Shown: one piece after another, positions 1-64,000 of the stretch
Numbering within the stretch: position 1 is the stretch's first letter
Layout of the letters: each line of letters begins with the position of its first letter
Source of the DNA: Maridesulfovibrio hydrothermalis AM13 = DSM 14728
Lineage (GTDB): Bacteria; Desulfobacterota; Desulfovibrionia; Desulfovibrionales; Desulfovibrionaceae
Direction of reading: 5' to 3'
Assembly: GCF_000331025.1 (NCBI RefSeq)
Contig: NC_020055.1
Coordinates: forward strand, 2,637,370 to 2,701,369
Length of the DNA: 64,000 nucleotides
Program-made: the position numbers and the translations under genes
The notes under the pieces: generated by a model
What the model saw: the letters and a program-made list of their open reading frames with translations, nothing else
The model's database searches: none
Told to the model about the DNA's origin: nothing

Positions 1-1
1 T

Positions 2-391
2 CATGGTGGAATCGCTTACATTATCCGGTTCATAGGTAAACTTACCCGCGGAACCAAATCCACCAGAGCCGGCGAATTCAGCATCGGTGCACTTTCGGTC
101 TTTTCAGATCTGTGTACCGCAAACAATACTGTTGCCATCATCCTCACCGGAGGCATGGCAAAGGAAATTGCTGAAAGCCATAACGTTGATCCACGCCGCA
201 GTGCGAGTTTGCTGGATATCTTTTCCTGCATTGTTCAGGGACTTATTCCTTATGGCGCACAGGTGCTTCTTGCCGGATCAATATCCGGCCTTTCTCCGTT
301 GGAAATTATTGGAAATATGCACTATTGTTTCATTCTCGCAATTGTGGCAGTGCTGAGTATAATCACCGGATTTCCAAGGATTAAGAAATAG
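2..391 (+). CDS. NhaC-type Na+/H+ antiporter, C-terminal part (partial)
   Basis: Open at the left edge; about 129 residues remain, beginning HGGIAYIIRFIGKL. Hydrophobic segments (around FSIGALSVFSDL, IVQGLIPYGAQVLLAGSIS and HYCFILAIVAVLSIITGF) and a polar TANNTVAI stretch fit the last membrane helices of an NhaC-family cation/proton antiporter in the inner membrane. Methionines at 87 and 155 are internal, because the frame is open and family-like upstream of both. It is followed by a strong terminator at 440. Assignment to the NhaC superfamily is fairly secure from pattern; the transported ion cannot be told from this fragment. Confidence 0.75.
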   Translation, partial: HGGIAYIIRFIGKLTRGTKSTRAGEFSIGALSVFSDLCTANNTVAIILTGGMAKEIAESHNVDPRRSASLLDIFSCIVQGLIPYGAQVLLAGSISGLSPLEIIGNMHYCFILAIVAVLSIITGFPRIKK

Positions 392-439
392 TTGAATTGA
401 ATGCTGTATTCTTTTTGGTTGCTGCATTTTATCTAAAAC

Positions 440-482
440 AAAAACGGCCGCTGTTTGTAATTACAAGCAGCGGCCGTTTTTT
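440..482 (+). terminator. Rho-independent terminator after the antiporter gene
   Basis: Long GC-rich inverted repeat (CGGCCGCTG ... CAGCGGCCG, extended by TTGTAATTACAA in the centre) flanked by A-run and T-run. It sits between the antiporter and the convergent DUF190 gene, so it may work in both directions. Confidence 0.85.
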
Positions 483-550
483 GTTCAATTTCAAGACAGG
501 TCGGTATTATTTGAATGTCCTGTTCTGTTTTGCTATCATTAGTGAGTAGG

Positions 551-904
551 TTATTTCTTTTTACCTTCACGGTGTTTGTGAAGGATAATGTTTACTTCAT
601 CAGTTGTTACCAACCCTTCGGTCATGTGTTCATTTAAGAAGTTCACGAAAGTTTCAATTTTATCGGAAGTGTCTACTATCTCAATGATTAGGGGCAGATC
701 TTCCGATAATCGGAGAATGGAAGTGGTGCGAACCTGACTGTTCACGCCGTATCCCATAACGCCTCTGTAAACCGATGCTCCGGCGAGACCTTGCTTACGT
801 GCTTCTTCCACGATGACTTCAAACAGAGGGCGATGCTTGATACGGTTTTCTTCACCTGTATAGATTTTGAGCCTTACAGCTTTTTCGGGTAGAGTCATAA
901 GCAT
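551..904 (-). CDS. DUF190 PII-like protein paired with CrcB
   Basis: 117 residues, the usual size of DUF190 proteins, which have a ferredoxin-like fold resembling PII signalling proteins. Recognisable features are the N-terminal LKIYTGEENR strand, the GASVYRGVMGYG turn and the IIEIVDTSDKIETF segment. It lies 24 bases downstream of crcB on the same strand, a pairing common in bacteria, so a regulatory or accessory role for the fluoride channel is inferred. No ligand or enzymatic residues can be assigned from the sequence. Confidence 0.85.
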   Translation of the reverse strand: MLMTLPEKAVRLKIYTGEENRIKHRPLFEVIVEEARKQGLAGASVYRGVMGYGVNSQVRTTSILRLSEDLPLIIEIVDTSDKIETFVNFLNEHMTEGLVTTDEVNIILHKHREGKKK

Positions 905-928
905 TCTCCATTGTTATATTTATTAAAA

Positions 929-1309
929 TCAGGAAACTATCAATCGTCCGAGAGCAAGTCCTGCAATTACGCAAACAAAGCCTAATGCGCTTTGTCCACC
1001 AATATTGAGGGCTGCCATCGGCCATTGTCCTGATTTAATTAAGGTTGTTGTTTCGAACATATAAGTTGAAAATGTTGTGAATGCGCCCATAAACCCGGTC
1101 AGAATCATGAGTCTCATTTCAGGGGACAGGCCTAGGCGGTCTTCAAATGTACCGGTTACCAGACCAAATAGCAGACAGCCGAGCATATTGACCGTAAACG
1201 TACCTGCCGGAAATGAAGTATCAAACATTCGTTGCGCTGCGCCGGATACAACGTATCGGCACAATGTGCCGGCAGCTCCGCCTGCTGCTATATAGAAATA
1301 TTTTTGCAT
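929..1309 (-). CDS. crcB: Fluoride channel CrcB/FluC
   Basis: 126-residue four-helix membrane protein of the Fluc family, which exports fluoride passively as an antiparallel dimer. Visible motifs: GGAAGTLCRY near residues 10-19, the TVNMLGC segment around residue 40 carrying the conserved pore Asn, and GFMGAFTTFSTYMFE around residue 75, which holds the phenylalanines and the TTFST sodium-site loop. First gene of a two-gene operon with the DUF190 protein. I looked upstream for a fluoride riboswitch and could not recognise one. Confidence 0.93.
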   Translation of the reverse strand: MQKYFYIAAGGAAGTLCRYVVSGAAQRMFDTSFPAGTFTVNMLGCLLFGLVTGTFEDRLGLSPEMRLMILTGFMGAFTTFSTYMFETTTLIKSGQWPMAALNIGGQSALGFVCVIAGLALGRLIVS

Positions 1310-1491
1310 GTATTGTTCTGCCTTTGCCGGTCCTGTCGGGGGCTTGTTACTTTTTGATAAAAGATTTTAAGAATTTTCAGGCTCTTTATCGGGGATGTAC
1401 TGGCACTACCGGTCAGCTTTGTTTTTTGAAAATTCCGATTTTGAAAACATATAAAGCTCAATAACACTTCAAGCTTAGAGAGAAAAGAGAA

Positions 1492-2067
1492 ATGGCATTT
1501 GAAATTGAGTTGAAATTTTTAGACGCTGATCATGAGTCGGCTCGTAGTATAATGAAAGAGCGGGGCGGTGAATTTCTTTCCCGTCATTATGAGCGTAATG
1601 TGGTGCTGGATGATCCGGGGCGGACTTTATATAAGCGTTCTGCCTTGCTGCGGGTCAGGCAGGCGGATAAGATTACTATGACTGTTAAGCGTATTCCGGC
1701 TGATATCATTGAGGGCAAAGCCAAGGTTTATGTTGAACACGAGACTGAGGTTTCTGATTTTGATGAGACTGTTTCAGCTTTGCAGGTGCTGGGGTATGCT
1801 CCAGTTTTTCAGTATGAAAAGATTCGGGAAGAATGGAAGTTTGCCGATTGTCATATTTGTCTTGATCATTTACCATTTGGCCTGTTTATTGAGATAGAAG
1901 GGGCGGAAGATGAAATTTTAGCCTGTGCTGATTTGCTCAGGCTTAAGGAGGCAGATTCCTGCAAAAAAACTTATCATGAACTTAATAGAGATTACCGTGC
2001 CCGAAACGGTCTTGAATATGATGAAAATTTTGTGTTCGCTCCTGATGAAGTGAAGGATTTGTTGTAA
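1492..2067 (+). CDS. CYTH-domain phosphohydrolase or class IV adenylate cyclase
   Basis: 191 residues with the CYTH signature ExExK at residues 4-8 (EIELK), then alternating charged beta strands (RVRQADKITMTVKR, EHETEVSDFDE, REEWKF, FIEIEGAED) typical of the triphosphate tunnel fold. Family members hydrolyse inorganic or thiamine triphosphate or make cAMP; sequence alone does not separate these. The length and single domain resemble class IV adenylate cyclases and thiamine-triphosphatase-like proteins. GAGAGAAAAGAG lies just before the ATG. Monocistronic, divergent from crcB. Confidence 0.85.
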   Translation: MAFEIELKFLDADHESARSIMKERGGEFLSRHYERNVVLDDPGRTLYKRSALLRVRQADKITMTVKRIPADIIEGKAKVYVEHETEVSDFDETVSALQVLGYAPVFQYEKIREEWKFADCHICLDHLPFGLFIEIEGAEDEILACADLLRLKEADSCKKTYHELNRDYRARNGLEYDENFVFAPDEVKDLL

Positions 2068-2197
2068 ATTTATTTATATTTACCACATGTTAAGATGGAA
2101 AGTTTGAAAAAATAATCAATTCTTTCTCGACAGGTGGGGAAATTGTTCTTATTGTTAAATATAATCAAACATATAAAAATTAAAACTATACGAAGAA

Positions 2198-2506
2198 ATG
2201 CCTGAATACATAGAAGAATTTGAATCAGATGTGTTGTTTGAGAACGAATTGAAAGAGCCTCGGAAATTTCGGGTGCTTTTGCATAATGATGATTACACTT
2301 CCATGGAATTCGTCATAGCTGTGCTCATACAGGTTTTTAGAAAAACTGAAGAGGAATCCACAGAGATCATGCTCAAGGTCCATAATGACGGGGTCGGAGT
2401 TTGTGGAGTTTATACAGCCGAAATTGCTGAAACACGCGTTGAAATGGTAAGGCAGCTTGCGCAGCAAGCGGGCTATCCGCTGAAATGCACAATCGAAGAG
2501 GTCTAG
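2198..2506 (+). CDS. clpS: ClpS, adaptor of the ClpAP protease
   Basis: 102 residues. ClpS binds N-degron substrates and hands them to ClpA. The substrate pocket is visible: HNDDYTSMEFV at residues 29-39 and the VHNDGVG turn with His62, so Asp31, Asp32 and His62 correspond to the known N-degron contacts. The acidic N-terminal tail (residues 1-20) is the part that enters the ClpA pore in characterised ClpS. Stop and clpA start are separated by one base, so the two are translationally coupled. Confidence 0.95.
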   Translation: MPEYIEEFESDVLFENELKEPRKFRVLLHNDDYTSMEFVIAVLIQVFRKTEEESTEIMLKVHNDGVGVCGVYTAEIAETRVEMVRQLAQQAGYPLKCTIEEV

Positions 2507-2507
2507 T

Positions 2508-4841
2508 ATGCTCAGCAAAGCTTTGGAACAAGCTCTGACTTCTGCGGTTAATGAAGTCAGGCTCAGAAATCATGAATATCTCACTCTTGAACATCTTCTT
2601 TATGCAATCATTCAGGAAGATGTCGGAGCGGATGTTCTCGCTGGTTGCGGGGCAGACCTGATAAAGCTCAAGAGTCAGCTTGAACGTTTTTTTGATGAAA
2701 ATCTCGACCCTCTTCCCAGCGGAGTGGATACTGAAGTTATCCAGACTCTAGGTGTAAGGCGGGTTTTGCAAAGAGCTATCTGGCAGAAAAAAGCTGCCGG
2801 AAAAGATGTTGTTGAAGTCGGTGATGTTGTTGCCGCTATGTTCGAAGAAGAAGACTCCTATGCAGTCTATTTCATGAAAACCCACAACATTTCCAGACTT
2901 GATGTGCTCGATTATATTTCTCATGCTATGAGTGAAAATGACTGGTCCGAAGGACTCGATATCAGTGCCAGCCCTAAATCCGGCAGAAGTGCTCCGGCCG
3001 GCCCCGGACAGGCCGGTAATACCGGAAATTCCGGTAAGCCCAAAGATGAGAAGCAATCACCGCTTGAAGAGTTTACAACCAACCTTACTGAACGTGCCAG
3101 AGACGGGAAAATTGATCCGCTCATCGGACGCGATAATGAGATTGAAAGAACTTTGCAGGTGCTTGCGCGCAGACGCAAGAATAATCCGATTTTTGTCGGC
3201 GATCCCGGCGTGGGTAAAACCGCAATGGCCGAAGGTCTTGCCTTAGCTATTGCCAAGGATAATATTCCCGAGTCTTTTAAAGATACGGATGTATACGCCC
3301 TTGATATGGGCGCATTGCTGGCCGGAACCAAATATCGCGGAGATTTCGAATCCCGCCTGAAAGGTGTTCTGGCACAGCTTAAGCATCATAAAGGTTCAGT
3401 GCTTTTTGTAGATGAAATTCATACTATAGTAGGGGCCGGAGCTGTCAGCGGTGGATCGATGGATGCCTCAAACATCCTCAAGCCGTTCCTTGCTTCGGGT
3501 GATATCCGTTGTATCGGTGCTACTACTTATGAAGAGTACAAGAATCATTTTGAAAAGGATCGTGCACTTTCCCGCAGATTTCAGAAAATTGATATAAGTG
3601 AACCTTCTGTTGAGGAGACAATTGAGATTCTCAAAGGACTCAAGCCTTATTACGAAGAGCATCATCATGTTGTTTATTCTCCCTCGGCAATAAAAGCCGC
3701 AGCTGAGCTTGCGGCAAGGCATATCAATGAACGTTTTATGCCTGATAAAGCCATTGACGTGATTGACGAGGCCGGAGCATTTTACGGTCTCAGCCAGCGT
3801 AAGCGCAAGGGGGATCGTATTCTGGTTTCTGATGTGGAGAAGGTTATTTCGAAGATGGCCCGCATCCCGACACGCCGGATTACGATGTCTGACCGGACCC
3901 GTTTGCAGGAGCTTGATACTAATCTCAAGTCCGTTGTTTTCGGGCAGGATGAAGCGGTTAATCTGATCACCAAAGCTATTCTGCGTTCAAGGGCGGGTAT
4001 GAAGCAGGTCGGAAGACCTACCGGATCTTTCCTGCTTACCGGTCCGACCGGCGTTGGTAAAACCGAACTTGCAAGGCAGCTCGCCTCAACTATGGGGGTT
4101 CATTTCATACGTTTTGATATGAGTGAATATATGGAGAAGCACGCGGTTGCTCGTTTAATCGGAGCGCCTCCGGGCTATGTAGGATTTGATCAGGGTGGAC
4201 TGCTTACCGAAGGTGTACGTAAGAATCCACATTGTGTAATTCTTTTCGATGAAATTGAAAAAGCACATCCTGACGTATTCAACATTTTGTTGCAGGTGAT
4301 GGATTATGCCACACTAACTGACAACAACGGACGTAAAGCCGATTTCAGGCACACAGTGCTGCTCATGACCTCCAACGCCGGAGCGCGTGAGATGGTCAAA
4401 GGCGGAATAGGATTCGGGGCCAGCATGCAGGGCGTTGAAGATAAAGGACGCAGTGTCAAAGCTATTGAAAAAGTATTCAGCCCCGAGTTCCGCAACAGGC
4501 TTGATGCCATTGTACCGTTCAATTCGCTGCAAATCGAGATCATGGAAATGATCGCTGAGAAGTTCGTAAAAGAGCTTAATACGCAGTTAATTGATAACAA
4601 GGTAATAGTTGAAATTGACAAAAAAGCCAGACACTGGCTGGCTGAGCATGGTCATGATCCAGCTTATGGAGCACGGCCTATGGCGCGGCTGATTCAGACT
4701 TCCATCAAGGATGAAATTGCAGACGAAATCCTGTTCGGAAAGCTGGTCAAGGGGGGAACGGTTGTTGTCTCCACCAGACATGATAAGAATAAAGGCGAAG
4801 AAGTATTGAGCTTTAAATTCAAGACTGCCAGCAAGAAATAA
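2508..4841 (+). CDS. clpA: ClpA, AAA+ unfoldase of ClpAP
   Basis: 777 residues, standard ClpA length. The N-terminal Clp_N repeat domain (about 1-145) is followed by a Gly/Pro/Ser-rich linker (about 150-185). AAA domain 1 has Walker A GDPGVGKT at 231-238 and AAA domain 2 has GPTGVGKT near 511. There is no ClpB-type middle coiled coil. The IGFG tripeptide region in domain 2 (GGIGFGASM) matches the loop that docks ClpP. ClpP itself is not in this window. Co-transcribed with clpS and closed by the terminator at 4861. Confidence 0.96.
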   Translation: MLSKALEQALTSAVNEVRLRNHEYLTLEHLLYAIIQEDVGADVLAGCGADLIKLKSQLERFFDENLDPLPSGVDTEVIQTLGVRRVLQRAIWQKKAAGKDVVEVGDVVAAMFEEEDSYAVYFMKTHNISRLDVLDYISHAMSENDWSEGLDISASPKSGRSAPAGPGQAGNTGNSGKPKDEKQSPLEEFTTNLTERARDGKIDPLIGRDNEIERTLQVLARRRKNNPIFVGDPGVGKTAMAEGLALAIAKDNIPESFKDTDVYALDMGALLAGTKYRGDFESRLKGVLAQLKHHKGSVLFVDEIHTIVGAGAVSGGSMDASNILKPFLASGDIRCIGATTYEEYKNHFEKDRALSRRFQKIDISEPSVEETIEILKGLKPYYEEHHHVVYSPSAIKAAAELAARHINERFMPDKAIDVIDEAGAFYGLSQRKRKGDRILVSDVEKVISKMARIPTRRITMSDRTRLQELDTNLKSVVFGQDEAVNLITKAILRSRAGMKQVGRPTGSFLLTGPTGVGKTELARQLASTMGVHFIRFDMSEYMEKHAVARLIGAPPGYVGFDQGGLLTEGVRKNPHCVILFDEIEKAHPDVFNILLQVMDYATLTDNNGRKADFRHTVLLMTSNAGAREMVKGGIGFGASMQGVEDKGRSVKAIEKVFSPEFRNRLDAIVPFNSLQIEIMEMIAEKFVKELNTQLIDNKVIVEIDKKARHWLAEHGHDPAYGARPMARLIQTSIKDEIADEILFGKLVKGGTVVVSTRHDKNKGEEVLSFKFKTASKK

Positions 4842-4860
4842 ATTATCACTACGGCTGTTA

Positions 4861-4900
4861 AAGCGGAGAAACTTTTTAATAAGTTTCTCCGCTTTTTTTA
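4861..4900 (+). terminator. Terminator of clpSA
   Basis: Perfect 14-bp stem AAGCGGAGAAACTT / AAGTTTCTCCGCTT with a six-base loop, followed by a T-run. It lies 20 bases after the clpA stop. Confidence 0.9.
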
Positions 4901-4920
4901 TTTAATGTGCTTCGCGCTAT

Positions 4921-4990
4921 TGGTCAGATGATTTCGCCTCCGGCGGGCAGAAGGGCTAAGCCCCTCTGCACTCCCTACCGGGGTGATGCT
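4921..4990. repeat. GC-rich intergenic hairpin element, possible dispersed repeat
   Basis: A block much richer in GC than its AT-rich surroundings. It contains GCCTCCGGCGGG, then a hairpin CAGAAGGGCT-AAGCCCCTCTG, then CCCTACCGGGG. It resembles the palindromic intergenic elements that recur in Desulfovibrio genomes (from memory, not searched). No coding potential. Confidence 0.4.
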
Positions 4991-5122
4991 TTTTTTAATA
5001 TGGCTTTTGGGGGTGTAATTCCCCATTTTTAAGTATTGACTCTTGTATTTTAATATAGTTAGTTGAATTATATGTTTATGAGCATTTTCTAATTGTTGTG
5101 TTGTCTTTTTGAGAGTTGATGA

Positions 5123-6697
5123 ATGCGAGGGGGCTTTGTGTATAAAATTTTTGAAGATTTGATTGAGATGCCTGTCACTGTGTGGAGTTGGTTTATAAAA
5201 TTGGATACAGGTCTTAAGTTTGCTTTTATAACTTTAGTATTAACCGCAATACCCGTTGCCGTAATGGCGTGTAATTTTTTGCTTAGTCGCAAAAAAAATA
5301 AGCAAGATCTTACTTCTGATACTTTAGCAGAAAAGCTTTATGATAAACTAGACCAAGCTCAACAAAGTCTTCAATCTAAAGATGAAGAGATTCGTGGTTT
5401 AAAAGATGCTATTGAAGGCTTGCGCGATTTGGAAGAACAGAGTGAAACAGCCAAGCTTGCTGCTGATGCAGAAAAACAACTTCAAGAAGGAAATACTGAC
5501 TTAGCAAAAGCACTTTTTCGTCAAGTAGCACAAAATAGTGTAAAAAAAGGTAAAGAGGTCGCAGCTACAGAATTTGAAAAAGCAGCTCAAGCATATCGCC
5601 GCTTAGGAGCTTTGGCATATTTAGATAATACTCATGAAGCCCTCGAAGCATATCAAGAAGCAGTAAAGCTTGATACCCAAAATGCGGATGGCTGGAATAG
5701 TCTTGGTCATATATTATTAAGAATCGGGGAACTTGATAAGGCTGGGGAAGCTTATAAGAGGGTACTAAGTATTGGCGAGTCGCAGACTGATACCGAGATT
5801 ATTGCAGTAGCTTACGGCAACCTCGGCGTAATTCGTCAAACTCAGGGCGACCTTGCGGGGGCGGAAGATTTTTATCGCAAATCTTTGAAGATTAATGAAG
5901 AGTTGGGCCGCAAAGAAGGGATGGCTAATCAGTACGGCAACCTCGGCAACATTCGTCAAACTCAGGGCGACCTTGCGGGGGCGGAAGATTTTTATCGCAA
6001 ATCTTTGAAGATTAATGAAGAGTTGGGCCGCAAAGAAGGGATGGCTAATCAGTACGGCAACCTCGGCATAATTCGTGCTACTCAGGGCGACCTTGCGGGG
6101 GCGGAAGATTTTTATCGCAAATCTTTGACGATTAATGAAGAGTTGGGCCGCAAAGAAGGGATGGCCGCAGATTACGGCAACCTCGGCGTAATTCGTAAAA
6201 CTCAGGGCGACCTTGCGGGGGCGGAAGATTTTTATCGCAAATCTTTGAAGATTAATGAAGAGTTGGGCCGCAAAGAAGGGATGGCCGCAGCTTACGGCAA
6301 CCTCGGCAACATTCGTGCTACTCAGGGCGACCTTGCGGGGGCGGAAGATTTTTATCGCAAATCCTTGAAGATTAATGAAGAGTTGGGCTGCAAAGAAGGC
6401 ATGGCGAATCTGTACGGCAACCTCGGCATAATTCGTCAAACTCAGGGCGACCTTGCGGGGGCGGAAGATTTTTATCGCAAATCTTTGAAGATTAATGAAG
6501 AGTTGGGCCGCAAAGAAGGGATGGCCGCAGATTACGGCAACCTCGGTGTAATTCGTAAAACTCAGGGCGACCTTGCGGAGGCGGAAGATTTGTGGTTAAA
6601 ATCTCTTAATCTTTACAAACAGATCGGTGCTGCTCCTATGATTGATAAAGTACAGGGATGGCTTGATGAACTTACTGATGCCAAGGGCAATAAGTAA
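5123..6697 (+). CDS. Membrane-anchored TPR protein with near-identical tandem repeats
   Basis: 524 residues. One transmembrane helix at about 30-54, then a charged coiled coil (about 60-115, EKLYDKLDQAQQSLQSKDEE), then degenerate TPRs (about 115-230). After that come six almost identical 40-residue TPR units plus a seventh that diverges after its first half (from residue 231), each like YGNLGxIRxTQGDLAGAEDF. The topology suggests a short N-terminus outside and a large cytoplasmic scaffold, but orientation is inferred. An alternative GTG start at 5138 has a better-placed GAGG and would drop five residues. The gene is alone between two hairpin elements and has an AT-rich leader. TPRs bind protein partners; the partner is unknown and no enzymatic domain is visible. 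Confidence 0.85.
   Translation: MRGGFVYKIFEDLIEMPVTVWSWFIKLDTGLKFAFITLVLTAIPVAVMACNFLLSRKKNKQDLTSDTLAEKLYDKLDQAQQSLQSKDEEIRGLKDAIEGLRDLEEQSETAKLAADAEKQLQEGNTDLAKALFRQVAQNSVKKGKEVAATEFEKAAQAYRRLGALAYLDNTHEALEAYQEAVKLDTQNADGWNSLGHILLRIGELDKAGEAYKRVLSIGESQTDTEIIAVAYGNLGVIRQTQGDLAGAEDFYRKSLKINEELGRKEGMANQYGNLGNIRQTQGDLAGAEDFYRKSLKINEELGRKEGMANQYGNLGIIRATQGDLAGAEDFYRKSLTINEELGRKEGMAADYGNLGVIRKTQGDLAGAEDFYRKSLKINEELGRKEGMAAAYGNLGNIRATQGDLAGAEDFYRKSLKINEELGCKEGMANLYGNLGIIRQTQGDLAGAEDFYRKSLKINEELGRKEGMAADYGNLGVIRKTQGDLAEAEDLWLKSLNLYKQIGAAPMIDKVQGWLDELTDAKGNK
5813..6652 (+). repeat. Tandem 120-bp repeats inside the TPR gene
   Basis: Units begin at 5813, 5933, 6053, 6173, 6293, 6413 and 6533; the seventh diverges after about 70 bases. 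Units 1 and 2 differ at 3 of 120 bases, all in one codon. Differences concentrate in codons 6, 9, 39 and 40; silent changes are few. Codon 6 runs Val, Asn, Ile, Val, Asn, Ile, Val, a 360-bp higher-order period. The length is a multiple of three, so gain or loss of units keeps the frame. Confidence 0.97.
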
Positions 6698-6732
6698 GTT
6701 ACTTCGATAAATTTCATATATCAAAAACGAGT

Positions 6733-6777
6733 AAGCGTGATAGTCAGTCTTTCTGGACTGGATATCACGCTTTTTTT
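6733..6777 (+). terminator. Terminator of the TPR gene
   Basis: Stem AAGCGTGATA / TATCACGCTT, extended inside by imperfect CAGTC/GACTG pairing, followed by a run of seven T. It begins 35 bases after the stop codon. Confidence 0.88.
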
Positions 6778-6820
6778 ATTGCAAAGCCAAGCTGTAGCCT
6801 GACTTTATTAAAAGTTTTTT

Positions 6821-6859
6821 GGAGTCTTGAACCTTTTTTCAAAAAAGGTTCAAGACTCC
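6821..6859. repeat. Perfect 19-bp inverted repeat with a one-base centre
   Basis: GGAGTCTTGAACCTTTTTT and its exact complement are separated by a single C. It lies between the convergent TPR gene and cheZ and is followed by GGAGGC. Neither side has a proper T-tract right after the stem, so it does not look like an ordinary terminator. It resembles dispersed intergenic palindromes of Desulfovibrio genomes (recollection, not searched). Confidence 0.7.
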
Positions 6860-6896
6860 GGAGGCAAAAATCTGTTAATCTTAAACAAATAAGCTG

Positions 6897-7634
6897 CTAC
6901 AAGCCGAGTGAGGCAAGTAGGTCGTCTACATTGTTTTGATCTGCTTTTTCGGTAGGCCCTTTAAGGTCGCTCATTTTGCTTTGCGTTTCTTTGTCAAGCT
7001 GCTCCAGCGATTTTTCCGGTGCTTCTTCACGTGCTTTGATTTTCAGCCCTGTGGACATGTAGAGATCGAGCACTATTTTTTCGACACTTTTGATGGTGTC
7101 GATGATAATCTTGATACGCTGTCCGGTCAGATCCTGAAAGGACAGGGTGGTCATGATGGTCATAAGGTCTTCGCTGAGGGTGCTGTTTATTTCACTAAGT
7201 TTGACACGCTGCTCTTTTTTTACACCGCCGGACTCAAAAGATTTGATGATATCGATCAATGCTAATTGCGTTTCCTGCAACTTCTCAACGATATCCATGA
7301 TTTCCTGAGTCGCTTTTTCAGTGGTGCGCATGATGGCATCAAGCTGATCGGATGCTTCAGTGAAAAGATCGTCCGGATTGCAGTCAATACAAACTTCAAC
7401 GGGGCTTTCAGTGGGGCCTTTTTTGGCTTTTGCAACTTCGTGATAGATGTCGCGCAATCCATTTTGCAGGTCGATGTTGATACGGCGGTAGAATTCACCT
7501 TCAAGCAAAGTTTTGGACATGCTCTTGGAAATTTCTTTTTGCACAGCTTCGGCGATGCTCTCTTTAAGGCTCGCGGCAAGGTCTTCGGAAACTTTTTCCA
7601 TCATCTCCCGCACTATCTGATCATCATTAGTCAC
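6897..7634 (-). CDS. cheZ: CheZ-family CheY-P phosphatase
   Basis: 245 residues, largely helical. The catalytic signature SFQDLTGQRI at 165-174 carries the Asp168 and Gln172 pair equivalent to the Asp/Gln that dephosphorylate CheY-P in characterised CheZ. The last residues, VDDLLASLGL, closely match the C-terminal CheY-binding peptide of enterobacterial CheZ. An N-terminal helix pair and the central four-helix bundle region (about 90-205) are joined to the tail by a polar linker. Last gene of the operon that starts at ileS. No cheA or cheY is in the window, so the partner response regulator is encoded elsewhere. Confidence 0.9.
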   Translation of the reverse strand: MTNDDQIVREMMEKVSEDLAASLKESIAEAVQKEISKSMSKTLLEGEFYRRINIDLQNGLRDIYHEVAKAKKGPTESPVEVCIDCNPDDLFTEASDQLDAIMRTTEKATQEIMDIVEKLQETQLALIDIIKSFESGGVKKEQRVKLSEINSTLSEDLMTIMTTLSFQDLTGQRIKIIIDTIKSVEKIVLDLYMSTGLKIKAREEAPEKSLEQLDKETQSKMSDLKGPTEKADQNNVDDLLASLGL

Positions 7635-7685
7635 TGCGCACTCCTTTGCGTTGAGTCTCTACTTCCTTGAAATTAAAAATCGGGA

Positions 7686-8201
7686 CTAGCCCAGCTTTTC
7701 ATTCCTGATCAATTCACGCTGCTGGCTGAAAACAAATTGAATGATTGATTCGAGGTCATGCTCTCTGATCTTTTCAAATTTCATAACCCACGTATTTTGC
7801 TTTTTGCCTGCTTTTACAGACCCCTTGGCCCCGGCGAGGCGCAGGGGAATCTGCTCAATTTCAATAACGGCCTCCAGTATACCGGGACCGTTAATTTCTG
7901 TTTCGGTGCAGAATATCATACCATTGCCTGAAATCTCTATTATTTCAAGTGCAATTGGAAAATCTATTGTTAAGTCTTTCTTGCTCTGCATCCCCATCAG
8001 TTGATCCAGTTTCCGGTCCAGTTCGATCACATATGCTTTGAGCCATTCCGGGACTTTAGAATCATCAAGATCTTCGGCCGGATGCTTTTGCATACCGCTG
8101 AAACCACGAAAAATCGGCTGATTTTCGATGGATTTGCAAAAGCGTCCAAAGCCCTTGATACGTGTTTTCACACTTGCGTAGTGAATTGAATCCCGATCCA
8201 T
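7686..8201 (-). CDS. PilZ-like protein, probable c-di-GMP effector
   Basis: 171 residues from the ATG at 8201, chosen because a GAAGGA ribosome site precedes it and it falls just after the ferredoxin stop; a longer frame up to 8393 would overlap that gene. The first 60 residues are basic and include an RxxxF-type stretch. The C-terminal half has a beta-rich segment with EISGNGMIF, resembling the PilZ (D/N)xSxxG turn, and ends with an amphipathic helix FVFSQQRELIRNE seen in PilZ domains. c-di-GMP binding is inferred and the Arg motif is not clear-cut. It precedes cheZ, suggesting motility control. Confidence 0.6.
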   Translation of the reverse strand: MDRDSIHYASVKTRIKGFGRFCKSIENQPIFRGFSGMQKHPAEDLDDSKVPEWLKAYVIELDRKLDQLMGMQSKKDLTIDFPIALEIIEISGNGMIFCTETEINGPGILEAVIEIEQIPLRLAGAKGSVKAGKKQNTWVMKFEKIREHDLESIIQFVFSQQRELIRNEKLG

Positions 8202-8220
8202 AATGTAATCCTTCGGAAGT

Positions 8221-8649
8221 TTAATCCTGCGGGTCAATTTCCATTGCCCGCACTGGACAGACCTTGGTGCAAAGTCCGCAAGCGGTACATTTATCAAGAT
8301 CAAAAAGAACCAGACGACTTTTCTGATCAAGTGAAAGAGCACCGGTGGGACACATGGCCAGACACATGCCGCAATGCATGCAGGAATCATCATCTCTGGC
8401 TATTTTCTGGGCAACGGGAATCAGTTTGATTCCATTCTCTTTAAGATAGTTCAGCCCTTTATGATAATCTTCCTCCAGTCCGGTAATTTCGAGAGTCATG
8501 CTCCCTTCGTGTCTGGGGTTGATATCAGCTTTAAGGATATTGAAACTGAGATTATAGAGTTTGCCTAAATTACATACAACAGGACGTCCTGAAACTGTCG
8601 GGGGAAATGCAAGATGGATAATTTTATTAAAATTTTTATTGTCGCTCAT
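8221..8649 (-). CDS. NIL-domain ferredoxin, 2x[4Fe-4S]
   Basis: 142 residues. Residues 1-80 form an ACT-like NIL domain (IIHLAFPPTVSGRPVVCNLG, then EGSMTLEITG). Residues 88-140 carry two clusters' ligands: CMHCGMCLAMCP and CTACGLCTKVCP, the classic CxxCxxCxxxCP pair. NIL-ferredoxins are cytoplasmic electron carriers, often linked to sulfur amino acid metabolism in anaerobes; the substrate here is unknown. It lies inside the ileS-to-cheZ operon, 18 bases after the TPR lipoprotein gene. Confidence 0.92.
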   Translation of the reverse strand: MSDNKNFNKIIHLAFPPTVSGRPVVCNLGKLYNLSFNILKADINPRHEGSMTLEITGLEEDYHKGLNYLKENGIKLIPVAQKIARDDDSCMHCGMCLAMCPTGALSLDQKSRLVLFDLDKCTACGLCTKVCPVRAMEIDPQD

Positions 8650-8667
8650 TTTATCTATCCTGTTAAA

Positions 8668-9594
8668 TTATTTTTTTAAATTTTTGATTATGGTTTTAGC
8701 GCGTTTTGCTTCAGCAGAATCAGGAGCCTTTTTTATGAGGTCTTCAAGAATATATTTTCCTGATTTTGTTTTGCCCAGTTTTATGAGGCAAAGACCTTGC
8801 TTGAGCAGCGCGGATCTATATTTATTGCTCTTGGAATGTTTGGCTATAACAACCTGATACTTGAGGGCTGCATTAGCGTAATCCTTGAGCTGATAATAAC
8901 ATTCACCTTCCCAGAAAATAGAATTAGGAACAAGCTTATGTTTGGGAAATGTTTTGGTAAATTCAGACCAGTCTCTGATAGCATCTTTGTATTTACGAGT
9001 CTTGAAGGATTCAAGAGCCTTGTCATAAAGAGCCTGTGCCGGATCTGCAGGTTCGGGCTTTTTAACTTCAGGAGTAACAATTGCTGCTATTCCGCCTGCT
9101 GCAACGGTGGAGCTTGTGGAACCGATGGTTGTTTTATTTGTTTCGCTTGCGCCAAGTGTGATCATATTTAAATCAATAGCAAGCTGGCTTTCAATAGCCA
9201 TTCGCATCGAATCCACTTTCTGGGAAAGATCAGATAATGAAATGGTGCTGTTGCTGTTACCGGCATCAAGCCTGTTAACTGATTCAGACATACCGTCGAC
9301 AGTACCCTGAAGTTTTGCAACCTGCATTTTCAGGGCCTTTATTTCGGCGTACAAGTTAGCCTGCCGCGTCTGTAAAGGAGTGCTGGATTTCTCAATTTCC
9401 TGACGCAGAGTTGCCGTTTCAGCTTCAGACTGCTTATCTATGCTGTCTATTTTTCTGTTAAGCTGGCTTCTGGTCTGGCGCAGTTCCATGCGCAGGCTGT
9501 TCATATCAGACGTCGTTACACAGCCGCCAAGCCCAGTTGTTAAAGGCAAGGCCACTAAAACAGCTACGATGAATTTTTTTAAGTTATTCTGCAT
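8668..9594 (-). CDS. CpoB/YbgF-like TPR lipoprotein
   Basis: 308 residues from the ATG at 9594, preferred over an upstream start because GGGGG precedes it and the protein then begins with a lipoprotein signal, MQNNLKKFIVAVLVALPLTTG before lipobox LGGC (Cys25, Val at +2). A coiled coil (about 30-130) is followed by a Gly/Ala-rich linker. The C-terminal TPR region (about 185-305) includes ALYDKALESFKTRKYKDAI and ALLKQGLCLIKLGKTKSG. This is the architecture of YbgF/CpoB, the periplasmic TolA-PBP1B coordinator. No tol-pal genes are nearby, so the specific role is inferred. Overlaps the upstream gene by 11 bases. Confidence 0.8.
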   Translation of the reverse strand: MQNNLKKFIVAVLVALPLTTGLGGCVTTSDMNSLRMELRQTRSQLNRKIDSIDKQSEAETATLRQEIEKSSTPLQTRQANLYAEIKALKMQVAKLQGTVDGMSESVNRLDAGNSNSTISLSDLSQKVDSMRMAIESQLAIDLNMITLGASETNKTTIGSTSSTVAAGGIAAIVTPEVKKPEPADPAQALYDKALESFKTRKYKDAIRDWSEFTKTFPKHKLVPNSIFWEGECYYQLKDYANAALKYQVVIAKHSKSNKYRSALLKQGLCLIKLGKTKSGKYILEDLIKKAPDSAEAKRAKTIIKNLKK

Positions 9595-9820
9595 TGTATT
9601 TTTTCCCCCTTCTTCTACCGAATACAAAGTATGCCAGACAGCCTAAAAAGGGAATAAAAATCGCAAGCTGTATCCAGCCTACTTTTTCCATGTTTGAAGG
9701 AAAATCTCTTTTAAATGCATCCCAGATTGCGAAAAGGGTCAAGGCTGCAAATATTCCGACACTGCCGAGAATGATAATCCATGTTTCAAGAGGGAGAGTA
9801 GGTATATTTCCGAAGATCAT
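9584..9820 (-). CDS. Small PLDc_N-domain membrane protein
   Basis: 78 residues with two transmembrane helices (about 11-33 and 46-67) and the PLDc_N pattern: WIQLAIFIPFLGCLAYFVFG, followed by a basic tail RRRGKK. PLDc_N is the membrane anchor of cardiolipin synthases, but no HKD phospholipase motifs are present, so it is a stand-alone anchor of unknown function. Its start overlaps the lgt stop by one base and its end overlaps the lipoprotein gene by 11 bases, so translation of the three is coupled. Confidence 0.8.
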   Translation of the reverse strand: MIFGNIPTLPLETWIIILGSVGIFAALTLFAIWDAFKRDFPSNMEKVGWIQLAIFIPFLGCLAYFVFGRRRGKKYNAE

Positions 9821-10575
9821 TAAGAACTCCTTTTTTTATTTATGAATAACAAGTAAATACCGATTGAGAAAAAGACAAGTGTTATAAATTGGGTTACACT
9901 GATAGAACCAAGAGTACCCCGGTAATCTGCTCTGAAAAATTCAATAATAAATCTGAACACAGAAAACAATAACAGGAACAGTCCTGTTAATTGTCCATCT
10001 GTTTTAATAAATTTTTTGGCGAGAAGCAAAATTATAAATGAAACCAGTCCGGCAAGGCTGTGATAAAGTTGAGTCGGGTGTAACGGATAGAACAGCGGAG
10101 CAAGAGAATCAGCATTTTTAAAAGTAACTGCCCATGCAAGATCTGTATGTTTACCATAGCAACATCCGGCGCTAAAGCAGCCCAGTCTTCCAACTGCCTG
10201 TCCTAAAGCAATTGCCGGTGCAAAGCAGTCAAGCCAGGGAAGCAGTTCCTGTTTTTGCGATTTCAAGTATAACAGACCGCTGAGGGAGCCGAAAATAAAT
10301 GCTCCGGAAAAAACAAGCCCTCCCTGCCAGATATAGAAAATTTCAATGACGTTTTGGATAAATTCCTGCGGATATAACGCAACATACAAAACACGCGCTC
10401 CCGCAATTCCGCAGGCAATTGCAATAATGCCGGCAACGGGAGCCAGAGTGAAGGGCAGCTCCTTCAAGCGGGCCTCACGCATGGCCCAGCCCATAGCGAG
10501 CAGGCAGCCCGCAGTCAGGTAGACGCTGTAACTGTAAATATTCAGCGTGCCGATGCTAAACAGAATCGGGTTCAT
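9820..10575 (-). CDS. lgt: Prolipoprotein diacylglyceryl transferase, divergent signature
   Basis: 251 residues, seven or so membrane helices. It transfers diacylglycerol to the lipobox Cys of prolipoproteins. HPTQLYHSL and the late RFIIEFFR motif, which carries essential Arg and Glu, match canonical Lgt. The main signature reads GRLGCFSAGCCYGK instead of GRxGNFxNxExxG, so the Asn and Glu positions are Cys. Its place directly after lspA supports the function despite this. It overlaps lspA by 20 bases and the PLDc_N gene by one. Confidence 0.88.
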   Translation of the reverse strand: MNPILFSIGTLNIYSYSVYLTAGCLLAMGWAMREARLKELPFTLAPVAGIIAIACGIAGARVLYVALYPQEFIQNVIEIFYIWQGGLVFSGAFIFGSLSGLLYLKSQKQELLPWLDCFAPAIALGQAVGRLGCFSAGCCYGKHTDLAWAVTFKNADSLAPLFYPLHPTQLYHSLAGLVSFIILLLAKKFIKTDGQLTGLFLLLFSVFRFIIEFFRADYRGTLGSISVTQFITLVFFSIGIYLLFINKKRSS

Positions 10576-11047
10576 CCTTCCTGTTCCTGTACAGTGAAAT
10601 GATCATGGCAAATGCGCCTATGCAGATAGCGATATCTGCTATGTTAAAAGCCGGCCAATGGTATGAACCAAAGTAAATGTCTAAAAAATCGGTGACTTCG
10701 CTGTACAAAATCCTATCAATTAAATTACCTATGGCTCCTCCGAGAACACAGCCCAGCCCGATTATTTGAAATTTGTCGTCATTTTTAGTTGATTTTAGAA
10801 GCATGGCAATTGCGCCCATTGCAACAAAAGTTACAACGATAAAAAAAGTACGCTGCCAGCTGATATCTTCGCGGTTTAGAAAACCGAAAGCAGCTCCTTT
10901 GTTTACCACATGAACCAGATTGAAAAAACCCGGAATGATCGTCTCAGAAGTCCACATTGCCATTTTTTCGCGCACAGCAATTTTGGTGAGCTGGTCGAGA
11001 ATGAGAATGGAGACAGCGATGATTCCGGCCAGAGTATATTTCTTCAT
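10556..11047 (-). CDS. lspA: Signal peptidase II
   Basis: 163 residues from the ATG at 11047 (AAGG upstream), the normal LspA length; an upstream in-frame start at 11101 would run through a hairpin and is rejected. Four membrane helices. Catalytic aspartates lie in GNLIDR and FNIADIAI, with the conserved DQLTK near residue 18 and VVNKGAAFG in the middle. It cleaves the signal peptide of lipidated prolipoproteins in the inner membrane. Between ileS and lgt. Confidence 0.95.
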   Translation of the reverse strand: MKKYTLAGIIAVSILILDQLTKIAVREKMAMWTSETIIPGFFNLVHVVNKGAAFGFLNREDISWQRTFFIVVTFVAMGAIAMLLKSTKNDDKFQIIGLGCVLGGAIGNLIDRILYSEVTDFLDIYFGSYHWPAFNIADIAICIGAFAMIISLYRNRKDEPDSV

Positions 11048-11068
11048 TGCAGACCTTTTTTGCAAATA

Positions 11069-11100
11069 TGCCCCCGTCTTCATTAATGAAGACGGGGGCA
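11069..11100 (-). promoter_or_regulatory. 32-bp perfect palindrome between ileS and lspA
   Basis: TGCCCCCGTCTTCATT and its exact complement with no spacer. On the minus-strand transcript it would form a very stable hairpin 21 bases before the lspA start. The following ATATTTGC is not a good T-tract, so it may be a weak terminator, an attenuator or a transcript-stabilising or processing site. Confidence 0.6.
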
Positions 11101-11133
11101 TTCTATTTTATTGATATCTGACTTAAGCGGAAC

Positions 11134-13950
11134 TTACTCACCTGTCAGAACTGCTGCGCAACGGGGGCAGAGTTCCGGATGATCTGCATTTGTTCCCAGA
11201 GTGTCATATCTCCAGCAGCGGCTGCATTTTTCGCCTTCAGACTTTTCAACCTTGATGAGCAGTCCTTCAAGTTCTTCCGGTTTAACCGCGTCATCACTTG
11301 CTTCGGACAGAGGTTTAATCTCCGCTCCTGAAACGATGAAGTACTCGCGCAGTTCAACATTTTCGAGTGCTTTGATAATTGTTTCGTCAGCAAAGAGAGT
11401 GATCTTGGTATCGAGTGAATGCCCGATAACCTTTTCACGGCGCAGCGGCTCAATTGCTTTAGTCACTTCGTTACGAACGTCCATAAGCAGTTCCCAGCTT
11501 GAGCGTTCATCATCACTGATGACAGGCTCAAGGAGCTGCGGACGGAAGGCGAAGACTGTTTCAGCATCACCTTTCATTTCAGCAGACATATGCGAGTATG
11601 CTTCTTCTGCGGTGAATGAAAGGATCGGAGCCATGTCTTTAAGAAGCATCAGCATGGTCTGCCAAAGTATGGTCTGGGCAGAACGACGCTCAAGACTTTT
11701 TTCACCTGAGACATAAAGTCTGTCCTTGATAATATCAAGGTAGAAGGAGGAAAGCTCAGTCGTGCAGAGGTTATGAAGAGTGTGGTAGACTTTATGGAAT
11801 TCAAAGTCTGTGTACGCTTTCTGGATAACTTCATGCTGTCTTTTAACCAGATCTAATGCGAAGTGGTCGATCGGCAGAAGCTCATCTACTGCAACGGCAT
11901 CGGCCTCAGGGTTGAAACCGTCAAGGTTGCCTAAAATGTAGCGGCAGGTGTTGCGGACTCTGCGGTAGGTATCAACCATGCGGCTTAGAATCTCATCAGA
12001 GATGCGCACATCTTCCTGATAGTTCACAGCGGAAACCCACATGCGCAGAATTTCAGCACCATGCTGATCGATGATTTCCTGCGGAGCTATGACGTTGCCG
12101 ATGGATTTGGACATCTTGCGGCCGTTTTTATCAACAACATAGCCGTGAGTAAGTACCGTCTTATAAGGTGGAGTGTCGCGATTGCCTACAGATACGAGCA
12201 GAGAGCTGTGAAACCAGCCTCTGTGCTGGTCAGAACCTTCAAGGTAAAGATCAGCCGGGAATCTGTGTTCAGGTCTTTTTTCCACTACAGCTGCGAAGCT
12301 GGTTCCGGAATCAAACCATACGTCAAGGATATCATCTTCTTTAGCCCAATGATTGCCACCGCATTTGGGGCATTTCAGGTCTTTGGGGGCAAGTTCTTCG
12401 ACACTCTTTTCAAACCAGTAGTCACAACCGGTTTCATGTTTTTCAAATTTATCGACGATAGAGAAAACCCAGTCGGATTCATTATATACTTCGTCACAAT
12501 CCTGACAGATCAGCGCGATGATGGGTACACCCCAGTTGCGTTGACGGGAGATACACCAGTCAGGTCTGTTTTCAACCATTTTAAAGATGCGGTCTTCACC
12601 CCACGCCGGCAGCCACTTGACATCATCGCGGATGGCTTTGAGGGCTTTTTTACGCAGGTCATTTTCTTCCATGGAAATAAACCACTGAGTGGTTGCGCGG
12701 AAGATGACCGGCTCTTTACAACGCCAGCAATGCGGGTAGGAGTGAGTGATATTCTGTTTGGCAAGCAGATTGCCCACTTCTTCAAGCTTTTCAATGACTT
12801 TAGGGTTGGCATCAAAAACTTTCATTCCGGCAAAGAACTCAACGTCTTTGAGAAACACACCTTCATTATTCATGGGAGAATAAACTTCCAGTCCGTAACG
12901 GTTGCCTGTTTCAAAGTCCTCGCGGCCATGACCGGGGGCTGTATGGACAACACCGGTACCACTGTCGAGGGTTACGTAGTCGGCAAGAACAACTGGAGAT
13001 TCGCGGTCATAAAAAGGATGCTTTGCAACTGCGCCTTCGAGCTTTGCGCCTGCAACAGTTGCCAGCACATTCCATTTTTCCCAACCGAAAGTTTCCGCGC
13101 AAACTGGCAGCAGTCTTTCAGCAAGTATGTAGATGTCACCGTTTACTTCGGCAACACAATAATCAAATTCAGGGTGGACAGCTACGGCCATGTTGTCTGG
13201 AATGGTCCAGGGAGTTGTTGTCCAGATACAAACATAAGTGCGCGACAGATCCACTTTGGAAGCCACATCTTCAGGCAGTGCTTTGAGCACTTTTTCATCA
13301 TTAAGTGGAAAGCGTACATAAATAGAAGGTGAGGTATGGTCTTCGTACTCAACTTCCGCTTCAGCTAAAGCAGTGCGGCAGTCGCAGCACCAGTGAATCG
13401 GCTTTTTACCACGGACAACTGATCCGCTTTCCATGAAACGGCCAAGCTCTCTGGCTGTTGCAGCCTCATATTCGGGTTTCATAGTCAGGTATGGGTTTTC
13501 CCAGTTACCCATAACTCCCAGACGCTTGAATTCTTTGCGCTGGATGTCGACAAATTTTCTTGCATATTCACGGCAGAGTTTGCGAATGATGAGAGTTGGA
13601 AGCTCTTTTTTCTTTTTCTTGAGATCCTGTTCAACCTTGTGCTCAATGGGCAGGCCGTGGCAGTCCCATCCGGGAACATACTCAGCTTTCATCCCCTGTA
13701 AATTGCGGGATTTTACAATAATATCTTTGAGCACTTTGTTCATGGCAGTTCCCATATGAATGTGACCATTGGCATAGGGGGGGCCGTCATGCAGGACATA
13801 TTTTTCTGCGTCAGCGTTTGCTTCGACCATCTTATCGTATACGCTGATTTCCTCCCAGCGTTTGAGCATTTCAGGCTCGCGCTGTTTGAGGTTGGCTTTC
13901 ATGGGAAATTTTGTTTTGGGCAGACACAGAGTCTTTTTATAATCGCTCAT
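11134..13950 (-). CDS. ileS: Isoleucyl-tRNA synthetase
   Basis: 938 residues, full-length class I synthetase charging tRNA-Ile. The HIGH-type motif is HMGT at 65-68 within [21 protein letters not shown] is at 612-616. The CP1 editing domain contains the [10 protein letters not shown] segment. The C-terminal zinc ribbon has CSRCWRY and CPRC. First gene of the operon with lspA and lgt. No T-box leader was recognised in the 265 bases upstream. Confidence 0.97.
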
Positions 13951-14139
13951 CGCTGGAAAAGTCCTCCGGAACTCTTTTGGGATACTTTATTAAATAATTA
14001 AAGGATGTCTAAAGTGATACTTTAAAGATGCAGCCATCTTTGTAAAAACAAATTAAATTACAGGCTCTTATGAAATAAAGAGTTTGTGATTTGTATTCGA
14101 TAAGCAGCTTAAGACAGCCCATTTGGCGTATTTATGAAA

Positions 14140-14162
14140 AATAAAAATGCTCTAAAAAGAGC
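14140..14162 (-). terminator. Terminator after the DUF493 gene
   Basis: Minus strand: GCTCTTTTTAGAGC hairpin (14149-14162) followed by ATTTTTATTTTT. It is short but well placed, 53 bases past the DUF493 stop, and separates that gene from ileS. Confidence 0.6.
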
Positions 14163-14215
14163 GGCGTTATCTTGAAACAAGGTTTGACGGAAGTCAACCC
14201 GGAGAGGCTTCATAT

Positions 14216-14476
14216 CTATAAAGAAATAATACCTTCAATTGTAGCGGCTTTTTCGTAGAGAGTTATTATTTCGTCAGATGACTTTGCGGTAATTGTGACG
14301 GTTACACTGGTATATTTTCCTGTTTTGGAATCCTTTTCACTGTGCGGAATTTTATCAAGTAGAGATTTTAATTCTGCAAGAGCAGGTCCGGGCACAATAA
14401 ATTTGAACGTGTAATCACATGGCCATTCGTGGTGCTCATCAAGGGTTGCTTTAAAGCTTTCTAAAGACTGTGTCAT
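14216..14476 (-). CDS. DUF493 (YbeD-like) small protein
   Basis: 86 residues of the YbeD/DUF493 family, an ACT-like alpha/beta fold. Family-like segments are the FKATLDEHHEWPCDYTFKFI start, GPALAELKSLLD, and YTSVTVTITAKSSDEIITLY. Family members are conserved in proteobacteria; in E. coli the gene lies beside the lipoate genes, but no biochemical role is firmly established. Here it stands alone, upstream of ileS on the same strand but with its own terminator. Confidence 0.8.
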   Translation of the reverse strand: MTQSLESFKATLDEHHEWPCDYTFKFIVPGPALAELKSLLDKIPHSEKDSKTGKYTSVTVTITAKSSDEIITLYEKAATIEGIISL

Positions 14477-14705
14477 GTTAGCTCCTGATATATATAGAAA
14501 AAAACAGTTGATGTGTGAGACTTAACTGCCGATCAAGGATATAATTTAAGATTATATTTGTGAAAGGCAAGCTTGATATATTGATCGTCAAACCGCCTGT
14601 CAATGGCGCAGAAAAAACTTTTCAATAAACCTAAAGGATATTCCCGTACAGTCGATATGATATGTAGGCAGCCTCATTATACTAAATGCAAAGAGGGCGT
14701 ATTAA

Positions 14706-15125
14706 ATGAAAAAAAGAAGTATACACGCAACAAATTTTAGAAAAGTCCTTGAGCTGTTTCGTGATGAACGCGGTCAGGAAGCCGAAAAACTTCTCAAGAT
14801 TATTCAAGAAGATTATCTTGAATTGTACAATGAAAACAAAGAATTGAGATCACAAATCAAAGAAGTTGCCGATATCCTTGATCTTGCAGAGTGCATGGAA
14901 TTTGACGGTCAGAAATACTGGATAGATGAAGAGACTGAAAAAACAGGACCATATTGTCAGGTCTGTTATGACAAAGACGGAGTACTTATCAGGTTGCAGG
15001 AAAGGGAGAAGCACTGGGAGTGTTATTCTTGTGAAAATCTGTTTGTAAAAATACCGACAGGCAACATTATCCACAAGAGTCGGCCTAAAAAAGAATCAAA
15101 GCCGCCATTACGATTGTTCAGTTAG
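14706..15125 (+). CDS. Unrecognised coiled-coil and zinc-ribbon protein
   Basis: 139 residues. Residues 10-60 are helical and heptad-like (EAEKLLKIIQEDYLELYNEN). The C-terminal half has two Cys pairs, CQVC near residue 80 and CYSC near residue 104, about 20 residues apart, with aromatic residues beside them, typical of a zinc ribbon. A basic tail follows (KSRPKKESKPP). A GAGGG lies before the ATG, and a strong terminator follows. A nucleic-acid-binding role is possible; I do not recognise the family and assign no function. Confidence 0.7.
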   Translation: MKKRSIHATNFRKVLELFRDERGQEAEKLLKIIQEDYLELYNENKELRSQIKEVADILDLAECMEFDGQKYWIDEETEKTGPYCQVCYDKDGVLIRLQEREKHWECYSCENLFVKIPTGNIIHKSRPKKESKPPLRLFS

Positions 15126-15167
15126 GTTTTGATTATTCAATAAATTTATTTTCAGTCCTTAATCACC

Positions 15168-15215
15168 GAAGCGGACCTGATCATTTAATTATGATCAGGT
15201 CCGCTTCACCCTTTT
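15168..15215 (+). terminator. Terminator after the zinc-ribbon gene
   Basis: 16-bp perfect stem GAAGCGGACCTGATCA / TGATCAGGTCCGCTTC with an 8-base AT loop, then ACCCTTTTT. Confidence 0.85.
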
Positions 15216-15367
15216 TGGAGTTTTTTACACTGTTACAGGATCTTAACACAAATGAGGTGGAAAGCAGTTTTGACTTTCTGTATAGCGCATTCTGGTGAGT
15301 AACATTTAAGTGACAATAAGCTTTTTTACACCTTTTGAGTGCCGGTCAGGCGGGAGTGTGCTTTTAT

Positions 15368-15913
15368 ATGGTACTGAATGAAAGGCATATGCAGCTTTTG
15401 AAGCACATTAAAAGTTATTCGGGCATTAAGCGGTATCATGGCTTGCTGCCCAAACTTGAGGCTGCATTATATGAGTTCGAGCTGATTGATGAGCTGCTGG
15501 AGTATGGACTGATAGAGGAGGGAAGCATCTGCACATCCTGTGGGAATAACCTTGAAGGTTACAGGATTTCCAGAAAGGCTGAAAAAGAATTCGAGAAAAA
15601 AGGTATTGATATCAAGGACAGCGACTGGGAAAGTTTTTGCTGTATTGATGTTGAAATTGATGAATATCTGGATAAGGAGCATATCCGTGCTTTGATGGAT
15701 ATTTTTTATCTTTCAAGGGTTGCAGCGTTTAGAGGCATTGCACCTAAACGGATTTTGCATGAAAGTTATACTGATGACATTCTGAGTGTTTTACTGGATG
15801 TCGGTTTTATTTATAAAATTTCTCTCAAAGGGCCTACCATTCATTACCGGCACGGATTTGTGCTTTCAGATAAAGCTTCGCGCATGTTGCAGCAGGTTGG
15901 ATATGTTAAGTAG
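15368..15913 (+). CDS. Unrecognised protein with two winged-helix-like modules
   Basis: About 181 residues from the ATG at 15368; TTG at 15335 (192 residues) or ATG at 15389 are alternatives and the true start is uncertain. Two halves each look like a small winged helix. The first has ALYEFELIDELLEYGLIEEG followed by a CxxC and GYRISRKAEKEFE. The second has ILSVLLDVGFIYKIS followed by FVLSDKASRMLQQ. The repeated pattern (helix, LLexG(L/F)I, wing, then I/VLS-x-K-A helix) suggests an internal duplication. Transcription-factor function is inferred only. Single gene, no partners next to it. Confidence 0.65.
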   Translation: MVLNERHMQLLKHIKSYSGIKRYHGLLPKLEAALYEFELIDELLEYGLIEEGSICTSCGNNLEGYRISRKAEKEFEKKGIDIKDSDWESFCCIDVEIDEYLDKEHIRALMDIFYLSRVAAFRGIAPKRILHESYTDDILSVLLDVGFIYKISLKGPTIHYRHGFVLSDKASRMLQQVGYVK

Positions 15914-16004
15914 GGGCTGCTTATTTCAAAGTTTGTTATAAAGCTTTTTCAGTGTTTGAAGATCTTTCCCTATTTGTTTTTTGCCGCAATTTACAGCTTA
16001 CAAG

Positions 16005-16033
16005 TTGTCCGCATTTTCCGCGCTTAATATGGT
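16005..16033 (+). promoter_or_regulatory. Candidate sigma-70 promoter for the GH57 gene
   Basis: TTGTCC (16005-16010), 17-base spacer, TATGGT (16028-16033). It is followed by an AT-rich tract. Moderate match only. Confidence 0.4.
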
Positions 16034-16091
16034 ATATAAAAAAATATAAATCATATTTATGTGTTTTTGTTGGATTTAGAATTCCGTTTGA

Positions 16092-16132
16092 GGTAATATT
16101 ACCGTGAAAAACACGCCTAACCTGTGAGGTTA
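16092..16132 (+). promoter_or_regulatory. Two palindromes in the GH57 leader, one over the ribosome site
   Basis: GGTAATATTACC (16092-16103) is a perfect 12-bp palindrome. TAACC-TGTGA-GGTTA (16118-16132) is a hairpin that contains the GAGG ribosome site of the GH57 gene, whose ATG is at 16138. The first could be an operator and the second could limit translation. Confidence 0.45.
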
Positions 16133-16137
16133 AAAAT

Positions 16138-18372
16138 ATGTCTGGTAAATTTTTATGTGTGCACGGTCATTTTTATCAACCGCCCCGGGAAGATCCCTGG
16201 CTTGATATGATTTTCCCTGAAGGCAGCGCTGCGCCGTTTCGCCACTGGAATGAAAGGATATGCCGTGAAAGTTACGGCCCTCTTGCATGGGCGAGACGTA
16301 TGGGCGGGGAGGGTGTGTTTGACATACTCAATTGTTATGAATGGATGAGCTTTAACGTCGGTCCTACTTTGTTTCGCTGGATTGAGCGTTCTGAGCCTGA
16401 GCTTTACTCCCGGATTATCGAAGCCGATGCCAGAAGCCTTAAACGCTGGGGGCACGGCAATGCAATAGCACAAATATATCACCACGTAATCATGCCTCTG
16501 GCTTCGGAACTCGATAAACAGGCTGAAGTCGCATGGGCTGTTGCGGATTTTGAATCAAGGTTTAAACGCAAGCCTGAAGGGATGTGGCTTTCTGAAACAG
16601 CGTGCAATACTGATTCTCTGGAAGCTCTTGCAGGTGAAGGTATTGTTTATACTCTGCTTGCTCCGCGTCAGGCACAGGCCGTTGCTGATCTGGGGGCTGA
16701 TAACTGGCAGGATGTTGATGAATATTCGATCAATATTAAAGAACCTTATCTGGTCGAACTTCCTTCCGGTAAAACTATTTCAGTCTTTTTTTATGATGGT
16801 GGACTTTCGCAGGCTGTGGCTTTTGAAGGGCTTCTTAAAAATGGTGATGATTTCTGGAACAAGCTTTCCGGTGCTTCCGCCGAAGGTCTTTTGTCCATAG
16901 GCACTGATGGTGAAACATACGGGCATCATTTTGAGTTCGGCGAAATGGCACTGGCATATGTTTTGTCACAAGGCATAGAAGGGCGTGATGGTGTGAACCT
17001 GCTTAATTACGGCGCGTATCTGGAGCAGAATCCGCCTGCTAAGAAGGTTAGAATTCGTGAAGATTCTTCATGGAGCTGTTATCATGGTGTTGAACGCTGG
17101 CGCAGTGACTGCGGATGCTGCACGGGCGGGCATCCTGACTGGAATCAGCAATGGCGCAAACCCTTAAGAGACGGCCTTGATGAAATCAAATCTCTAATGG
17201 ATGGTCATTATTTTAATCTCGGTGATAATATTTTCAAGGATTCCCGCAAGGCTTTTATCGAATATGGCTCTCTGCTTAGCGGAACTGTTTCTGCGACAGA
17301 TTTCTTTAAGCAGCACTTTAAGGTTCCTAAAAAGTCTAAAAATGCCGATATCGGCTGGAAGCTTCTATCCATGCAAAAATGGGCTTTATCTTCCTTTGCC
17401 AGTTGCGGTTGGTTTTTCGATGATCTGGCACGACTTGAACCTGTGAATGATATGGCTTTTGCCCTGCGGGCTATAGAAATAGCAAAGGAAACCGGACTCA
17501 TCGGGCTGGAGGAGAAATTTCTGTCTATCATCCGCAATGCCAGATCCAATGAAGACCGTTACGGCTCCGGTTTAGACCTCTGGAACAACAAGATTAAGCC
17601 GGAAAGTGAGTCCGTTGGCAGCTTGACTGCTCAGGCTCTTGTGCGGCTCTATGTTGAAGGAGCATTTCCTCTTTCTTCCGAGGAGGGAAAGGTTAACTGG
17701 CCGGGAGCATCTGTTGTTATCAAGACTAGTGATAACACTCTGGTCCGGGCCAGCGGAGAGGTTGATATTCAATGGAATCTGGAATCTGAAGTTAAAACTT
17801 ATGAATGGGTCTGGACAAAAGGCAGCAGGGCTTTGACTGGTAAAGTCGATATAATAAATGCATCAGGTGAAACTGCTGAAGTATTTAATTTCGAGAATAT
17901 CACATGGAAAAAGAAACAGTCACTGGCAATGGCATGGGTTTCCAGAGCTGCGCAGGAAACATGGGATGTAAAAAAACAATCCACTGGATGCGGAGTTGCG
18001 CTTTTTAATCATTATGAAGACTACCAGACAACTCAAACATGGGGAGAAAAATGGCGCGAGCTATGGAGCGGGCTGGTCTGGAATTATCTGTTTACTGAAG
18101 ATGAGGGCAGTTCTGATTTTATCGATTTTATGAAAGAAGCAGGACGTGATCATCCGGAAGCGGATTTTCTTGCAAATCAGGTTTCACGCACCCTTTGTGA
18201 AATGCTTCAAAATGAAATTACGGATTGGTCTAAAATTTCAGGAACATTGAAACGGGCTGAAATTATTGAGCTGAAGCTTGATGTATGGAAGCTTCAGAAT
18301 TGTTATTGGGCCAAGGCGCAGGAAGGGCATAGTGATGATAAACTCAGCAGGTTGCTCGGGTTTGATTTATAA
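16138..18372 (+). CDS. Glycoside hydrolase family 57 enzyme
   Basis: 744 residues. The N-terminal GH57 catalytic barrel has HGHFYQPP at 9-16, GMWLSETACN with putative nucleophile Glu153, and GTDGETYGHH with putative acid/base Asp257. The C-terminal half matches the DUF3536 type of alpha-rich and beta-rich domains found in GH57 amylase-like proteins. There is no signal peptide, so it is cytoplasmic and probably acts on glycogen or maltodextrin. Exact bond specificity (amylase, glucanotransferase or branching) cannot be read. Monocistronic, between its own promoter region and the terminator at 18394. Confidence 0.88.
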   Translation: MSGKFLCVHGHFYQPPREDPWLDMIFPEGSAAPFRHWNERICRESYGPLAWARRMGGEGVFDILNCYEWMSFNVGPTLFRWIERSEPELYSRIIEADARSLKRWGHGNAIAQIYHHVIMPLASELDKQAEVAWAVADFESRFKRKPEGMWLSETACNTDSLEALAGEGIVYTLLAPRQAQAVADLGADNWQDVDEYSINIKEPYLVELPSGKTISVFFYDGGLSQAVAFEGLLKNGDDFWNKLSGASAEGLLSIGTDGETYGHHFEFGEMALAYVLSQGIEGRDGVNLLNYGAYLEQNPPAKKVRIREDSSWSCYHGVERWRSDCGCCTGGHPDWNQQWRKPLRDGLDEIKSLMDGHYFNLGDNIFKDSRKAFIEYGSLLSGTVSATDFFKQHFKVPKKSKNADIGWKLLSMQKWALSSFASCGWFFDDLARLEPVNDMAFALRAIEIAKETGLIGLEEKFLSIIRNARSNEDRYGSGLDLWNNKIKPESESVGSLTAQALVRLYVEGAFPLSSEEGKVNWPGASVVIKTSDNTLVRASGEVDIQWNLESEVKTYEWVWTKGSRALTGKVDIINASGETAEVFNFENITWKKKQSLAMAWVSRAAQETWDVKKQSTGCGVALFNHYEDYQTTQTWGEKWRELWSGLVWNYLFTEDEGSSDFIDFMKEAGRDHPEADFLANQVSRTLCEMLQNEITDWSKISGTLKRAEIIELKLDVWKLQNCYWAKAQEGHSDDKLSRLLGFDL

Positions 18373-18393
18373 ATGATCAGAGCTTGAAAATAT

Positions 18394-18440
18394 AAATGCC
18401 CGTTGGAGAAAGATTTCTCTAACGGGCATTTATTATTGAA
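18394..18440. terminator. Bidirectional terminator between GH57 and the MBL hydrolase gene
   Basis: AAATGCCCGTTGGAGAAA pairs with TTTCTCTAACGGGCATTT with one G-T/A mismatch and a two-base loop. AT-rich on both sides and placed between convergent genes, it can serve both the GH57 gene and the long minus-strand operon. Confidence 0.85.
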
Positions 18441-18464
18441 CTAATTTGAATGATCAAGCTGTAA

Positions 18465-19307
18465 TCAGAACTGGTAGGTTGCACCTGATCCCATCGGCAG
18501 AACTTCGCATGTCAGACGATTTTTCAGGAACTTGAAACCGTCTTCACCAGTGCAATGACCGGGAGATATCATGGCAGGGCTGAATTCTTCAATCACCTTG
18601 GCAGTTTTCTCAAATTCCTGCTCATCAGAATTGAATAGATGCAGACCGCCGATAATGGCGTGTACTGATTCAAGACCAGTTAAATCCCGCAGATGATATA
18701 AGCTGTTTGCAAGACCGCTGTGGCAGCATCCCAGAATTACGACCGGACCGGAACTGCTCATGAGAAGCAGGAATGCGTCATCGCTGACAGGATCGGTTAT
18801 GGTCAGTTCAGGATCAATGAAAAGCCCTTCGGTCGCTTCAAACAAGCCGTCCCGCCGCGGAATTTCAGTGAACATGTATAGACCTTCGTCCAGTTCAACA
18901 TGGTCACGAACGATAATAGTGCCCGGATAGTCGCAGGGAAATGATGCATCTTTTGCGGTTCCGTCATCGTTTTGAGAGTATCTTTTGCGGGCAAAGTCAG
19001 GATGCGCAAAGACCGGTCCCATAAAATGGGCATCCATCAGGTCGTTCATGCCGCCTGTATGATCCCAATGACCATGACTGAGAGCTAAGCCTTTGGCTTT
19101 TTCGGGCTGGATACCCATCTTCTCTGCGTTTTTCAGAAAAAGAAGACTTGCACCACAGTCCCAGAGCCAAAGAGCGTCTTGAGGCAATTCTATTGCCATA
19201 GACAGGCCCCATTCTTTGCCTAGAGTATCATTCTGCGTAATGTTGTCACATAGAACAGATATTCTGCACTTATCTTTTAGCTTGTCGGTTAGCGTGAGGT
19301 TGGCCAT
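18465..19307 (-). CDS. MBL-fold metallo-hydrolase (dihydropterin-phosphate-synthase-like)
   Basis: 280 residues with SHGHWDHTGG, the HxHxDH metal motif at His78, His80, Asp82 and His83. A second histidine stands in GCCHSGLANSL, a third in ISPGHCTGEDGF. The pattern resembles archaeal and anaerobe enzymes annotated as dihydropterin ribofuranosyl-aminobenzene phosphate synthases or F420-independent MBL hydrolases; the substrate is unknown. Its start overlaps cimA by 19 bases and it is last in the operon. Confidence 0.82.
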   Translation of the reverse strand: MANLTLTDKLKDKCRISVLCDNITQNDTLGKEWGLSMAIELPQDALWLWDCGASLLFLKNAEKMGIQPEKAKGLALSHGHWDHTGGMNDLMDAHFMGPVFAHPDFARKRYSQNDDGTAKDASFPCDYPGTIIVRDHVELDEGLYMFTEIPRRDGLFEATEGLFIDPELTITDPVSDDAFLLLMSSSGPVVILGCCHSGLANSLYHLRDLTGLESVHAIIGGLHLFNSDEQEFEKTAKVIEEFSPAMISPGHCTGEDGFKFLKNRLTCEVLPMGSGATYQF

Positions 19308-20893
19308 TTTTGTGGATCATCCTTGAAAAGCTTGTAGTTAATTGAATCGACAAGGGCCTGCCAGCTGGCTTCGATAATATTGTTGCTTACGCCCATAGTT
19401 GTCCACTGGTTTTTGCCGTCTGTGGACTCAATGAGGAGGCGGACGTTTGAACTGGTTCCGTTGGCCTGTCTTACTGCCCCTGATAGTACCCTGACTTTAA
19501 AGTCCTGAAGACGAACAGATTTAAGTGCCGGGTAAAAAGGCTCAAGAGCCTTGCGCAGCGCGGTATCAAGCGCGTTGACAGGACCATCGCCTGATGCGGC
19601 AGTATGGTTTTCCTGACCGTGAACTTTCACGATCACTGTTGCCTCGGAGAAAGGTTCTTTATCTTCCTTGCGCTTGGCATCAACAACAAAGAAGTTGATG
19701 AATTCAAAGTAGCGTTTAGACCAGCCCATAGCTTTAAAGAAAAGCAGTTCAAACGAAGCTTCTGCTGCAGAGTATTCAAATCCGATGGATTCTCGCTCTT
19801 TGATCTCAGCAAGAATAGTTTGGACCGCGGGATCATTCTTATCCAGATCGTAACCATACTGTTTGGCTTTATAAAGAATATTGCTCTTGCCGGACAGGTC
19901 GGAAAGCAGCACGCGTCTATTGTTTCCTACCAGCAGGGGATCAATGTGCTCGTAGCTTTTAGAGTCTTTGAGCACTGCACTGACATGCACGCCGCCTTTG
20001 TGGGCAAAAGCTGCCGCGCCGACGAAGGGCTGACGCAAAAACGGACGCAGGTTGGCGATTTCCGTGATGTACGTTGAAGCAATTTTCAAGTTGCCCAGAT
20101 TCTGTTTGCCGATAGTTTCGTAGCCGAGTTTAAGTTCAAGGTTGGGGATGATTGAGCAGAGGTTGGCGTTACCGCACCTTTCCCCGTATCCGTTCATGGT
20201 TCCTTGAATTTGTACTGCCCCTGCTTTTACCGCCGCCAGCGAGTTGGCTACAGCAAGTTCACAATCATTGTGGGCATGGATACCGATATTGCAGCCGGGA
20301 ATTTTCTCCAGCACGGTTTTACAGGCTTCAGCTACATAGTCAGGCATGGAACCGCCGTTCGTGTCGCAGAGGATCAGAACGTCAGCTCCTGCTTCGTGTG
20401 CAGCTTTCAGGCAGGAAAGAGTGAACTCCGGATTAGCTTTAAATCCGTCGAAGAAGTGCTCCGCATCAAAGAACAGTTCATCTACATGCGGGCGCAAATA
20501 GGCGATACTGTTGCTGATGAGTTCAATATTTCGTTCAAGGGTGACACCTAGCGCGCTTGTCGCATGGAAATCCCATGTCTTGCCGAAAATGGACATTACC
20601 TTGGCTCCGGACTTAATGAGCGCAGCCAGATTAGGGTCTTCTTCAGGCTTCATCCGGTTCATGTGCGTCGATCCGAATGCCGAAATCTTACAGTTTTTCA
20701 GCTCGTAATTGCTGATTTCCTGAAAGAATTCTTTATCAGTGGCATTTGAACCGGGCCATCCGCCCTCGACGTAATGTATGCCGAGGTCATCCAGCTTGCG
20801 GGTGATGCGGATTTTATCCTGTACGCTTAAGTTGATTTCTTCGGACTGTGTTCCATCGCGCAGTGTGGTGTCGTATATTTTTATTTTAGTCAT
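19289..20893 (-). CDS. cimA: Citramalate synthase
   Basis: 534 residues. It condenses pyruvate and acetyl-CoA to (R)-citramalate, the entry to threonine-independent isoleucine synthesis. The HMGL-like barrel starts with YDTTLRDGTQ (residues 7-16), has metal-binding HAHNDCELA and NGYGERCGNANL, and is followed by a LeuA-type regulatory domain (about 400-525). Length and the RDGTQSEEINLS context match the citramalate synthase branch, not 2-isopropylmalate synthase; homocitrate synthase is less likely. Two bases after the aspartate kinase gene. Confidence 0.92.
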   Translation of the reverse strand: MTKIKIYDTTLRDGTQSEEINLSVQDKIRITRKLDDLGIHYVEGGWPGSNATDKEFFQEISNYELKNCKISAFGSTHMNRMKPEEDPNLAALIKSGAKVMSIFGKTWDFHATSALGVTLERNIELISNSIAYLRPHVDELFFDAEHFFDGFKANPEFTLSCLKAAHEAGADVLILCDTNGGSMPDYVAEACKTVLEKIPGCNIGIHAHNDCELAVANSLAAVKAGAVQIQGTMNGYGERCGNANLCSIIPNLELKLGYETIGKQNLGNLKIASTYITEIANLRPFLRQPFVGAAAFAHKGGVHVSAVLKDSKSYEHIDPLLVGNNRRVLLSDLSGKSNILYKAKQYGYDLDKNDPAVQTILAEIKERESIGFEYSAAEASFELLFFKAMGWSKRYFEFINFFVVDAKRKEDKEPFSEATVIVKVHGQENHTAASGDGPVNALDTALRKALEPFYPALKSVRLQDFKVRVLSGAVRQANGTSSNVRLLIESTDGKNQWTTMGVSNNIIEASWQALVDSINYKLFKDDPQKWPTSR

Positions 20894-20895
20894 AT

Positions 20896-22134
20896 TTACA
20901 GCATGTTTTCTTCGGACCCGCTTTTATCAAGCCCGAACGTATTGTGGAGCGTTCTGATGGCCAGTTCAGTATATTTTTCCTCAATGAGGCAGGTAATTTT
21001 AATTTCAGAGGTGCTGATCATCAGGATGTTGATGTTTTCATCACGCAGAGCCTGAAATGCATGGGAGGCAACACCGGAGTGATTACGCATTCCGACACCG
21101 ATGACAGAAACTTTGCAAACATTCTGATCATACAGAACTTCTTCAGCTCCCATAGAATCTTTAATGCGGTCTAAAATTTCAAGGGTATTGGACAGATCAG
21201 CGCGGGGAATGGTGAATGTCATATCAGTACGGCCGTCGCGGCTGGGGTTCTGGACAATCATGTCTACCAGAATTCCTGCTTCCGCAAGGGGAGTAAAAAG
21301 AGTTGCTGATACGCCCGGCTCATCATTTACTTTGGCAAGGGTTACACGGGCCTGATCCTTGTCATAAGCAATGCCGGAAACAAGTAGTGATTCCATATTT
21401 ACATCCTCCTGAGTGACATATGTTCCGATCTCATCGCTGAAAGTTGAGCGGACATGAACTTTTACATTATATTTTTTCGCAAATTCAACCGAACGGATCT
21501 GAAGTACTTTTGCGCCCATACTGGCCATCTCAAGCATCTCGTCATAGGAGACCGTGTCAAGCTTGCGGGCTTGGGAGCAGATGTTGGGGTCGGTTGTAAA
21601 AACTCCCGGAACATCAGTGAAAATTTCACAAATATCGGCATCAACAGCAGCTGCCATGGCAACGGCGGAAGTATCTGATCCTCCGCGGCCGAGAGTTGTA
21701 ATTCTTTTACCTTCGTTGCAACCCTGAAATCCGGCAACAACCAGAATGTCGTTATCCTCAAGGAGGGCATTCATCTGTTCGCGGTCGATATCCAGAATAC
21801 GGGCGCGTGTATAAGCCACGTTTGTCTTGATGGGAATCTGAAAGCCGAGCAGTGAACGCGCTTTAATTCCACGGTCTTTAAGCAGCATAGCAAACAGGGC
21901 TACGGAAACCTGCTCGCCCGTGGAGACGAGTGAGTCCATTTCTGCCAGATCAGGTGTATCTGACCATTCATTAGCCAGATCGATGAGGCGGTTGGTCTCG
22001 CCGGACATCGCAGAAAGAACCACGATAACTTTGTTACCTTTTTCGTAAGGTACCAGGACTTTTTCCAGTACTTGTTTCATACATTCGAGGTTCCTGACCG
22101 AGGTTCCACCGAATTTCTGTACAACTATGTTCAT
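20896..22134 (-). CDS. lysC: Aspartate kinase
   Basis: 412 residues, the single-function enzyme with a catalytic domain and two C-terminal ACT domains. QKFGGTSV at residues 6-13 and TTLGRGGSDTSAVA near 145-158 are the kinase signatures. The ACT region (about 265-400) includes GVSATLFTPLAEAGILVDMI. It is the first step of the lysine, threonine and methionine pathway; feedback binding at the ACT interface is known for the family. A GTG start within this type of gene can make a beta subunit, but I see no clear internal ribosome site. Directly upstream of cimA. Confidence 0.95.
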   Translation of the reverse strand: MNIVVQKFGGTSVRNLECMKQVLEKVLVPYEKGNKVIVVLSAMSGETNRLIDLANEWSDTPDLAEMDSLVSTGEQVSVALFAMLLKDRGIKARSLLGFQIPIKTNVAYTRARILDIDREQMNALLEDNDILVVAGFQGCNEGKRITTLGRGGSDTSAVAMAAAVDADICEIFTDVPGVFTTDPNICSQARKLDTVSYDEMLEMASMGAKVLQIRSVEFAKKYNVKVHVRSTFSDEIGTYVTQEDVNMESLLVSGIAYDKDQARVTLAKVNDEPGVSATLFTPLAEAGILVDMIVQNPSRDGRTDMTFTIPRADLSNTLEILDRIKDSMGAEEVLYDQNVCKVSVIGVGMRNHSGVASHAFQALRDENINILMISTSEIKITCLIEEKYTELAIRTLHNTFGLDKSGSEENML

Positions 22135-22172
22135 TTGAACATTATCTCCTTACCACATAAGTTCAACGGAGG

Positions 22173-22667
22173 TTATTGGAATGACTTGAGAAATGAGAAA
22201 AGCTCTTCAGTGAGGGAGGTCGCTGAACCATGTAGGGTCAATTCAATTGTTCTGCCGGATGCGGCAGGTTTCCAAGTGAAGAGCAGTGCGTTTTCAGGCC
22301 AGAATTCAAGTCTGAGATACTGAATCCACTCTACAACTGTCAAAGACTTTTTGTTGTTCAATAAATCAAAAAAGTCATCATCCGGAGTTTGACCTTCCAA
22401 TCTATACAGATCAAAATGCTCAACCTGCGGTTTTGTGGGGTAAATATTAAGAATATTGAAGCTGGGGCTGCTTACTTCTGCGTTTTGCGCACCGGGAAGT
22501 GATTCGACCAGTGCGCGAACAAAAGTTGTTTTTCCAGATCCAAGGTCACCGTTTAAAAAAATCGGGATAAATTTTTTCTGTTTCGCAAAAAAAACTGCCA
22601 GAGCGGAGCCAAATTTAAGCGTCGACTCCACATCCGGCAGATTGATGATCAATTTTTCGTTTGTCAT
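22173..22667 (-). CDS. tsaE: TsaE, tRNA t6A synthesis ATPase
   Basis: 164 residues. Walker A GDLGSGKTTFV begins at residue 40; HFDLYRL and VEWIQYL are family motifs. TsaE is the essential ATPase that drives the TsaB-TsaD complex making threonylcarbamoyladenosine at position 37 of ANN-reading tRNAs. It overlaps the CBS protein gene by four bases (ATGA). tsaB and tsaD are not in the window. Confidence 0.93.
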   Translation of the reverse strand: MTNEKLIINLPDVESTLKFGSALAVFFAKQKKFIPIFLNGDLGSGKTTFVRALVESLPGAQNAEVSSPSFNILNIYPTKPQVEHFDLYRLEGQTPDDDFFDLLNNKKSLTVVEWIQYLRLEFWPENALLFTWKPAASGRTIELTLHGSATSLTEELFSFLKSFQ

Positions 22668-23119
22668 TTGGCTTTTGTCAGAACTTTCAAAACATCTTCT
22701 TTGCCGACAACTCCGATGAGTTTTCCGTCTTCCACCACTGGCAGGGTGTAGAGTTTTCTCTCAACCATGAGGTCAGCAATTTTCTCAATGCTTGTGTCAG
22801 GGGTTACAGTTACTGGATCAGGGGTCATTGCATGAGCCACTTTGGTTGCGGCAATTTTGTTAACTTCTCTTTCCAGATCATCATTTGATGACAAAGGAAT
22901 GAAACCGTCAAGAATGGTAAACAGCGAAGGCATGGAAATCGACTTCTGCTGTGCAACAAGGTCGCTCTGGCAGATAACACCGACCAGCTCTCCGGCCTTG
23001 TCTACTACGGGAACGCCGTTCAGGTGTTTATCAAGCAGCAGCTTTGCAGCCGCGCCAATTTCAGTTTCAGGTTCAAGAGTCAGAGCACCGGATGTCATAA
23101 TGTCTTTAGCTTTCAGCAT
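22664..23119 (-). CDS. Two-CBS-domain protein
   Basis: 151 residues consisting of a single Bateman module: CBS1 begins KAKDIMTSGALTLEPET and ends LVGVICQSDLV; CBS2 begins HAMTPDPVTVTPDTS and ends LIGVVGKEDVL. The hydrophobic and Asp residues of adenosine-nucleotide-binding CBS pairs are present. The target is unknown. It sits between nnr (7-base overlap) and tsaE (4-base overlap), so its amount is tied to both. Confidence 0.93.
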   Translation of the reverse strand: MLKAKDIMTSGALTLEPETEIGAAAKLLLDKHLNGVPVVDKAGELVGVICQSDLVAQQKSISMPSLFTILDGFIPLSSNDDLEREVNKIAATKVAHAMTPDPVTVTPDTSIEKIADLMVERKLYTLPVVEDGKLIGVVGKEDVLKVLTKAK

Positions 23120-24651
23120 AATTCCTCCTTGAGCACTTCGGGAAGCATGTCCGCTATTTCAGTTGCAATGTTTCCTCGATACGGAAATTTTTCGCCAAGA
23201 TAAACTCCGGCCATTCCATGCCAGTATACCCCCATACACGCGCTTTGCATAGGAGGAATTCCCCTTGCCAGCAACGCTCCGATAACTCCGGCCAAAATAT
23301 CACCCGAACCTGCTGCTGCAAGGTTCGGGGCTGAAATAGGCGAGATCATGGTTTTACCGTCAGGGCATCCGATCACGGTTCCCGCACCTTTCAAAATTAA
23401 ATAAATCTGTTTTGATACGGCATATTTACGGGCTGTTTCAATGCGTGAAGATTCAACATCTGCAATGGTTCTGTTCACCAGAGTACTCATTTCACCCGGA
23501 TGAGGGGTGAAAATAGAATTTTCAGCAATGGATTGCATTAAATATGAACGTCTTGCCAGCGCAAAAAGAGCGTCAGCATCATAAACAGCAGCAGGGTGGC
23601 CGTTTTCCACCACCGCCTCCACAAGGTTCTGCCCGGCTTCGTCACGGCCAAGCCCAGGGCCGATAACCAGAGAATCGTACTTTTCAAGTTCCGGCAGTAG
23701 TTCGGCTATCATCTGATCATTCCATTGATCGCCGGAACCAAGCGCCATAGTCATCAGTTCCGGCTTGCCTCCTTTCACCTCTGAAGCCAGACCTTCAGGA
23801 CAGGCCATAGTAACCAGCCCTGCACCTGCCCGGAGAACGGAAATACCGGCCAGATGAAGTGCGCCGGTCAAGCCTTTAGAAGCTCCAACCAGCAGAACAT
23901 GTCCTGATGTACCTTTGTGCATTGTCAAAGTGGGAACAGGCAGGTTTTCCAGAATATCTTCTTTGATCAAAAAATGAGCAGGAGGATGTGTATATTTTAT
24001 TTCCGCCGGAATTCCGATGGGGGTTACAATCAACGTCCCTGTATATTGATTCGCATGCGGCAGAGCCAGTCCCAGCTTTGCTTCTTCAAAAGTAACCGTT
24101 GCGTGCGCTTTCACAGCAACAGGTTGAGGCTCTCCGGTCAGTCCGTTTAAGCCGGAGGGAATGTCTATCGAGAAGATGTAGCTGTTAGCCGAGGATCTGT
24201 TGATCGCTTCGACAACCAAATGGGCAAAGGGGCGCAGTTCTCCCTCAAATCCGGTTCCGAGAAGCCCGTCAATAATGATATCTGATTCAGGAAGAACCAC
24301 ATTTTCAGCAGGCCGGAAATATTTAAGTTCCACGCCGAGCTTAGCTGCAATTTTCAAATGGTAAGCAGCGTCACCTTTATATTTACTTTTAGGGGCGGTA
24401 TGGAGAATAAGTACATCCGCGCCGAAGTCAGCAAACAGCCGGCCCATGACAAAACCATCACCGCCGTTATTGCCAGATCCGGCAATGATCAGAATTCTTT
24501 TTCCCGTGATATCACCATATTCATTCAGCAGGGCAAAAACTGCTTCCCGTCCGGCATTTTCCATAAGAATTTCGCCGCGGATACCGATCTTATCAATGGC
24601 AACACGGTCCCATCCAGACATCTCAAGCGGGGTCGGCAATGGAGAAAACAT
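23113..24651 (-). CDS. nnr: Bifunctional NAD(P)HX epimerase/dehydratase
   Basis: 512 residues. The N-terminal YjeF_N epimerase (about 1-215) has AGSGNNGGDGFVMGRLF; the C-terminal ribokinase-like ADP/ATP-dependent dehydratase (about 230-505) has VIGPGLGRDEAG and the AAAGSGDILAGVIGAL active-site loop. Together they repair hydrated NAD(P)H. Standard full length, both active-site segments intact. 109 bases after acpS, with an AGGAG ribosome site. Confidence 0.95.
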   Translation of the reverse strand: MFSPLPTPLEMSGWDRVAIDKIGIRGEILMENAGREAVFALLNEYGDITGKRILIIAGSGNNGGDGFVMGRLFADFGADVLILHTAPKSKYKGDAAYHLKIAAKLGVELKYFRPAENVVLPESDIIIDGLLGTGFEGELRPFAHLVVEAINRSSANSYIFSIDIPSGLNGLTGEPQPVAVKAHATVTFEEAKLGLALPHANQYTGTLIVTPIGIPAEIKYTHPPAHFLIKEDILENLPVPTLTMHKGTSGHVLLVGASKGLTGALHLAGISVLRAGAGLVTMACPEGLASEVKGGKPELMTMALGSGDQWNDQMIAELLPELEKYDSLVIGPGLGRDEAGQNLVEAVVENGHPAAVYDADALFALARRSYLMQSIAENSIFTPHPGEMSTLVNRTIADVESSRIETARKYAVSKQIYLILKGAGTVIGCPDGKTMISPISAPNLAAAGSGDILAGVIGALLARGIPPMQSACMGVYWHGMAGVYLGEKFPYRGNIATEIADMLPEVLKEELC

Positions 24652-24760
24652 AGAGAACTCCTGTTTTTATTGCGCCTTGCGTTTTTGATCGATGATTTCG
24701 TCTCAGGTAATTTTCCAGTGTGTACAGAAACTTACCTTCTGGAAAAAAGTTTTGATTCTC

Positions 24761-25138
24761 TTAAATTTTTTCCAGCACCACCACGGCTGCGGCGTTATCA
24801 CGTCCATGTGTTATGGATATATGAATACTGTCTACCTCGATTAAACGACTTCGTTCAAGGGCTTTTCCAAGAAAGTTAAGCTGTGGTGCTCCTGATTCAA
24901 GGCGCAGTATTTCAATACACTGAAAAGTGACTCCTTCGGCAAATCCTGTTCCTAAAGCTTTTACCGCTGCTTCTTTGGCAGCAAATCTTGCGGCAAGGAA
25001 TGGTACGGGATTCTTTTCAGGGATCAGCTTCATCTCTTTTTCAGTGAGAATCTTTTCCATGAAGCGTTCGCCGAATTTTTCCAGCGAACGCTCAATGCGG
25101 TCAAGTTCAGTTATGTCTATACCCAGACCAATTATCAT
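24761..25138 (-). CDS. acpS: Holo-[acyl-carrier-protein] synthase
   Basis: 125 residues. GLGIDITELDRIERS near the N-terminus supplies the Mg-binding Asp; FAAKEAAVKALGTG supplies the Glu and Lys of the active site; the C-terminal HISITHGRDNAAAVVV is the family's third motif. It transfers 4'-phosphopantetheine to ACP. Three bases after pdxJ, an old and widespread neighbour pair. Confidence 0.96.
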   Translation of the reverse strand: MIIGLGIDITELDRIERSLEKFGERFMEKILTEKEMKLIPEKNPVPFLAARFAAKEAAVKALGTGFAEGVTFQCIEILRLESGAPQLNFLGKALERSRLIEVDSIHISITHGRDNAAAVVVLEKI

Positions 25139-25141
25139 TGC

Positions 25142-25867
25142 TTAGTCCGCAAAGTTTCTTATTATTTCGACCATGTCACGCACAGCACGGTCCACGCCGG
25201 AAAACATTGCGCGGGACATAATTGAGTGGCCTATAGAATATTCGCAGATTCCTGGAACTTCGGCAAAATCAAAGATATTTGTGTAGTTCAGACCATGACC
25301 TAAATTTACTTTCAGCCCGAGATCCTGACACATTTTGATTCCGTCAATTATGCGGGCAAGCTCAGTTTTTTGCTCGGCGCGGTTTTTTGCATCAGCAAAA
25401 TGTCCGGTATGGATTTCTACATATTCAGCTCCGATGGCGTGGGATGCTTTGATCTGCTTCGGGTCAGCATCAATAAACAATGAAGAGCCGATTCCTTTTT
25501 CATGAAGCGGAGCCAGATATTCTATAAGTCTTTTTTCCTGTCCGATGCAGTTGAGTCCACCTTCGGTAGTAAGCTCTTCACGCTTTTCAGGGACGAGGCA
25601 GACTGTTGCGGGGGTAATACGCAGGGCTATCTGCTGCATTTCTTCTGTGGCTGCCATTTCAAAATGGAATTGAGTCTGAATTGTCTGGCTGATAAGATCA
25701 ATATCACGGTCTTGTACGTGCCTTCTGTCTTCGCGAAGATGCATGATGATCCCGGCTGCTCCGGCCAGCTCGCACATAGCCGCAGCGGTAACTGGGTCAG
25801 GTTCAATTCCCAGCCGGGCCTGCCGGACTGTAGCCACATGATCGACATTGACACATAAGAGGGGCAT
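25142..25867 (-). CDS. pdxJ: Pyridoxine 5'-phosphate synthase
   Basis: 241 residues, TIM barrel. [15 protein letters not shown] at the N-terminus, then [15 protein letters not shown] and [12 protein letters not shown], and the C-terminal GHGLNYTNI phosphate site. It makes pyridoxine phosphate from 1-deoxyxylulose 5-phosphate and aminoacetone phosphate, so vitamin B6 is made by the DXP-dependent route. First gene of the eight-gene minus-strand operon ending at 18465; a GGAGG ribosome site precedes the ATG. Confidence 0.96.
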
Positions 25868-26134
25868 AATTATATCCTCCGCTGGATTGCTTCATTTTTT
25901 TGCCGGATTTAAAAAATTGCGATATGCATATTTTTCTGGCCGCCGGCCTTATAAGTGGACAATATATTTAATGGACTTTGATGGCAACCGTCATATCCTG
26001 TAACAGGGTTGTGGTTGACATTAAAAATATAATGGCGTTATCCGCTCTAGAACAAATTATACACGAGCCTGACAAGAGAAATTTTGTCAGCAACCGATAA
26101 ATAAGAATTTTAATTTTAATCGAGAGAATAGCAA

Positions 26135-27481
26135 ATGAACATATGCATTGTTGGAACCGGATATGTAGGACTGGTCAGCGCAGCCTGTTTCGCTGAAATG
26201 GGTAACCATGTCTGGTGCGTGGATGTTAATCCTGATGTTGTCGAAACTCTTAAGCAGGGCAAAATTCATATTTTTGAACCCGGCCTTGAAGATATGGTCA
26301 AACGTAACTTTGAGGATGAAAGACTTTTTTTCACGACTGACCTCAAAGAAGGACTTGATAAGGCTAAATTTGTTTTTATCACTGTCGGTACTCCCTGCAA
26401 TGCGGACGGTAGTTGTGATCTGCGCTATGTTGAAGCTGTTGCCCGTGAAATCGGTCAGTTTATGACAGAGCCGAAAATCGTTGTCGATAAATCCACCGTC
26501 CCCGTCGGTACAGCAGATAAAGTCCGCACAATTATCAAGCAGGAATTGGATAAACGCGGGCTGGATATTGAATTTGATGTTGCCTCCAATCCGGAATTTC
26601 TCAAAGAAGGTGATGCTGTCAGTGACTTTATGAAGCCGGACAGAGTTGTAGTAGGTACTGAAAAAGAATCTACCTACAAAGAATTTGAAACTCTGTATGC
26701 CCCTTATGCCCGCAGTCGTGACAAGCTCATTTTTATGGGGACCAGAAGTGCGGAAATGACAAAGTATGCAGCGAACTGCATGCTTGCTACCAAAATTTCT
26801 TTTATCAACGAAATGGCCGGTATTTGCGAAAAGGTCGGTGCAAATGTTCGTGAAGTACGGCTCGGAATAGGTTCTGACCATAGAATCGGGTATTATTTTA
26901 TCTATCCTGGAGTAGGGTACGGCGGATCTTGTTTTCCCAAGGACGTGAAAGCCTTGATCAACACAGCAAGAGAAGTAGGGGCCAAACCTGAACTGATAGA
27001 AGCTGTTGATTCTGTGAATAATCGCCAGAAAAAAATGCTCAGTCGCAAGATCCTCGACTACTTTGAAGCTCAGGGCGGAGTAAGAGGAAAAACCCTTGCA
27101 ATGTGGGGACTTGCATTCAAGGCCAATACCGATGACATGAGAGAATCTTCAGCTCTTTCAATTATATCTGAGTTAACGGCTGCCGGTATGAAGATCAGAG
27201 CTTTTGACCCTGTTGCTCACGTAAAAGCAGAAGAGATTTTGCGTGATAATGATCTGGTGGAGATTGTACATAGTCAGTATGAGGTGCTTGAAGGAGCTAA
27301 CGCGCTGGCAGTTGTCACTGACTGGAATCAGTTCAGAAACCCTGACTTCGAAAAGGTTAAGGCAAGCATGCTTGCTCCGATTATTTTCGACGGCAGAAAT
27401 CTTTACGATCCGGCGTATCTGGGCAGCAACGGTTATGCTTATTTCAGCGTTGGCCGCAGGCCCGTCGGCGAAGCAAAATAG
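26135..27481 (+). CDS. ugd: UDP-glucose 6-dehydrogenase
   Basis: 448 residues. The N-terminal NAD site is GTGYVGLVSAACFAEMG; the catalytic Cys lies in GYGGSCFPKD at residue 266. It oxidises UDP-glucose to UDP-glucuronate for surface polysaccharides. It has the three-domain UDPG/MGDP dehydrogenase layout, and GDP-mannose dehydrogenase is an unlikely alternative. Monocistronic, with a 267-base upstream gap and the terminator at 27497. Confidence 0.94.
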   Translation: MNICIVGTGYVGLVSAACFAEMGNHVWCVDVNPDVVETLKQGKIHIFEPGLEDMVKRNFEDERLFFTTDLKEGLDKAKFVFITVGTPCNADGSCDLRYVEAVAREIGQFMTEPKIVVDKSTVPVGTADKVRTIIKQELDKRGLDIEFDVASNPEFLKEGDAVSDFMKPDRVVVGTEKESTYKEFETLYAPYARSRDKLIFMGTRSAEMTKYAANCMLATKISFINEMAGICEKVGANVREVRLGIGSDHRIGYYFIYPGVGYGGSCFPKDVKALINTAREVGAKPELIEAVDSVNNRQKKMLSRKILDYFEAQGGVRGKTLAMWGLAFKANTDDMRESSALSIISELTAAGMKIRAFDPVAHVKAEEILRDNDLVEIVHSQYEVLEGANALAVVTDWNQFRNPDFEKVKASMLAPIIFDGRNLYDPAYLGSNGYAYFSVGRRPVGEAK

Positions 27482-27496
27482 TTTTTGATGGCAATA

Positions 27497-27537
27497 AAAT
27501 TTAAGGCCCGCCGGATGGCGGGCCTTAAATTTTTAAG
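27497..27537. terminator. Terminator of ugd, shared with the convergent small gene
   Basis: 16-bp perfect stem AAATTTAAGGCCCGCC / GGCGGGCCTTAAATTT with loop GGAT, followed by further T. The stop codon of the opposite small gene touches the 3' end of the stem. Confidence 0.9.
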
Positions 27538-27748
27538 GGTCCAGAGTTTTCATGGACGATCTAAGTTGCAATTCCTGCAAAATTAATCTTTCATACTCAG
27601 GACTGTATGGAATATCTTCTCGATTTTCTTGATCCAGCATTTTGGCAAGAAATTGTGTTTCTTCCCAGAAATCTAGAAGTTCTTCATTTGCTAGTGATTT
27701 AATCTGGTCTTCCAGTGTTACATTTTCTGTAGGGGAAAACTGAGCCAT
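27533..27748 (-). CDS. Small acidic protein of unknown function
   Basis: 71 residues, acidic and helix-rich (LEDQIKSLANEELLDFWEETQFL), no Cys, no membrane segment. GGAGGG stands 11 bases before the ATG, a little far but usable. Convergent with ugd and divergent from cheW. I do not recognise a family; coding status rests on the ribosome site and composition. Confidence 0.6.
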   Translation of the reverse strand: MAQFSPTENVTLEDQIKSLANEELLDFWEETQFLAKMLDQENREDIPYSPEYERLILQELQLRSSMKTLDP

Positions 27749-27888
27749 GCGAGTTCATACCCTCCTGAATCTTCGCTTTAAGCACTTATTTGCTGTACAA
27801 TATATACTGATAGTCATTTCCGGGCTACTAGTCAATTTTTGGTGAAATAAAATAATATCCGGATTTGTCTTATTATTTCAGGATTGCC

Positions 27889-27917
27889 TTGCAAATATTT
27901 CAGATCAATAATAATAT
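27889..27917 (+). promoter_or_regulatory. Candidate promoter for cheW
   Basis: TTGCAA (27889-27894), 17-base spacer, TAATAT (27912-27917) in the 262-base gap before cheW. Four of six matches in each box. No convincing sigma-28 or sigma-54 site was seen. Confidence 0.35.
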
Positions 27918-28010
27918 CATTAAAAGCTATACAGTTTACTTAATCATAAAGTTAATTCAGGTTACACAAGTTGATTATTCATCATAAAAGCAACCAACAG
28001 GGGGCAGGTC

Positions 28011-28490
28011 ATGGAAGAAGGTAAAAAAGTAGCACTTGATGCTGAACTTATTCAGCTGGTTACCTTCAGTATAGGTGAAGAGGAGTTCGGAGTGAATATC
28101 CTCAAGGTGCAGGAAATTATCAGAACCATGGAAATTACCAAGGTTCCTAGAGCACCTACTTTTGTTGAAGGCGTTATAAACCTTCGCGGTAAAGTTATTC
28201 CGATTATCGACCTTCGAAGTAAATTCGGCCTGCAATGCAGAGAGCATGACCAGAATACACGTATCATTGTTATTGAAATAACCGATATGATAGTAGGGTT
28301 TGTTGTGGATTCTGTTTCCGAGGTATTAAGAATCCCTGCTTCCACGGTCGAACCACCGCCGCCAGTTGTGTCCGGCCTTGAGTCTGAATACATCAGCGGT
28401 GTCGGTAAACTTGAAGACAGGCTGCTTATTCTGCTTGATCTTAACAGACTTCTTTCCAGCGAAGAGCAGGAACAGCTGGCTCAGGTTTAA
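28011..28490 (+). CDS. cheW: CheW chemotaxis coupling protein
   Basis: 159 residues, a single CheW domain. Characteristic segments: LVTFSIGEEEFGVNILKVQEI, the conserved VPRAPTFVEGVINLRGKVIPIIDLR core and the C-terminal VGKLEDRLLILLDLNRLL. It links chemoreceptors to CheA. An AGGGGG site precedes the ATG. The gene stands alone, followed by a terminator; receptors and cheA are elsewhere. Confidence 0.95.
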   Translation: MEEGKKVALDAELIQLVTFSIGEEEFGVNILKVQEIIRTMEITKVPRAPTFVEGVINLRGKVIPIIDLRSKFGLQCREHDQNTRIIVIEITDMIVGFVVDSVSEVLRIPASTVEPPPPVVSGLESEYISGVGKLEDRLLILLDLNRLLSSEEQEQLAQV

Positions 28491-28601
28491 ATGTCAGTTT
28501 AAAAATACATAGCAGGATGTGTTGTTTTATTCAGCCGTCCTTATCTTTGACTTGTTTTTTTGCTCCGGGAACAGTTAATTCAGGTGAAAACCTCTATTTG
28601 C

Positions 28602-28680
28602 TGGACATCGGTCCAAATACTCTGCAAAAAAAGTCGTTCCCTGTATCACTTCAGGGAACGACTTTACTTTTTATTTATTT
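28602..28680 (+). terminator. Hairpin and terminator between cheW and mfd
   Basis: A small hairpin TGGAC-ATCG-GTCCA (28602-28615) is followed by a 14-bp perfect stem AAAGTCGTTCCCTG / CAGGGAACGACTTT (28630-28665) with an 8-base loop and a T-rich tail. The tail ends about 12 bases before the mfd start, so it ends cheW transcription and also lies in the mfd leader. Confidence 0.85.
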
Positions 28681-28691
28681 TTGGAGAAAAA

Positions 28692-31600
28692 TTGTCTTTA
28701 CCCTCCCAGCTTGCTGCTTTTGCCAATGGAAGCGGCAGCAATATACGAATTTTCAAAAGTGGACACGGAACTCAGGCTTTTACTGCTCATAACCTGCATT
28801 CCCGGGGTCAGTCTGTTGTTATGGTTGCCCCCGGCGCCCGTGAATATTCAGAACTGAAATCTTTAATTACTCTTTTCAGTCGTAACAACCCCCCTGTAAA
28901 GGGCAAAGTTATTCCGGCATGGGAGCGGGATTGGGTTTTTCTGCCACCTTATTTATGCAAGTCACCAGCAGCATCAGAGTGGGCTGAACGCTGGAGTGCT
29001 TTGCACGCTCTTACTCGTGGTGGCAGGCAGTCTGTGCTTATGACTGCCGATAATCTGCTGCCCAAGTGGCCTTCTCCTGCCGTTCTGGAAAACAACTATC
29101 TTGTCCTTTCCAAGGGAGAGGAGATGGACCCCGAGATGCTCATGGAGCAGGCTGTGACATGGGGATATTCCAGAACAAAGCTTGTTTCCGGTTATGGCGA
29201 GATGTCCATGCGCGGTGATATTCTTGATATTTATGCACCCGGATATGACCTGCCTGTCAGACTTGAGTTTTTTGGTGATATCCTTGAGGAAATCCGCGTG
29301 TTTGAACCCTCGTCTCAGCGTTCAAAAGCTGATCTGGATGAAGTTACCCTCCTTCCTGTTGCTCCGGCGATGCTTACTGAGGGGTACGTTGAAGCCGCTG
29401 ATTCATTGTGGGCGCAGCTTAAAATGACCGGCGAGATTTCGGCAGAAGGATATACTCAGCTGACAGAAAAGATAGGCAATGCTGACGGCATGATCTGGCC
29501 CGGTCTTTTTTATCCTGAATCTGTTGATCTGAAATCGTTTTTACCTGAGCAATCCGTTTACGTACTGTCCTCTGCATCAAATCTTCGTTCGAAGCTGCAA
29601 GATCAAGAGTTTGGCTGGAAAACTTATCTTCATGACAAGTCAGCTCATTCCGGCTGCAAGTGGCCCATACATACAATCTGCTGGAATGAGGAAAAAGCCC
29701 GTTCTGTCTGGCGCGATGAAAGGCAGATAGTTTTCGAAGATTTAGTAATCGGGCGGGAGAAAGACGGAGCCGATCTTCCTGAAAGAGCAATTTCGTCTTT
29801 TACAGATATTTTTTGGAAACCGGAGCAGATGAAACGACCTTGGGCGGCTCTTGTTGCAGCTCTTAAAGAATGGAATACTGAAAGGTTTCAGACTGTTTTA
29901 AGTTTTCGCACTGAAAGGTCGCGCAAGAAATTTTTATCTCTTATAGAACCGGAACAGCTTTCCATTTCAACAGAATATTCATCACTTAACAGGGGGATTT
30001 ATGCCCTTGTTTCACCGCTTAAGCATGGCATGGAGCTGGAGTGGAACCAGACTGTCATTCTAGGTGAGGATGTAATCCAGCCGGAGGCAACAAGAGGAAC
30101 CCGCAGCCGGGACAAAGCTTTTGAAGGTATGACCAGCTATGAAGATCTGCTGCTGGAAGACCTGCTGGTTCATCGCGATTATGGACTGTCCCGCTTCGGT
30201 GGACTGCATCATATGAATGTAGGTGATGTTACCAATGATTATCTTCTGCTTTTCTTTAACTCAGACGATAAGCTCTATGTTCCAGTAGACCGTCTTAATT
30301 TGGTTCAAAAGTTTAAAGGTCCGGAAGGCTCATGCCCTGTTCTGGATAAACTCGGCGGTAGCCGCTGGTCCAAAACACGCGAAAAAGCCCGCAAGGCCAT
30401 TGAAAAAATAGCTGGTGAGCTGGTTGAAATGTACGCCTATCGTAAGATTGCGAAAGGCTATGCCTACGGTCCTCTCGATGAAATGTACTGGGAATTTGAA
30501 AGCACATTCGGTTTTGAGGAGACACCGGATCAGGAAAAAGCCATTCAGGATGTATTCCGAGATATGGAAAGCCCTGAACCCATGGATCGACTGGTTTGCG
30601 GTGATGTGGGCTTCGGTAAAACCGAGGTAGCCCTGCGCGCCGCTTTCAGAGCTGTGCTTGATGGAAAACAGGTTGTTTTACTGTGTCCCACAACCGTTCT
30701 TGCCGAGCAGCATTATCAGACTTTTATGCAGCGCATGGAAGGTTTTGCCGTTACCGTTGGAATGCTCAGCCGTTTTGTGACCAAAACCAGACAGAAGCGC
30801 GTTCTTGAACAGCTGGCCTCCGGCGAACTGGATATTTTAATTGGCACACATCGTGTACTTTCCAAAGATGTAGATGCACCGAATCTGGGTTTACTCATTC
30901 TGGATGAAGAGCAGCGGTTTGGTGTGCGTCACAAAGAGCGTATCAAAGAGATGCGTAAAAATATTGATGCGTTAACTTTAACAGCAACTCCTATTCCCAG
31001 AACTTTGCAGCTGTCTCTTTCCGGCGTGCGTAGCTTAAGCACTATTGAAACTCCTCCTGTTGATCGCAAACCTGTTGAAACAGCCCTTGTCGAGCGTGAT
31101 GAAGCTATGCTTGCTTCTGTTGTTAAACGTGAATTAGAACGGGGGGGACAAATTTTCTGGGTGCACAATCGTGTGCAGGGACTTGAAAGAGTTGTTGAGT
31201 TTGTTAAAAAGCTTGCTCCTGATGCGCAGGTCGGCATGGCTCATGGACAAATGTCTGAAAAGAATCTTGAAGAGACAATTCATAAATTCTGGCATAAGGA
31301 GCTTGATATTTTAGTGGCTACCGCCATTATTGAATCAGGTCTCGACTTTCCCAACGCCAATACGCTGATTGTCGATCAAGCTCAGATGTTCGGACTCGGG
31401 CAGCTTTATCAGCTTCGAGGCAGGGTAGGGCGAAGTAAGCGACAGGCTTATGCATATTTTGTTGTGTCCTCTCTGGATTCACTTTCTGAGAAAGCCAAAC
31501 GGCGTATGCAGATTATTTTGCAACTTGATTATCTGGGAGCAGGATTCAAGGTCGCCATGGAAGATTTACGCCTGCGCGGGGCGGGAAATATTCTCGGCGA

Positions 31601-32141
31601 AGTTCAGTCCGGTCAGATGGCGAAGGTCGGCCTTGATCTATTTCTTGAAATGCTTGACGAAGAAGTACGCAGAATAAAAGGTGACGATTCTGCCAAGATC
31701 TCAGATCCGGAAATGAACTTTGTATTCAAAGCCCATTTGCCGGAAGATTTTGTGCCTGATGCAAGAGAGAGACTGCGCTACTACCGCGCGCTTTCATCTG
31801 CTGATACGGAAGCTAAAATTGAAGAGCTTGGTGCAGAAATCAAAGACCGCTTCGGCCATTTTCCAGAAGAAGTTGAAAATTTTATTTCCGTGCTTTATCT
31901 GAAACGAACTCTGGCTCGCCTTGGTGTTGTCCGTGCTGACCTGTTTCCGACAAGAGTTATTTTGACATGGGATGAAAAGAACAACCCTGTAGATCCTGTG
32001 AAATTGATCAGCTGGATCGGAGAGCAAGGAGAAAAAGCAAAACTCAAACCCCCGGTAAGCCTCGAAATCAGATTTGACCAGAATGGCGGTATTGCCCGGG
32101 GATTGGAAGAGATTTGCAAAAAACTTGAACCTTTGGTTTAA
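28692..32141 (+). CDS. mfd: Mfd, transcription-repair coupling factor
   Basis: About 1149 residues from a TTG at 28692, with GGAG six bases upstream. The frame stays open back to 28560, but that extension crosses the terminator and is not family-like, while SLPSQLAAFANGSG fits the Mfd N-terminus. It has UvrB-homology modules, an RNA-polymerase-interaction domain, and RecG-like helicase motifs with Walker A GDVGFGKTE, LILDEEQRFGV and the TRG region LRGAGNILGEVQSG. It frees stalled RNA polymerase and recruits repair. It heads the run to rpsT. Confidence 0.93.
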   Translation: MSLPSQLAAFANGSGSNIRIFKSGHGTQAFTAHNLHSRGQSVVMVAPGAREYSELKSLITLFSRNNPPVKGKVIPAWERDWVFLPPYLCKSPAASEWAERWSALHALTRGGRQSVLMTADNLLPKWPSPAVLENNYLVLSKGEEMDPEMLMEQAVTWGYSRTKLVSGYGEMSMRGDILDIYAPGYDLPVRLEFFGDILEEIRVFEPSSQRSKADLDEVTLLPVAPAMLTEGYVEAADSLWAQLKMTGEISAEGYTQLTEKIGNADGMIWPGLFYPESVDLKSFLPEQSVYVLSSASNLRSKLQDQEFGWKTYLHDKSAHSGCKWPIHTICWNEEKARSVWRDERQIVFEDLVIGREKDGADLPERAISSFTDIFWKPEQMKRPWAALVAALKEWNTERFQTVLSFRTERSRKKFLSLIEPEQLSISTEYSSLNRGIYALVSPLKHGMELEWNQTVILGEDVIQPEATRGTRSRDKAFEGMTSYEDLLLEDLLVHRDYGLSRFGGLHHMNVGDVTNDYLLLFFNSDDKLYVPVDRLNLVQKFKGPEGSCPVLDKLGGSRWSKTREKARKAIEKIAGELVEMYAYRKIAKGYAYGPLDEMYWEFESTFGFEETPDQEKAIQDVFRDMESPEPMDRLVCGDVGFGKTEVALRAAFRAVLDGKQVVLLCPTTVLAEQHYQTFMQRMEGFAVTVGMLSRFVTKTRQKRVLEQLASGELDILIGTHRVLSKDVDAPNLGLLILDEEQRFGVRHKERIKEMRKNIDALTLTATPIPRTLQLSLSGVRSLSTIETPPVDRKPVETALVERDEAMLASVVKRELERGGQIFWVHNRVQGLERVVEFVKKLAPDAQVGMAHGQMSEKNLEETIHKFWHKELDILVATAIIESGLDFPNANTLIVDQAQMFGLGQLYQLRGRVGRSKRQAYAYFVVSSLDSLSEKAKRRMQIILQLDYLGAGFKVAMEDLRLRGAGNILGEVQSGQMAKVGLDLFLEMLDEEVRRIKGDDSAKISDPEMNFVFKAHLPEDFVPDARERLRYYRALSSADTEAKIEELGAEIKDRFGHFPEEVENFISVLYLKRTLARLGVVRADLFPTRVILTWDEKNNPVDPVKLISWIGEQGEKAKLKPPVSLEIRFDQNGGIARGLEEICKKLEPLV

Positions 32142-32178
32142 GTTTTGAATTTGCACAAAAAAAATATGGAAATTCCAG

Positions 32179-33141
32179 ATGAAAAAAATACTCATTGCAT
32201 TGCTGCTTAGTTCATTTCTGATTGGCGGATGTAAGAATAAAAATGAAGAGCCGGGAATTATTGCCAGAGTTAATGGCAAACCTGTTTATCTTACACAGCT
32301 GGATTATAAATACGACCTCATGCATGACGGCAGTGAAGGATTTGTTCCTTCGGTTAAACAGGTCAGAGATGAATATGGACAGATTCTCGGCGATATAATT
32401 GTTCAGGAACTTGTCTCGCAAGAGCTTGAACAGCGCGATATTCCGGTTTCTGATAAGGAAATGAAAGAAGCGGAAGATGAAGTTCGCTCTGATTATCCCG
32501 ACGATGCTTTTGAACAGATTTTAATTGAAGAGTATATTGACTTGAATGCATGGCGTTCTCAGCTCAAGTATCAGATAGCAATGGATAAGTTTTATCAACA
32601 GATTTTGCGCCCTGAGATCAAGATCGATTACAAAGAAGCGGAAGAATATTATAGAACTCATCTGTCAGATTTTTACATTCCGGCCGGTTCCAGCTTTGTA
32701 ATGGTCAAAGGGCTTAGCAAGGATTTGGTGCTGAAAGGTGTTGAGCTATACCGTAAAGGTTTAAGTCCTGCTGCAATTTCCGGAAAACTCAGAAAGGTTT
32801 CAGTTCGCGAAATCTGGATTAGAAATGATCAGGTTCCTGCAAGTTGGAAACCATTTGTTAAAGACCTTGATCCCGGAAAGGCAACGCCCGTGATAAATCA
32901 GCAAAAAGAAGTTATCTGCCTTATATTAAAAGAGAAAAAAGAAGCAACTTTGCTTACGCCCTTACAGGCATATCCTATGGTCGAGAAGGTTTTACTCGAA
33001 CGTAAGCTTAAAGATAAATTTGAACTTTGGTTAAAAAATAAGTTGCAAAACTCAACCATTAAAATCAGCAAAGAGTTACTTCCGGAAGTTAAAAAAAACG
33101 CTCTTGAACCGGAAAAAAAAGTTAATGCTCAGGTTAATTAA
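32179..33141 (+). CDS. SurA-like lipoprotein with degenerate parvulin domain
   Basis: 320 residues. A lipoprotein signal with lipobox LIGGC (Cys18, Lys at +2) is followed by a SurA/SurA-like N-terminal chaperone domain beginning IARVNGKPVYLTQLDYK. The later segment (about 165-255) has the parvulin outline but lacks its usual histidines and GGDLGW-type loop, so isomerase activity is doubtful. Probably an envelope chaperone for outer-membrane proteins, anchored by its lipid. Precedes a second, soluble SurA-type gene. Confidence 0.8.
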   Translation: MKKILIALLLSSFLIGGCKNKNEEPGIIARVNGKPVYLTQLDYKYDLMHDGSEGFVPSVKQVRDEYGQILGDIIVQELVSQELEQRDIPVSDKEMKEAEDEVRSDYPDDAFEQILIEEYIDLNAWRSQLKYQIAMDKFYQQILRPEIKIDYKEAEEYYRTHLSDFYIPAGSSFVMVKGLSKDLVLKGVELYRKGLSPAAISGKLRKVSVREIWIRNDQVPASWKPFVKDLDPGKATPVINQQKEVICLILKEKKEATLLTPLQAYPMVEKVLLERKLKDKFELWLKNKLQNSTIKISKELLPEVKKNALEPEKKVNAQVN

Positions 33142-33251
33142 AAATCTATTTTTACCCTGTCTTGCATAGTTTAATGAAAGAGTTTAGTTAGTCAGAAGAA
33201 TTATTGCTTTCCCTTGGTTTTTCAGGGGGCAGTTGCTTACTTATACTAAAA

Positions 33252-33270
33252 TCCGGACTAGATCCGGAGG
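33252..33270 (+). promoter_or_regulatory. Hairpin covering the ribosome site of the second SurA gene
   Basis: TCCGGA-CTAGA-TCCGGA (33252-33268) overlaps the GGAGG ribosome site (33266-33270) that precedes the ATG at 33280. Short but GC-rich; it could reduce translation. Confidence 0.4.
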
Positions 33271-33279
33271 CATATATTT

Positions 33280-34233
33280 ATGGGAGATTTTCAATTGAAG
33301 CGTACTATTGCAGGGATTTTGATCGCAATGATCTGTCTTTCCGCATCTTTTGCATCTGCTGGCGAAAAAGTTGTTGATGGCATTGTTGCTGTCGTTAACG
33401 GCGATATTGTGACTATGTATGAGCTGAGAAGTAAAATGGCTCCTATTATGAAACAATTCAACAGTGAATCCATTACTGCCGTTGAAGCTGAGCAGATTAA
33501 AAAAATCAGAAAACAAATTCTTGAGCGTATGATCAATGAAATGATTATCGATCAAGAAGCCAAAAAACTTGGCGTAAATGTTTCTCAGCAAGATATCGAT
33601 AATGAGGTTAAAAGAATTAAGGAATCCAGTAAATTAAGCGATGAAGAATTTGAACGTCAGCTGACTTTGCAGAAAACAAACCTTAAGGATTTTAAAGCAA
33701 AAATCGGTCAGGATATCCGCAAACACAGACTGCTTTCCTATAAAATCAAAAATAAAGTTGTTGTAACAGACGAAGAAATTAAAGCCGCCTGGAACAGCAC
33801 CCGTACTGCTGAAGAGAAGAAAGCTAAAAGTGTTCATCTTAAACTGATACTTTTTCCAGCGGATGCATCAGCTGACAGTGTGAGAGAACAAATTATTTCA
33901 GGTGAAATAAGCTTTGAAGAAGCTGCAGATAAATATACAGTCGGTCCCGGAGGGGGAAGCGGCGGTGATTTAGGTGTACTGGACTGGGGCGATCTTGCTA
34001 CAACATGGCATGACGCTCTTAGCGGGCTTGAACCGGGAGGAGTCAGTGCTCCTTTTGAAGTACAGTCGTCCAAGGCTTTGCTTAAACTGGATTCATTTGT
34101 AAGCACTGAAGAAGCTTCTTTTGAAGACAGTAAAGATGAAATCTATGAAAAGCTTTACAGCAAAAAACAAGATGATCTTTTTGCTGACTATATGAAAAAG
34201 CTTAAAGAAAATGCTGTTATTGAATTTAAATAG
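33280..34233 (+). CDS. surA: SurA-type periplasmic peptidyl-prolyl isomerase
   Basis: 317 residues with a Sec signal peptide (about 1-27, ends FASAGE). The N-terminal chaperone domain begins VVDGIVAVVNGDIVTMYEL; one parvulin domain (about 185-280) has HLKLILFPAD and VGPGGGSGGDLGVLDWGDL. It assists folding of outer-membrane proteins in the periplasm. Only one parvulin domain is present, against two in E. coli SurA. 138 bases after the SurA-like lipoprotein gene. Confidence 0.88.
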   Translation: MGDFQLKRTIAGILIAMICLSASFASAGEKVVDGIVAVVNGDIVTMYELRSKMAPIMKQFNSESITAVEAEQIKKIRKQILERMINEMIIDQEAKKLGVNVSQQDIDNEVKRIKESSKLSDEEFERQLTLQKTNLKDFKAKIGQDIRKHRLLSYKIKNKVVVTDEEIKAAWNSTRTAEEKKAKSVHLKLILFPADASADSVREQIISGEISFEEAADKYTVGPGGGSGGDLGVLDWGDLATTWHDALSGLEPGGVSAPFEVQSSKALLKLDSFVSTEEASFEDSKDEIYEKLYSKKQDDLFADYMKKLKENAVIEFK

Positions 34234-34355
34234 TTCGGGGAGAACTGTAGCGGATCAAAGCGTAACATCTTTACAGGTGTTGTGTTTTTGACAACATGTT
34301 CAAAGGGTTATTGTAATCCTGAATAATACTGCCAGATTTTTATCAAGAGGGTCGT

Positions 34356-35240
34356 ATGGATTTGAAAGAGCTTGGTTCCCAACTTAGAACGGAAAGGCAG
34401 CGGCAAGGACTTACCATTGAACAGATAATGGAAATTACCAAAGTCAGCCGTATTAATATAATTGCCATTGAAAGTGGTAATCAGAAAGAATTTCCCCATC
34501 AGGTCTACGCAAAAGGTTTTATAAAAACTTATGCCAAAGCACTCGGCTTAAATGCTGACGAGATAGGCGAAGAGTTTTCTAAAATTATTGAATCCTCTGA
34601 AGATAATGATCTTTTTCATGACGAGGAATCTCAGCAGAGTCAGTACAGCACTTCTACAAAAGGTGCTCCCGTAGGGGCGATTTTTGCGATTATTTTACTG
34701 CTCGGCTTTGTTGGCGGGCTTGTTTATTATCTGCATGATAACTCTTTGTTCGGAATGGGACAGGAGCAACAGACTGAAATTCTGGTGACAGAAGAGGCGG
34801 TAGAAGAAGCTCCGGTTCCAGATGAGCTGAACACAGCCGTTCAGGAGAGTAGTCCGGAAAAGACTTCAACCGGAAATATAAGTGAAAAAACAATTGCACA
34901 GGAAACAGAACTTGCTGCTCCTGACGTTGTTGAAGAAAAACAGATTGCCCCTGTAGAAACTTCTCAGCCTGAAATTCCTGTACCTGCGATTTTGCCTAAA
35001 AATACTGTGGTTATCACAGTTAAACCGGGTGAAGCCTGCTGGCTTGAAGCAATTGTTGATGGCGAAAGTAAAGAATACGTCATTCAAGAAGGTGATGCTC
35101 TCTCGCTGGGGTATAAAGACAGTTTGAAAGTAAAGCTGGGTAATGCCGGTGGAGTGGTTATTGTCTCTGATGGCAAGCCTTTTACTTTCAGTGCACCTAA
35201 AGGCAAAGTTAAAACACTGAAATTTCCGGTGTCCCGCTAA
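34356..35240 (+). CDS. RodZ-like membrane protein with HTH and DUF4115
   Basis: 294 residues. The N-terminal Xre-type helix-turn-helix (about 4-70, LGSQLRTERQRQGLTIEQI) is followed by one transmembrane helix (about 107-128), an acidic Glu/Pro/Val-rich periplasmic linker, and a C-terminal beta-rich DUF4115 domain with CWLEAIVDGESKEYVIQEGD. This is the RodZ layout, linking MreB to the envelope in rod-shaped cells. mreB is not in the window. Confidence 0.88.
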   Translation: MDLKELGSQLRTERQRQGLTIEQIMEITKVSRINIIAIESGNQKEFPHQVYAKGFIKTYAKALGLNADEIGEEFSKIIESSEDNDLFHDEESQQSQYSTSTKGAPVGAIFAIILLLGFVGGLVYYLHDNSLFGMGQEQQTEILVTEEAVEEAPVPDELNTAVQESSPEKTSTGNISEKTIAQETELAAPDVVEEKQIAPVETSQPEIPVPAILPKNTVVITVKPGEACWLEAIVDGESKEYVIQEGDALSLGYKDSLKVKLGNAGGVVIVSDGKPFTFSAPKGKVKTLKFPVSR

Positions 35241-35258
35241 CAGGCGCATTTTTAGTTA

Positions 35259-35999
35259 ATGGAACTTACTGAAAAGGTTTTAATACTTAAGACTGGAAAA
35301 TTTAAGGAAAATGATCTTTGGGTGCGGTTTTTATCAGCAACCAGAGGTGTGCAAAATGCCTTTGCATTTGGCGGCAGCAGGAGCCGCAAAAGATTTGGGG
35401 GATGTCTTGAACCGTTTTCGCAGGTACTTTTTAAGACTGGAACCAATAAAACCGGAACCTACCAAGTCTTACAGGAAGGCAGCCTGATCAAAGGATATCC
35501 AGAAATTCGCTCTGACCTGCGTAAGATGGGGCTGGCAGCAAATTGTCTTAAATTTATTGAGTCGGCAGTGATCGAGCGTGAAGGCAGTCGTAGAATTTTT
35601 GATTTATTGACCGAAACTCTCGATGTTATTGAAGAGTCTGCCCCTGATGATTTCTTCCCGCTTTTTTTCCGGGCAAAGGTTGCGTTTGAGGAAGGTTACA
35701 ATCCTGACTTTACAATTTGCTCTAAGTGCGGCAAACCTCTTTTCAGCTCACGTCCGGTGATTTTCGATGTAGAAAAAGGACTGGTCAGCTGTAGTGACTG
35801 CGACAAGGGCAGAGGAGGGGAGCTGGTCAGTGCCGGAACAGTTCGTACACTGGCATGGATTCAGGATACAGGACCGTCAAACTGGACTTCTCTAAAATTG
35901 CCGACTGAAATAAGGCAGGAATGTTTTTCCATTATGGACCGCTTTATGGCTTATCATATGGGGCTGGTCTGGGAAGGTCACAGTTACAAGAAGATATAA
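35259..35999 (+). CDS. recO: RecO DNA repair protein
   Basis: 246 residues. An N-terminal OB fold (KVLILKTGKFKENDLWVRFLS), a helical middle, and a four-Cys zinc site: CSKC near residue 150 and CSDC near 174. RecO with RecR loads RecA at gaps in the RecF pathway. 18 bases after the RodZ-like gene, so likely co-transcribed. Confidence 0.92.
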   Translation: MELTEKVLILKTGKFKENDLWVRFLSATRGVQNAFAFGGSRSRKRFGGCLEPFSQVLFKTGTNKTGTYQVLQEGSLIKGYPEIRSDLRKMGLAANCLKFIESAVIEREGSRRIFDLLTETLDVIEESAPDDFFPLFFRAKVAFEEGYNPDFTICSKCGKPLFSSRPVIFDVEKGLVSCSDCDKGRGGELVSAGTVRTLAWIQDTGPSNWTSLKLPTEIRQECFSIMDRFMAYHMGLVWEGHSYKKI

Positions 36000-36196
36000 T
36001 TTTCTCTCTGCCTGATGCCGGCAGAGATTACTTAGCAGGGATGTCAAAATTTTATCCGTTTTTTCAGGATAAAGTCTGGAGTTTTTCTGCGTAAATTTGT
36101 TTATAAGTCGGACATTTTTCAGTGCATGTACTGCGTGCAGGAACGAAAAATGAATCTATAGAAAGTTTTGTTTTTTTCTAGATGTGAGGAAATTTA

Positions 36197-37069
36197 ATGA
36201 ATTTTCAGAATGTTATATTGACACTGCAGGACTTTTGGTCTGATTACGGATGTTGTCTGGTCCAGCCTCTTGATATTGAGGTCGGAGCAGGTACATTCAA
36301 CCCTGCAACTTTTTTCCGGGTTATCGGACCTGAACCGTGGAAGACTGCTTATGTTGAACCGTCACGCCGTCCAACTGATGGCCGATATGGTGAAAATCCT
36401 AATCGTCTTCAGCATTACTTCCAGTTTCAGGTTATCTTGAAACCTTCTCCTGATGATGTTCAGGACATCTACCTTAAAAGCCTTGAAGCTCTTGGCCTGA
36501 ACGCCGCAGAGCATGATATCCGTTTTGTTGAAGATGACTGGGAATCCCCCACACTTGGTGCATGGGGGCTTGGCTGGGAAGTATGGCTTAACGGCATGGA
36601 AGTGACCCAGTTTACTTATTTTCAGCAGGTCGGCGGAATAGACCTTAAACCGGTTTCCGTTGAACTGACTTACGGTCTTGAAAGAATCTGCATGTATTTG
36701 CAGGGTGTTGAATCTGTGTACGATCTCAAGTGGAACGATACGGTCAGCTATGGACAAATATACCATCAGAATGAAGTAGAGCAATCAAAGTACAACTTTG
36801 AACTTAGCGATTCTGCAATGCTTCTGGATCTTTTTGATAAATACGAAGCTGAAAGCAAAAGATTATGTGAAGAAGGGCTGCCCCGTCCCGCATATGACTA
36901 CTGCCTGAAATGCTCCCATACGTTTAATATGCTCGATGCCCGTGGAGCTATCTCCATTACCGAGCGTGCATCATACATCGGCAGAGTTCGTGTACTCGCA
37001 TCCGGAGCTGCAAAACTCTATGCAGAAGAGCGCGAGAATATGAATTACCCCATGCTTGAAAACGATTAA
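36197..37069 (+). CDS. glyQ: Glycyl-tRNA synthetase alpha subunit
   Basis: 290 residues, the usual alpha-chain size. The N-terminus [38 protein letters not shown] and [19 protein letters not shown] are diagnostic of the bacterial alpha2-beta2 enzyme. It supplies the class II catalytic core for charging tRNA-Gly. Sixteen bases before glyS. Confidence 0.97.
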
Positions 37070-37085
37070 AAAAACGGAAATTAAA

Positions 37086-39179
37086 ATGGCCGATTTTATA
37101 CTCGAAATTGGAATTGAAGAGATGCCTGCGCGCTTTGTTCCTCGCTTAGGCATCGACCTTAAAGATATATTCAGCAATCTGCTAAAAGACAGTATGATTG
37201 ACTGCGCAAGCGTTGAAACTTTCGCTACTCCTCGCAGACTTACCGTCTTTGTTAAAGATATGGCTGCCATGCAGCGCAAGATTGAAGAAGAAGTCTCCGG
37301 ACCTCCTGCACGAATCGCATATGACGCTGATGGAAATCCTACCAAAGCTTTGCAGGGTTTTGCCAAGTCTCAAGGTATTGCTCTTGAAGATATTTATACT
37401 CTTGAAACCGACAAGGGCGATTACCTTGCAGCCAAAAAGACCGTCGGCGGCGGAGAGACAACTTCCATTCTTCCGGAATTGTGTGTGACCGCAATCAAGA
37501 AGCTTTCTTTTCCCAAAAAGATGAAATGGGGCAACCTTGATTTTACTTTCGGGCGTCCTCTGCGCTGGATACTTTGCCTGTTTGGTGAAAATGTTGTCGA
37601 ATTCGGGATGGCAGGGCTTTCATCAGGACGTCAGACTTTCGGCCACCGTGTTATGGGGCCGGGGCCTTTTGATGTATCCTCAGCTGCTGACTATTTTGCT
37701 ATTGTTAAAGATAAATGCTCCATCATCATTTCTCCTGATCAGCGTGCAGAATCTGTGCGCAGTGAAGGTGACAAGCTCGCTGCGGACTTAAGCGGATCTG
37801 TAGTCTGGAAAGACTCTCTGCTTCAGGAGGTAAGCAACCTTGTTGAATTACCAATGCCCATTATCGGCAATTTTGAGGAGTCTTTCCTTGAACTTCCTAA
37901 AGAAGTGCTGCTTACCAGCATGGAAAGCCATCAGAAATGTTTTGGTCTTCAGAACGATAATGGCGACCTGCTTCCGCATTTCCTGTGCACTTTGAACCTT
38001 ATTCCTAAAGATGTTGAACTGGTTCGTAAAGGTTGGGAGAAAGTTCTTAAAGCAAGACTTGAAGATGGTCGTTTCTTCTGGAAAAAAGACCTTGAAACAG
38101 AGTTCAATGTCTGGCTTGAAAAACTTGAAAATGTCGTATTTCTCGGTCCGTTAGGCTCTATGGGAGATAAATCCCGCAGAATGGAAAGACTTGCCGCACT
38201 TATTGCCGGTAAAGTTGACGCTTCCTTGCAGACTGAAATGGCTCGTGCCGGTCGTCTTGCCAAGGCTGATCTGGTATCCGAGATGGTAAACGAGTTTGAC
38301 AAACTACAGGGTAAAATGGGCGGCATCTACGCAGCTAAGCGCGGCGAAGATGATGTTGTCTGCAAAGCTCTGGCTGAACAATACCTGCCTGCCGGTCCTG
38401 AAAGTCCTGTACCTTCTACACTTGGCGGAGCAATCCTTTCTATGACTGATAAGGCTGATACTTTGGTCGGCTGTTTCGGTCTTAACAAAATCCCCACTGG
38501 CGCAAACGATACCTACGCGCTGCGGCGCGCCGCTCTGGGTATCGTGCGTATGATTATAGAATTCGGCCTTAGAGTTGATATTCTTGAGATCATGGAAATG
38601 GCTTTTGACGGCTACTCCAATGAGATCAAATGGAAACTCGAAAAGTCGGAAGTTCTCGAAAAATTAGGCGATTTTATTTCCAGCAGACTCCGTGCTTATT
38701 TCACTGGTCAGGGCTACGAAACAAGAGTTGTCGATGCAGCTCTCGGAGCCGGATTCAGAGATGTTACAGCTCTTAAAGCGCGGGTAGAGGCTCTGGCTGA
38801 ATTCGCCAAGGCTGACGGTTTTGAACAGTCTGTACTGACTTTCAAACGCGCAGCCAACATCATCAAGAAACAGGGTAATGAAGAAGGCGTTGTACTTACC
38901 GGCGGCTTCGAAGTGGACAGACTTGTCGAACAGCAGGAAAAAGACCTTGCTGTCAAACTCGATGAAACTGCAGCACGCTTCGAAGAACTCTGGGAGAACG
39001 ATGAATTCACCAAGTTGTTCGCAATCCTCGGCGAACTCAGACCTTTTGTTGATGATTTCTTCGACAATGTTATGGTAATCTGCGAAGATAAAGGGCTGAG
39101 AATGAATCGACTGAATTTGTTGCAGGCTCTGGTAGACAGGCTCAGCAGACTGGCCGATTTCGGTGCTCTTCAAGTCTAA
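37086..39179 (+). CDS. glyS: Glycyl-tRNA synthetase beta subunit
   Basis: 697 residues from the ATG at 37086, where the family start ADFILEIGIEEMPARF begins; an earlier ATG at 37056 overlaps glyQ and adds ten unrelated residues. Contains the HD-like and anticodon-binding C-terminal domains (LPAGPESPVPSTLGGAI, LRRAALGIVRMI). The beta chain binds tRNA. Operon with glyQ and likely followed by rpsT under its own promoter. Confidence 0.96.
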   Translation: MADFILEIGIEEMPARFVPRLGIDLKDIFSNLLKDSMIDCASVETFATPRRLTVFVKDMAAMQRKIEEEVSGPPARIAYDADGNPTKALQGFAKSQGIALEDIYTLETDKGDYLAAKKTVGGGETTSILPELCVTAIKKLSFPKKMKWGNLDFTFGRPLRWILCLFGENVVEFGMAGLSSGRQTFGHRVMGPGPFDVSSAADYFAIVKDKCSIIISPDQRAESVRSEGDKLAADLSGSVVWKDSLLQEVSNLVELPMPIIGNFEESFLELPKEVLLTSMESHQKCFGLQNDNGDLLPHFLCTLNLIPKDVELVRKGWEKVLKARLEDGRFFWKKDLETEFNVWLEKLENVVFLGPLGSMGDKSRRMERLAALIAGKVDASLQTEMARAGRLAKADLVSEMVNEFDKLQGKMGGIYAAKRGEDDVVCKALAEQYLPAGPESPVPSTLGGAILSMTDKADTLVGCFGLNKIPTGANDTYALRRAALGIVRMIIEFGLRVDILEIMEMAFDGYSNEIKWKLEKSEVLEKLGDFISSRLRAYFTGQGYETRVVDAALGAGFRDVTALKARVEALAEFAKADGFEQSVLTFKRAANIIKKQGNEEGVVLTGGFEVDRLVEQQEKDLAVKLDETAARFEELWENDEFTKLFAILGELRPFVDDFFDNVMVICEDKGLRMNRLNLLQALVDRLSRLADFGALQV

Positions 39180-39256
39180 ACCAAGCCTGCTTTTATGAAA
39201 AGTCCGGTTAATATTGGCTATTTTGCTATTTTTAATGCAAAATTTGTTATATGACC

Positions 39257-39286
39257 TTGACAATCTTAGGTTGATTCGGTTAGAGA
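39257..39286 (+). promoter_or_regulatory. Candidate promoter of rpsT
   Basis: TTGACA (39257-39262) followed 18 bases later by TAGAGA (39281-39286), in the glyS-rpsT gap. The -35 is perfect and the -10 weak, as is common for ribosomal promoters. Confidence 0.5.
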
Positions 39287-39357
39287 CACACTTCGTTTGT
39301 ACGCAATCCCGGATGACCGGGTTTTAAAATAGAAATTTAAGATTAAGGAGAAATACC

Positions 39358-39621
39358 TTGGCTAATCACAAGTCCGCTCTCAAAAGACACCGTCAGAGTT
39401 TGGTTCGCAACGAACGCAACACCATGGTACGCACCCGTATCAAAAACGTTGTAAAAGCTGTTCGTTCTGCTGTTGAAGCAAACGATACAGACCTCGCAGC
39501 TTCCACTCTCCGTAAGGCAACTGCTGTACTTGATAAGGCAGCAACCAAAAAAGTTATCCACGCGCGCACTGCTGCACGCAGGATTTCCCGCCTTCACGCA
39601 GCCGTTAACAAAATGGCTTAG
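39358..39621 (+). CDS. rpsT: Ribosomal protein S20
   Basis: 87 residues, very basic. [13 protein letters not shown] at the start and [20 protein letters not shown] at the end are diagnostic of S20 of the small ribosomal subunit. The start is TTG at 39358, with AAGGAG upstream. Non-AUG starts occur in S20 genes of other bacteria and are tied there to autoregulation. Its own terminator follows. Confidence 0.97.
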
Positions 39622-39658
39622 TGTCTTAAAAAGACTTATTGTTTTTACAAGACGATTC

Positions 39659-39690
39659 AGCCCGCCGCCTCGCGCGACGGGCTTTTTTTG
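39659..39690 (+). terminator. Terminator of rpsT
   Basis: AGCCCG ... CGGGCT outer stem with an imperfect CGC/GCG inner part, then seven T. Confidence 0.8.
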
Positions 39691-39948
39691 TTTAATTTTA
39701 TTTATCACCATAATCCAGAACACTGAAAAGAACTTGGAAAGAATTTTGAATATTTAGTTGATTAACCAGCTATCCACTCGAAATGAAATGCTTTTATATT
39801 GAGTGTTGTTTGCAATAATTCTGTTTTTAAAACAAAAGTCAGTGGCATTGTTACTGAAATTCGGCTATCAAGCTATAAGCAGCAGCTGATTTCAACTGTA
39901 CTTTTTACGGCTTTCGCTATTTAGTGTTATACGCACAAGGAGTAGCTT
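39691..39948 (+). other. AT-rich leader region of trkA, no gene seen
   Basis: With the terminator, 327 bases without a gene separate rpsT and trkA. I see no ORF with coding character, no tRNA and no riboswitch that I recognise; no promoter match is good enough to report. It ends with AAGGAG before the TTG start of trkA. Confidence 0.5.
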
Positions 39949-41313
39949 TTGAGGGTTATAATAGTAGGGGCCGGAGAGGTCGGGTTCAACGTAGCCAGAC
40001 GTCTTTCCGGGGAAAGTAAGGATGTTGTCGTAATCGACAAGGATTCACAGGCACTTAGTAAGGTTTCAGATTCACTGGATGTACAAACTATTCAAGGGTC
40101 CGGCTCTAGCCCTGAGATTTTGAAGCAGGCCGGAGTTGGTGAAGCAGATATATTTCTCGCAGTAACTGACAAAGATGAGATTAATCTTATCGCAACTTTC
40201 TTTGCTAACAGAATTTCTCCCAAAATTATTAAGCTCGCCCGGATAAGAAACGAGGATTACACTAAGTATTCCGAAATGTTTACTGAAGGTGACTTGCGAA
40301 TTGATACTATCATTAACCCTGATGAAGAGGTTGTTGATTCCATTTTACGTGTGATGAGCGTCCCCGGAGCAGTTGAAATCAACGACTTTGTCGGTGGAAA
40401 AGTACGCCTTATCGGTGTGAAGCTTCCGGAAGACAGTCCCCTTGTCGGCGTATCTCTGATGAATATAAGAGATCATTTCAACGATGTTGATGTGGTTATC
40501 GCCGCATTAGTCCGTAATGACAGGCTTATTATTCCCGGTGGTCTTGATACAATTGAAAAAGGCGATATTGTCTATTTTACATGCATCCGTGACCAGCAGG
40601 AAAGGCTTCTTCAGTGTGCCGGAATTTTATCTGATCCAATAAGTAAGGTCTTAATTGTCGGCGGCGGCAATGTGGGCTTCCTTCTCGCACAGCATCTGGA
40701 TAATAAAAAATACCACACCCGTTTACTTGATAATGATCCTGAACGTTGCGCCGTTCTTTCTGAAAAGCTTGACAGAGTAATTGTGCTTCGTGGCGATGGA
40801 ACTGATCAGGACTTGCTCAAAGAAGAAAATGTCGGTGAGCTTGATATGGTTATCTCCGTTACCGGAGATGAGGAAATGAATATTTTGTCTTGTCTGCTGG
40901 CCAAAAATCTTGGTGCACGCAAAACTATTACACGCATAAATAATTTTGCGTACATTCCGCTTATCCAGCCTATCGGTATTGATCATTTGGTTTGCCCCAG
41001 ACTTTCTGCAATTAATTCTATCCTGCACTTTGTAAGGCAGGGCAAAGTTATTTCCGCTGTTTCAATAAAAGGGGAGGAGGCTGAAGCTCTTGAGGCAATA
41101 GCACAGGAAAATTCCGGAATCGTGGGAAAACCTATTATGGATCTCAATCTTCCCAAAGGAACACTCATTCTTTGCTTCCAGCGCGGTGAAGAAGTTGTCA
41201 TCCCTTCCGGTGTGACTGTTATTGAACCGAACGACCGGCTACTTATTATTTCTACCCACAAGAATATTCCTAAAATTGAAAAGGCTCTCACTACCAAGCT
41301 GGAGTTGTATTAA
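39949..41313 (+). CDS. trkA: TrkA, potassium uptake regulatory subunit
   Basis: 454 residues: two tandem RCK modules, each with a Rossmann nucleotide site (IVGAGEVGFNVARRL at the start and IVGGGNVGFLLAQHL near 236) and a TrkA_C domain. It binds NAD(H)/ATP and gates TrkH from the cytoplasm. Start is TTG at 39949 with AAGGAG upstream. The stop overlaps the trkH ATG by one base (TAATG). Confidence 0.95.
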   Translation: MRVIIVGAGEVGFNVARRLSGESKDVVVIDKDSQALSKVSDSLDVQTIQGSGSSPEILKQAGVGEADIFLAVTDKDEINLIATFFANRISPKIIKLARIRNEDYTKYSEMFTEGDLRIDTIINPDEEVVDSILRVMSVPGAVEINDFVGGKVRLIGVKLPEDSPLVGVSLMNIRDHFNDVDVVIAALVRNDRLIIPGGLDTIEKGDIVYFTCIRDQQERLLQCAGILSDPISKVLIVGGGNVGFLLAQHLDNKKYHTRLLDNDPERCAVLSEKLDRVIVLRGDGTDQDLLKEENVGELDMVISVTGDEEMNILSCLLAKNLGARKTITRINNFAYIPLIQPIGIDHLVCPRLSAINSILHFVRQGKVISAVSIKGEEAEALEAIAQENSGIVGKPIMDLNLPKGTLILCFQRGEEVVIPSGVTVIEPNDRLLIISTHKNIPKIEKALTTKLELY

Positions 41314-42767
41314 TGCGTTGGAAAGTAGTTCTGCATATTATCGGAGCTTTGACGCTTTGTGTCGGGCTGACCATGCTTTTCCCGCTTGGATTTTCACTCT
41401 ACTATCAAGACTCAGGCGTTGTACCGCTTGTGAAGTCATTATTCGTGACGGCCGTTTTTGGTTTGGCTCTTTTTTTTATTTTTAGGGATAAAAACGGTAA
41501 TCAGGGGCTCAGCCATCGTGAAGGTATGGCTATTGTTGCTCTGGGCTGGGTTTCAGCCGGTTTTTTCGGTAGCTTACCATTTTATTTCGGCGATGTTTTT
41601 GTTAGTTACGTGGATTGTTTTTTCGAATCACTTTCCGGTTTTACAACAACCGGCGCATCGGTAATGACAGATATTGAGAGCAACGCCAAAGGTATTTTGT
41701 TCTGGCGCAGCCTTACTCACTGGCTGGGCGGGATGGGAATTATTGTTTTGTCTCTGGCTATATTACCGTTTCTCGGAGTAGGGGGAATGCAGCTCTACAA
41801 AGCTGAAGTTCCCGGACCGGTACCGGATAAACTCAAGCCCAGAATCAAAGACACTGCGATGGTCTTGTGGAAAGTTTATGTGCTTTTTTCCGCTATAGAA
41901 GTGGTATTGCTCATGTTCGGCGGGATGGATTTTTTTGATTCTCTCTGCCATACATTCGGAACACTTGCCACAGGTGGCTTTTCTACTAAAAACTCTTCTG
42001 TAGCCTATTTTCAAAGTGCATATATTGATTATGTAATAACTTTTTTTATGATAGTCGCGGCAATTAATTTCAGTCTTCACTATCAGATGATCAAAGGTCG
42101 TCCGTTACTCATGTGGCGTGATCCGGAATTCAGGTTCTTTGGAATAGTTACTCTCATAATTACTGCTATTATCACCATTTCCGTTTATTCTGCCACGGAG
42201 TATGAGTCCTTTTCCGATTCTTTCAGGTATACCTCATTTCAGGTGGCATCAATAATGAGTACTACCGGTTTTGCGACAGCTGACTATGAAATCTGGCCGG
42301 CATTAGCACAGGGTTTGCTACTTTTCTGTATGTTTCTCGGCGGCTGCGCCGGTTCTACAAGCGGTGGCATGAAGCACTTGCGCATTATGCTGCTCCTAAA
42401 GCAGTCGTACCAAGAGATTTTCAGGATTATACACCCGCGTTCAGTAAATCGTGTAAAGCTCGGCAAAACCGTAGTTAAGCCCGAGACCATGAATGATATT
42501 CTCGGATTTTTCGTACTCTGGCTTGGACTGTTTGTTATTTGCGGACTTGTCGTTTCTGCAACAGGGGTGGATGTTGTTTCATCTTTTGCAGCATCACTTG
42601 CCTGCATCGGCAATATCGGTCCCGGTATCGGAAGTGTCGGTCCTACCGAAAATTACGCACATATCCCTGAGCTGGGCAAATGGGCGCTGATTTTTTGCAT
42701 GCTGCTTGGACGTCTAGAAATTTATACTGTGATTGTTCTTTGTGTACCGGAGTTCTGGCGGAAGTAG
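41313..42767 (+). CDS. trkH: TrkH, potassium transporter membrane subunit
   Basis: 484 residues, about ten membrane helices in four pore repeats. Selectivity-filter segments are visible: SGFTTTGASV, GTLATGGFSTKNSS, MSTTGFATADYE and CIGNIGPGIGSVGP. SLTHWLGGMGIIVL is also typical. It takes up K+ together with TrkA. Translationally coupled to trkA. Confidence 0.95.
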   Translation: MRWKVVLHIIGALTLCVGLTMLFPLGFSLYYQDSGVVPLVKSLFVTAVFGLALFFIFRDKNGNQGLSHREGMAIVALGWVSAGFFGSLPFYFGDVFVSYVDCFFESLSGFTTTGASVMTDIESNAKGILFWRSLTHWLGGMGIIVLSLAILPFLGVGGMQLYKAEVPGPVPDKLKPRIKDTAMVLWKVYVLFSAIEVVLLMFGGMDFFDSLCHTFGTLATGGFSTKNSSVAYFQSAYIDYVITFFMIVAAINFSLHYQMIKGRPLLMWRDPEFRFFGIVTLIITAIITISVYSATEYESFSDSFRYTSFQVASIMSTTGFATADYEIWPALAQGLLLFCMFLGGCAGSTSGGMKHLRIMLLLKQSYQEIFRIIHPRSVNRVKLGKTVVKPETMNDILGFFVLWLGLFVICGLVVSATGVDVVSSFAASLACIGNIGPGIGSVGPTENYAHIPELGKWALIFCMLLGRLEIYTVIVLCVPEFWRK

Positions 42768-42883
42768 ACAAAGGAGTAGAGATTTTTAAATTTTTCAATA
42801 TATTTTGCTTAGATATAGGCGTATAAAATTTGCCTGTTCATGCAAAACTGATGTTTTTCCAAGTATGTGGATTTTTATTGAAT

Positions 42884-42923
42884 TATTAAAAAAATGAAGC
42901 CCCTGTAGTAATACAGGGGCTTC
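42884..42923 (-). terminator. Terminator of nadCAB
   Basis: 12-bp perfect stem GAAGCCCCTGTA / TACAGGGGCTTC with a 4-base loop (42896-42923). On the minus strand it is followed by ATTTTTTT, so it belongs to the nad operon; the plus side has no T-run. Confidence 0.9.
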
Positions 42924-42944
42924 ACTGCTTCGAGAGACACTTTT

Positions 42945-44540
42945 TTAATCAATTCTATAGTGACAGCCGATGCTCTTTTTGCTTCTCAGAGCCGCAACGG
43001 TCACAGTCAGTGCGGACTGGCTTCCATGAAACAGGTCAATGATAGGTCTGCTGATGGGGGTCCGCTTATAGAATGAACGCAGATTACGGTTGAGATTTAC
43101 GAGGTCATCTATGGCACGGTTAAGGCGTGCTGTAGATCTTGTTATACCTACATAGTTCCACATTATACTGCGGATGAAAGCCCAGTCTTGAGCAATCAGG
43201 GCCGGATCTTCATTTGAATTGTTGCCCGGGCTTTCCCAGTCTGGAATCGCATCAAGCATTTTTCTGTTTATTTTTGATTTTTTCGATGCTCTTGCGGCAA
43301 TATCTTCGCCTGCGGTGTTGCCCCAGAGCATTCCCTCCAGAAGCGACGTGCTTGCTAAGCGGTTTCCGCCGTGGACGCCCGTGCAGGAGCATTCACCCAC
43401 ACTGTACAGCCTATCGAGAGTCGTCTTGCCTTTTTCATCCACTAAAATTCCGCCGCAGAAATAATGCGCGGCAGGTACAACCGGAATTGGCTCTTTGGTT
43501 ATATCGAGACCTGCATCTGCACATTTTCCGTAAATTGTCGGGAATCTTTTGGTAAGATCATGCTTAACGTGATTGGCTGCGTCAAGATATACGCATTCTT
43601 CTTCTGTCTTAAACATTTCATCCAGAATCGAGCGGGTGACGATATCGCGTGGAGCAAGGTCGGCACGCGGATCATAGTGATGCATGAACGCTTCACCGGA
43701 TGAGTTGATAAGTTTAGCTCCTTCACCGCGTACCGCCTCTGAAATTAAAAACCTGCGGCTTGCTCTTGAGCGGGTTCCCTGAAAGTACGTGGTGGGATGA
43801 AACTGCACCATTTCGGCATTTATGACTCGTGCTTTTGCGCGGTTGGCCATAGCAATGCCGGAACCGATCGAACCTGTGGAGTTCGTTGTGTGCTGGTAAA
43901 TCTGTCCCAGTCCTCCAGTGGCAAGTACTGTGAAATCAGCAAGAACAGTTTCTACTACGTTTCTTGATTCATTATAGACATATGCCCCCAGACATTTATT
44001 ACTGAGAGTATACATAAACTCAGTACCGCGGGCATGGTGATGATTAGTGAGCAGGTCGATTGCTGTCCGGTTTGTGCAAACCCGTATATAGGGATGCTCC
44101 GCAACATTTTTAGCCAGAACCTCCATTATGGATTGTCCGGTGTGGTCAGCACAATAGAGGATGCGGGGTACAGCATGCCCGCCCTCGCGGGTCAGGCTGT
44201 ACTCTCCATCATCATCTTTGTGAAAAGGGACCGGATATTTATCCAGAAACAGACGTTTCAATACTTCCGGGCCATTTTTGGCCATTGCTCGCACAGCTTT
44301 CTTATTATTATAATCCCAACCGGCTGTGCGGATGTCACTTTCAAGTGCTTTGGGGCAATCTTCCGGTCCGGTGTATACAATTCCGCCTTGAGCTAGTCTT
44401 GTGTTTCCGGTGAAGAGATCCTCACCCTGAGTTAATAACGTAACTTCTATACCTTTTTCTGCTATGGTCAGAGCTGAGATACATCCGGAGATTCCAGATC
44501 CGATGACTAAAACCTCGGCTCTTATTCGGTGATCTTGCAT
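42945..44540 (-). CDS. nadB: L-aspartate oxidase
   Basis: 531 residues. FAD-binding VIGSGISGCISALTIAEKG at the N-terminus; GGLGQIYQHTTNS, FHPTTYF and GECSCTGVHGGNRLASTSL are the flavoprotein active-site and family segments. It oxidises aspartate to iminoaspartate, the first step of NAD synthesis; in an anaerobe fumarate is the expected acceptor. Last gene of nadC-nadA-nadB, 60 bases after nadA. Confidence 0.96.
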   Translation of the reverse strand: MQDHRIRAEVLVIGSGISGCISALTIAEKGIEVTLLTQGEDLFTGNTRLAQGGIVYTGPEDCPKALESDIRTAGWDYNNKKAVRAMAKNGPEVLKRLFLDKYPVPFHKDDDGEYSLTREGGHAVPRILYCADHTGQSIMEVLAKNVAEHPYIRVCTNRTAIDLLTNHHHARGTEFMYTLSNKCLGAYVYNESRNVVETVLADFTVLATGGLGQIYQHTTNSTGSIGSGIAMANRAKARVINAEMVQFHPTTYFQGTRSRASRRFLISEAVRGEGAKLINSSGEAFMHHYDPRADLAPRDIVTRSILDEMFKTEEECVYLDAANHVKHDLTKRFPTIYGKCADAGLDITKEPIPVVPAAHYFCGGILVDEKGKTTLDRLYSVGECSCTGVHGGNRLASTSLLEGMLWGNTAGEDIAARASKKSKINRKMLDAIPDWESPGNNSNEDPALIAQDWAFIRSIMWNYVGITRSTARLNRAIDDLVNLNRNLRSFYKRTPISRPIIDLFHGSQSALTVTVAALRSKKSIGCHYRID

Positions 44541-44600
44541 GCCTTTTATCTCTTAACGACGGCAGCCTTTGCAGGTTCCGGCTAAAGGTTTAGTTAAAAC

Positions 44601-45623
44601 TTAAGCGCAGACTTGGAGCATCCTTTCAAGAGCTATTCTTGCGGGTTCCCTGATTTCATCGGAAACATCTTCAAATGAAGCGGTTTCCAGATTTTGCAAA
44701 AGCTCGGCAAGATTTTTTTCATTAATTTTTGCCATGTTGCTGCAAACGCTGATTCTGAGCGGAATGATATTTTTATCGGGGAATTCATTTTTCAACCTGT
44801 TTACAAGGTTGGTCTCCGTTCCGATAATAATAGTGCTTCCGGCAGGGGAGTCTGCCACATACTTAATCAAGTATGATGTGGAGCCGTCACCATCTGCTGC
44901 CTCGACCAGTTCGGGAGGGCATTCAGGATGTACAACGACTTTGCAGCCGGGATATTTAGCTCTGAAAGATTCAACCTGTGAAAGTTTGAATCTTTGATGA
45001 ATAGCGCAAAGTCCGGGCCAGATGAGCAGTTTTTTATCAAGCGTCTGCTGGACATCAATTTGATCACCCTGGGCACGAATGTTAAGAATCATACGTTTTT
45101 CATCGGGGATGCCAAGCTTGTCAGCTGTGTTGAGGGCAAGGTTTTTATCCGGCAGAAAAAGAACGCCATCACCTTGCTCAAGTGCCCAGCTGAGCATTTT
45201 TTCAGCATTGGCAGAAGTGCAGACAGAGCCGCCATGTTTACCGCAGACAGTTTTTACTGCCGCGGGAGTATTCACGTAAGCGAGCGGAATAATTTTTCTT
45301 CCGCTTTCTTTAATTATTTTTGTCAGTACTTTGTCAACAAGATAGGCCGGAGCCATGTTGGCCATCACGCAGCCTGCGCTTGCATCAGGAATGTACACCT
45401 TTTGGTTTTTCCTGCGCACTATGGCTGCGGATTCGGCCATAAAATGGACGCCGCAAAATACTATGTATTCTGCTTCCAGTTTTTCAATCTGACGGGCCAG
45501 TTCAAGTGAATCGCCCTTAAGGTCAGTGTGACGGATGATTTCATCCGACTGATAGTGGTGTCCGAGTATGGCCAGCCTATTTCCATATTTTTTCTTCTGG
45601 TCAGCGATGATATCTGAATACAT
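44601..45623 (-). CDS. nadA: Quinolinate synthase
   Basis: 340 residues. Three cysteines for the oxygen-sensitive [4Fe-4S] cluster lie in AGCVMANMAP, GGSVCTSANA and VVHPECPPEL. LGHHYQSDEI near the N-terminus is the substrate-binding motif. It condenses iminoaspartate with dihydroxyacetone phosphate. Second gene of the nad operon. Confidence 0.97.
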   Translation of the reverse strand: MYSDIIADQKKKYGNRLAILGHHYQSDEIIRHTDLKGDSLELARQIEKLEAEYIVFCGVHFMAESAAIVRRKNQKVYIPDASAGCVMANMAPAYLVDKVLTKIIKESGRKIIPLAYVNTPAAVKTVCGKHGGSVCTSANAEKMLSWALEQGDGVLFLPDKNLALNTADKLGIPDEKRMILNIRAQGDQIDVQQTLDKKLLIWPGLCAIHQRFKLSQVESFRAKYPGCKVVVHPECPPELVEAADGDGSTSYLIKYVADSPAGSTIIIGTETNLVNRLKNEFPDKNIIPLRISVCSNMAKINEKNLAELLQNLETASFEDVSDEIREPARIALERMLQVCA

Positions 45624-45633
45624 CGATTTTTAC

Positions 45634-46506
45634 CTACATGGATATAATCTTCATGCTCATGTCTGAGCATTTCGCGGAATGAGTGATTCTGCCTACTGAA
45701 ATGTAATCAGGTCCGGCTTCTGCAAGGCCGGCGATTGTTTCAAGGGTCACGTTTCCGCTGATTTCAGTCTCAATTTCATCAGGAATGGTTGCGATAGAAG
45801 CCTTGGCTTCGTCAAAGGTCATGTTGTCGAGCATTATGCGATCGACTTTACAGGCAACAGCTTCATCCACTTCTTCCTGAGTACGGCACTCCACCTCAAT
45901 GGGAGGGCATTCTTCATACTTATTACGCAGTTTATTAACTGCCAGAGTAATTGAACCGGCGCGGTCAATGTGGTTGTCTTTGAGCATAAGCATTTCCACC
46001 AGATTCAAGCGGTGGTTCTTCGCTCCGCCCACAAGGACGGCGTATTTTTCGGGATAGCGCAGGCCGGGCAGGGTCTTGCGAGTATCGAGGAGGATAGTCT
46101 CGCAGTGATCCAGAGCCTGAACGTATTTTCTGGTTTCAGTAGCAATGCCGGACATATGTGAGATGAAGTTGAGGATTACTCTTTCCGCTTTCAGCAGCAG
46201 GGCGGCCGGCCCCTGAATAGCGGCAATGAGTGTTCCAGTGGAGATTTTTTCACCTTCATCAACATTTAGATGCACCTGACATTTGTTTTCCTGATCTGCA
46301 AATTCAAGAATCAAGTTAATCAGAGGCAGTCCGGCTACAACAGTATCTTCTTTTGCAATGATTTGAGCCGTCGCTATATCTTCAGGCTCAAACAGGCCCT
46401 GTGAGGTCAAATCAGGGCCATCTTCGCTTAGAGCTATTCTAATAGTTGCCAGAAGGAACATTTTCGCTTCGGCTTGAAAGAAATTATTAAATACTTTTTC
46501 AGTCAT
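45634..46506 (-). CDS. nadC: Nicotinate-nucleotide pyrophosphorylase
   Basis: 290 residues from the ATG at 46506, which has AGGA upstream and gives normal family length; the frame could extend to 46548. EDGPDLTSQGL, HMSGIATETRKY, LDTRKTLPGLR and MLKDNHI are NadC signatures. It makes nicotinate mononucleotide from quinolinate and PRPP. First gene of the operon; divergent from mgtE. Confidence 0.95.
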   Translation of the reverse strand: MTEKVFNNFFQAEAKMFLLATIRIALSEDGPDLTSQGLFEPEDIATAQIIAKEDTVVAGLPLINLILEFADQENKCQVHLNVDEGEKISTGTLIAAIQGPAALLLKAERVILNFISHMSGIATETRKYVQALDHCETILLDTRKTLPGLRYPEKYAVLVGGAKNHRLNLVEMLMLKDNHIDRAGSITLAVNKLRNKYEECPPIEVECRTQEEVDEAVACKVDRIMLDNMTFDEAKASIATIPDEIETEISGNVTLETIAGLAEAGPDYISVGRITHSAKCSDMSMKIISM

Positions 46507-46525
46507 ATTAATCCTGTTAATATTT

Positions 46526-46629
46526 TGTAACATTCTGTTTGAGGCCATGTAACAATTTCTGGTATCCGTTTTTTCCTGTCAATACAAGAACTGATAAGGA
46601 TTTCACAAAGTACTTCATCTGGTGTTACA
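46526..46629. promoter_or_regulatory. TGTAACA direct repeats in the nadC-mgtE gap
   Basis: TGTAACA occurs at 46526-46532 and 46548-46554, exactly 22 bases apart, about two helical turns, with similar flanks (..TTCTG). An inverted copy, TGTTACA, lies at 46623-46629. This is the pattern of operator half-sites; the regulator is unknown. It is short enough that chance is possible. Confidence 0.35.
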
Positions 46630-46677
46630 GAGTCATTAATTTTGACCTTTGAGTATATTTAAGATAGTTGGTGCGCC

Positions 46678-48030
46678 ATGACTAAGGCAAAAGGAATACC
46701 CGATCCGCTCAGAGAGTGGCAGGAAAGCAGTCAAGGACGTGCAGGAAAACTGAACCAGCGCGTAATTGATGCCATGCATCCTGCTGATGCTGCTGACCAT
46801 ATTGAAGAACTCGGCCTTGAAGAGCAGGTTAAGTTTATTAAGCAGCTTCCCATTCGTGACGCTGCTGATTCCATTGCTGAAATGGAAAAGCATGACCAGC
46901 GTGATCTGGTTGAGCGCCTCAATGTGGGAATGGCTGCCCGGATTCTTGAATATATGTCGCCTGATGATGCGACAGATATTCTGGAAGATCTTGATGATGA
47001 TCTCCGGGAAACTCTGCTTCGTCAGATTAAAGCTGAAGATCGTGAAGAGATTTCGACTCTGCTGACTTTCGATCCGGATACCGCCGGTGGTGTTATGACC
47101 ACTGAGGTTGCTATAGTCCGTGATAATATGACTGTCGATCAGGCTATTGCCACTATCAGGACAGAAGTCGAAGATAAAAGTATTCCATATTATGCTTACG
47201 TTGTAGATCGCCGTAACCACTTAGTCGGCGCAGTTTCCATGCGGGATCTTCTTATTTCGAGACCCGGAAAGATGCTTACTGAACTTACTCATAATCAGCA
47301 CCTTATTTCGGTTACGTACAATGTAGATAAAGAAGAAGTAGCCCGTCTTATTGCTCACTATAATTTTCTCGCAATGCCGGTCACAGACTATGACCACCGT
47401 TTCATCGGTGTAGTTACCGTTGACGATGTCATTGATATTATCAATGAAGAAGCCAGTGAAGATATGCAGTCAATGGTTGGTGCCGGTACTGATGAAACTA
47501 CTGATTCACCCTGGAAGTATTCAGTAAAAAAACGCCTTCCATGGCTGGTCATCAACGTTGCCAACTCTGCGGTATCTGCATGGGTTGTTCATCTCTTTGA
47601 AGGTAATATTGCTAAAATGGCCATGCTCGCCGTACTGATGCCTATCGTTGCAAATCAGGCCGGTAACACAGGGCAGCAGGCTCTTGCAGTTATGATTCGT
47701 CAGTTTGCTACGGAAAAATTCGACCGTAAAAAATCCTGGGAAGCGGTTTTCCGTGAACTTAAAATCGGTCTGGCCAACGGAATTTGCATATCACTATTAG
47801 TTCTGTTTGCCGTTTTCATGATCACCAGCAACTACACGCTTGCTCTGGTCATGTCTGCCGCACTTTTTATTGATATGGTGCTCGGCGCGGTTGTCGGCGG
47901 AGCCATACCTATCATCCTAAAAGAATTCGGCCGAGATCCTGCGCAAGCCTCATCTATTTTTCTAACCACGATCACAGACAGCTTTGGATTCTTATCACTG
48001 CTCGGTCTTGCCGGAATATTTTTATTGTAA
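46678..48030 (+). CDS. mgtE: MgtE magnesium transporter
   Basis: 450 residues. An N-terminal helical superhelix (about 25-130, HPADAADHIEELG and DDATDILEDLDDD), a CBS pair (about 135-255), and five C-terminal membrane helices with VLMPIVANQAGNTGQQ. This is the Mg2+-gated channel, in which the cytoplasmic domains sense Mg2+. No Mg2+ riboswitch fits in the short gap upstream. Convergent with adk. Confidence 0.96.
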   Translation: MTKAKGIPDPLREWQESSQGRAGKLNQRVIDAMHPADAADHIEELGLEEQVKFIKQLPIRDAADSIAEMEKHDQRDLVERLNVGMAARILEYMSPDDATDILEDLDDDLRETLLRQIKAEDREEISTLLTFDPDTAGGVMTTEVAIVRDNMTVDQAIATIRTEVEDKSIPYYAYVVDRRNHLVGAVSMRDLLISRPGKMLTELTHNQHLISVTYNVDKEEVARLIAHYNFLAMPVTDYDHRFIGVVTVDDVIDIINEEASEDMQSMVGAGTDETTDSPWKYSVKKRLPWLVINVANSAVSAWVVHLFEGNIAKMAMLAVLMPIVANQAGNTGQQALAVMIRQFATEKFDRKKSWEAVFRELKIGLANGICISLLVLFAVFMITSNYTLALVMSAALFIDMVLGAVVGGAIPIILKEFGRDPAQASSIFLTTITDSFGFLSLLGLAGIFLL

Positions 48031-48166
48031 AATTGTACCTGTAAGTTTGCAATATTCTGAGTTTTAATAGATTTTTCTTAAATATCACATTTTTTTTTGA
48101 CGGCCTAAGCTTATTGAAAAAGTGGTTAATATTTTTAAAACACTACTAATGAAAACGAAGACAGAG

Positions 48167-48204
48167 AAAAACCCCGCTCTCAAACGAGAACGGGGTTTTT
48201 TATA
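48167..48204. terminator. Bidirectional terminator between mgtE and adk
   Basis: AAAAACCCCG / CGGGGTTTTT outer stem with TCTC/GAGA inner pairing, T-runs on both strands, between convergent genes. Confidence 0.88.
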
Positions 48205-48226
48205 AGCTAATCTAAAATAATCTAGA

Positions 48227-48898
48227 TTAAACGAGCTGAGCCATGAGGGTTTCTTTGATAGCGTCGATTGTGCCTTCGCCGTTAAGCTCAATGTATTTGA
48301 AGCCTTCTTTGGGAGCAAGGCCTTTGTAGAAGTATGCTGCTGCAACAGTACCGGTCTTGTCATCGTAGTAGATGTCATGACGTTTGTTGATTGCGTCTTC
48401 GTCCTGATCATCAGCACGCTCGGTAAGAGCACCGCCGCAAACGCGACAGGAGTCACCTTCAGGCTTAATAGCGTCGATGAATTTGTTGTTAGGGTGGTTA
48501 GGATCATTTTCGCAAAGGCGGCGACCCATGATGCGGTTTTTAGCAACTTCGCGGGGAAGAAGAATTTCGATAACATAGTCCAGCTTTACGCCGTCTTTTT
48601 CGAGAGCTTCCCAGAGTTTTTCAGCCTGAACGATGGAGCGGGGGAAACCGTCAAGCAACCAGCCCTTTTCGCTGGAAGACTGGAGAACATCGAGAACCAT
48701 AGGAATGGTGATATCATCAGGAACGAGTTCACCCTTGTCGATGTATTCTTTAGCTTTCATTCCAAGCTCGGTTCCGCCACCGATGTGCTTACGAAAAATA
48801 GCACCGGATTCGATATGGTCGAGGTCGAATTTTTTCTTTGCGAGTGCGCCCTGAGTTCCTTTACCACTACCGTTAGGTCCAAAAATAAGAATATTCAT
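48227..48898 (-). CDS. adk: Adenylate kinase with metal-binding LID
   Basis: 223 residues from the ATG at 48898, which has a perfect AGGAGG; an upstream frame to 48934 is rejected. Walker A GPNGSGKGT at 8-16 and DGFPRS at 83-88. The LID holds Cys129, His135, Cys151 and Cys154 (C-X5-H-X15-C-X2-C), the same site and numbering known for Desulfovibrio gigas adenylate kinase, which binds Zn, Co or Fe. It balances ATP, ADP and AMP. Last gene of the hem-tilS operon. Confidence 0.96.
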   Translation of the reverse strand: MNILIFGPNGSGKGTQGALAKKKFDLDHIESGAIFRKHIGGGTELGMKAKEYIDKGELVPDDITIPMVLDVLQSSSEKGWLLDGFPRSIVQAEKLWEALEKDGVKLDYVIEILLPREVAKNRIMGRRLCENDPNHPNNKFIDAIKPEGDSCRVCGGALTERADDQDEDAINKRHDIYYDDKTGTVAAAYFYKGLAPKEGFKYIELNGEGTIDAIKETLMAQLV

Positions 48899-48939
48899 GT
48901 GTTGTCCTCCTAAAGAATTAGTAACAAATTTCACAAGGT

Positions 48940-50001
48940 TTAAACCCTGCCGCTTTCTCTGTCAATGGTCTTTATAACTTTGAAAACAATGCCTTCCCGC
49001 CTGATGGCAGCAACCTTATTTCCTGGAAATTGGAAGGTTGTTCCTCCCTTTTGATCAACAAAGGCCCGATCAAGCAGGGTAATTGTGTCGGCCAAGACGT
49101 GACCTGCTCCTAGCATTTCAATCATTCTCTTGTAAATACGAAGTCTTAAGGCTGGATGACACTTGTGCAAAATGGAACAATGTAGCAGTATTTCACCGTT
49201 TTCAGTAGTTTGCACATTGTTAAGGACTTTATTCACCTCTGTGGTCCAAAACTCTTCATCAAGTTCAGCCTGACTCTTAAGGCGGGCGATTCCGGCTCCG
49301 AAGTTAGGGTTCTCCTTAAGCAGCAGGGGCATAATCTTGTTACGAATCCGGTTGCGGGTATATTTATCTGAAAGATTACTTTCGTCTTCCCGCCATGGGC
49401 AGTTTATGGAGTTGAGAAAGGTTTCCAGCTGAGCCTTACGCGTGAAAAGAAGAGGCCGCAAAAGATTGCGTTCCGGATCATATGCATCCATCCCGCTGAG
49501 TGCCGGCCAGCCTGCTCCGCGGATCAGCCGCATGATGACATCTTCACTGAGATCATCAAGATGATGCGCTGTGAGAAGAAAATCTGCACTTAATTCATTC
49601 AGACATTTCCTGAAAAAACCATAACGAATAACTCGTCCGGCTTCTTCAAGACCAAGAGAGTGGTCTTCGGCATATATTTTTACATCAGCGGTAATTGATT
49701 TTAAAGGAACATCAAGTTTGGCGCAGAGTTCTTCTACGAAGGCACTGTCACCAGCCGATGAATCGCGTAAACCGTGATCCACATGAGCGCAAAAAACCCT
49801 GCCGCCTGATTTCTGGGCGAGCAGGGTTGATATGATCAGCAGGGCAGTGGAATCAATGCCGCCGGAAGTTCCGACAAGCAGGGAGTGAGATGCAAAGTCT
49901 ACACCCGATTTCAGATTGCCGAACCTTTCAACAGCAAGGCAGAATTTGGCTTGAATTGATGTCAGCTCTTGAATCGAGCCGGGCAGTGACTCCATTGTCA
50001 T
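48940..50001 (-). CDS. tilS: tRNA(Ile)-lysidine synthase
   Basis: 353 residues. PP-loop SGGIDS at 46-51, then HVDHGLRDSS and the GWPALSGMDAY, FTRKAQLETFL family segments with NRIRNKIMPLL. It converts C34 of tRNA-Ile(CAU) to lysidine. The C-terminal domain is present but short. Eight bases after the 111-residue unknown gene. Confidence 0.94.
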   Translation of the reverse strand: MTMESLPGSIQELTSIQAKFCLAVERFGNLKSGVDFASHSLLVGTSGGIDSTALLIISTLLAQKSGGRVFCAHVDHGLRDSSAGDSAFVEELCAKLDVPLKSITADVKIYAEDHSLGLEEAGRVIRYGFFRKCLNELSADFLLTAHHLDDLSEDVIMRLIRGAGWPALSGMDAYDPERNLLRPLLFTRKAQLETFLNSINCPWREDESNLSDKYTRNRIRNKIMPLLLKENPNFGAGIARLKSQAELDEEFWTTEVNKVLNNVQTTENGEILLHCSILHKCHPALRLRIYKRMIEMLGAGHVLADTITLLDRAFVDQKGGTTFQFPGNKVAAIRREGIVFKVIKTIDRESGRV

Positions 50002-50009
50002 ATATAAAA

Positions 50010-50345
50010 TTAGAGATGAATTTTCAGGTCAGCGATGAATTTATCCATGTAATCAAGCATGTAGTTACGCTGAGCATTGGTAGCATAGCGCACACAGTCG
50101 CAACGGATACGGCCTTTGGCGCGCACAAGAAGTTCTATCTTAAGGCCGTTTTCCAGAACCTCAAGTGCCATAAAATATGAACCGCATTCGTCAAAATGCT
50201 CTTTTTGAATATCATCTAAAAGATGTTCCGGTATGGGCAGATAAAAAATGTCTTCAATCGGCCCGGCAAAACCGAGTTCTTTAAGTGCATCGGTAATTTT
50301 AACAAGATCTTCTTCATAAATATCTTCAAGCAGGTAGTTTCTCAT
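50010..50345 (-). CDS. Conserved-looking protein of unknown function between hemA and tilS
   Basis: 111 residues, mixed alpha/beta, acidic N-terminal half (LLEDIYEEDLVKITDALKELGF) and a C-terminal segment with CDCVRYATNAQRNYMLDY. No membrane helix or clear enzymatic motif; the Cys pair is not a full zinc site. Spaced five bases from hemA and eight from tilS, so it is surely translated with them. I do not recognise the family; a link to heme or tRNA metabolism is only contextual. Confidence 0.75.
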   Translation of the reverse strand: MRNYLLEDIYEEDLVKITDALKELGFAGPIEDIFYLPIPEHLLDDIQKEHFDECGSYFMALEVLENGLKIELLVRAKGRIRCDCVRYATNAQRNYMLDYMDKFIADLKIHL

Positions 50346-50350
50346 TAATT

Positions 50351-51676
50351 TTATCCTTTATCTTTATGAATCACTTTTTTCTTTCGACCGCAATGGGCAT
50401 CCGGTGGGATAAGGTCATCGTCCAGATTAAACATGCGTCTGGCAAGATCGACAAATTTATCAGCATTTCCTTCTTCCTCGGTTCGCCGTTTAAGAAACAC
50501 AACCGGTTCGTGGAGAAGTTTTTTACCTATGGACATGGCCATTGTCTCAAGGGCCTTATGTGTTTTAGAATCAACATCACCTAGGCGTTTAAGAGTTTTG
50601 GCCAGTTCTTTTTGAGCAACATTTTCACTGCGGTTAAAAAGGTCCACAATGGTTGGTTGCAGGTCAAGAGAGTTAATCCAATTGCCAAATGAAAGGGTTT
50701 CAAACTCAACTATAGAGTCGGCTTTGACCGCTTCATCCTCACGCTGGGACATATTTTCTTCAACAACATCTTTAAGATCATCAATATCGTAAAGATATAC
50801 GTTATCAAGCCCGTTAACATCAGGATCTATATCACGGGGAACGGCGATATCAATGAAAAACATGGGTTTGAATTTACGCTTCTTAAGAACCTGCTTCATC
50901 TCCTTGGCCGTGATTACAGCATGAGGAGCACCCGTAGAGCTGATGATGATGTCCGTCTCTTGCAGATGTTCGTAAAGATTTTCAAAAGGGATGGCTTCGC
51001 CGTTCATATTGTTGGCCAGTTCTTCAGCGCGGGCAAAAGTTCTGTTGGCAATGGCAATTTTTTCAACCCCGCTGTTTAGCAGATGAGTTGCGGCCAGCTC
51101 CGCCATTTCGCCGGCTCCTATAAGCATGGCTCTCTGCCCGCTTAACTCACCGAAAATTTTCTTGGCTAGTTCAACCGCTGCGTAGCTGATGGAAACAGCA
51201 CTGGATGCGATTGAAGTTTCAGTTCGGACTCTTTTTGCTACAAAAAACGCCTTATGCAACATACGGTTGATGATGACCCTTGCGGCTCCGGCATCAACTG
51301 CGCTGCGATAGGAATCTTTCAACTGCCCCAGAATCTGAGGTTCCCCGACAATCATTGAATCAAGGCTGCAGGCCACTCTGAATAAGTGCTTCACTGCTTT
51401 GAGATCTTTATGACAGTAAGAGTTCGGATCCAGTTCGCTGACGGAACCGCAACACCTCTGCGCCCAGTATTTCAGGATATTCTTTTCCGTGATATCTCCT
51501 GAACATACAACAAGAATCTCAACGCGGTTGCAGGTGGATAGTGCCATTACTTCGCGCACGCCAAGTTCAAGAAGTCCGGCTTCGAACTCTTCAACATTTG
51601 TCAGGGCGTAACGCTCACGCACATCCACTCCGGCAGAGCGGTGGTTGAGGCCGATCAAATAAATATTATGGTCCAT
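50351..51676 (-). CDS. hemA: Glutamyl-tRNA reductase
   Basis: 441 residues. Catalytic Cys49 in ALSTCNRVEI, GLNHRSAGVDVRE at the start, the GEPQILGQLK segment and NADPH site IGAGEMAELAATHL. It makes glutamate-1-semialdehyde for heme, siroheme and corrinoids by the C5 route. Three bases after the HemX/CcsA-like gene. Confidence 0.96.
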   Translation of the reverse strand: MDHNIYLIGLNHRSAGVDVRERYALTNVEEFEAGLLELGVREVMALSTCNRVEILVVCSGDITEKNILKYWAQRCCGSVSELDPNSYCHKDLKAVKHLFRVACSLDSMIVGEPQILGQLKDSYRSAVDAGAARVIINRMLHKAFFVAKRVRTETSIASSAVSISYAAVELAKKIFGELSGQRAMLIGAGEMAELAATHLLNSGVEKIAIANRTFARAEELANNMNGEAIPFENLYEHLQETDIIISSTGAPHAVITAKEMKQVLKKRKFKPMFFIDIAVPRDIDPDVNGLDNVYLYDIDDLKDVVEENMSQREDEAVKADSIVEFETLSFGNWINSLDLQPTIVDLFNRSENVAQKELAKTLKRLGDVDSKTHKALETMAMSIGKKLLHEPVVFLKRRTEEEGNADKFVDLARRMFNLDDDLIPPDAHCGRKKKVIHKDKG

Positions 51677-51679
51677 AAA

Positions 51680-52507
51680 CTAGGCTTTAAAGCTATGGTG
51701 AGTGGGAACCAGAAAATTGATTCCCCAGAGTGAGATCATGGTGATGACAAAAACAATAATCACCAGAATCGCGGGTTTTTTGCCTCTCCAGCCAACAACA
51801 ATGCGTTGATGAAAAAGAAAAGCAAAAAGAAACCAGACCACTAACGTTACGATTTCTTTCGGATCCCAGGAGAACATTCGGGTAAATGCGCCTCTTGCCC
51901 AGAGAAAACCTGCGGCAAGACCCAGAGTGTAAAGAGGAAATCCGATTATGATCGACCAATGGTTCACATTGTCGAAAGTATTCAATGAAGGCATCTCCTT
52001 ACCCATTCCGGTAAGATTGGCCTTGGTTTTAATCTTGTTGTTCAGGTATAGAAAAGCAACTCCGGCCCCGGCAGCCATAGCCATAAGCGCGATACTGAAA
52101 AAGATAGTCCCGATATGCAGACCGACAAAAAGTCCGGCTAAATGCTTAGGAAGAGTCACTTTAAGGCTTTGCGATGCCAGAGAAATCAGAAAAAGAAGTA
52201 AAGCCAGAGGGGAGGCGGTAAGCGCAAAAAAAGTACTGCGCACTTTCCACCAGAGTCCGAAATATACCAGAATAAAACTCCAGCCGAGCAGGCTGAAGTA
52301 AAAATATCCGTCACTGAGCACTGTACTTCTGTAAAGAGTTACAGCAAGCAGAAGATCAATGGTATGCAAGGCAAAACCGGCAATAGCGGAAAGGTTACCA
52401 AGCTTACCGAGAGCCGGATTGTTTTTAAGGCTTCCGATAAAGAAAAAAGTCATGCCCGCCAGATAGAGGGCTATGATAATGTATTGGAATACTTCAAATA
52501 AGGTCAT
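51680..52507 (-). CDS. HemX/CcsA-like membrane protein
   Basis: 275 residues, about eight membrane helices. The late FSWDPKEIVTLVVW motif is the WWD-type signature of CcsA/CcmC heme handlers, but the Trp residues normally before it are mostly missing, as in HemX proteins. Candidate heme-ligand His residues lie in GLHIGTIFF and LFHQRI. The position next to hemA matches hemX of other bacteria, where it influences HemA levels; a cytochrome c assembly role is the alternative. Overlaps the upstream gene by 14 bases. Confidence 0.82.
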   Translation of the reverse strand: MTLFEVFQYIIIALYLAGMTFFFIGSLKNNPALGKLGNLSAIAGFALHTIDLLLAVTLYRSTVLSDGYFYFSLLGWSFILVYFGLWWKVRSTFFALTASPLALLLFLISLASQSLKVTLPKHLAGLFVGLHIGTIFFSIALMAMAAGAGVAFLYLNNKIKTKANLTGMGKEMPSLNTFDNVNHWSIIIGFPLYTLGLAAGFLWARGAFTRMFSWDPKEIVTLVVWFLFAFLFHQRIVVGWRGKKPAILVIIVFVITMISLWGINFLVPTHHSFKA

Positions 52508-53171
52508 CAGTTAACTCCGGTATACGGGGAACAAGTTCATCAGGCAGGTTTTGGGTCAGTATTTCCGTGACCCGATCCAAGTTTCCTGCTTCCAGTTCAT
52601 CTAGAATCGGAGATGCAACAAGCTGTCTGAATAAAGCGGTGTTTTGGCTTGTTTCCTTGCCGAGGTCAAGGACCATCGGTCTGATTCTTCCCATTAAAGT
52701 GATGAAAGAGGCATAATGCGGCCCGAAAACATTCTGCAATTCACGGCGGACCTTTTTGGTAAAAGCGGGAGAGCTGCCACCAGTCGAGACAGCCAGAGTC
52801 AAGTCTCCCTGCCGGATAACGGAAGGAACAATAAAATTGCTCCCATCAGGAAAGTCTGCGATATTACAGAGAATGTTGTTCTTTTCACATAAATCTGCGA
52901 TTTGTCTATTCACGGCAGTGTTGCTGGTGCAGGCCAGTGCCATAAATTTATCATCAAGATCATCAGGGAAAAAAGGTCGTTTTTCAAAATCAACCCGTTT
53001 ATCCCGGCAGATTTCATGCATTTCAGCACTAGGTTCTGCGGTGTCAAGCACGGTTACATTTGCAGGGTCGCATTCAAGCAATGACTTGAGTTTGCGGACT
53101 CCTACAGCACCGGCACCGACCAGCAGGCATTTCCGGTTTTTCACTTTTAGAAAAATAGGGTAGTAGGTCAT
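52494..53171 (-). CDS. Precorrin-2 dehydrogenase / sirohydrochlorin ferrochelatase-like (CysG N-domain type)
   Basis: 225 residues, stand-alone homologue of the N-terminal CysG/Met8p domain. NAD site GAGAVGVRKLKSLLE near residue 17, and STGGSSPAFTKKVRRELQ near 130. It oxidises precorrin-2 towards siroheme. Siroheme is needed for dissimilatory sulfite reductase, which suits a sulfate reducer. First gene of the hem operon. Confidence 0.92.
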   Translation of the reverse strand: MTYYPIFLKVKNRKCLLVGAGAVGVRKLKSLLECDPANVTVLDTAEPSAEMHEICRDKRVDFEKRPFFPDDLDDKFMALACTSNTAVNRQIADLCEKNNILCNIADFPDGSNFIVPSVIRQGDLTLAVSTGGSSPAFTKKVRRELQNVFGPHYASFITLMGRIRPMVLDLGKETSQNTALFRQLVASPILDELEAGNLDRVTEILTQNLPDELVPRIPELTDDLI

Positions 53172-53275
53172 AGAAGCTCTTCATAGCAAAACTATGTATA
53201 CATTGTAAAATGACAAGGTGCTGATAAAAATATATATTTTTTAGCTCATGTTCCTGCAACAATTGGAAATATTTT

Positions 53276-54496
53276 ATGAAACGAGTTTTGATAATTCAGC
53301 TGACAAGGTTTGGCGATCTGGTTCAGACTAAAAGGCTTGTTCTAACCTTGGAGCAACGCGGTTTTGAAGTGCACTTATGTATTGATCAGTCTTTAAAAGA
53401 TCTGGCAGCTCTTTTATACCCTGACTGCATTATTCATCCAATTATTGCACATGGAACAGCAATTAAGGGGAGAGGCTTTGATTCAACTCTTCCCGTTAAT
53501 TTAAAGATTTTTAGAAAATTCAGCAAATTTGATTTTTCTGAAATTTACAATCTTAATTATTCTCCCATGAATTACGCTTTGTCTGCACTTTTTGATCCTG
53601 CAAAAGTGAAAGGGCATCGACTGGTTAATGGTCAGGCCATGAAAAGCAGATGGTTTGATTTCACATTCAGACTTGCAGCGGAGAGACGGAATAATATCAA
53701 TTTAGTCGATTACTGGGCTGCTTTAAGCCCTGATATGATTGCGCCTTCAGAGGTAAATCCCTCTGCCTGTCCGGCCGGAGAGGGGATTGGTGTTGTTCTG
53801 GCAGGACGTGAAAGCCGCCGTTCGCTTCCTGTTGAAGTTTTGGCTCCGCTTGTTTTATCTGTAAGGTCTACCAAAAAGTGTAAGAAAATCTTTCTGCTTG
53901 GCAGCCGGTCTGAGCATGAATCAGGCCGGAAACTTCTTGCCAAACTTCCGCCTGCTGTGGCTGCTGATACGGTCAACCTTGCAGGAAAAACAGACTGGCA
54001 GGGACTTTTAAATACTGTTTCAAAACTTGATTTACTCATGACTCCTGATACCGGGACTATGCATCTCGCTGCTCATCTGGGGATTCCTGTTATGGGTTTA
54101 TTCCTGTCTTCTGCATGGTGTACAGAAACCGGACCATATGGCTTGGGGCACACTATTATTCAGGCCGATTCAGACTGTTCCCCATGCACTGAGTCTCAGC
54201 CATGCTACAATGATTTAAAATGTTTAAACCCTTTCAAAGATTCGAGTTTAATGCGCTTTATTGTCACTGGCAAACCGGAACATCTGCCACCGGGACTTTC
54301 TGTTTTTGATTCAACTTGCGACTTTCTGGGAACAGATTTTAAACTTAAAGCCGGCCACGATATCACCGGTGAACGTAGAAACAGAATACGCCATTTTATA
54401 GGTTGCCATCTGGGACTGCTGGACATTGGCAAGTATGGTCCTTTTAAGGATTTGGCGGAAAAATTTTATAAAGAAAAAGACTGGATAACAGCTTAA
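53276..54496 (+). CDS. Glycosyltransferase family 9 (heptosyltransferase-like)
   Basis: 406 residues. The N-terminal ILIIQLTRFGDLVQTKRLV phosphate-loop type start and the C-terminal LMTPDTGTMHLAAHLGIPVMGLF nucleotide-sugar site are GT9 hallmarks. This family adds ADP-heptose to lipopolysaccharide core. A Cys-rich insert (CSPCTESQPCYNDLKC) follows the donor site. Pairs with the next glycosyltransferase, 16 bases away. Acceptor unknown. Confidence 0.88.
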   Translation: MKRVLIIQLTRFGDLVQTKRLVLTLEQRGFEVHLCIDQSLKDLAALLYPDCIIHPIIAHGTAIKGRGFDSTLPVNLKIFRKFSKFDFSEIYNLNYSPMNYALSALFDPAKVKGHRLVNGQAMKSRWFDFTFRLAAERRNNINLVDYWAALSPDMIAPSEVNPSACPAGEGIGVVLAGRESRRSLPVEVLAPLVLSVRSTKKCKKIFLLGSRSEHESGRKLLAKLPPAVAADTVNLAGKTDWQGLLNTVSKLDLLMTPDTGTMHLAAHLGIPVMGLFLSSAWCTETGPYGLGHTIIQADSDCSPCTESQPCYNDLKCLNPFKDSSLMRFIVTGKPEHLPPGLSVFDSTCDFLGTDFKLKAGHDITGERRNRIRHFIGCHLGLLDIGKYGPFKDLAEKFYKEKDWITA

Positions 54497-54512
54497 AATA
54501 AAAGGTATTGAT

Positions 54513-55787
54513 ATGACAACGGATAAAGTGCTGAGAATTCTGGTTGTGCTGCCGCTTTATGGCGGGTCTTTGCCTGTGGGCAGATTCTGTGTTGCTGCGT
54601 TAGAGGAAATGGGGCATCTGGTGGAGACTTTTGAAGCTCCTTCTTTTTATGATGCATACAATTCTCTGGATGATCTTAAAGTCACTGCTGACAGGCATCA
54701 ATATTTGCAGAACAGTTTTCTACAGGTTTTGTCTCAGGCCGTTCTGGCCAAAGCTGAAACATTTGAACCAGACATGGTTTTGGCTATGGCCCAAGCCCCG
54801 CTTACCCACCAAGCCCTCAAACGACTTCGCCGTGACGGTGTAAAAACTGCTATGTGGTTTGTTGAGGATTTCAGACTTTTCACATATTGGCAGAGCTTTG
54901 CCCCCTTTTATGATATTTTTGCTGTTATCCAAAAAGATCCTTTTTTTTCAGAACTTAAACAGATCGGGGTGGAAAATGTACTTTACCTGCCCCTTGCAGC
55001 TCATCCTGAGTTTCACAAACCTGTCCAGCTTAATTCCGTAGACAGCCAGAAATATGGCAGCGATGTTTCTTTTATGGGAGCCGGATATCCTAATCGCCGG
55101 CTGGCATTTCGCCGGTTGATTCATCACGGACTTAAAATATGGGGGTCTGAATGGGATGGAGATCATGTACTTGAACCTTATTTGCAACAAGGTGGACGCA
55201 GGGTTTCATCAGAAGAGTGCGTAAAGATTTTTAATGGCACTAAAATTAATTTAAACCTTCATTCATCTATTCAGGCAGATGAGCTTGTGAGCGGAGGCGA
55301 TTTTATCAATCCAAGGACTTTTGAACTTGCCGCTTGCGGATCATTTCAACTGGTTGACCGGCGCAGCCTTATGCCCGAAGCGTTTGCTGAAGGTGAACTT
55401 GCACATTTTGAAAGCTTGGAAGATTTAGATGAAAAAATAGAATATTTTCTGGCTAATCCAGATAAAAGAGCTGATTTTGCAGCCAAAAGCCGTGAAAGGG
55501 TGCTTAAAGATCATACCTATGCAGTAAGAATGCAGTCATTGATTGATTTTACTGCCAAGTCTTTTTCAGACTGGCCCAAAAGCAGAACCGTTGATGATAT
55601 TTTTGCACCTGATTTTCCTGCTGAGTTAAAAGGTGATATAATGCAACTTATTGAAAAACTGGGACTTCCGGCAAATGTCGGCTTTGATGATCTGGTTACA
55701 GCTGTGCGCGCCAGGCATGGCAAACTTAGTCCACTTGATACGGCAGTCCTCTTTTTAGATGAATGGAAAAAAGCATATAAAAAGTAA
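54513..55787 (+). CDS. CgeB-like glycosyltransferase with DUF3880-type N-terminus
   Basis: 424 residues. The N-terminal half has AMWFVEDFRLFTYW and DIFAVIQKDPFFSEL, as in DUF3880; the C-terminal half is a group 1-type donor domain with INLNLHSS, GDFINPRTFELAACGSFQLVD and AKSRERVLKDHTY, as in CgeB-like enzymes. Probably modifies surface glycans or a glycoprotein. Same operon as the GT9 gene. Confidence 0.82.
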   Translation: MTTDKVLRILVVLPLYGGSLPVGRFCVAALEEMGHLVETFEAPSFYDAYNSLDDLKVTADRHQYLQNSFLQVLSQAVLAKAETFEPDMVLAMAQAPLTHQALKRLRRDGVKTAMWFVEDFRLFTYWQSFAPFYDIFAVIQKDPFFSELKQIGVENVLYLPLAAHPEFHKPVQLNSVDSQKYGSDVSFMGAGYPNRRLAFRRLIHHGLKIWGSEWDGDHVLEPYLQQGGRRVSSEECVKIFNGTKINLNLHSSIQADELVSGGDFINPRTFELAACGSFQLVDRRSLMPEAFAEGELAHFESLEDLDEKIEYFLANPDKRADFAAKSRERVLKDHTYAVRMQSLIDFTAKSFSDWPKSRTVDDIFAPDFPAELKGDIMQLIEKLGLPANVGFDDLVTAVRARHGKLSPLDTAVLFLDEWKKAYKK

Positions 55788-55939
55788 AAAATAATTACAT
55801 ACTGCTTTACTTTTTTGATAACTTAATAAAATATTTTAGTATTGATATTTGGAAAAAAATAATTTTAACGCATAACTACTGTATTTCAATTTCAGTTATA
55901 CATTTAATAACTATTAAGTTTGAGAGAGAGTTTGTTTTT

Positions 55940-56818
55940 ATGGTGAAACTTTTTTCAGGAAGAGGGTTTAGCGGAAGTATTAAAATTACTCCGGGAGAAT
56001 TTATACAGCTTAGAAACATTATTTATGAGTTGTCAGGTATCTTCTTGCAGGATAACCGCAGATTTCTTGTTGAAAATAGATTCGCACCGCGTCTCTCTGA
56101 GTTGAAACTTAAAAGTTACACTGATTACATCAGGTACTTAAAGCATGAGCGCAAAGGAAAGACTGAAGAGCTTAATATGCTGACAGAGCTGATAACGACC
56201 AACGAAACCAGCTTTTTCAGAGATGCACCACAACTTAAGGCTTTCAGGCTCTATACTTTAAAAGAACTGATTGATGCTGGGAATAAATCCGGCAAGCGTG
56301 AAATAAAGATTTGGTCAGCAGGATGTTCATCTGGTGAAGAACCATATACCCTTGCTATAATTCTGCATGAAGCACTCAAAGATAATTTGCGTAAATGGCG
56401 CATCCGTATTACAGCAAATGATATCTCAACTAACGTTCTTAACATGGCCAAAAAAGGTGTTTATACCAAATATGCATTAAGAACGACACCGGCTCCGATC
56501 ATAGCAAAATATTTTACAGAAAAAGATAATGATATCTATCATGTTAACCCTGAAGTTAAACGTCTGGTCAGCTTTGGAAAGATTAACCTTAATCAAGAGC
56601 GGTCCATAAAATTGGTTCCTAAATCTCATGTTGTTTTTTGCAGAAATGTTATTATTTATTTTGATAAAGAAATGAAGAAAAAAGTTATAGCTGGCTTTTA
56701 CAACAATCTTGTTGATGACGGCCATTTGTACATAGGGCACTCTGAGTCTTTACATTTAATAACAAATACTTTTAAATCTAAACAACATGTAGGTGCAATC
56801 TCATACAGAAAAATCTGA
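55940..56818 (+). CDS. cheR: CheR chemoreceptor methyltransferase
   Basis: 292 residues. CheR_N helical domain (about 15-75) then the SAM-dependent domain with TTNETSFFRD near 87-95, IWSAGCSSGEEPYTLAI near 124-140 and VVFCRNVIIYFD near 230. It methylates glutamates of chemoreceptors. No pentapeptide-binding extras. 30 bases before the HDOD gene. Confidence 0.95.
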   Translation: MVKLFSGRGFSGSIKITPGEFIQLRNIIYELSGIFLQDNRRFLVENRFAPRLSELKLKSYTDYIRYLKHERKGKTEELNMLTELITTNETSFFRDAPQLKAFRLYTLKELIDAGNKSGKREIKIWSAGCSSGEEPYTLAIILHEALKDNLRKWRIRITANDISTNVLNMAKKGVYTKYALRTTPAPIIAKYFTEKDNDIYHVNPEVKRLVSFGKINLNQERSIKLVPKSHVVFCRNVIIYFDKEMKKKVIAGFYNNLVDDGHLYIGHSESLHLITNTFKSKQHVGAISYRKI

Positions 56819-56848
56819 TTCGCGGTTTAATCTCTAAAGAGGTACAAT

Positions 56849-58069
56849 ATGCAGAGTATCAGTATTGACGATGTCACGCCCGGTATGGTTTTGGCTACCA
56901 GCATTGAACAGTCAGGAAGAATGTTGCTTCCGAAAGGATCGGTTCTCACAGACAGTAATATTGCTGTATTCAAACGACAGGGAATAGAATCTGTTGAAAT
57001 AATTACTGCTGATAAAGTTGAACCGGATGAAGAAAGCATCGATCATGCTTATGCGTATGTGAAAGATTATTTTATTTTTGTTGATCACAGTCATCCGGCT
57101 ATGATCCAGATGTTTGATATTGCAGTTTATAAAACCGCTATGAAATTAATGGAAGGCTGGCGACTGCCGACTTTAGAAGAGCGTACAGTTTTAGGTCTTG
57201 ATGATATGAGGGACCTTTTTTACCGGGATGAAGGTTCCGTTGAAGATGTGGTCGATGCAGAGCTGAAACTGGCTTCCTTTCCGGATATTTTTTTCAAAGT
57301 AAAAGAAGCTGTCTCCGATGAGCAGACCTCAGCTCAGCATATTGCCGAGGTTGTGGGACTTGATGTAGGTCTTTCTACTCAGTTGCTGAAACTGGTCAAC
57401 AGTCCGTTGTATGGATTTCCTTCTGAAATCAGCTCTCTTGTACGCGCCGTGGCTTTAATAGGTGGCAGAGAACTATGCACTCTGGCACTAGGACTTTCAA
57501 CTATTGGATATTTTAGAGATATTCCGCCTGAACTTGTTGATATGCATTCATTTTGGCTGCATTCTTTGACGTGTGGTGTTTTCAGCAAAATTATTGCTGA
57601 ACAGGTGGATGGCGTTATTCCTGAAGAAATGTTTACCGCCGGCTTGCTTCATGATGTTGGTAGACTTGTATTATTTAAGAAAATGCCTTGCAGCGCTGTG
57701 CAGGCAATGCTTTATGCCAGAGAAAATTTTATTCCACTGATGGAAGCTGAGGATATGGTGCTCGGTTTTAATCATTCACAGATTGCTGAATCAATGTTTG
57801 AAAAATGGAATTTTCCGGCAAATCTTACCGAGATAATCAGTTCACATCACGCTCCTATGAACTGTACGCTGAATAAGGAAGCTGGAATCCTGCAACTTGC
57901 TGACAATTTAGCCTTGTCCGTCGGAATTGCTGACGGAGGAATGTACGTTCTGCCCGGCGTGGACGAAGGTCTTTGGGAACTTCTAAATATTGATGAAGAC
58001 AGGCTTTCTCAGATTGTTGCGGACTATGACTATCAGATCAAAGAATTATTCAATACTTTTTTCGGCTGA
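56849..58069 (+). CDS. HDOD-domain signalling protein
   Basis: 406 residues. The N-terminal part (about 1-125) is a small beta-rich region starting ISIDDVTPGMVLATSI, like the DUF3391-type leader of HD-GYP proteins. The HDOD domain (about 140-340) has LLKLVNSPLYGFPSEISSLVRAVALIGG and LLHDVGRLVLFK, where an HD pair is retained. HDOD proteins act in chemotaxis and stress signalling. Its 3' end overlaps the opposite histidine kinase gene by 37 bases. Confidence 0.88.
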   Translation: MQSISIDDVTPGMVLATSIEQSGRMLLPKGSVLTDSNIAVFKRQGIESVEIITADKVEPDEESIDHAYAYVKDYFIFVDHSHPAMIQMFDIAVYKTAMKLMEGWRLPTLEERTVLGLDDMRDLFYRDEGSVEDVVDAELKLASFPDIFFKVKEAVSDEQTSAQHIAEVVGLDVGLSTQLLKLVNSPLYGFPSEISSLVRAVALIGGRELCTLALGLSTIGYFRDIPPELVDMHSFWLHSLTCGVFSKIIAEQVDGVIPEEMFTAGLLHDVGRLVLFKKMPCSAVQAMLYARENFIPLMEAEDMVLGFNHSQIAESMFEKWNFPANLTEIISSHHAPMNCTLNKEAGILQLADNLALSVGIADGGMYVLPGVDEGLWELLNIDEDRLSQIVADYDYQIKELFNTFFG

Positions 58070-59193
58070 TCTGAATTACCATTTTTATTGCAGCATTCAG
58101 CGTCAGGGCAGGGCAGTTCTATGGTAACTGTCGTGCCTTTATTCGCGCCCTGACTTTCTATATGCAACTTACCCTGATGTTCAAAAACTATTTTATTTAC
58201 TCTGGACAGTCCCATCCCGACTCCTTTTGCTTTTGTCGAGAAAAACGGGTCCAGCACATGGTTAAGTTGATGCCGTTCAATCCCCATGCCGTGGTCTATC
58301 ATTTTTATAAAAATAGTTCCGCTTTTACGTGTGACTTGTACACGCACATCGGTGATTTTTTCGGGAGTAAAATTGCTGGCATTGAGCAATAGTTCAACGA
58401 TTGCAGCCTGAAAAAGTTTTTTGCCCACGATAATGGAATCTACCGAACATTCAAACTTCATTTCAATGCATTCACCTATACGCTCAAGGATTCTATTTGC
58501 GTCTTCATTGGCCTGCTTGAAAAGATCTTCGGTATTAACTTCAACAGGAACAGGTTTGGGAATATTTGAATAGGTGTGAACGGCAGCTACTAAGCCTTCT
58601 AATTTAATAGCTTCCTCTGAAATAATTTGAATATCTTTTTTTAGGGGGTCGCTTTCAGGTAATTTGCGGGAAACCAGATTGGCCATTCCGCCAATCACTG
58701 TTGCCGGATTCAAAACTTGATGAGCAACAGCCTGAGCAAGGGAGTCTAATCCTTCTATCCGCTCTTTTTGCAATTCAGCATTTCGAGACAGAATTTTTTT
58801 CTCACGTTCTTCAGCATTGTATATTTCAGTCACATCTTCAAAAAGAAAGACCATACCTATAATGTTTTCATTTTCAGTAAGAAAAGAAGAAGTAATGGAA
58901 AGACGTTTGGGGCATTTCCTGTTTTTTAATTTATAAGGAACAATATGCTTAAGACCAATTGTTTTCTTATTAATTACATCAATAATTACTTGGTTAAATT
59001 CAGAATTAAAAACTTCATCGGTAATGAATAATTCGCCCCACCCGAAACCGATATGTTTGTCGCAACTGAGATCGAGAATATTGCAGATGGCCGTGTTTAG
59101 AAAAACGATTTTTCCTTCATGGGAAATAACCATCAAACCGACATCAAGACTTTCAATAATATTTTCAATAATTAAGGAATTGAATGAAGGCAT
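58033..59193 (-). CDS. PAS-domain sensor histidine kinase, cytoplasmic
   Basis: 386 residues, no membrane helix. PAS domain (about 5-130, SLDVGLMVISHEGKIVFLN), coiled linker, H-box AHQVLNPATVIGG with phospho-accepting His158, and an HATPase domain with DHGMGIERHQ and GVGMGLSRVNKI. The PAS ligand is unknown. It has no response regulator next to it. The last 12 codons are antisense to the HDOD gene end. Confidence 0.92.
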   Translation of the reverse strand: MPSFNSLIIENIIESLDVGLMVISHEGKIVFLNTAICNILDLSCDKHIGFGWGELFITDEVFNSEFNQVIIDVINKKTIGLKHIVPYKLKNRKCPKRLSITSSFLTENENIIGMVFLFEDVTEIYNAEEREKKILSRNAELQKERIEGLDSLAQAVAHQVLNPATVIGGMANLVSRKLPESDPLKKDIQIISEEAIKLEGLVAAVHTYSNIPKPVPVEVNTEDLFKQANEDANRILERIGECIEMKFECSVDSIIVGKKLFQAAIVELLLNASNFTPEKITDVRVQVTRKSGTIFIKMIDHGMGIERHQLNHVLDPFFSTKAKGVGMGLSRVNKIVFEHQGKLHIESQGANKGTTVTIELPCPDAECCNKNGNSDQPKKVLNNSLI

Positions 59194-59286
59194 AATTTTA
59201 TCCTGATATGAAGTTTTTATTAGAAACTATACACACCACATCGGGGACAGGCAACGTTTTCTGAATTATTACTGAAGTATGTCTGA

Positions 59287-59303
59287 TGCAAATCTGATTT
59301 GCA
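59287..59303 (-). promoter_or_regulatory. 17-bp palindrome upstream of the histidine kinase gene
   Basis: TGCAAATC-T-GATTTGCA, perfect 8-bp arms around one base, in the 118-base gap between rarA and the kinase gene. No T-tract follows, so an operator is as likely as a hairpin. Confidence 0.4.
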
Positions 59304-59311
59304 GCGTTCAG

Positions 59312-60574
59312 TTACTTTTTCCTTTTAGAGGAAGGTGGCTCAACTCTGGTGCGTGCAAATCTTTTTTGACCATGCAACCATGCATTTAAACGCGGTTCTT
59401 CACCTTGATCTTTTGAATTATAAAAAGTGCGATCTGAAATTTCAGGAGGCAAATATTCCTGCTCAACATAACTTTTTGGAAAGGAGTGGGGGTACTTATA
59501 ATTACGACCATAGCCCCATTCTTTTTGCAGATTAGTTGTAGCATTTCGCAAATGAAGAGGAACAGGCAACATACCGTTCTGACGAATCTCCTGCTTAACG
59601 GTGTGATAAGCAGCATAGGTGCTGTTGCTCTTAGGAGCCAAAGCCAAATAAACCACCGTTTCAGAAAGGGGGATAAATCCTTCCGGCATACCTATAAATT
59701 CAACAGCCTGCTGGCATGAGACAGCAAGAGTAATGGCATAAGGGTCAGCAAGGCCGATATCCTCTCCAGCTGAAATAATTAATCTGCGAGTAATAAATTT
59801 CGGATCTTCACCGCTTTCAATTAAGCAGCCAAGATAATAAAGCGCAGCGTCAGGGTCACTTCCTCTGATGGATTTAATCAGCGCAGAAGCCAGTTCATAG
59901 TGCGAATCGCCATCCCGATCGCCGCGTATAACCGTTTCCGGCAAAATTGTTCTGAGTTTTTCCGCCTCACGCTTTTCTTCTGAAAGCTGTGAAGTATATT
60001 CAAGGAGGTTAAGCAGACTGCGCCCATCACCGCCAGCCATGGAAGTTATCAGGTTGAGACTGTCAGCACTGAGTTCCATTTCAAGCTCTTCACAGGCCCG
60101 CTTGCAAATTGCGATCAAATCAACTTTACTCAATGCTCTAAGTCTAAGAACATGCAACCTTGATAAAAGCTGTCTGGTTACACTGAATGATGGATTCTCA
60201 GTCGTTGTAGCCAGCAGAGTAATTTCACCGGATTCAAGTATGGGCAGGAAAAAATCCTGCTGTGCTTTGGAAAAACGGTGCAGCTCATCTAGGATAAGAA
60301 TATCCATACCTGCAAGTTGCTTGCGCAAGCTTGCAATACCTGCTTCCGGAGCGCTGATACGCATGAAATGGCGGCCAGTGGATTTGGCCAGCAAAAGGGC
60401 AAGTGTCGATTTTCCGCAACCGGGAGGGCCGAACAGCAATAATGAAGGAAGTCTTTTCGAGCGGTCAAAAGCTTCAATACGTTCGCGGATATGGCTCTGG
60501 CCGACAAACTCATCAAGTTTTTTAGGGCGGATGCGGTCAGCAAGAGGCTGATTATCTGTTAATTCTAACTTCAA
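59312..60574 (-). CDS. rarA: RarA/MgsA AAA+ replication-recombination protein
   Basis: 420 residues. Walker A GPPGCGKST at 49-57, Walker B LILDELHRFSKAQQD, then LLARLHVLRLRAL-type clamp-loader helices and the RarA C-terminal domain (GEDIGLADP, YKYPHSFP). It acts at stalled replication forks. Two bases after rsmE. Confidence 0.95.
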   Translation of the reverse strand: MKLELTDNQPLADRIRPKKLDEFVGQSHIRERIEAFDRSKRLPSLLLFGPPGCGKSTLALLLAKSTGRHFMRISAPEAGIASLRKQLAGMDILILDELHRFSKAQQDFFLPILESGEITLLATTTENPSFSVTRQLLSRLHVLRLRALSKVDLIAICKRACEELEMELSADSLNLITSMAGGDGRSLLNLLEYTSQLSEEKREAEKLRTILPETVIRGDRDGDSHYELASALIKSIRGSDPDAALYYLGCLIESGEDPKFITRRLIISAGEDIGLADPYAITLAVSCQQAVEFIGMPEGFIPLSETVVYLALAPKSNSTYAAYHTVKQEIRQNGMLPVPLHLRNATTNLQKEWGYGRNYKYPHSFPKSYVEQEYLPPEISDRTFYNSKDQGEEPRLNAWLHGQKRFARTRVEPPSSKRKK

Positions 60575-60576
60575 TT

Positions 60577-61308
60577 TTATCTCCGGGGGAGTTGCTGACG
60601 TTCAAGATAAGCTGCGCCTAAACAGAGCAGGGCGGCCGTTTCCCAGCGCAAAATACTGTTGCCCAGACTGCACGGCTCAAAACCTCCGTTTATGAGAAGC
60701 TCTGCTTCCCGGGGGCTGAAACCTCCCTCAGGTCCGATTACAGCTAAAGTGGACTCTTTTGCAAAAACTGAAATATCGGGGACAGTATCTCCATCAGCTT
60801 TTTCCCACAGAATCAATTTATGTGAATAATTTTTTGAGACTTCAAGTAACTTTTCGACTGTCCCGCTGACTGTTTGAAGTTCCGGCAGCCACGGGTTGCC
60901 GCATTGTTTAGCCGCTGCGATCAATTTTTCGTTCCATGACTCTTTGACTTGCGCAGGCACTTTTCCTTGACTGAATTCACTTTGGAAAAAAATAAGCCCA
61001 CGAGCTTCAAGTTCAACTGATTTTTCAAAAATCCAGTTGCGCCGGCTGGATTTATTCCAACCTATAGCCAGTGTAAGTCCACGCAGTTCAGGATTTTTAT
61101 TTTCTTTAATGAGTGAAAGTTCAGCGCGGCTTTTACTGATTTCACCTACGGTGAAAAGTCCATCCCGCCCGCACCCATCAAAAAGCCGCACCGTGTCTCC
61201 CTTGCAAGTACGCAATACTTTGCCCATATGCCTAGCTTCATTACCATCAAGGATGAAAGGAGCGGTCCATTTCTCAGGAGCCAGATAAAAAGAATTGAGG
61301 CGAGACAT
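60577..61308 (-). CDS. rsmE: 16S rRNA m3U1498 methyltransferase
   Basis: 243 residues from the ATG at 61308, with GGAAG upstream; the longer frame to 61359 runs through the terminator and is rejected. SPOUT-fold signatures: N-terminal PUA-like RHMGKVLRTCKGD, then LAVIGPEGGFSPREAELL and SLGNSILRWETAAL. Operon with rarA. Confidence 0.94.
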   Translation of the reverse strand: MSRLNSFYLAPEKWTAPFILDGNEARHMGKVLRTCKGDTVRLFDGCGRDGLFTVGEISKSRAELSLIKENKNPELRGLTLAIGWNKSSRRNWIFEKSVELEARGLIFFQSEFSQGKVPAQVKESWNEKLIAAAKQCGNPWLPELQTVSGTVEKLLEVSKNYSHKLILWEKADGDTVPDISVFAKESTLAVIGPEGGFSPREAELLINGGFEPCSLGNSILRWETAALLCLGAAYLERQQLPRR

Positions 61309-61321
61309 AATACTTCCAATT

Positions 61322-61361
61322 AAAAAAATGGCGAACCGGAATATAATCCTGTCCGCCATTT
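61322..61361 (-). terminator. Terminator between lysA and rsmE
   Basis: Minus strand: AAATGGCG ... CGCCATTT with further imperfect pairing inside (61326-61361), then TTTTAATT. It ends lysA transcription 15 bases before the rsmE start. Confidence 0.8.
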
Positions 61362-61375
61362 GACTATATTTATTT

Positions 61376-62614
61376 TTAAGATTCGAGATTCAGCAGATCT
61401 TCGTATGTTTCCCTTCTGCGTGCAACGATTACATCATCTCCATCTACAATAATTTCAGCCGCTCTCAGACGGGAATTGTAGTTAGAGGACATAGTAAAAC
61501 CATATGCTCCGGCAGAGTATACGGCCAGCAGCTCTCCCTGCATCAGTTCAGGAATTTCGCGATCTTTAGCAAGAAAATCTCCTGATTCACAAATGGGGCC
61601 GACCACGTCATAGTCGACAACAGGACGGTCATTTTTAACAACCTCTGAGATGTTGTGATAAGATTGGTAGAGAGAAGGACGAACAAGGTCATTCATCGCT
61701 GCGTCAACAATCAAAAAGTCTTTGGTAGGAGTCTTTTTGGTGTAGATTACTTCAGTTACGAGAATTCCTGCGTTACCGGCGATCACTCGTCCCGGTTCAA
61801 GTATTACTTTAAGGTTTTTACCTTCAAGAGCTTTACTGAGTGCTTCTCCAAATTCTTTAGGATGAGGCGGCTGCTCTTCATCATAAGTGATACCGAGTCC
61901 CCCGCCAAGGTCGAGGTGTTCAATTTCAATGCCCAGAAGTCCAAGCTCTTCTCTAAAAGCAAGAAGTTTATCAAGTGCTTCAAGGAAAGGTTCGATAGTC
62001 GTCAGCTGTGAACCTATGTGGCAATCTATGCCGACAGGGTTAACGTTAGAAAGTTTTTTTGCTGTCTGATAAGCTTCTTTTGCTGTGACCATATCTAGAC
62101 CGAATTTATTCTTTTTCATTCCGGTAGAAATGTAAGGATGGGTCTTCGGGTCAACATCAGGATTGATGCGAAAGCTGATGCGTGCTGTCTTGTTCATGGA
62201 CATGGCAACTTCGTTGATTCTGTGCATTTCGCCGACAGACTCAACATTGAACATAAGGATATCTGCTTTAAGAGCTTCAGCTATTTCATATGCTTTTTTG
62301 CCTACGCCTGAAAAAACAATTTTGCTGGAGGAAACACCTGCTTTAAGTGCTCTGAAAAGTTCACCACCGGAGACAATATCCATACCTGCACCCATTTCAG
62401 CCAGAAGCCTCAGCACACTGAGGTTGGAATTGGCTTTAACAGAATAACAAGTCATGTGATCCAGACCGGTAAAAGCGGAATCAAATGCTTTAAAATGTCT
62501 GCGCAATGTAGCTGCGGAGTATACGTAAAGAGGCGTGCCATATTCGTTGGCAAGCTCAGCTATGCTGATATTTTCAGCGTGAAGTTCATTATTTTTAAAC
62601 TCAAAATGATGCAT
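61376..62614 (-). CDS. lysA: Diaminopimelate decarboxylase
   Basis: 412 residues. PLP Lys60 in TCYSVKANSNLS; HIGSQLT, HLDLGGGLGITYDEE and EPGRVIAGNAG are barrel motifs; GPICESGDFLA has the partner-subunit Cys. It makes lysine from meso-diaminopimelate. Upstream is the mutS-linked lipoprotein gene, 24 bases away. Confidence 0.96.
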   Translation of the reverse strand: MHHFEFKNNELHAENISIAELANEYGTPLYVYSAATLRRHFKAFDSAFTGLDHMTCYSVKANSNLSVLRLLAEMGAGMDIVSGGELFRALKAGVSSSKIVFSGVGKKAYEIAEALKADILMFNVESVGEMHRINEVAMSMNKTARISFRINPDVDPKTHPYISTGMKKNKFGLDMVTAKEAYQTAKKLSNVNPVGIDCHIGSQLTTIEPFLEALDKLLAFREELGLLGIEIEHLDLGGGLGITYDEEQPPHPKEFGEALSKALEGKNLKVILEPGRVIAGNAGILVTEVIYTKKTPTKDFLIVDAAMNDLVRPSLYQSYHNISEVVKNDRPVVDYDVVGPICESGDFLAKDREIPELMQGELLAVYSAGAYGFTMSSNYNSRLRAAEIIVDGDDVIVARRRETYEDLLNLES

Positions 62615-62638
62615 TGTGGAAGGACTCCATTTTTGTGA

Positions 62639-63094
62639 TTAGGGTACAGCTGTATATACGTCGGAGATGGCTACACCAAGTGTGTCGTAAACGTTGCGTC
62701 CGACAACTCTCCAGCGGTAGCTTTTAGCAGGATCAAGTCCACACTCGCTGAATACAAATGTGGGGCCGTCAGATTGAATGCCTTCGGAACCGGGAACAAA
62801 GTTCTTTCTGATTGCCGGAAAAAAAGGACAAGTGGGACAGCCTTCTCCGGGGCCGGAACCGTCAGCTTGGAATTGAAGGCTCAGATTGTCTACATTTTTA
62901 TATGCGCCGTCAACCTTTACTACAACTTTAAGACATTCTCCAACCCTGCGTCCTTCGACAGATGCGAAAGTAAAAATGTCTTCACTTTTTTGCGGGGAAG
63001 GCCATATTTTAACACCGCATCCAGAGGCTGTTAAAAGGACTACCGCCAGAACTGTCAGCATTACATTTGTTTTGAAAGCATGAAATTTCATCAT
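62639..63094 (-). CDS. Lipoprotein of unknown function between mutS and lysA
   Basis: 151 residues from the ATG at 63094, whose ATGA overlaps the mutS stop; the next ATG at 63091 is equally possible. The signal peptide ends in lipobox TASGC (Cys26, Gly at +2). The mature part is beta-rich: VVVKVDGAYKNVDNLSLQFQ and SYRWRVVGRNVYDTLG resemble a fibronectin-type fold. Two cysteines in CPTC may form a disulfide. Not the small LptM lipoprotein often found beside lysA, as it is much longer. Confidence 0.75.
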   Translation of the reverse strand: MMKFHAFKTNVMLTVLAVVLLTASGCGVKIWPSPQKSEDIFTFASVEGRRVGECLKVVVKVDGAYKNVDNLSLQFQADGSGPGEGCPTCPFFPAIRKNFVPGSEGIQSDGPTFVFSECGLDPAKSYRWRVVGRNVYDTLGVAISDVYTAVP

Positions 63095-64000
63095 TTGTCT
63101 CCCAGTGATTTTTTCCACTGATTAAGCAGAGTAAGGGCTTCTATAGGTGAAAGTCCGTTTACATCAAGGTCACGCAGTTCTTTAACTACCTTATGATCTT
63201 CCGGCGGAGCTTCATTTTTCTTTTCAGAGCCGGTACAAATCATGCCCGGCAAGATGGATTGAACTGAGTTCTGGCGTGGTGCATTACCGCCTCCATCTTG
63301 AGATTTTTCTTCCAGATTCGCAAGGATTTCTCTCGCTCTGACTACTACAGGCTTAGGGACTCCCGCAAGTTTGGCAACTTCAATCCCGTAACTTTTATCA
63401 GCAGGTCCGGGAACAAGTCGTCTAAGAAATAAGATATCACCTTTCCATTCACGCACTGCAATATTAAAATTGCGCAAGCCGTCAATAACTCCCTCAAGGG
63501 AAGTAAGTTCATGATAATGAGTGGCGAAAAGAGTTCTTATGCCTCCTCTGGCGCGCCGTGACAGTTCTTCAACCACAGCCCACGCCAGAGCAAGACCGTC
63601 AAAAGTGCTGGTTCCACGTCCGATTTCATCAAGGATAACAAGGCTGCGCTTGGAAGCTTGACGAAGAATACGAGCGGTTTCCATCATTTCGACCATAAAA
63701 GTTGACTGGCCTTGAGCAAGGTTATCCGACGCTCCGACCCTTGAAAAAACGCGGTCCATAAGTCCGATTCGTCCTTTATATGCAGGGATATAAGAACCGA
63801 TCTGGGCCATAATTCCCATAAGTGCGACTTGGCGCAAAACTGTTGATTTACCTGCCATATTAGGCCCGGTAATCAGCAGGATTCTACGTTTTTCATCAAT
63901 AGTCAGGCTGTTGGGAATATAGTTGGCAGACCCTTGGACAGCTTCCACAACAGGGTGGCGGCCTTCTTCAATGACGACTTCCATGCCGGGGTGCACTTCG
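63091..64000 (-). CDS. mutS: MutS mismatch-repair ATPase, C-terminal part (partial)
   Basis: Open at the right edge; about 302 residues. Walker A GPNMAGKST, signature GQSTFMVEMMETA, Walker B VILDEIGRGTSTFDG and the ATHYHEL switch are intact, followed by the C-terminal helix-turn-helix (LRDLDVNGLSPIEALTLLNQWKK) of the tetramerisation region. A GTG at 63996 is not a real start, because the frame is family-like from the edge. First visible gene of the run to rarA. Confidence 0.96.
   Translation of the reverse strand, partial: EVHPGMEVVIEEGRHPVVEAVQGSANYIPNSLTIDEKRRILLITGPNMAGKSTVLRQVALMGIMAQIGSYIPAYKGRIGLMDRVFSRVGASDNLAQGQSTFMVEMMETARILRQASKRSLVILDEIGRGTSTFDGLALAWAVVEELSRRARGGIRTLFATHYHELTSLEGVIDGLRNFNIAVREWKGDILFLRRLVPGPADKSYGIEVAKLAGVPKPVVVRAREILANLEEKSQDGGGNAPRQNSVQSILPGMICTGSEKKNEAPPEDHKVVKELRDLDVNGLSPIEALTLLNQWKKSLGDK

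What the first reader, a model, noticed from the sequence alone, without database searches (positions are those of the whole stretch)
5813..6652. TPR array that varies almost only at predicted ligand-contact codons
Six 120-bp units are almost identical in DNA, yet codons 6, 9, 39 and 40 differ, sometimes by all three bases: units 1 and 2 differ only in one codon (GTA versus AAC). Mapped to the 34-residue TPR consensus (LG as positions 7-8), codons 6, 9 and 39-40 are TPR positions 9, 12, 2 and 3. Positions 2, 9 and 12 are among those known to be hypervariable and ligand-facing in TPRs. Silent changes are few. This fits recent expansion with strong selection, or targeted diversification, of a binding surface on a membrane-anchored scaffold.
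Basis: partly seen in the sequence, partly recalled or inferred. Interest (0 to 1): 0.8.

Follow-up and report, generated by a model that had tools for sequence, protein, structure and literature searches.

The report
Bacterial repeat receptor diversified at contact residues
A probably membrane-anchored bacterial protein carries near-identical helical repeats that differ almost only at residues expected to grip a peptide, much as in fungal self/non-self receptors, so it is probably a fast-changing recognition protein of unknown target.

Summary
Observation confirmed. Gene 5123-6697 (+, 524 aa) holds six near-identical 120-bp TPR units plus a divergent seventh; 8 of 10 amino-acid events fall in codons 6, 9, 39 and 40, and none of 4 silent events does. 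These codons are the four most variable in ten other genus arrays and among the top five in twelve high-identity arrays of other bacteria. The scaffold is homogenised: within-array difference is 7% of that to other arrays of the genus, against 93% at the four codons. Codons 39, 6 and 9 are TPR positions 2, 9 and 12, on the concave face; codon 40 (position 3) is not. Codon 6 aligns with the Asn of the Leu-Gly-Asn triplet that grips peptide backbone in LGN. Best explanation: concerted evolution of the scaffold plus diversifying selection on a peptide groove, in a membrane-anchored recognition protein. The family is patchy, lies at varying loci, once in a prophage, and elsewhere carries NB-ARC, DUF4062 or hydrolase domains. 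Closest known: fungal NLR repeats with high internal conservation. No retroelement source found. Ligand, output and strain variation are untested; toy models cannot separate conversion from expansion; no structure was obtained.

The parts
5123..6697 (+). Gene for a 524-aa protein with a TPR array; a terminator-like hairpin (4860-4895) lies behind the upstream gene, which I read as clpA
   Evidence: ORF list; Pfam TPR models; hairpin (5 terminator-like sites found, 2.7 expected)
5228..5284 (+). Hydrophobic segment (residues 36-54), probable membrane anchor, followed by Arg/Lys, which by the positive-inside rule suggests a cytoplasmic array
   Evidence: Kyte-Doolittle mean 2.26 over 19 residues; K/R 2 before, 4 after
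5285..5569 (+). Linker, coiled-coil-like by eye (no coil predictor was run)
   Evidence: translation; inference
5570..5812 (+). N-terminal cap with degenerate TPRs; many relatives share it
   Evidence: Pfam TPR_16 at residues 163-218; alignment A1 consensus
5813..5932 (+). Unit 1: codon 6 GTA (V), codon 9 CAA (Q), codons 39-40 AAT CAG (NQ)
5933..6052 (+). Unit 2: AAC (N), CAA (Q), AAT CAG (NQ); differs from unit 1 only at codon 6
6053..6172 (+). Unit 3: ATA (I), GCT (A), GCA GAT (AD); K26T
6173..6292 (+). Unit 4: GTA (V), AAA (K), GCA GCT (AA)
6293..6412 (+). Unit 5: AAC (N), GCT (A), AAT CTG (NL); R33C and silent differences at codons 24, 36 and 38
6413..6532 (+). Unit 6: ATA (I), CAA (Q), GCA GAT (AD)
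6533..6652 (+). Unit 7: first half like unit 4 (GTA, AAA), second half a C-cap like that of the other genus arrays
6897..7634 (-). CheZ-like gene, convergent neighbour; the array gene lies beside it in four other species too
   Evidence: Pfam CheZ 8.9e-16

Best explanation
A membrane-anchored, cytoplasmic recognition protein whose TPR superhelix binds an extended peptide in its concave groove. Recombination between units (unequal crossing-over or gene conversion) keeps the scaffold of the units nearly identical, while diversifying selection keeps the groove residues (TPR positions 2, 9 and 12, with neighbouring position 3) different from unit to unit; reshuffling units makes new binding surfaces. 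Shown here: concentration of change on four codons, the same positions in other arrays, a uniform scaffold with between-species diversity at the four codons, the silent-site control, the family's distribution. Inferred: groove binding (homology to LGN, helical wheel), cytoplasmic location, exchange between units, and a role in telling self from non-self (phage or competitor). Unknown: ligand, and how binding is signalled, since this protein has no recognised effector domain.
For: Four codons hold 82% of amino-acid diversity against 10% if even. The ratio of amino-acid change there to silent change elsewhere is 11.2 (bootstrap 2.5% bound 5.0); it exceeds 1 in 14 of 17 arrays of at least 80% unit identity (window included), 9 with the bound above 1; the scaffold ratio exceeds 1 in 0 of 17. 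24 of 27 units at the shared CheZ locus have their nearest unit in the same array, 4.6 expected; scaffold within/between 0.07, hot codons 0.93. Positions 2, 5, 9, 12, 13, 33 and 34 are the published hypervariable concave set (PMC1261162, passages) and are more variable in 43 other arrays here (p 0.004). Ungapped alignment with LGN over 200 residues; the Asn of its LGN triplets hydrogen-bonds the bound peptide's main chain (PMC3438535, passage); that residue is codon 6, and 34 of 50 arrays mix N units with V/I/L/M units. Fast change: N-terminal half 38-59% identical in the strong matches where ClpA is 79-89%. Patchy: 7 of 149 family genomes, all in this genus, yet 39 loci in other bacteria. NB-ARC, DUF4062 or PGAP1-like domains in 4 of 10 relatives, most of them picked for odd N-termini.
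Against: Codon 40 (position 3) is off the contact face by helical wheel (116 degrees), and over all 14 helix-A positions variability does not follow the contact face significantly (rho -0.47, p 0.09). Over all 44 arrays the ratio at the four codons exceeds 1 in only 27, so relaxed constraint may explain part of it. The window protein has no effector domain; in PADLOC it matches two generic TPR models and Cas13a at 4.7e-4, which I take as chance; its neighbours are clpA (by eye) and a CheZ-like gene. No relative was found in IMG/VR or the phage collection. Toy models do not tell conversion plus selection (10-59 of 200 runs match) from strong selection without conversion (23-69 of 200), and neither yields three-base differences at three or more of the four codons in a uniform scaffold more than rarely. 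No structure model was obtained.
Confidence: 0.57

Rival explanations
1. Relaxed constraint: the four positions are simply the most tolerant of the TPR fold, the scaffold is conserved by purifying selection, and no diversifying selection acts.
For: The same positions are variable in TPRs generally (except position 3) and in the other arrays here; over all 44 arrays the ratio at the four codons is above 1 in only 27.
Against: In the window silent sites of the scaffold are almost invariant (pS 0.056) while the four codons have pN 0.63. In the toy models conversion without selection leaves almost no diversity at the four codons (mean 0.08 against 0.75 observed), and neutral divergence to 0.75 brings about 22 silent changes in the scaffold body against 2 seen.
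Confidence: 0.14
2. Recent expansion from one unit followed by very strong positive selection and point mutation, without exchange between units.
For: With selection 10, 30 or 100 times neutral the toy model matches in 23, 40 and 69 of 200 runs, no worse than conversion plus selection. Lineage-specific expansion would also make units nearest to their own array.
Against: It gave three-base differences at three or more codons in a uniform scaffold in 0 of 400 and 1 of 400 runs and 0 of 800 with a restricted residue set; conversion models also do so only rarely (7 of 320, 1 of 400). All four N/I by Q/A combinations arise in 0-9% of its runs against 1-18% with conversion and selection. At each of the four sites each residue is written with one codon only.
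Confidence: 0.16
3. A static multi-valent scaffold for envelope or chemotaxis proteins, each unit adapted to one fixed partner.
For: Probable membrane anchor; beside a CheZ-like gene in five species.
Against: In other species the gene sits beside hydrogenase genes, inside a prophage or elsewhere, and two near-complete genomes of the genus, G003 and G005, show no match. The CheZ-like gene is in 17 of 17 genomes, with the array gene seen beside it in five. Unit number ranges from about 5 to 9 in the genus and contact residues differ between arrays.
Confidence: 0.1
4. Targeted diversification by a retroelement or another codon-directed mechanism.
For: In the six units all four codons have three-base alternatives while codons 1-5, 7 and 8 are invariant even silently; all four combinations of N/I with Q/A occur at codons 6 and 9, six bases apart. 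None of the other 21 arrays listed has such four combinations; one (L077) also has three-base alternatives at all four codons, but at four scaffold codons too.
Against: The array has no second DNA match in its genome. The only reverse-transcriptase match is in one 875-aa frame, which I read, by recall, as a CRISPR RT-Cas1 type.
Confidence: 0.03

Closest known systems
Fungal NLR repeat domains with high internal conservation (Podospora TPR, ANK, WD40; PMC4986451 one section and passages read, PMC12222747 passages)
   Same: Near-identical repeats with change concentrated on a few codons of the contact face; evidence of concerted evolution
   Different: Those are C-terminal to NACHT/NB-ARC and an effector and vary in repeat number between strains; the window protein has a probable membrane anchor, no recognised effector or NTPase, and no population data
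Highly repetitive prokaryotic WD40 proteins (PMC5587647, passages)
   Same: Conserved repeat scaffold with diverse interaction-hotspot residues
   Different: Beta-propeller, not TPR
LGN/Pins (GPSM2) TPR domain
   Same: Ungapped 40-residue register; Leu-Gly-Asn triplet; peptide-binding groove
   Different: Repeats of LGN are diverged; here they are near-identical and the Asn alternates with V or I
TPR sensors of antiviral STAND proteins and DGR-diversified sensors (PMC10907252, PMC7159879, passages)
   Same: Variable sensor joined to different N-terminal domains; one relative here has NB-ARC
   Different: Window protein lacks the STAND core; no retroelement found
TALE DNA-binding repeats (mostly recalled; mentioned in PMC11417379 passages)
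   Same: Near-identical units differing in a few specificity codons
   Different: TALE repeats bind DNA with two variable residues; no DNA-binding evidence here

Membership tests
TPR superfamily | Curated TPR models above cut-off | tested here: met
   TPR_12 5.4e-52, TPR_1 2.1e-48, both over cut-off
Groove-binding 40-residue TPRs of the LGN type | 40-residue register and LGN triplet | tested here: met
   Ungapped match to 4wng residues 161-360, E 3.8e-24; but the Asn is present in units 2 and 5 only
Groove-binding 40-residue TPRs of the LGN type | Peptide bound in the concave groove | not testable with these tools
   no ligand known; structure job did not finish
High-internal-conservation receptor repeats | At least 85% identity between repeats over at least 100 residues (PMC4986451) | tested here: met
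   mean 92% DNA identity over six units, 240 residues
High-internal-conservation receptor repeats | Selected codons on the contact face | tested here: met
   positions 2, 9, 12 in the concave set; position 3 not; by homology only
High-internal-conservation receptor repeats | Repeat-number polymorphism within the species | not tested
   one genome per species is held; unit number differs between some species
NLR / STAND receptor | NACHT or NB-ARC domain | tested here: not met
   Pfam scan of the window protein shows none at E 0.001; one relative, L079, has NB-ARC
Diversity-generating retroelement target | Template repeat and a DGR reverse transcriptase | tested here: not met
   no second DNA match; one RT match, in an 875-aa frame elsewhere in the genome
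Known anti-phage system | Specific PADLOC model | tested here: not met
   two generic TPR models, plus Cas13a at 4.7e-4, which I take as chance
TPR-like repeats of Marold 2015 | as defined in that paper | not tested
   paper not held

The most novel reading that the evidence does not exclude
A modular peptide-reading array, TALE-like in logic: each near-identical unit reads one step of an extended peptide through a small alphabet (mostly N or V/I/L at position 9; Q, K, R or A at 12; N, A, I or S at 2; Q, D, N or R at 3), and new specificities arise by exchanging single contact codons between units. The codon-sized exchange, with invariant silent sites a few bases away and all four N/I by Q/A combinations, is not explained by the simple models tried and would need very short tracts or an unknown process.
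Probability: 0.12. Interest if true: 0.85.

Novelty: new variant of a known kind. Interest (0 to 1): 0.55.

Why it matters
It extends a mode of receptor evolution documented in fungal NLRs (homogenised repeats with a few selected contact codons) to probably membrane-anchored bacterial proteins without an NTPase core, with relatives in distant bacteria. If the recognition role holds, bacteria have a family of recombining peptide receptors whose targets could be found with standard binding screens, and whose units might serve as designable peptide-binding modules. Seven paper searches bearing on prior description showed none for bacterial TPR proteins in the listings and passages I saw; that library only, and large-scale repeat surveys (PMC6344855, passages) do count prokaryotic TPR arrays.

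Tried and rejected
Diversity-generating retroelement: rejected. Phage cargo in general: in IMG/VR 3 stretches matched a peptide pattern but none encodes a relative, and no phage record matches. Plasmids: 169 records, all under 60% identity; of the 15 listed, 13 are annotated as TPR proteins and 2 only as CHAT-domain proteins. RNA features: no Rfam match at gathering score and no tRNA in the window. NCBIfam: the window protein reaches no curated cut-off. First simulation was replaced because its selection rule could not speed adaptive change. Arrays dropped: those with fewer than three regular 40-residue units; the last unit of each array was left out of variability counts; 6 of 39 non-genus arrays with fewer than five units were left out; L052 was left out (whose printed label says 11 arrays, but 10 were used). 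Promoter scan uninformative: 2 found, 3.1 expected. After the report check I lowered the best explanation from 0.60 to 0.57 and relaxed constraint from 0.15 to 0.14, and raised expansion with selection from 0.12 to 0.16, because the model match rates do not favour conversion.

Full report
What is there. The gene at 5123-6697 encodes 524 residues: a hydrophobic segment (residues 36-54), a linker that looks like coiled coil, a cap of degenerate TPRs and seven 40-residue TPR units at 5813-6652. Arg/Lys are more frequent after than before the hydrophobic segment in 9 of 11 arrays of the genus (one equal, one reversed), and 10 of 11 pass a mean hydropathy of 1.6, so the array is probably cytoplasmic. 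It stands alone between clpA (named by eye) and a convergent CheZ-like gene.

Is the pattern real. Yes. Eight of ten amino-acid events lie in codons 6, 9, 39 and 40, and none of four silent events does. All four have alleles differing at all three bases, and no other codon of the six units has even a two-base difference. Two of the four silent events are at codon 38, next to codons 39-40.

Is it general. I took ten arrays from nine other genomes of the genus (17 searched, window's included) and 33 of 39 non-genus arrays (those with at least five units) from the loci. In 10 of 10 and 33 of 33 the four codons are more variable on average than the rest; permutation p is under 0.05 in 9 and 30. 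They are the four most variable codons in the genus set, and among the top five (with codon 28) in 12 non-genus arrays of at least 80% identity. In older arrays codons 10, 26, 28 and 33 vary as well, so the near-exclusiveness seen in the window belongs to the most homogeneous array of the set.

Selection or relaxed constraint. Silent sites outside the four codons are the control. In the window pN at the four codons is 0.628 and pS elsewhere 0.056, ratio 11.2 with bootstrap lower bound 5.0. The ratio exceeds 1 in 14 of 17 arrays of at least 80% identity (window included), 9 with the bound above 1, but in only 27 of all 44 arrays; the scaffold ratio exceeds 1 in 0 of 17 and 1 of 44. Relaxed constraint may therefore do for many older arrays but hardly for this one.

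Concerted evolution. In five genomes with the gene at the CheZ locus, 24 of 27 units have their nearest unit in their own array, 4.6 expected; in all ten arrays tested, 52 of 59, 5.2 expected. In the window, amino-acid difference within the array relative to that to nine other arrays is 0.07 at 36 scaffold positions and 0.93 at the four codons. The contact codons thus hold about as much diversity as separate species do, inside a scaffold that is nearly uniform. Lineage-specific expansion would also group units by array.

Toy models. Conversion alone removes diversity; neutral divergence brings about 22 silent scaffold-body changes where 2 are seen. Conversion with selection matches the main counts in 10-59 of 200 runs and strong selection without conversion in 23-69 of 200, so these models do not choose between the two. 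Neither gives, in a uniform scaffold, three-base alternatives at three or more codons together with all four combinations of two alleles at codons 6 and 9, which the window has: 0 of 800 selection-only runs and 0 of 320 conversion-plus-selection runs, 0 of 800 and 0 of 400. None of the other 21 arrays listed has the four combinations. This remains unexplained; short-tract exchange of old alleles is my guess. The codon-6 order V N I V N I V suggests one three-unit duplication; given the composition, 2 of 210 orders are so regular (my count).

Where the residues lie. Codons 39, 6 and 9 are TPR positions 2, 9 and 12, within the published hypervariable concave set 2, 5, 9, 12, 13, 33, 34 (PMC1261162, abstract and passages). 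By helical wheel they lie 16, 4 and 64 degrees from the known contact face; position 3 (codon 40) lies 116 degrees away; over the 14 helix-A positions variability against angle gives rho -0.47, p 0.09, not significant, while the published seven positions are more variable than the other 27 (p 0.004). LGN is the nearest natural solved structure, ungapped over 200 residues; a designed TPR scores higher. In LGN the Asn of Leu-Gly-Asn triplets of TPR4-5 makes bidentate hydrogen bonds with the main chain of the bound Insc peptide (PMC3438535, passage). That residue is codon 6: N in 22 of 76 genus units and 80 of 261 non-genus units, mostly I, L or V otherwise; 8 of 11 and 26 of 39 arrays mix the two. 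The structure job did not finish.

Distribution and company. The N-terminal half matches 14 of 17 genus genomes, 12 strongly (E below 1e-25, the window's own included); the 11 others are 38-59% identical, where ClpA is 79-89%. The cap module is in 7 of 149 family genomes, all of this genus, and in none of 43 other genera, but 39 relatives occur in other bacteria, many of them distant. The gene lies beside CheZ in five species, beside hydrogenase genes in G014, G015 and G016 (maturation protease confirmed by Pfam in G014 and G015, large subunit by eye), between portal-like and terminase genes in G004, near a tail-fibre gene in G011, and elsewhere in others. In G009 the frame stops soon after the cap, just before what looks by eye like the start of an insertion-sequence transposase. 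Of ten relatives, most of them picked for odd N-termini, two have DUF4062, one a PGAP1-like hydrolase and one NB-ARC; the DUF4062 parts match the candidate defence model PDC-S60 and the hydrolase weakly matches LmuA. This modularity is what suggests a conflict receptor; for the window protein itself that is inference.

Compared with the known. Fungal NLR TPRs with high internal conservation show the same combination, with selected sites on the concave side and repeat-number polymorphism (PMC4986451, section 17 read; PMC12222747, passages). Highly repetitive WD40 proteins, in a study centred on prokaryotic ones, also keep diverse hotspots (PMC5587647, passages). The window protein differs by its probable membrane anchor and lack of NTPase or effector. 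I rate it a new variant of a known kind.

Limits. One genome per species; no strain data. Repeat number may be affected by assembly. Homologous arrays are not independent trials. The scan finds only arrays sharing certain peptide patterns (such as KEGMANQY) with the window, which span codons 34-40 and 1 and so may favour some residues at codons 39-40; that would lower, not raise, their apparent variability.

Noticed in passing
L114 (window's genome, G000:C2 about 25,972-26,589): An 875-aa frame with a reverse-transcriptase domain; its C-terminal part looks to me, by recall, like Cas1, as in CRISPR RT-Cas1 fusions. About 1.1 Mb from the window gene if the contig is circular, 2.6 Mb if not.
   Followed up: partly
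L047 (G004) 7418-8932: A relative of the array gene lies between portal-like and terminase genes of a prophage, next to a Gp49-like (toxin-family) gene at 9197-9568.
   Followed up: yes
L044, L057, L070: Two array genes lie side by side, as in tandem immune-gene families. (L084 and L087 also show two frames, but these may be one gene broken by masked sequence or a partial copy.)
   Followed up: no
L051 (G012) 7059-9071: The linker module before the array is itself present in three nearly identical copies.
   Followed up: no
L043, L045, L052: In three species the array gene sits beside [NiFe] hydrogenase genes; why the family recurs at two housekeeping loci is unexplained.
   Followed up: partly
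window 5813-6652: Codon 6 runs V N I V N I V through the seven units, a period of three units that codons 9 and 40 do not keep.
   Followed up: partly
L048 (G009) 1-1005: The array gene stops after about one TPR past the cap, next to what looks like the start of an insertion-sequence transposase at the contig end: apparently cut short by an insertion.
   Followed up: partly
plasmid records: Several distant plasmid hits (about 28-31% identity) are annotated as CHAT-domain proteins, with or without TPR in the name; CHAT is, by recall, a caspase-like peptidase domain.
   Followed up: no
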